NCBI GenBank assembly: GCA_943704525.1 | Contig: CALSCQ010001724.1 | Span: forward strand, 1-21,536 | Source: Pigoraptor vietnamica | Taxonomy: Eukaryota > Opisthokonta > Filasterea | Reading direction: 5' to 3' | DNA length: 21,536 bases | Shown here: positions 1-21,536 of the stretch, one piece after another | Numbering within the stretch: the stretch's first letter is position 1 | Layout of the letters: each line of letters begins with the position of its first letter | Translations under genes and position numbers: made by a program | The notes under the pieces: model-generated | What the model saw: only the letters and a program-made list of their open reading frames with translations | The model's database searches: none | Told to the model about the DNA's origin: nothing

Positions 1-89
<89 letters not shown>

Positions 90-356
90 GCACACAGACG
101 CACACAAACACACACGCACGCACACACGCACACACACACACATCCCCCCAACACACACACGCACACGCACATGCACACGCACGCAGACGCACACACACGC
201 GCGCACACACACACTACACCCACACACACACGCACACAGACGCACACAAACACACACGCACGCACACACGCACACACGCACACGCGCGCGCACACGCACA
301 CACGCACACGCGCGCGCACACGCACACACACACGCGCGTACGCGCAATACGCAGCA
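1..356. repeat. (CA)n microsatellite and degenerate CACACG array
   Basis: A perfect (CA)n run covers about positions 1-87. It then decays into CA/CG/GA-interrupted repeats up to about 345. The array lies inside the third intron of the minus-strand FATP-like gene, so the transcript carries (UG)n directly after the 5' splice site at 368. It is not telomeric: there is no G-rich hexamer or heptamer unit. Reading frames of poly(Thr-His) type across it are artefacts. Confidence 0.95.
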
Positions 357-368
357 GACACCCACCAC

Positions 369-1094
369 CCTGTTGACTTTGGCGTTCAGCTGGGCGAATG
401 TGTACGACTGACCCTCGAATATCAGAGCGACCTACGGGAGGAAAGGAGAGTTCAAGTCATGAAGTGGTCAGTGGGCAGAGACACGGGACCGCGTGACCGC
501 AACGTTAACACTGAACAACAGACACGCATTAAAGGCGAGCTGAAGCTAGTCCAGTACCGTCCCAAATGTTATAGGGTCACGCCACGCACGCACACACACG
601 CACACGCATGCACAGACGCCCACGCACGCACGCACACACGCGCGCGCGCACACACACACACCTTGTCGGGCGTCTCGGCCACTCGCTCCTCCCACATGCG
701 CACAATGTTGAACTTGGGGTTCTCCTGCCGAAGGTACTTGTCCGCGAGACGCTTCACGCCGATGAGGGCGCGAAGAAAGCGGAGGTCGCGTGCGAGACCG
801 GGATAGTACCGCCTGTTACGCGCGCGCAAAGTTACAGGGAATTCGTCAGATGCGCGTGGCCATCAACGACGCTGTGTGCACAGCAGGCGCGCGGTCGCAT
901 GCACGTGTGTTCACGTGAAATGTTGTACAGTGTGTGTGTCCGTGTGTGGGAATGAAGTTTACGTTGTATCGTCACACGAACACCCAATGTTATTACGTTG
1001 CAGTCATGCAGGCCCACCTGACGAGCAGAACAGTCGCCGCACACACCGCCGCCGCCGTAGCGGCATACGGCAGTGCCGCCGAGAGGCCGTTCAT
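369..1094 (-). CDS. Fatty-acid transport protein / very-long-chain acyl-CoA synthetase, N-terminal exons (partial)
   Basis: Three coding exons are visible on the minus strand: 1094-1018, 812-662 and 431-369. Their phases join cleanly (2, then 0). The start ATG at 1094 opens a short Ala/Val-rich hydrophobic segment (residues 5-25), which fits the membrane anchor of this family. It is followed by [20 protein letters not shown], a [11 protein letters not shown] segment and [20 protein letters not shown]. This order matches the N-terminus of animal SLC27A/FATP proteins, where PDKxALIFEG and the T(F/Y)xQL segment open the AMP-forming domain. These enzymes activate long and very-long-chain fatty acids to acyl-CoA at ER, peroxisomal or plasma membranes. 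The rest, including the ATP-binding motifs, lies beyond the left edge: the third intron begins at 368 and is still running at position 1. The exact third donor (368 or 365) is ambiguous. The family call is firm; the substrate is not known. Confidence 0.85.
583..660. repeat. CA-rich degenerate microsatellite in FATP intron 2
   Basis: This is an alternating CA/CG tract on the plus strand, inside the intron 432-661 of the minus-strand gene. In the transcript it is a UG-rich tract that begins exactly at the 5' splice site, which itself reads GTGTGT. Confidence 0.9.
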
Positions 1095-1718
1095 TCTGCT
1101 TTAGTCTTCTCTGCGAGTGTTGGCCGTGTAAGAGAGCGGGTAATATAGATGCGTGGGAGGGCGACTGTGTGCGGAAAAACTAGTCAACGAAATTCTGTGT
1201 GTGTTTGCGACGCAGAAGGCACTCAATTCACCCACCTCTTCTGGAACAGCGCAAAGACGCAGTGCAAACACGGAGAGAGAGTCGAAAGAGGAGAGGAAAC
1301 AGAGAAGAGCACGGAGGAGAGGGGAGGTTCAACCCTATTCACGGGTGGGCATTCTGACAGTTGTGCGCAGACTGTCCGCGGACACGTGCACTCATAGGTA
1401 ACAAGACAGCCAGGTCAAAGATTCACGCACTTCCACTCAGTTACATACGCACGCACGCAAACCCAAAAACACACACAGAGACCCACACACGAGCGCACAT
1501 GCACATACAAGCGCACGTAAACACGCGCACGCTCACGCATTATGCAGTCCAGTGCGAAGGTCAAAGATAACGCATACACTTGAAACAACCGTTCTCTGAA
1601 GTCACGCACATACGCACACACACATGCACACACACACACACAACATCTTTCAGCCAAAATGCATTAAGGAAAAAAAAAGTATTCATTCAAATCTTAAGTC
1701 CTATACCGCCGCCCATTC
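1095..1718. other. Intergenic region between FATP-like gene and PTB-PDZ adaptor
   Basis: This is the stretch upstream of the FATP-like start (1094) and downstream of the adaptor stop (1719). It should hold the promoter and 5' leader of the first gene and the 3' UTR of the second. It contains CA-rich patches at about 1441-1535 and 1605-1645, a purine-rich GAGA tract at about 1270-1325, and an A9 run near 1671. I see no coding exon: the frames here are short and of repeat composition. No TATA box or polyadenylation signal could be assigned with confidence. Confidence 0.6.
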
Positions 1719-4589
1719 TCAGCGGTGCGAGCTCGTGACGAGCACGCGGTAGAGCTGCGTCTGCATGAGGCGTATGTGCACCGCCCCAATCGCGGCCTTC
1801 AGCACAGACACAATCGCGTCGTGTCCATAGCCAACGACGCTCTTCCCGTTCACCTCGATAATCCGATAGCCGATGCACAGCCCCGCCTTATCCGCGAGCC
1901 CTCCTTTGTCGACGCCGGTCACTTCCCCCTCGTACACGTCGAAACCGAGGCGCTGCCCAGCGTCGCGCGTAAACTCAATCTCGATGATCGCCTCTGTCGG
2001 GACGTACTGCACCGTCACCTCGCAGCCCGCAGACACGGCGTTGATCAGCGTGATGGTGTCCTCGAACGGCTTCCCGACGACAGACGTGCCGTTCACAGTC
2101 AAGATCTGGTCGCCGACCGACAGGCCGCCGCAACGCGCGGTGGGGCTGCCGGGGTACACATGGCTGACAAAAATGCCGGGGACGGGCGCAGAGGGCCCGC
2201 TGAGCATGACCATGAAACCGAGCCGCTCGTTCTGCTTCTTGCGAATGACGAGCGTCTTGATGTTGCCGCTGTCGGCGAACGCGAGGAGGTTCTCGTGCGA
2301 CAGCTTCTTCTGTTGTCGCGCGGTTTCGTACGGCGTCGTCGGCGTACCGGACGAGCTCACAGACGATCGCTTTGGAGTCGACGTCGATGACCGCGGGGTG
2401 CCGTCCTGCGCAGCCGCAGCCGAGGCATCGGCGGGCCCGTCGCCCTTGCTCGGGCTCTGTTGTCCGCCGTTCGCCGCAAGGTCGACGTCCTGTTACAACG
2501 AGAAAATGTGAGCTGGTTGTATCATATTTCTCACGCATACTTGTGTGTATGAGCAAGAGCGCGTGCGTGTTCGTGAAATGTACGGATGAACTGCTCGTTT
2601 GTGCGAGCATGCCATTGACACACGCGCAGCTTTGTGAGCAAGAGAAACGGGCGCGACGGAAATCCCACCTGGAAGTCTGTGTCCTCGGCAATTGCATTGT
2701 CCTTTTTGAACTTGCGATAGGCGACCTCAAAGGCCTGGCCGAGTGTGATCGCGATGCGCTCAGCCTGCGGATGGGGGTGAGGGTTAGCACGCAGGCATAT
2801 ACTCACACACATGGAGGTGCACACACTAAAAAACACATGTTCGTGCGGATGGGTGAAAGTAGGCACATACGCACGCGCCAGCACACGCCACAACATACAC
2901 ACATTCGACCAAGCACGCGTTCACGCACGCGTCCGCGCAAACACCACACTACACACACAATCACAAGCACGCCATGGTCATCCACATTTCAAACGAGAAC
3001 AGGCGCATTGCACTGCAAACGAACCGCGTCGGGCGACTCGAACACGAGGACCTCGTGCTTGCCCGAGAAGGGCTCCTTCGCCAGAAAGCCGACGTTCGTG
3101 CCGACCTCGCTCACAAAGAGAATGCGGTGGATGGCGTGCTTGAACGCCACTTTCTGCGCAATAAAGTGCGAGGACAGTGTGAACAGTGCGTCCCGGGTCC
3201 TAAAACCATAAACGCGAGAACGATCGAAAACGCTTCGTGTGCGCAACTCTCACACCGTCCAGACTGCGCGATATCCGGACTCACCTTCGTGGCAATGTCG
3301 ATAACGCGCGTTCCGTTAACCGACACGCACAGGGTCACAGGCGACGACTCTTGCTGTCCCTCCTGCATCGACACGCGTCACGTAAGCACTTGCGAGCGCT
3401 TGAGAGCTGGTGGGAGACAGCGACAGAGACACGTGCGCAGAGGCGAGGAGCTTCCCCCTAGACGACACACACGAAGACAGCATGTGACAGCCGGGAGTGA
3501 GGGACAGTCGCACCTTGAGCTTCGCGATGGCTTCCTTAATGGTGGCGATGCCGCGTGGGCGCTCCACTTCCTCGCGGCCGACAAGCTGTTTTGGAGGAGA
3601 GGAATGAATAGTTGGCCAATCATACGCTCAGATGACGACAAGCACACGCACGCACAAACTTTGTGCGCTCGTATAACAGCCACTCGCGCAAAATAAATTA
3701 ACGACAACGGACAAAACGCACGCTCGTATAACAGCCACTCGCGCAAAATAAATTAACGAGAACGCACACAACACACAAGAATTCCCGCACGCACCGTGAG
3801 ATCGAACTTGATGCCCTCGCCAATGAAGTCCTCCGGCGCGTGCAGCCACGCCTTCTTCTTGCCATCGGCCGCTGCAAACGCCAACGAAACATCCACAGTG
3901 AGCACGTGCGTCGCGGCCGACAATTCCTTCTCCCACATTCACACCGCACAGTCATGAGAGTGAGTACACTCCTCTCCCGCGCACGCTGCCATATGACGCA
4001 CCAAGATAACACCACGATAACACTCATTTCGCACTCCTGCTCACATACCAGGCTCGTTCCGCCCCACAAAGTCGGCAAACGAGTGCGATCGCGCGCGCTT
4101 GGCATCAATCGTCGACGTCAACGACGCCGTCGAGGCACGTGACGCGGACCGCTCGGGCGCTGCATCCCCCTCGGCCGCCTTCTCTGTCGTCTCCGTCGCA
4201 GCCGCTTCCGCGACGCCGTTCGTGACGGCCGCGCCTGTGGAATCCCGCGACCCCTTGCCGAGGTCAATCTCCTTCAAGGACTGCGCGAGATCGCCCGCCT
4301 GCGCCGACGACGCAAGCGAGTTCGACACGGATCCGTCGTCCTCCGTCGCGGGAATGACGTGCGCGCCCGCAGAAGTCGGGGACGCGATCGCTGCGGCTGT
4401 GGTCACGTCGGCACTGACGACGCTCGCGCGCGGGGATGCGCCTTCATCAGCGCCTTGCCCAGAGGGCACTTCGGCCGCGGGAGGCGTGGAAGTGGTCGGC
4501 GCGTCGGTCTCTGTGTTGGGCGCATCTGCCTCGGGTTCCTTGACAGCGACGTCGACGTCACTGACGGCGACGGGCTCTGCCGACTCCAT
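1719..4589 (-). CDS. PTB-PDZ-PDZ adaptor (CED-6/GULP-like PTB, Mint/X11-like tandem PDZ)
   Basis: Seven exons: 4589-4049, 3871-3795, 3585-3514, 3362-3285, 3153-3025, 2764-2669 and 2489-1719. All phases match and total 1764 nt (587 aa). Residues 1-180 are acidic, Ala/Ser/Thr-rich and probably disordered. A PTB domain (about 190-325) contains KKAWLHAPEDF, VERPRGIATIKEAIAKLK, VSVNGTRVIDIATKK, AIHRILFV, KHEVLVFESPDA and LGQAFEVAYRKF, the order seen in the CED-6/GULP type. PDZ1 (about 407-495) has RLGFMVML and GLSVGDQILTVNG. PDZ2 (about 498-574) has QRLGFDV and IGYRIIEVNGKSVV, and the chain ends soon after, as in Mint/X11. Known role of the families: cytoplasmic scaffolds binding NPxY tails (PTB) and C-termini or partners (PDZ). 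ATG 4589 is chosen because it has G at -3 and +4 and begins the acidic disordered region. The same frame is open upstream to 4829, with low-complexity sequence. Divergent from the SSB gene. Confidence 0.9.
3666..3759. repeat. Two-copy 55-bp tandem repeat inside adaptor intron 2
   Basis: A 39-bp segment at 3666-3704 (begins CGCTCGTATAACAGCC) recurs exactly at 3721-3759, a period of 55 bp. It lies in the intron 3586-3794 of the minus-strand adaptor gene. The exact identity suggests a recent duplication. No coding potential or mobile-element features are visible. Confidence 0.95.
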
Positions 4590-5129
4590 GACTCTTGTGA
4601 TAAACCCAGCACGACGCGCGTACAAGCGAAAGTAAAGTTGCGCCCCTCTTTGAAGTAAAGGAGAGTATGAGAGAGGGAAGGGAGGCAATGGAAAAGTAGA
4701 GCTCGAAGCTTTGGATTTGGAGTGTGAGTGTGTGAGTAAATGGGTTAGAGAGGTCGTGTGCGCGTGCGTGTGGAACGCCGGAATGCAGTTGCGAGGTATG
4801 CCCAGCGTGAGTGTGTGGGTGCTGTCCAAGTGTCAAACATTCCTTAAATAGATACAAATCCCAACTTTATATACCTAATATGTCTTGTAAGATACATATT
4901 AGACTTATAAAGCAATATAATTCGTCGATATATTTATTTACGGAATTATGTTAGTAGATAATTTCTTTATATGGAATAATGGCTTTTTGTGGTTGATCCC
5001 AGGCTTATCAACGTCATGTGCGCCTGTGATGAGTGTGCCTTTATACCGGGTGCGTCCCGAGATTGTCTGCGAACCGACTCTCTCTTTCTCTCCCCTTTCT
5101 CTCTCGCCTTTCATTCCCGCCGTTAAAGA
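4590..5129. promoter_or_regulatory. Divergent promoter region between adaptor and mitochondrial SSB genes
   Basis: This 540-bp gap separates the two divergent start codons and must hold both promoters and 5' leaders. Three parts are visible: a moderately GC-rich part next to the adaptor; an AT-rich island (about 4840-4990); and a pyrimidine-rich tract of CT/TTTC type (about 5083-5118) just before the SSB ATG, the sort of sequence often found at protist transcription starts. TATA-like strings (TTTATATA, TATATTTATTTA) occur in the island, but no core element can be assigned. A 124-codon frame beginning at 4948 crosses the SSB exon 1 region and intron; I judge it spurious. Confidence 0.5.
4875..4902. 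repeat. Inverted repeat with 9-bp arms in AT-rich island
   Basis: The arms CTAATATGT (4875-4883) and ACATATTAG (4894-4902) are exact reverse complements around a 10-base spacer. They lie in the AT-rich centre of the divergent promoter. This could be a dimeric-regulator site or a chance palindrome in AT-rich sequence; nothing distinguishes these. Confidence 0.6.
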
Positions 5130-6453
5130 ATGCTCGCGACTCGCCTCGCTCGGGTATGTGCTGTGTCTGGTGCAATCTAACTTCGCTTCGTGCGGGGCCG
5201 TTACAGTTCTGATGTCGTTGCGCTTATCTGCCAGTCCGCGCGCCCGCTCGTCCGCGGCTATGCTGAAGCTGCGGCTGCTGCTGCGACGGCCACGAAGAGG
5301 GTCCCCAGCCTCAACAGCGTGACGAAGGATGCCGATCCCAGCGGGAGGGGTGGGAGAGTGTGGACATGCGCCCTGCGTCGTTGACCCGAGGCAGTAGCAG
5401 CAACTCATGAATTTCCCGTTTTTTCTTATTTTCACGTGGCGATCGAGCAGCGCCCCAGCACATGAACAAGGTGACACTAATGGGGTACGTCGCCACCGAG
5501 CCCAAGAAGATCAGCGACACGCTCTTCCGCATGCGCATCGGGACGTCCATCCAATACACGGACAGTGAGTGGCAGGGCATCGCAAGCGCTACGTCGTGCC
5601 TTGATGGTCGCTGTTATGTGCCGTGTCCTTGTGTTCCTGTCAGTCTTGTGGATATGTTGACGTCCATGGATTCGACGAAACTCTTGAATAGTCTTTAAGC
5701 ATCCGTCGTTGTCATTAACAGTGGATAGTGAGCATTCCGTCTCTCATGGCCCTTTTCGTGCGTGTCTCCCCCGTTGTCTTCGTCCGCTGCAGAGGCTTCG
5801 AACAAGCCGAAGGTCAAGACGCAGTACCACAATGTCACGCTCTCCGGCAATTTCGAGAAGCTGGCCGAGTCCCTTCGCGTCGGTTCGCAGTTGAACCTCG
5901 AGGGTTCTCTGGAGTACTCGGCGTACGAGAAGAACGGACAGCACGTTGAGACGAGCAATGTCGTCGTGCGGAACTATGGTGAGTGTGCCGTTGTCGCTTA
6001 TATGCGCGTACTCACCGGCACGAGTGTGGCCGTTGTCGCTCGATATGCGCGTACTCTCCGGCACTCTCTCTCCTCACTTCAGTCGATGGGGGTTCCATTC
6101 CCATAATATGACGGCCACGAACTGGTCTTTCCCTCACCACTTCCGTAGCCCATCGCATCCTGTTACTTCCCTCTTCTCCTTGTTGTCGCGCTCTGTCCCC
6201 GTGAGCGTGTGGTCGATGGCTGCATGTGTATGAATTTTACGCTGATCGGACATCTTCCTTGTCTTGAGCTGCGTCGTTTTTCGCGTTGAATGCATCCGAC
6301 TTTTTCTTTTTGTGTGTGTGTGTGTGCGCGCGCGCGCTGATGGACAGTCATCGTGAGGGTGTTCACACTGTTGCGCTCGTTTCTCCCTCCGCAGAGGACC
6401 TGCGCGTGACCAAGTGGGCTCCAAACCCCAACGCCAGCAAGCCCGCCGCTTAA
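5130..6453 (+). CDS. SSBP1: Mitochondrial single-stranded DNA-binding protein
   Basis: Five exons: 5130-5153, 5235-5349, 5451-5564, 5793-5978 and 6395-6453; phases close and give 498 nt (165 aa). Residues 1-25 (MLATRLAR joined to SARPLVRGYAEAAAAA) form a basic, Ala-rich mitochondrial presequence with an RGYA-type cleavage site. The OB-fold begins at MNKVTLMGYVATEPKK, continues with LFRMRIGTS and KTQYHNVTLSG, and includes VGSQLNLEGSLEY and TSNVVVRNY, as in SSBP1 and bacterial SSB. The C-terminus KWAPNPNASKPAA lacks the bacterial acidic DDDIPF tip, as usual for mitochondrial forms. The 24-nt first exon ends at a GTATGT donor, and its intron has a CTAAC branch-like site near 5175. Exon 2's donor is uncertain (5349, or 5318 with a different acceptor). 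Starting at ATG 5462 would lose the presequence. Role: coats ssDNA during mtDNA replication. Confidence 0.92.
5981..6064. repeat. Two-copy tandem repeat at the 5' end of SSB intron 4
   Basis: Unit 1 (5981-6021) and unit 2 (6022-6064) share GAGTGTG, CCGTTGTCGCT, ATATGCGCGTACTC and CCGGCAC, with a few substitutions and a 2-nt indel. Unit 1 starts inside the GTGAGT donor of exon 4, so the duplication copied most of the splice-donor neighbourhood. The second copy lacks the GT and reads CGAGTGTGG. Confidence 0.9.
6311..6339. repeat. (GT)n-(GC)n alternating purine-pyrimidine tract
   Basis: A short (GT)n run passes directly into (GC)n inside SSB intron 4 (5979-6394). Alternating GT and GC dinucleotides are the classical Z-DNA-prone composition. 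The tract lies about 55 nt before the 3' splice site. Confidence 0.85.
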
Positions 6454-7212
6454 GTCAAACGCCGCGCATTGTTGGTCGCTTCCACCTCTTCGCTCCCTTT
6501 TGGCCGTTATTATGTGCGAAAGAAAGCATCACGGTTGTCAATACTGGGTCATGCTGTAACAGATGTATAGTACTGGTCCATGCTGTTGTAACTGATGTAC
6601 CCTTAGCGAACACATACATTCACACACAAGCAGAGGTACTCACGCACGCGCATAAGACAGGCACGTACACATTATTGTGTACGGCGCGCGTGGGCACATG
6701 CATTAACGCACGAGAAAATACCGCACGAGACACAAACATCCAGTACGATGCTAACTCCCACCTATCGCGGAATCATAACTCCCACCCCAACCCACAACGA
6801 ACATCAGCTTCCACGGACACGGTGTGCCGGACAGGCGGTGCCGTTCTGTGTTTTGGTGTGCGCGCGCTTTGTCACACTCGCACACACGCACACACACGCT
6901 CACGAACGTGCATGCGCACACACACACACCACGCACGCACATGCAATGCGCTCTTCACCCTTCCTGCGCTGCTCTCCCTCTTGCCTCGATCTCTTATTGT
7001 GCGTGCGTTTTTCTCTCCCGAACACCTTGCAGACACGCCCTTCACAACATAACTATTTCTCATCGCGTGTTGGTTTGCGTCCGCCCCATATTTCGTCTTG
7101 TCCAAAAGGCGTCGCTTTGCATTCCCTCAGAGTGCTGAAAGGCTTTGGTGAGAAGAGAGAGCGGCGGTCGCGCAGAGTAGCGCGATCTGCCCCTCCTTTC
7201 CCTCCTTGCAGC
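6454..7212. other. Intergenic region between SSB and MFS transporter genes
   Basis: Both flanking genes read plus, so this holds the SSB 3' UTR and the transporter promoter. A 29-bp imperfect direct repeat (6542-6567 and 6571-6599; TACTGG, ATGCTGT, GATGTA) lies in the likely SSB 3' UTR. A CA-rich stretch covers about 6880-6950. A pyrimidine tract ending TTGCAG at 7211 immediately before the transporter ATG looks like a splice acceptor, with a possible GTGAGA donor at 7148, so a 5' UTR intron of about 64 nt is plausible. I see no supported coding exon. Confidence 0.55.
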
Positions 7213-8132
7213 ATGATGGAGTCCGCGGTGGGCGGTTCCGCCCTTCTCTCGCGGCCGATCGAGGGCGGAAACGAACCCGCGCCGCTCGTGGAGAGCCAAG
7301 CATTTGAGAAGCCGCGCTCTATTTCTGGCAGAGATGCGCGTGCGGAGGCGTCGCATGTTCCCGTCACGACCCCTCCGTCGGTGCCTGGCGCGCACGAAAC
7401 GCCGTCCACGCACGTTGAAGAGGGCAAGGGTGGGGATGACGACATAACGGACGTGACGCCAGAGGAACTGCGTCGGCGCAGGCAGTGCTTTGGCGCGCTG
7501 TTCGTGATGGTAGCACTGCTCAACTACGACTCTGGCGCGATCCCGTCGACGCTGACGCAGCTGAGCGACCACTTTAAGCTCGGCTTCTCCGAACAGGGCC
7601 TCGTCGGGTCGCTCGTGTACATTGGCCTCAGCATCACGAGCCTTTTTGCGGGTGTGTGCCTTTGCATTTGTGTGTCGTGCGTGCGTGCTTGCGCGCTCGT
7701 GTTTGTGTGCGTGCAATGCTCGTGAGTGTTGTGTGCGTGCATGTTTATGTGTGCGTTTGTGTGCGTGCATGCCACACTGTGTTTGTTATTTAACGCGTTT
7801 TTATTTGTTGTACTCATTCTTGGTCACGTGCCTTGGATCTCCGCCCTCCCGCGGTCTCACTCACGCCCGCACGCACGCAGGCTATCTCTTCCAGCGCTTT
7901 GACGTGAAGCCCCTCCTCCTCGTGAGCATGGTCTTCTGCGTGGGATTCGACGTCATGTTTGCCTTTGCGCCGAACAAGATCTCCATCTTCGCCGCACGCG
8001 TCGGTGTCGGTCTCTCTCAGGCGCTCATCATTATCTTCACGCCCGTGTGGGTCGACGAATTTGCGCCCGCCGCCCGACGCACCATGTGGATGTCGATTAT
8101 TCAGGTGAGACTGCAAGATATGTCTGTGTGTG

Positions 8133-8214
<82 letters not shown>

Positions 8215-10467
8215 TGTGTGTGTGTGTTTGCGTTTGCGTGCTGGGTCATTCCTGCTTGCTGTTTTATTAGTGCCGTACGTATTGTGTGTGTGTGTGTGTG
8301 TGTGTGTTCGTGTGGATATTGTCCACTAACAATTATTCCCCTCCTCCTCCTCTCCCCCCACACACACAACCACACACACACACACACACACACACATAAC
8401 ACACACACACACACACGCATACGAAAACGCAGGCTGCAGTCCCCGCCGGCATCATGCTCGGATACCTCGTCGGCGGCATTGTTACTCGTTACACGTCGTT
8501 CAACTTTCGCACGCCGTACGTCGTCCAGCTCGTCCTCCTCGCACCCTTCACCATCGCCATGTTCTTCGTTCCCAAGTCGTACTTCACGATTACCACAAGC
8601 GCCGAACCCGAGTCGTCCGACGGCCTCCTCGACGCCCAACAGCAACAGCAACAGCCATCCGCCCAAAGCGCACACTACGTCCCGTTCAAAGAGGAGGGTG
8701 AGCACGTCTCCCCAGCACCGTCCCCGGCGGTCGAAACAGCACACGGGGAGGCGCGCGTGCGCACGTTCACGGTCGCTTCTCCAGGGTCCATTCTCATCCA
8801 ACCCATCGGTTCGGGCGAAGGCGCGCATGCGTCCGCATCTGGCCGTGTGCGCCGCGTTCGCATCGACTCTATCAGCGCGTCCGCCCTCCGCCGCGAGTCC
8901 GTGCGACCCCCTCGCCGCCCGTCTCCCATGGGCATTCCCGGTGAAAGCGTGAACCCTCCGCGCCGTCGGTCGTCGCCACTGGCGGGCCAGACGACGGGTG
9001 AGTCCCTTCTGCAGCAACAGCTGGACGCCCATTTGAGCGCGGACGCGATGGCGGCGAGCGCGTCGTCCCTCGCACCGCCGGCGTCGACGGATGCGCCGCA
9101 CGTTGAGGTGTCGGCGGTGGGGGACGGCGGCGAAGGAAAGAAGCGCCGGAAGCGGGCGGGCGGCGATACGCTCAAGTCGCAGGTCGTCTACCTGCTGAGC
9201 AATAAGATATTCGTTCTGACGGTGTTTGGGATGTCGGCGCTTTATTTTGTGGTGACGGGCATCCAGTTCTGGTGAGTGCGCGGGTCCTTGCTGGCGATGT
9301 GCGTAGGTGTGTTGTGTGTGTGAATGTGTGCGTGTGCGTGCGTGCGTGTATCTTGCCTCTGCGCACACACGCGTGTGGGATACGCCGCTTATCTCTTTTT
9401 GTGTCATGCGATTGCGCAGGATCACGCGCTATCTGACCGATGTCATCAAGGTCGATCTCACCGTGGTGCTCGTCGCATTCGGAGCGACTTCGGCCACTGC
9501 GCCCGTGTCCGGCGTGTTCTTTGGCGGCTATGTCGTCGACAGGCACGTGTGCATTTTCTCCCTCGCTGTGACTCGTGTCTTGATGGCACCGCGTGTGTTT
9601 GTGTACATATTGTGTACATATTAAGCAGTTGCTCTGGTGCAAACACACGCTGTCGATTCCCGCAATGCCCCTTTCCTCTTTCCTCTCTTTGAGAGAGTCG
9701 ACGGGCTTTCAACACCTACGACTTCCCACTGAACTGTTGTCTTTCGTTCCTTTGCGAGCAGGCTCGGCGGCTACAAGGGACGGCGCGGTCTCAACGTCGC
9801 GTCCAAGGTCGGCTCTGTATTTGGGCTCGTGGCCGTCATGTGCGCGGCGCCCATCTGCGTGATCAAAAACTTCTACGGAATCATCGCCTTTATTTGGGTC
9901 CTCCTCTTCTTCGGCGGCGCCATTCTGCCACCGGCGACCGGCATCCTTCTCAGCTGTGTGCCGATGCACCTGCGCTCCCTCGGCGCTTCCATCAGCTCGC
10001 TCTTCTACAACCTGTGCGGCTATTTTGCTGGCCCGTTCATCTCTGGACTTGTCGCCAGCGCCACGGACGACCTCGAGTGGGGGTTCCGGCTCGTCATGAT
10101 GTGGAGCGTCTTTGGACTGTTGGGCATGTTGGGCGCGTGGTACTTTGCCCGGTTCGACCACCGTCACGCCAAGCGCGCCGCGCTCAAGGCACCCGTTACA
10201 GAGTCGACGTCGAGCCTCGTCAAGCCGCTGCTCGGCGCGTCGGAGAGTCAGGAATCGCTGCCGGCGTTCACCGAGGGCGAGAGCGTGCGCATGGCGGGTT
10301 CGACGGCTTCTGCGGTCTCGCAGCGCGCGCAGCATGCAGTGCCTGTGATCGAGGTGGAGGAGAACGGGGACGAGACGGAGGAGAGCGGCGACGAAGCCGT
10401 GACCAAGAACGACGTTGTGTATGAGTTGACGCGCGCGCAGACGCAGCGGCGAGTGTCGTTCTTCTGA
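7213..10467 (+). CDS. Spinster-like major facilitator superfamily transporter
   Basis: Five exons: 7213-7651, 7881-8104, 8433-9271, 9420-9542 and 9762-10467; phases 1, 0, 2, 2 close to 776 aa. A 90-residue cytoplasmic N-terminus ends in a basic ELRRRR stretch. TM1 (CFGALFVMVALLNYDSGAIP, about 92-112) carries the N-Y-D position typical of Spinster-like MFS proteins. Helices follow in exons 1-3 (for example ISIFAARVGVGLSQALIIIF and VVQLVLLAPFTIAMFF). A long polar loop, about residues 270-468 and rich in Ser, Pro, Gln and basic residues, separates the two six-helix halves. The second half (FVLTVFGMSALYFVVTGIQF through FRLVMMWSVFGLLGMLGAWYF) is followed by a 90-residue acidic C-tail. Spinster relatives move sphingolipid or lysophospholipid cargo by proton coupling; the substrate here is unknown. 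Intron 4 uses a GC donor. The start may follow a 5' UTR intron. Confidence 0.88.
8121..8420. repeat. Paired (TG)n and (CA)n microsatellites in MFS intron 2
   Basis: The intron 8105-8432 holds (TG)n at about 8121-8227 with a short CGTG interruption, a second (GT)n at about 8284-8307, and (CA)n at about 8358-8417. The two repeat types are on the same strand and are complementary to each other. The first begins 16 nt after the 5' splice site; the last ends about 15 nt before the 3' splice site. Confidence 0.95.
9543..9761 (+). other. Non-canonical GC-AG intron in MFS gene
   Basis: Exon 4 ends GACAG and is followed by GCACGT. The next exon must start with one base completing an Arg codon (AG+G), which joins FFGGYVVDR to LGGYKGRRGL in the MFS frame. 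A GT at 9547 would give the wrong phase. A strong CAG upstream of the GC is typical of GC-AG donors. The acceptor GCGAGCAG at 9761 is canonical. Confidence 0.75.
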
Positions 10468-10694
10468 AGTGTCTAATTGTATGAACATCTCAAGTGCAGA
10501 AACGGAGTGCTTGCACGTGTTTCTGTCAGTTCAGGGCATGGCCTCGCGGACGCCACAACGCTTTATACCTCGTCACTGCATTCCAACGCCCAGCAAATGT
10601 TACTTCTCCCTCAATGCACACCTTAATCCCAGGCGTTGCGCCCGTGTGCCTCACGCAGTCCTCGCCCCTGTAGCACCCAGTTGGAGCAACTTGA

Positions 10695-11466
<772 letters not shown>

Positions 11467-11669
11467 TAGTTGGGGAGAGAGAAAGGGAGAGAGACCAAAA
11501 TCGGCTCACAGTGTCATCATACACCTTGACGATCGTATAGGTGTATGATAGCCCTTGGTAACGATCGTCGTTACTGGCGTTACAAAAACAAACGAAAACA
11601 GACAATTGACGTTCGTCGTGCCATCCATCTCAACACGTCCGCACTTCCGCCAGCGCCCTCTTCGCCACG

Positions 11670-14600
11670 ATGCCTCCCCTCGCACGCGCCCTGCTGCTTC
11701 CCCTGCGCCGCATAGCCCATGTGCACCGTTGGCAGCCTTCTCACTTCACGGCGCCGTTTCGCTCGGGCGCTCTGTCGCGTGCGTCTGTCTGCGCATCGCG
11801 TGACGGCGCGAGGGCCGTTTCGTGGCGGTGCGTCTCGACTTCGGCGTCCGCAACGTCTGTCAATATTGTAGATCTGCTGATGACTTATGGCGATAACAAT
11901 GTGGAGCTCGCAAAGCTGCTGTGCGACAGGTGCGTGCTTGTGTGTGAGAGTGCTCGTGCTGCTACTTCGCGTCCCGTTGGAATGCATGACACTACGGACA
12001 CGCACACACGCACGTGCACGCACGCATGAAGAAGCGCTCCAGTGCATGTCATTGCGCACATGCACGCACGCACGCACCTCGCACACACACATGCACTCAC
12101 ACGCACGCACGCACACGCACGCACGCATGCACACACGCACATGCATTCACACCCACGCACGCACACTCGCGCACCCTCTCTCACGCACACTTTTAGTAAG
12201 CGAAACTAATCTTGTCACACACTCCGATCTCCCTCAGGCACGCGGACGCAGACGCGACCAAAATCGCCGTGCGTTGCGAGGACCAACACGGACACTCGCG
12301 CGTCCTCACTTTCTCCGAACTGCGCGACCTCTCCTCCTCCTTCGCGCACTTTCTCGAGCACGAGGCGGGCGTTCGAAAGGGCGACGTCGTCGCCGTCCTC
12401 CTTCCTCGCGGCGCAGAACTCGCCGTCGCCGCAGTGGCCGTGTGGCGGCTCGGTGCCGTTTATGTTCCTCTCTTCTGTGCGTTTGGCCAAGATGCCGTCG
12501 AGTACCGCCTCGTACACAGCCGCGCCAAAGTGGTTATCACGGACGCCGCCAACAGGGGCAAGATTGGGATACCCGCCATGCGCTCGAATGGCGCTGCGTT
12601 GGACGACGCGCGTCTCTCTCCCTCCGAAGACGGCGGTGTGGGCACTGCGGGAAGGCGGCGCCGCGCACGTGAGCACGCGTCGCCTGCAAGTGGCAGCAGT
12701 GGGAGCGGAGTGATACTGGACGCGCCCCTTACGCCGCCGCAGGGCATCGCTGTTGTGAACGTGTCGCTCCATGGCGATGCAGACCCTTCGGTGGGAGACT
12801 ACGCCTTTTGGCCGGCGGTGGAACGCAACAAGGCCCGTGGAGTGCGTGCGCCGGCCGTCGTCGAGGGGGAGTCCCCGCTTGCGATTGTGTACACGAGCGG
12901 GACGACGGGAAAGCCGAAGGGTGTCGTTGTCCCCGTGCGAGCACTCGCGTCGTTTGAGATGTACATGCGGGACGGCCTCGAAGTGAGGTGGGCGCCTTGA
13001 TTGGGGATATGCTCGCGTGTGCGGCGTGTCGTGTCGCCGCACGGGAAATCGACTCGTAGCACCGTTGTTACGCAGACACGAGTGTACACTGCACGAACAC
13101 TCGGAGGCACTTTCCACACAGACGCAAATGTGCGCACAGCGCACGTACGCACTCTCACACTCACACACGCCAAAGCGAGTGCGTCATGCATTGTTACTCA
13201 GCTTCATCTTACGCATTGGCGCAGGCCCGATGACCGCTTCTGCAACATGGGCGATCCCGGCTGGGCGTGAGTGTCGGACTAGCACAGTACACACACTGCC
13301 ACTTGTTTAATCTTTGGCCTTTCGGTCATCTTTTGAGTGCGTGCGAAGGTTGTGTCTCCTCATGCGTGCATCTGTCCGCAGATACGGCCTCTACTACGCA
13401 CTACTGGGCCCCCTCGCCCTTGGCACGACGACCGTCTTCGTCAACGCGCGCTTTGAGCCGCACCGGTGCCTCGAAACCATGCGCAAGTACGGCATCACGA
13501 ACTTTGCCGCGGCGCCCACCGTGTACCGGTCGCTCCGCGCGGCACTCGTCGTCGCCGACGGCAGCGGCCCCGTGCACAAGCTGCGGCGCGCGTCTTCCGC
13601 AGGGGAGCCGCTTGAGCCCGAGGTGGCGCGGTGGGGCGAGGGCTTCTTTGGCGTTCGGATCCGAGACCACTACGGGCAGACGGAGTTGGGGATGGTGGCG
13701 GGACAGACAGGGAAGGACGCGCCCTCGGAACAGCACGTGGATGCGCAGGGCGGCGAAGGGGCATCGATGGGCCGCGCACTGCCGGGGTTCACTCTCGCTG
13801 TCGTCGAGCCAAGCGAGGAAGAGGCGCGCGCTGCTGCGGCTGCCGCTCCAAGTGGCGAAAAGGACGATGGAGAAGCGGGCGTGCATGTGGAAGGTCCCGG
13901 GGCCACGGAAAGGGCAGACGGAACGGCCGGCGAACTCGCGGTGGACGTCGGCAACTCGCCGCTTTTCTGGTTCAGGGGTTATCTGTCGGACCCGGTCAAG
14001 TCGGCGTCGCGTTTTGGGCCGCGTGGGCACTATCTCACCGGCGACGTCGCTTACAGGGATGCCGCGAGTGGCGCGTTTGTGTTCACCGGGCGCGCAGACG
14101 ACGTCATCAAGACGTCAGGGCATCGCGTGGGCCCCTTTGAGGTTGAGAGGTGTGTGGTGGCCTGCGTACACGTAGCTCGCTTGTTACTGATGCAAAGAGG
14201 GAAGGCCCCTTGCGTGTTGTTCGTCGAAGACAGCCAAAATCAATCGTGTGCGCTTGCCTTCCTTTGTACTATTCTCTGACCGCTTGTCACTTTGTGGTCT
14301 CATTTCTTCCCCCGTCCCCGGTCCCTCTTCCGTTTTCAGCGCGCTGGCTGCACACCCGCGCGTCGCAGAGGCCGCGTGCATCGGCGTGCCGGACGACGTC
14401 AAGGGCCACGTGATAAAGGCCTACCTGGTGCTCGCGCCGCACGCACACGCCGAGCCGCAGCACAGCGCCGGCGACGGTGAACACCACGGACGCCACTCGC
14501 ACGCGCACTCGCGACTGATCGACGAACTGCGCGCGGCGGTGCGCGTGGGTGTGGGTGCGCACGCCATTCCGCGACACTTTGAGATATGCGAGTCTCTTCC

Positions 14601-14679
14601 CAAAACGCCGAGCGGAAAAGTGCAGCGCAACGTCCTTAAAGCAATGCACGCCGAGGCAAGCAAGGTACCGCAGCGATAG
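11670..14679 (+). CDS. Mitochondrial acyl-CoA synthetase, ACSM/AcsA-like (AMP-forming)
   Basis: Five exons: 11670-11929, 12238-12987, 13225-13266, 13382-14149 and 14340-14679. All three internal introns before exon 5 and the last are phase 2; total 719 aa. Residues 1-60 are basic, Arg/Ser/Ala-rich and lack acids (MPPLARALLLPLRRIAHVHR), a mitochondrial presequence. Family motifs: P-loop-like YTSGTTGKPKG (about 305-315), GDPGWAYGLYY, HYGQTELG (447-454), YLTGDVAY, FTGRADDVIKTSGHRVGPFE, and the C-terminal PSGKVQR with the catalytic lysine at residue 700. The enzyme converts a carboxylic acid, ATP and CoA to acyl-CoA, AMP and PPi. The spacing and ADDVIKTSGHRVGP best fit medium-chain/ACSM and acetyl/propionyl-type enzymes. 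Low-complexity insertions occur in the N-domain (Arg/Ser/Gly, about 210-260), near 500-550, and as a His-rich loop near 640-665. Exon 3 is only 42 nt. Substrate chain length cannot be read from sequence. Confidence 0.92.
11999..12175. repeat. CA/CG-rich degenerate microsatellite in ACS intron 1
   Basis: The intron 11930-12237 opens with GTGCGTGCTTGTGTGTG at the donor. It then passes into alternating CACG/CACA units that end about 60 nt before the acceptor. On the transcript the 5' side is UG-rich and the 3' side CA-rich. Confidence 0.9.
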
Positions 14680-14963
14680 GGGGAAGGGGAGTATGACGTC
14701 AGGCGTCAGTACCTCTGGTCTGATGTGGTAATTCGCAGAGTAAATCGTAAGCCATGGTTTGGTGTGGGCAGTGTGTGTGGATGGCATCACTGTGCCTGGG
14801 AACCAATGTTCTCGTCGGTGCGGCGGGTAACTTCGTTGCACAAACGTGGCTGTAGGCCTCGCACATCTACTGTGATGTGGGTCGCAATTGTCTTTACAAG
14901 AAGACACGCGCGTATTTAGTACGTCCAAAGTGCACAAGCGCAAATCGAAAGCTCCCCGCGCGT
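14680..14963. other. Convergent intergenic region
   Basis: This 284-bp gap lies between two stop codons facing each other, so it must hold both 3' UTRs. I see no exon, repeat or clear polyadenylation hexamer. The strings AGTAAATCG (near 14740) and ATTTAGTACG (near 14914) are the most AT-rich parts. Confidence 0.55.
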
Positions 14964-16379
14964 CTACACGCGGCTGGCACCCGGCTTGTCCTGAGGTGCT
15001 GCGTACGGCGACTCCTGCGGCAGCGAATACAAGTCCTGCTCAGCCGTACCCTTCTTGGTCGGACGTGCGTACGCCACCGGTTCGTTGTCCCCAGTCGCGA
15101 CGTAATAGTGCGATCCTGCGGCAGCGGCCGTGCCCTGTGGGGTCGCATACGACGACGACGCTCCCCCCTGCGGCGTCGCGTACGCCATCCCTCCCTGTTG
15201 CGGGTCGGCGTACGCGCTGCCCATCGGATCGTACAGTGACATGTTGCGCTGGCCCTGCGGTGCCGAGTACCCGCCCTGAGGCGCCGCATACGCATCCCCC
15301 GCCTGGGGTGCGGCATAATCAGCCCCACTCCCTTGCGGCGCAGCGTAGCCAGTTCCCTGAGGGGCAGCGATTCCCTGAGGGGCAGCGTAGCCTTGCGGCG
15401 CAGCATAGCTGGCAGCCTGTCCCTGCGGTGTTGAATAGTTCGCCTGCGGAGACGAGTAGTCGTTGCCGCCGGGCGTTGCGTACGTCGACTTGACGTGGGG
15501 TGTCGAGTAGGCCGACGCGCGTTCCTTGCCCTGTGGCGCAGAGTACCCGTCGCCCCCCTGCGGCGTCGAGTACGCCGACGCGCGCTGCGGGGTCGAATAG
15601 CTCGACTTGTGTGGGTCGAGATACCCGCCAACCTCGGCGTATGTGTCCTCGTCCTTTGGGGGACGGTTTCGCGGCGTCACTTCAGCGTAGTGGTCCTCGC
15701 TCTCCGCGCCGCCAACAGCCTCGTACGTCGGGTTGGCGTTCACGTGCACCGACGTCTTTCCTATCTGCGCGTATGTGGGGTCTGCGAGCGAGTCCATGCT
15801 CATCGATGGCTTGATGACGGGGTTTGCGTTCATCCCGCTCGAGTTTTGCCTGCGAGTGAAAGAGGTGTTGTAAGCGACGCTGAAGGGACTCGCCCTCGCA
15901 TACACGCGGGTTACAGTACGGTGGACGCGCAGCGGAGTGTACGTGAATAAACAAGTGGCAATATTCACATGTGCGCAAAAATGCATACAGTGTGCGTGCA
16001 CTGATGGGCACCGACCAGGGGGTCAGCTCCGTTAGTACGATCCCCGAGTTGCGCTTGACGAAATCGGCCCTGATGACAAAAACAAGTGTGGTTTGAGTGC
16101 GCGCCAACAACGCGAATCGTTGTTAAAAAGAACATTACATGACATGGATTGCAATGTACACGACAACATCACAGGCGCAACAGCTCGCAGGGAAGTGCGC
16201 AAAAGGGAGACCCACTTCTGCTGGCGCTTGGAGCGGACTTTCCTGCAACGCGAGGGCCGCGAAAGGCTTGTTAGTGATGAAGCACATAGAGCCCCTCCCG
16301 CGCTCACGCGTGGGCCATCTCATGCAGGGAACAATTACAGCACATACGCAACACGCACACACACGCGCGCGCGCATACG

Positions 16380-16413
<34 letters not shown>

Positions 16414-16464
16414 CACATACACACACGCACACGCACACACACATACACACACGCACACGCACGC

Positions 16465-16529
<65 letters not shown>

Positions 16530-18141
16530 GACGCACACTTCGCTCGCGCTCACCTCGCCACAAAGTATCCCACGAGACACACGACGACGACGCCTCCAGC
16601 AGCACCGCCCGCAACGGCGGCCATCGGGATTCCGCCGCCACCTTTGCTCTGCGTTCCACCACCGCCAATGTTGTTGCCGGTGCCCCCGTTCCCGCCATTT
16701 CCGCTCCCGCCGTTGCCACCCCCGCCGCCTGCATCGCCACCGCCACCGCCGCTGCCACCCGTCGCAGACGCCGCAGGCGTTACAGTAGTCGTCGGTCGGT
16801 TCGACGAAGCGGGGCCGCCGGGTGTGCTGGTACCCGCGGGAGCGCCCGTTGTCGCGGTGGCGGCGAAGGTCGTTGTCTGCGCCACGGCCGTCGTGGAGGG
16901 CGGTTCGGGCGTGTACGTGCGGTGAGCGCGCACGGAACTCTCCGATTCAGCCGCGATTGCGGAGCTTGACGAGAGAATGTTCCTGATCGAGGAGAACACC
17001 AGCGCAGCAGAGCTCGACGATACGGCCGCAGAGCTTGCAGACGCGACGGCCGCTGCGGTTGCCGAACTGGCAGACGCGGCGGTGGCTACTGTCGCCGAAC
17101 TTGCCGACACGGCGGCGAGTGCGGACGACGTGGAGAGGAGGCGACGGGCGGCGGCGCGACAGTCGTCGATGGTCAACGCGGTTGCGTCGGCAATGCACGT
17201 GCAGTTGAGCGACAGCATGTCACGCTGGAAGCCTGTGGCGCAGAGGCACGCGGTGCGGTCGGGGCTCACGGACTGCGGAGGGGGACGACTGGGGCGTCAG
17301 TACGTGTACGTGGCTAATGTCACACAATAGCATGCGACGATCAATTCAACCGAAAAAGAAAGATAGAGACATGTGACCTCTCGTTCTCTTTTGTCCATCG
17401 ACTCCACAGAAATGAAGAGAGAAATCAACTGGCAAAGTGAGAGAAAGACGGAGAGGGCGCCAAAACGTGGCTGACACTCGCCTGCGCAAGTCCAGAAGGG
17501 CAGTCGAGGCACGCGGATTGCGCCTTGTCCGGCTGAAATTTCTCAGGCGCACACGGGGTTCGCACGCCGTCGTTGCACGAATAGCCCGCAGGACACGCTG
17601 GAGTAACGAGAATGGCATGTGCCGATGAGATCGCATGCACCATCCAAAAGTATGATCGACCTCGCACACGTGCACACACATGGCATTCACGCACGCTACG
17701 CACGTCCAATATCATACATCGTAAACAGTGCGTGCGGAACACAACCACACTCGAAGTCTCGAAGAGAAAAAAAACGGCAACGGAGACCCACTTTCGCACG
17801 ACCCGCTGTTGTTCCAGTACCCAGCGATGCGGCACACGCACGCCGACAGCGCCTTGGCCCCCGCAGAAAGGGTCGTCGTGCCGACTGGACAGTCCAGACA
17901 CGACGTCTTGCCGGTGGAAGGCTGGTACGTACCAGTGCGGCAACTCGTCACGACGCCGAGCACGCAATATTCGCCGGCGCCGCAGTCTTCCCGAGGGTAA
18001 GAGGGACAGCGTCAGGATGCACGCACACGCACGGTTCGTGTCCACGCAATGCACTCGCGCACAGACACACACGTACACACACACACACACACAAAAGCAA
18101 TACACGCACACACACACAAAGGCAATACACGCACATACACG

Positions 18142-18223
<82 letters not shown>

Positions 18224-20561
18224 CAAACCGAGCCCACTCACCCACGCACGTCGTCCCCGACGCGTCCGACTTTTGTCCGTCGGGGCAAATGCAGCGCGTG
18301 TTGCCGCTTCCAGCTGGCGCCGATACATCCGGGGCGCCCACAAGGGGGGAAGGGCACTGGCGACAGGCGATCGTCCATCGCGGCGTGTTCGTAAAGTCAT
18401 TGCCGAGACAGAGCTCGGGCTTGGTCTGTCCAATGGTGCGGCACGTCGTTCCCGCGGGACACTCTGCAAGGAGCACACGCGTAAACAGCGAGCCCACACG
18501 CACACACACAGCGAAGGTGGATATGAACGCCGTCGGCCGCGCACGCGCGTGTGGAAAAAGATGCCGCACGATGAATGCGGCTGCACATAACGGCTTAGCA
18601 AGGCGATTGTAAGGCACACAGACACCCACGGACGCAGACGCCGTCGCTTCCCAAGTACGTGCCGAGCACGCAATAACACTGCGTGCGGTTGGTGGCCGCC
18701 GTCGTTGCTGTCGTCATGAGCTTTTTGCTGTCGCACGGAGTGCACGTCGTCGCACCGGGGACGTCGTTGTAGGACCCCTTCTCGCATGCAATAAGCTGTC
18801 CCGCGCTGCAACGGTACCCGAGCGGGCACGCTGTGCGCAGAGAGACGGCATTAGACGCAGCCACGCACAGAACACAATCAGACGTCTGCCCACGCCACCC
18901 CAACACACACGCGCGCACACGCCCGCACACAGATACTCGCAGACACACCCACTCACATACAAAAACTCGCACACGCATACACACAGACACACATAGAACA
19001 CACACACACGCACACGCACACACACAGACATACACAGAACACTCCCACGCACACAACACACACACGCCCCTGTGTCTCCAGCGTCACGCACCAATGCAGA
19101 ACTCGGTGGCAAGGTTCGCAGTGCCGCTGTACTTAGACGTAATGTACAGGCCGTCGTTGCATCGGCACTCGGGAAAGGATGTCGCGTCGGCGCCCACGGC
19201 GGTTGGCGGGCACACAAAGCAGTTGCCCGACTGGAGATAGAACCCCTTCGGGCACGACGTCAGCGCACCCGTGCACGTGGCACCGGGCGGACAGGCTGCG
19301 AGTCACGTGAGAGTGCTTAGCGTCCGTGCATGGGCGACAGTGGGACTCGCGTGTGAAGGCGCGGGAAAGTAAGGCTCGAACAACTAAGTGAAACCAAACG
19401 GGGTGGAACATCGCTCAAACAGCCACGGGCGCACGATGCAGACTGAGCCGCCGACCACTGAAGCGAACGAGGGAGTGGGGAGCGCAAACTCCGCAGCAGC
19501 GAAAATGGAATAGACGCAAATACATGACAGTGGCAAGGAGGGAAACTCACGGGCGCAGAGCGTCTGGCCGGTCGGGAGGTAGTAGCCCTGCTTGCAGAGG
19601 CACTGGTCCGCCGAGGTTGCACCGGGATTTGTCGAGCTGTTAGGGTCGGAACACGCCGTGCACGACGACTGTCCCGTCAGCGGCTGGTAGGTGCCGGCGG
19701 TGCAAGACGCCGACATGCCGCTCTTGCAGAAGGAGCCCGCGGCGCACACTGCGAGTGTGTCCGAGTTAGTGTAGCGACTGGCGGCCTCACATTGCAGTGG
19801 AGTGTGCACACGACCACGTGCGCTGTGCGGTTCATTACAGCGGTGTGTGTGTGTGTGTGTGTGGAGGGGGGTGGGGAGGGGGGGAGATCACAGTACTGGA
19901 TTGCGAGCGGGACCATGCGCGTTGTGCAATTCTTGACAGTCCACGCAACTCACGTGCGCACACTCGATTCGTGTAGTCGAGGTAATAGCCGTCGTTGCAA
20001 ATGCAATCGGCGAACCGTGTAGACCCCTGCGCCGCCGTCTTCGAATTCGCGGGGCAGTTGTTGCACGTTGAGGACGCGATACTGTCTTGGTACGTGTTCT
20101 GCCCGCACGGGACTTCCACGTTGTTGGGGCACATGTAGCCCACACGGCATGCTGCGCCGTGAGTTCGTGCGTGTGAGTATGTGCGAAAGTGTGCGCGTGC
20201 GTGCGTATCGGCTTAAAAGTGAAACGATAACAAAAATGGGACGGTTGGGCGACCAGTGAAAAACCGGATTGCCAACAAAAGGAGAAAAAGAACAACTGCG
20301 CACCGGAGAGGGAGGGGGGGAGGGGAGGGGGAGGGGGAGAGGGAGGGGAGAGGGAGAGGGGATGGCACACATAGTGACCGACCCTGTGTATCATCTCACC
20401 ATTGCACCCGAACGTCGTGCACGTGTCCGTCTTGCACTGCGGCACATAGCCCGGGTTGCACGTGCACGTCTGCGCGTTGCAGTTGGGGGCGCCCAAGGCG
20501 TCGCACAGCTCGCTCGGATGCAGGACACCGTCTCCGCACACTGCGCCATGGGAGAAGCAAA

Positions 20562-20608
<47 letters not shown>

Positions 20609-21267
20609 GGGGGGGGGGGGGGGGGGGTATTTTCTCAGCCTATTTTCGAACAACGAGGCTCAGAAGGTTTGCGGCTTCAGCGCACGTTTTCCCACCAGGA
20701 GGTCGCGTGCTGTTCTCACGACCCCAATATCAGTAGGAGCAACAAACTGGTGTCACTTCTCTCCCTCAGTCGCTCACCTTGCGGGCACCACGCAGCGCTG
20801 TTGTACCTCGTCGCAAACACGCACGTCGTCTGCTTGATCTCCTCAGGCATGAGCAGCTTCTTCACAACAAGCAGCTCGCGCATCGTCACGCACGACGACT
20901 TCGTGGTCGGCACGCCGGCAATCGTTCCGGAGCACGTGTAGTCGCTGCAGTCCGTCGTGCACGTACCGGGAACGCCACCGAGGACGGGCGGCGCGGGCAA
21001 AGGCGTCGACTCGTCCAGCGCGGTGAGCGAAAAGTCGGTGCTCTTTTTCACGCCGTCCACCCATATCGAATACGTCGACTGAAACGCGTCCGTAATAACA
21101 GAGACGAGGTGGAGCACGCGCGTCCCCTTGTTCTTGTCGTTCGTGATCCAGTCCGTGCACGGCCAGTACGTCGTCGGGTCCCCCCCGAATATTTTAAGGT
21201 CAATCTCATCAAAGCTGGCGCACACGCGGTACTGGACGTTGTTGCCTGGGTTCATCTGGAGCCCAAT
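14964..21267 (-). CDS. Single-pass receptor: LamG-like, Cys-rich modules, TM, poly-YxxP tyrosine tail (5' partial)
   Basis: Twelve exons in phase: 21267-20778, 20540-20400, 20151-19954, 19748-19551, 19295-19092, 18830-18630, 18463-18242, 17986-17792, 17597-17482, 17272-16554, 16069-16016 and 15849-14964 (1207 aa). Exon 1 here is a LamG/concanavalin-like domain (VLHLVSVITDAFQSTYSIWV, then DG). Next is CGDGVLHPSELCD (myxo-repeat-like). About seven and a half modules of about 66 residues follow, CPxGxxC...GxYxxxxxxxxCxxC...CxCxxGYY...C, the GCC2/GCC3 or ephrin-receptor-like type. An Ala/Ser/Thr and poly-Gly stalk, one TM (AAVAGGAAGGVVVVCLVGYF), a basic stop-transfer ARADFVKR and the tail complete it. 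The tail has 27 Tyr: four YxxI/V near the membrane, one NPTY, and 20 YxxP. The 5' end is outside the window. Likely a plasma-membrane receptor signalling through tyrosine phosphorylation; the ligand is unknown. One intron has a GC donor. Confidence 0.9.
15003..15623 (-). repeat. Coding repeat: Y-[AST]-[AST]-P-Q-G-like units of the receptor tail
   Basis: Degenerate units of about 8-15 codons, most centred on Tyr-(Ala/Ser)-(Ala/Thr/Ser)-Pro-Gln-Gly, recur from the YLDP site to the final YAAPQ. The DNA shows matching recurrent CCCTGCGG/CGCCGC words on the plus strand, but synonymous sites vary. The repeats therefore look old and kept for their peptide, not freshly amplified. One unit (IAAPQG) has lost its tyrosine. 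Confidence 0.9.
16341..16528. repeat. (CA)n microsatellite in receptor intron
   Basis: CA/CG repeats lie inside the intron 16070-16553, directly downstream (on the transcript) of the donor that follows the membrane-segment exon. The transcript therefore has a long UG tract beginning about 25 nt after the 5' splice site. Confidence 0.95.
17015..17113 (-). repeat. Three tandem 33-nt repeats encoding an Ala/Ser stalk
   Basis: Three consecutive 11-residue units read AVSASSATVAT, AASASSATAAA and VASASSAAVSS in the extracellular stalk of the receptor. The shared core is xxSASSA. They give a flexible or helical Ser/Ala spacer with many possible O-glycosylation sites between the last cysteine module and the poly-Gly segment. 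Confidence 0.85.
17273..17481 (-). other. Non-canonical GC-AG intron in receptor gene
   Basis: The exon ends GGACTTGCGCAG and is followed by GCGAGT, close to the GC-donor consensus CAG|GCAAGT. The next exon (acceptor CTCCGCAG) begins in phase 0 with SVSPDRTACLC, which completes the cysteine module LDCPSGLAQ. The only nearby GT would break the phase. Confidence 0.72.
18050..18219. repeat. (CA)n microsatellite in receptor intron
   Basis: CA repeats with AAAAGCAATACACGCA interruptions cover about 18063-18145, then perfect (CA)n runs from 18146 to 18218. They lie in the intron 17987-18241. On the transcript this is a UG tract starting about 20 nt after the GTGAGT donor. Confidence 0.95.
18903..19075. 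repeat. CA-rich microsatellite in receptor intron
   Basis: Interrupted CACA/CACG/CAGA repeats fill most of the intron 18831-19091. The transcript again carries a UG-rich tract next to the donor at 19091. Confidence 0.92.
20308..20362. repeat. G-rich GGGGAG tract with quadruplex potential
   Basis: Many runs of three to six G separated by one to four A/GA bases lie on the plus strand, inside the receptor intron 20152-20399. The receptor transcript carries the C-rich complement just after its 5' splice site. A similar shorter tract (GGAGGGGGGTGGGGAGG) occurs near 19862-19886 in the intron 19749-19953. Confidence 0.85.
20563..20627. repeat. (TG)n followed by a G20 homopolymer
   Basis: A (TG)n run (about 20563-20605) is followed by 20 consecutive G (20608-20627), inside the receptor intron 20541-20777. 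The transcript reads C20 then (CA)n, ending about 20 nt before the 3' splice site, so it could act as an extended pyrimidine-rich region. Homopolymers of this length are error-prone in assembly. Confidence 0.95.
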
Positions 21268-21536
21268 CTGCGCACGGCATTGTCGAAGGCGTTCGCACGT
21301 GCGTGTGAAGGAGATCAATAATGCTGGTGCAGAGTGCGTGCGGTGAAAATAAACGACTACAGTCACGACTCTCGCATGCACCCACACAAAACACACATCC
21401 GGCATGTCCGTTTCGTAAGGGAGTCACCGAGGGGGACGGGCATGCAGGTCCGCACACGCACAAGCACACACATATGATTGTCTCTGCACGACAGTCGCCG
21501 AGTATCGGGGCGAAAGAGGGCGGGGAGGGGGTTGGG
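21268..21536. other. Receptor intron or upstream sequence, right edge
   Basis: On the minus strand this precedes a CGCAG acceptor at 21268 with the LamG exon in phase 0. It therefore should be intron, at least in part. A GT-rich patch (minus-strand ATGTGTGTGCTTGTGCGTGTG, about 21450-21475) could follow a donor, but no upstream exon could be recognised. A G-rich run closes the window (21517-21536). Confidence 0.45.

Follow-up and report, generated by a model that had tools for sequence, protein, structure and literature searches.

The minus strand of the window carries a receptor gene whose tail contains 20 YxxP motifs. The window is the complete contig C704, 21,536 bases long, and belongs to an assembly of 32.5 Mb in which signalling genes of animal type, with introns, are present. 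The product is probably a single-pass receptor of a unicellular animal relative, probably a filasterean, in which an Ephrin_rec_like ectodomain is joined to a cytosolic tail that would function as a multisite phosphotyrosine docking array for Crk-type SH2 domains, with ligand binding or clustering leading through Src-type phosphorylation, Crk and DOCK to actin.

Architecture of the receptor gene

The gene model was built by hand on splice sites that follow the consensus, one of the donors being GC, with phases that agree throughout, and comprises 11 exons encoding 1189 residues; the 5′ end is missing, a start codon and signal peptide were not found for the receptor, and the contig stops at position 21536. 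From the N- to the C-terminus, the protein consists of an unassigned domain, Cys-rich exons, a Ser/Ala and Thr/Pro stalk, a Gly-rich linker, a transmembrane (TM) helix and the tail. The exons and the intron listed below are those of the gene model, with any further source in brackets:

20778..21267, minus strand: most 5′ exon of the model
20400..20540, minus strand: Cys-rich exon, VCGDGVLHPSELCD...
19954..20151, minus strand: Ephrin_rec_like exon (also domain match)
19551..19748, minus strand: Ephrin_rec_like exon (also domain match)
19092..19295, minus strand: Cys-rich exon
18630..18830, minus strand: Cys-rich exon
18242..18463, minus strand: Cys-rich exon
17792..17986, minus strand: Ephrin_rec_like exon (also domain match)
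17482..17597, minus strand: Cys-rich exon with a GC donor (GCAG/gcgagt), which is a GC-AG intron boundary rather than GT-AG
16554..17272, minus strand: exon with the last Cys-rich segment, Ser/Ala and Thr/Pro stalk, Gly-rich linker and TM helix
15850..16553, minus strand: intron separating the TM exon from the tail exon and containing long (CA/TG)n
14964..15849, minus strand: tail exon, with a juxtamembrane part carrying four YxxI/V-type tyrosines, then the YxxP array and a stop at the end (also motif table)
15624..15849, minus strand: juxtamembrane part, with DPTYAQIG, NPTYEAVGG, DHYAEVTP and DTYAEVGG (motif table)
14994..15623, minus strand: array of 20 YxxP, consensus Y-[A/S]-x-P-Q-G, the last P codon ending at 14994

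A Pfam scan of the 1189-residue model found five Ephrin_rec_like stretches in the Cys-rich exons (E 6e-22) and a sub-cutoff GRP match, and nothing else. The most 5′ exon (20778..21267) is without a Pfam match and, judged by eye, looks like a laminin-G-type fold. No kinase domain was found in the model by the same scan and the tail terminates in a stop, unlike a receptor tyrosine kinase. The TM helix (residues 875-893, VAGGAAGGVVVVCLVGYFV) is the most hydrophobic 19-residue stretch of the model and lies in the exon 16554-17272. The gene model thereby joins Ephrin_rec_like repeats, TM and tail, in agreement with the single-pass receptor with a cysteine-rich ectodomain that had been described in advance.

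The junction between TM exon and tail exon spans about 700 bases of repeat-rich intron (15850..16553), and retention of this intron would give a stop directly after FVAR, right after the TM. The tail exon might therefore be thought to derive from another gene or isoform and to be unjoined to the TM, and this is highly improbable: the splice sites are of consensus form (donor CGAG/gtgagc, acceptor tcgcag/GCAA), the phases match, and the second gene described below has TM and array in one open frame, which therefore supports the two belonging together.

The window also contains a protein fragment with two PDZ domains (1719-2492, minus), a single-strand-binding-protein-like frame (5732-6106, plus), frames resembling a major-facilitator/sugar transporter (7565-10467, plus) and a protein kinase fragment with an HRDVKPNN loop adjoining a long CA/TG repeat (10999-11505, minus). 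An AMP-binding enzyme gene of several exons (12200-14679, plus) is convergent with the receptor gene, the two ending approximately 285 bases apart. Very long (CA/TG)n microsatellites are present in introns of the window, for example at 16380-16530 and 18090-18225.

The YxxP array and a second receptor-like gene

The receptor tail has 295 residues including the split codon, and 20 of its 27 tyrosines stand in YxxP. The array noted in the preliminary description is confirmed by motif count, and its span 15003..15623 runs precisely from the first YxxP tyrosine codon (15623-15621) to the last (15005-15003) on the minus strand. Proline is found at +3 for 20/27 tail tyrosines and for at most five at each of 15 other offsets between -8 and +8, while 20,000 shuffled tails contained a mean of 2.9 YxxP and a maximum of 10. 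The four juxtamembrane tyrosines (YAQI, YEAV, YAEV and YAEV) differ in type from YxxP and could serve a Src SH2 or the SHP-like phosphatase; NPTY in this part also matches the PTB ligand form NPxY. No Pfam domain was found in the tail.

When the core of the array was used as a query against the genome, contig C428 was found (E 0.0077, 48% identity), which carries a second receptor-like gene:

7854-10049 of contig C428, minus strand: receptor-like open frame of 732 residues (L048, G000:C428:5000-14000)

This single frame encodes a mucin-like Thr/Pro stalk (TPTTGAP), a Gly-rich linker, a TM helix, RRRR and a YxxP tail, and no Pfam family was matched by it or by five upstream frames (two of them overlapping). 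The RRRR right after the helix is a stop-transfer, positive-inside signal and would therefore place the tail inside. The receptor of the window has one TM helix with the YxxP repeats on one side and the Cys-rich repeats on the N-terminal side. The C428 tail has 14 YxxP among 23 tyrosines, with a fifteenth YxxP of the frame upstream of the tail; proline occurs at +3 for 14 tyrosines and for no more than three at other offsets, and 20,000 shuffled tails gave a mean of 2.0 YxxP and a maximum of 8. The other 9 of the 23 tyrosines are without proline at +3, several reading YAxAG, and P at +3 is not universally kept in this tail, so that the code is imperfect.

When the 34 motifs of both tails are pooled, +1 is A or S in 32/34, +4 is Q in 27/34 and +5 is G in 19/34, and D at +1 is found in none (0/34). 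The two receptors have different ectodomains and flanks and the same grammar, Y-[AS]-x-P-Q-G. The tail of the first is rich in A, G, P, S, Y and Q and has variable spacers, as might be expected of a low-complexity Y/G/Q/P-rich sequence that clusters or condenses through its tyrosines as aromatic stickers, with no SH2 docking. Such a role is improbable, as it does not require P at exactly +3, yet 20/27 and 14/23 tyrosines have it there and it is rarer at the other offsets tested; SH2, kinase and PTP domains are also present in the genome.

Since repeat expansion might yield such a register, the codons of the units were compared. Among the 10 units reading YxxPQG, in which Q and G are invariant by the choice of units, pairs differ at the third base in 53% for Y, 62% for P, 36% for Q and 69% for G. 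The tandem runs that Tandem Repeats Finder detected in the array are all short, with units of 18 and 27 bases in 2 to 3 copies, and recent duplication therefore does not explain most of it. These runs are what an array arisen as a by-product of tandem-repeat expansion, without selected function, would be expected to contain, and such an origin is very doubtful in view of the third-base differences at invariant Y, P and G codons (53 to 69% of pairs), the irregular spacing between motifs (6 to 26 residues) and the same grammar within different flanks in C428. Signs of selection on Y and P, of which the preliminary description had spoken, are seen in the variable third codon positions at invariant residues, and such selection would be the simplest account of the array.

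With the receptor tail as sole query, no match at E <= 10 was obtained from the protein database, in a search that scored the 8000 candidates with the largest number of shared words and had no self-match control. The full receptor gave 39 matches, every one listed with PF07699; the highest YxxP count in any of these proteins over its full length is nine (P0035, 1869 aa), compared with 20 in the receptor tail alone. The second-best match, P0002 from Opistho-2 (30% identity across 42% of the query), terminates in a Gly-rich stretch without a TM in the hydropathy scan. Opistho-2 is Pigoraptor chileana (PMC9492541; PMC7147346), which is a filasterean. A filasterean is also the likely source of the genome studied here.

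Within the genome, protein searches scoring 8, 5 and 8 candidates did not find a third array, and more may exist. Contig C328 was rejected, its match lying in a frame of ACYSTSEGT repeats rather than YxxP, as was C1188, which matched the C428 tail but has no array in the frames examined. The sister Ephrin_rec_like genes at three loci of C728 and C577 have no open reading frame longer than 150 aa with more than three YxxP, a survey confined to these loci, with C128, C1050, C472 and others outside its scope. Among 57 loci (251,276 bases, overlaps counted), at least five YxxP in one open reading frame were found for the two arrays and the tyrosine phosphatase locus L043 alone. The latter (G000:C1192:22711-26391) has a long frame with 6 YxxP in 953 aa, of which five are in the last fifth and two read YxPPQG.

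Phosphotyrosine proteins of the genome and candidate readers of the array

Profile searches of the genome gave 27 exon matches for SH2, 81 matches for SH3, 16 for PTP and 177 for the kinase model PF07714, which also picks up serine/threonine kinases. From neighbouring matches, the domain orders SH3-SH2-kinase (C68 and C972), SH2-SH2-PTP (C1247), SH3x3-SH2 (C388), SH3-SH2-SH3 (C1253 and C699), SH2-SH3-SH2 (C1251) and SH2-SH3 (C367, C305 and C1154) were read. The preliminary description had made its proposal depend on tyrosine kinases and SH2 proteins, and both are present in the genome, together with Crk.

The SH2-SH3 gene on C367 is best read, from its sequence, as Crk. Compared with PDB sequences, its SH2-SH3 part scored highest with CRKL (124.5 bits) and next with CRK, followed by GRB2 (112.9 bits, 6 to 12 bits behind), and for its later SH3 CRK ranked first, over CRK's C-terminal SH3. 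Alignments with Crk-type proteins cover as much as 87% of C367, and the two best E-values of the search, better than those of the Crk proteins, belong to NCK2-like proteins, for which the BLASTP alignment has a coverage of 21%. For the SH3-SH2-kinase gene on C68, a designed Src/Abl ancestor came first, with Fyn and Src as the best natural matches, and a DOCK DHR-2 match is present on C725. An Abl kinase could not be singled out, the best match of C972 being the designed Src/Abl ancestor (240 bits), then ABL1 and BTK approximately 2 bits apart; YAAP also resembles the favoured peptide of Abl. The reading of C388 as Nck comes from its domain order, its SH2 being a better match to RasGAP and SHP2 than to NCK.

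With these proteins, ligand binding or clustering of the receptor would allow a membrane Src-type kinase to phosphorylate the YxxP tyrosines, and the resulting pY-[AS]-x-P-Q-G sites might avidly recruit a Crk-type SH2 adaptor in multiple copies. Through the SH3 domains of this adaptor, DOCK and other GEFs would reach the membrane and there influence actin. This mechanism is modelled on DCBLD1/2 and on ITC data for the choanoflagellate Crk SH2. That the tail is cytosolic and phosphorylated is inferred, as are the SH2 protein that binds it and the effects downstream.

The receptor might also be as proposed and its array be read chiefly by another SH2 protein, such as the Nck-like C388, the adaptors of C305 and C1154, or the kinase's own SH2 in processive phosphorylation. 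Several SH2-SH3 proteins are encoded in the genome, and candidate readers beyond Crk include the SH2-SH3 genes C305 and C1154 and the SH3x3-SH2 gene C388; the +4 Q and +5 G common to the two tails might be an adaptation to some other reader. The Nck SH2 favours D at +1, which is absent from 34/34 motifs, and the better match of the C388 SH2 to RasGAP and SHP2 likewise argues against this gene. The Abl SH2 is reported to bind pYxxP sites in DCBLD2 as well (PMC6029619), while YxxP is the Crk consensus and is bound by the choanoflagellate Crk SH2 (PMC5043372), so that another chief reader is rather unlikely and a Crk-type adaptor is preferred.

Relation to known YxxP proteins

Five choanoflagellate TM proteins with cytosolic YxxP repeats have been reported, namely S. 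rosetta PTSG_05573, PTSG_12435 and PTSG_12436 and M. brevicollis A9VAL3 and A9V449, and TM proteins with YxxP repeats are mentioned for Capsaspora as well (PMC5043372). According to the same report, the choanoflagellate Crk SH2 binds pYxxP peptides in ITC, two of them from an S. rosetta TM protein; PTSG_05573 has 10 YxxP, five of which are covered by the tested pYDVP peptides; and YxxP-rich TM proteins were proposed to link Crk to the membrane (PMC5043372). Similar to the receptor here, in which the array is probably cytosolic, these proteins combine cytosolic YxxP repeats and a TM in a unicellular animal relative with Crk in the genome, and A9V449 shares a cysteine-rich receptor-type ectodomain (PMC5043372). 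In contrast, the choanoflagellate peptides tested read pYDVP, whereas both tails here have A or S at +1 and never D, and three of the five proteins are described with SH2-like domains near the C-terminus (PMC5043372), while the receptor here has 20 YxxP of the form Y-[AS]-x-P-Q-G, an Ephrin_rec_like ectodomain and a tail without Pfam domains.

The vertebrate TM receptors DCBLD1 and DCBLD2 have eight YxxP each, seven of them intracellular in DCBLD2, and are reported to bind the CRKL SH2 after phosphorylation by Fyn/Abl, for which avidity was proposed (PMC6029619). They resemble the receptor here as one-piece TM receptors with a multisite YxxP docking tail, a likeness by description, and differ in their CUB, LCCL and FV/FVIII ectodomain and eight YxxP (PMC6029619); these three domains are absent from the Pfam matches of the 1189-residue model, in which the 5′ end is missing. 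The earlier view that such arrays are solely cytosolic in animals is not supported beside these receptors (PMC6029619). Nor is the novelty of a receptor-borne array, with the choanoflagellate proteins already in print (PMC5043372). Because of both cases, the receptor is not a new kind of protein; new here are the two receptors as a pair, the number of motifs they carry and the code they have in common.

In p130Cas/BCAR1, a dense YxxP array recruits Crk, with 15 motifs in human and 6 to 25 across bcar1 orthologs, and the protein is cytosolic, with SH3, Ser-rich and FAT-like domains (PMC2689226; PMC5043372). Both have an array of several YxxP, and the 20 of the receptor exceed those of human BCAR1 (15), PTSG_05573 (10) and DCBLD1/2 (8) but fall within the bcar1 range of 6 to 25. 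The N-terminal SH3 of Cas was not found by the Pfam scan in the 1189-residue model, whose 5′ end is missing, and the C-terminal FAT-like (CAS_C) domain is absent from the receptor, whose C-terminus is complete. The motif text of p130Cas is Y[DQ]xP, against Y[AS]xPQG here. Taken as descent, the 'p130Cas-like substrate domain fused to a receptor' of the preliminary description is not supported, the motif text being different, with no +1 D in 34 motifs, and CAS_C was not found in the genome in a search without a positive control. A resemblance to p130Cas in working is likely.

A bolder reading, possible and offered tentatively, is that pY-[AS]-x-P-Q-G is a dedicated docking code of this lineage. 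One array module would be placed on unrelated ectodomains (Ephrin_rec_like in C704; in C428 a mucin-like stalk and unknown domains), with a single SH2 adaptor that co-evolved with it as its reader. This would be a kinase-free 'Cas on a receptor' system that might have arisen independently of Cas and DCBLD in animals.

The two receptor-like genes, whose 20 and 14 YxxP are nearly identical, offer direct candidates for receptor-borne docking that can be tested, as the genome also encodes Crk, Src and DOCK. They suggest that several unicellular lineages had multisite Crk docking on receptors, either earlier than the soluble Cas scaffold of animals or in parallel with it.
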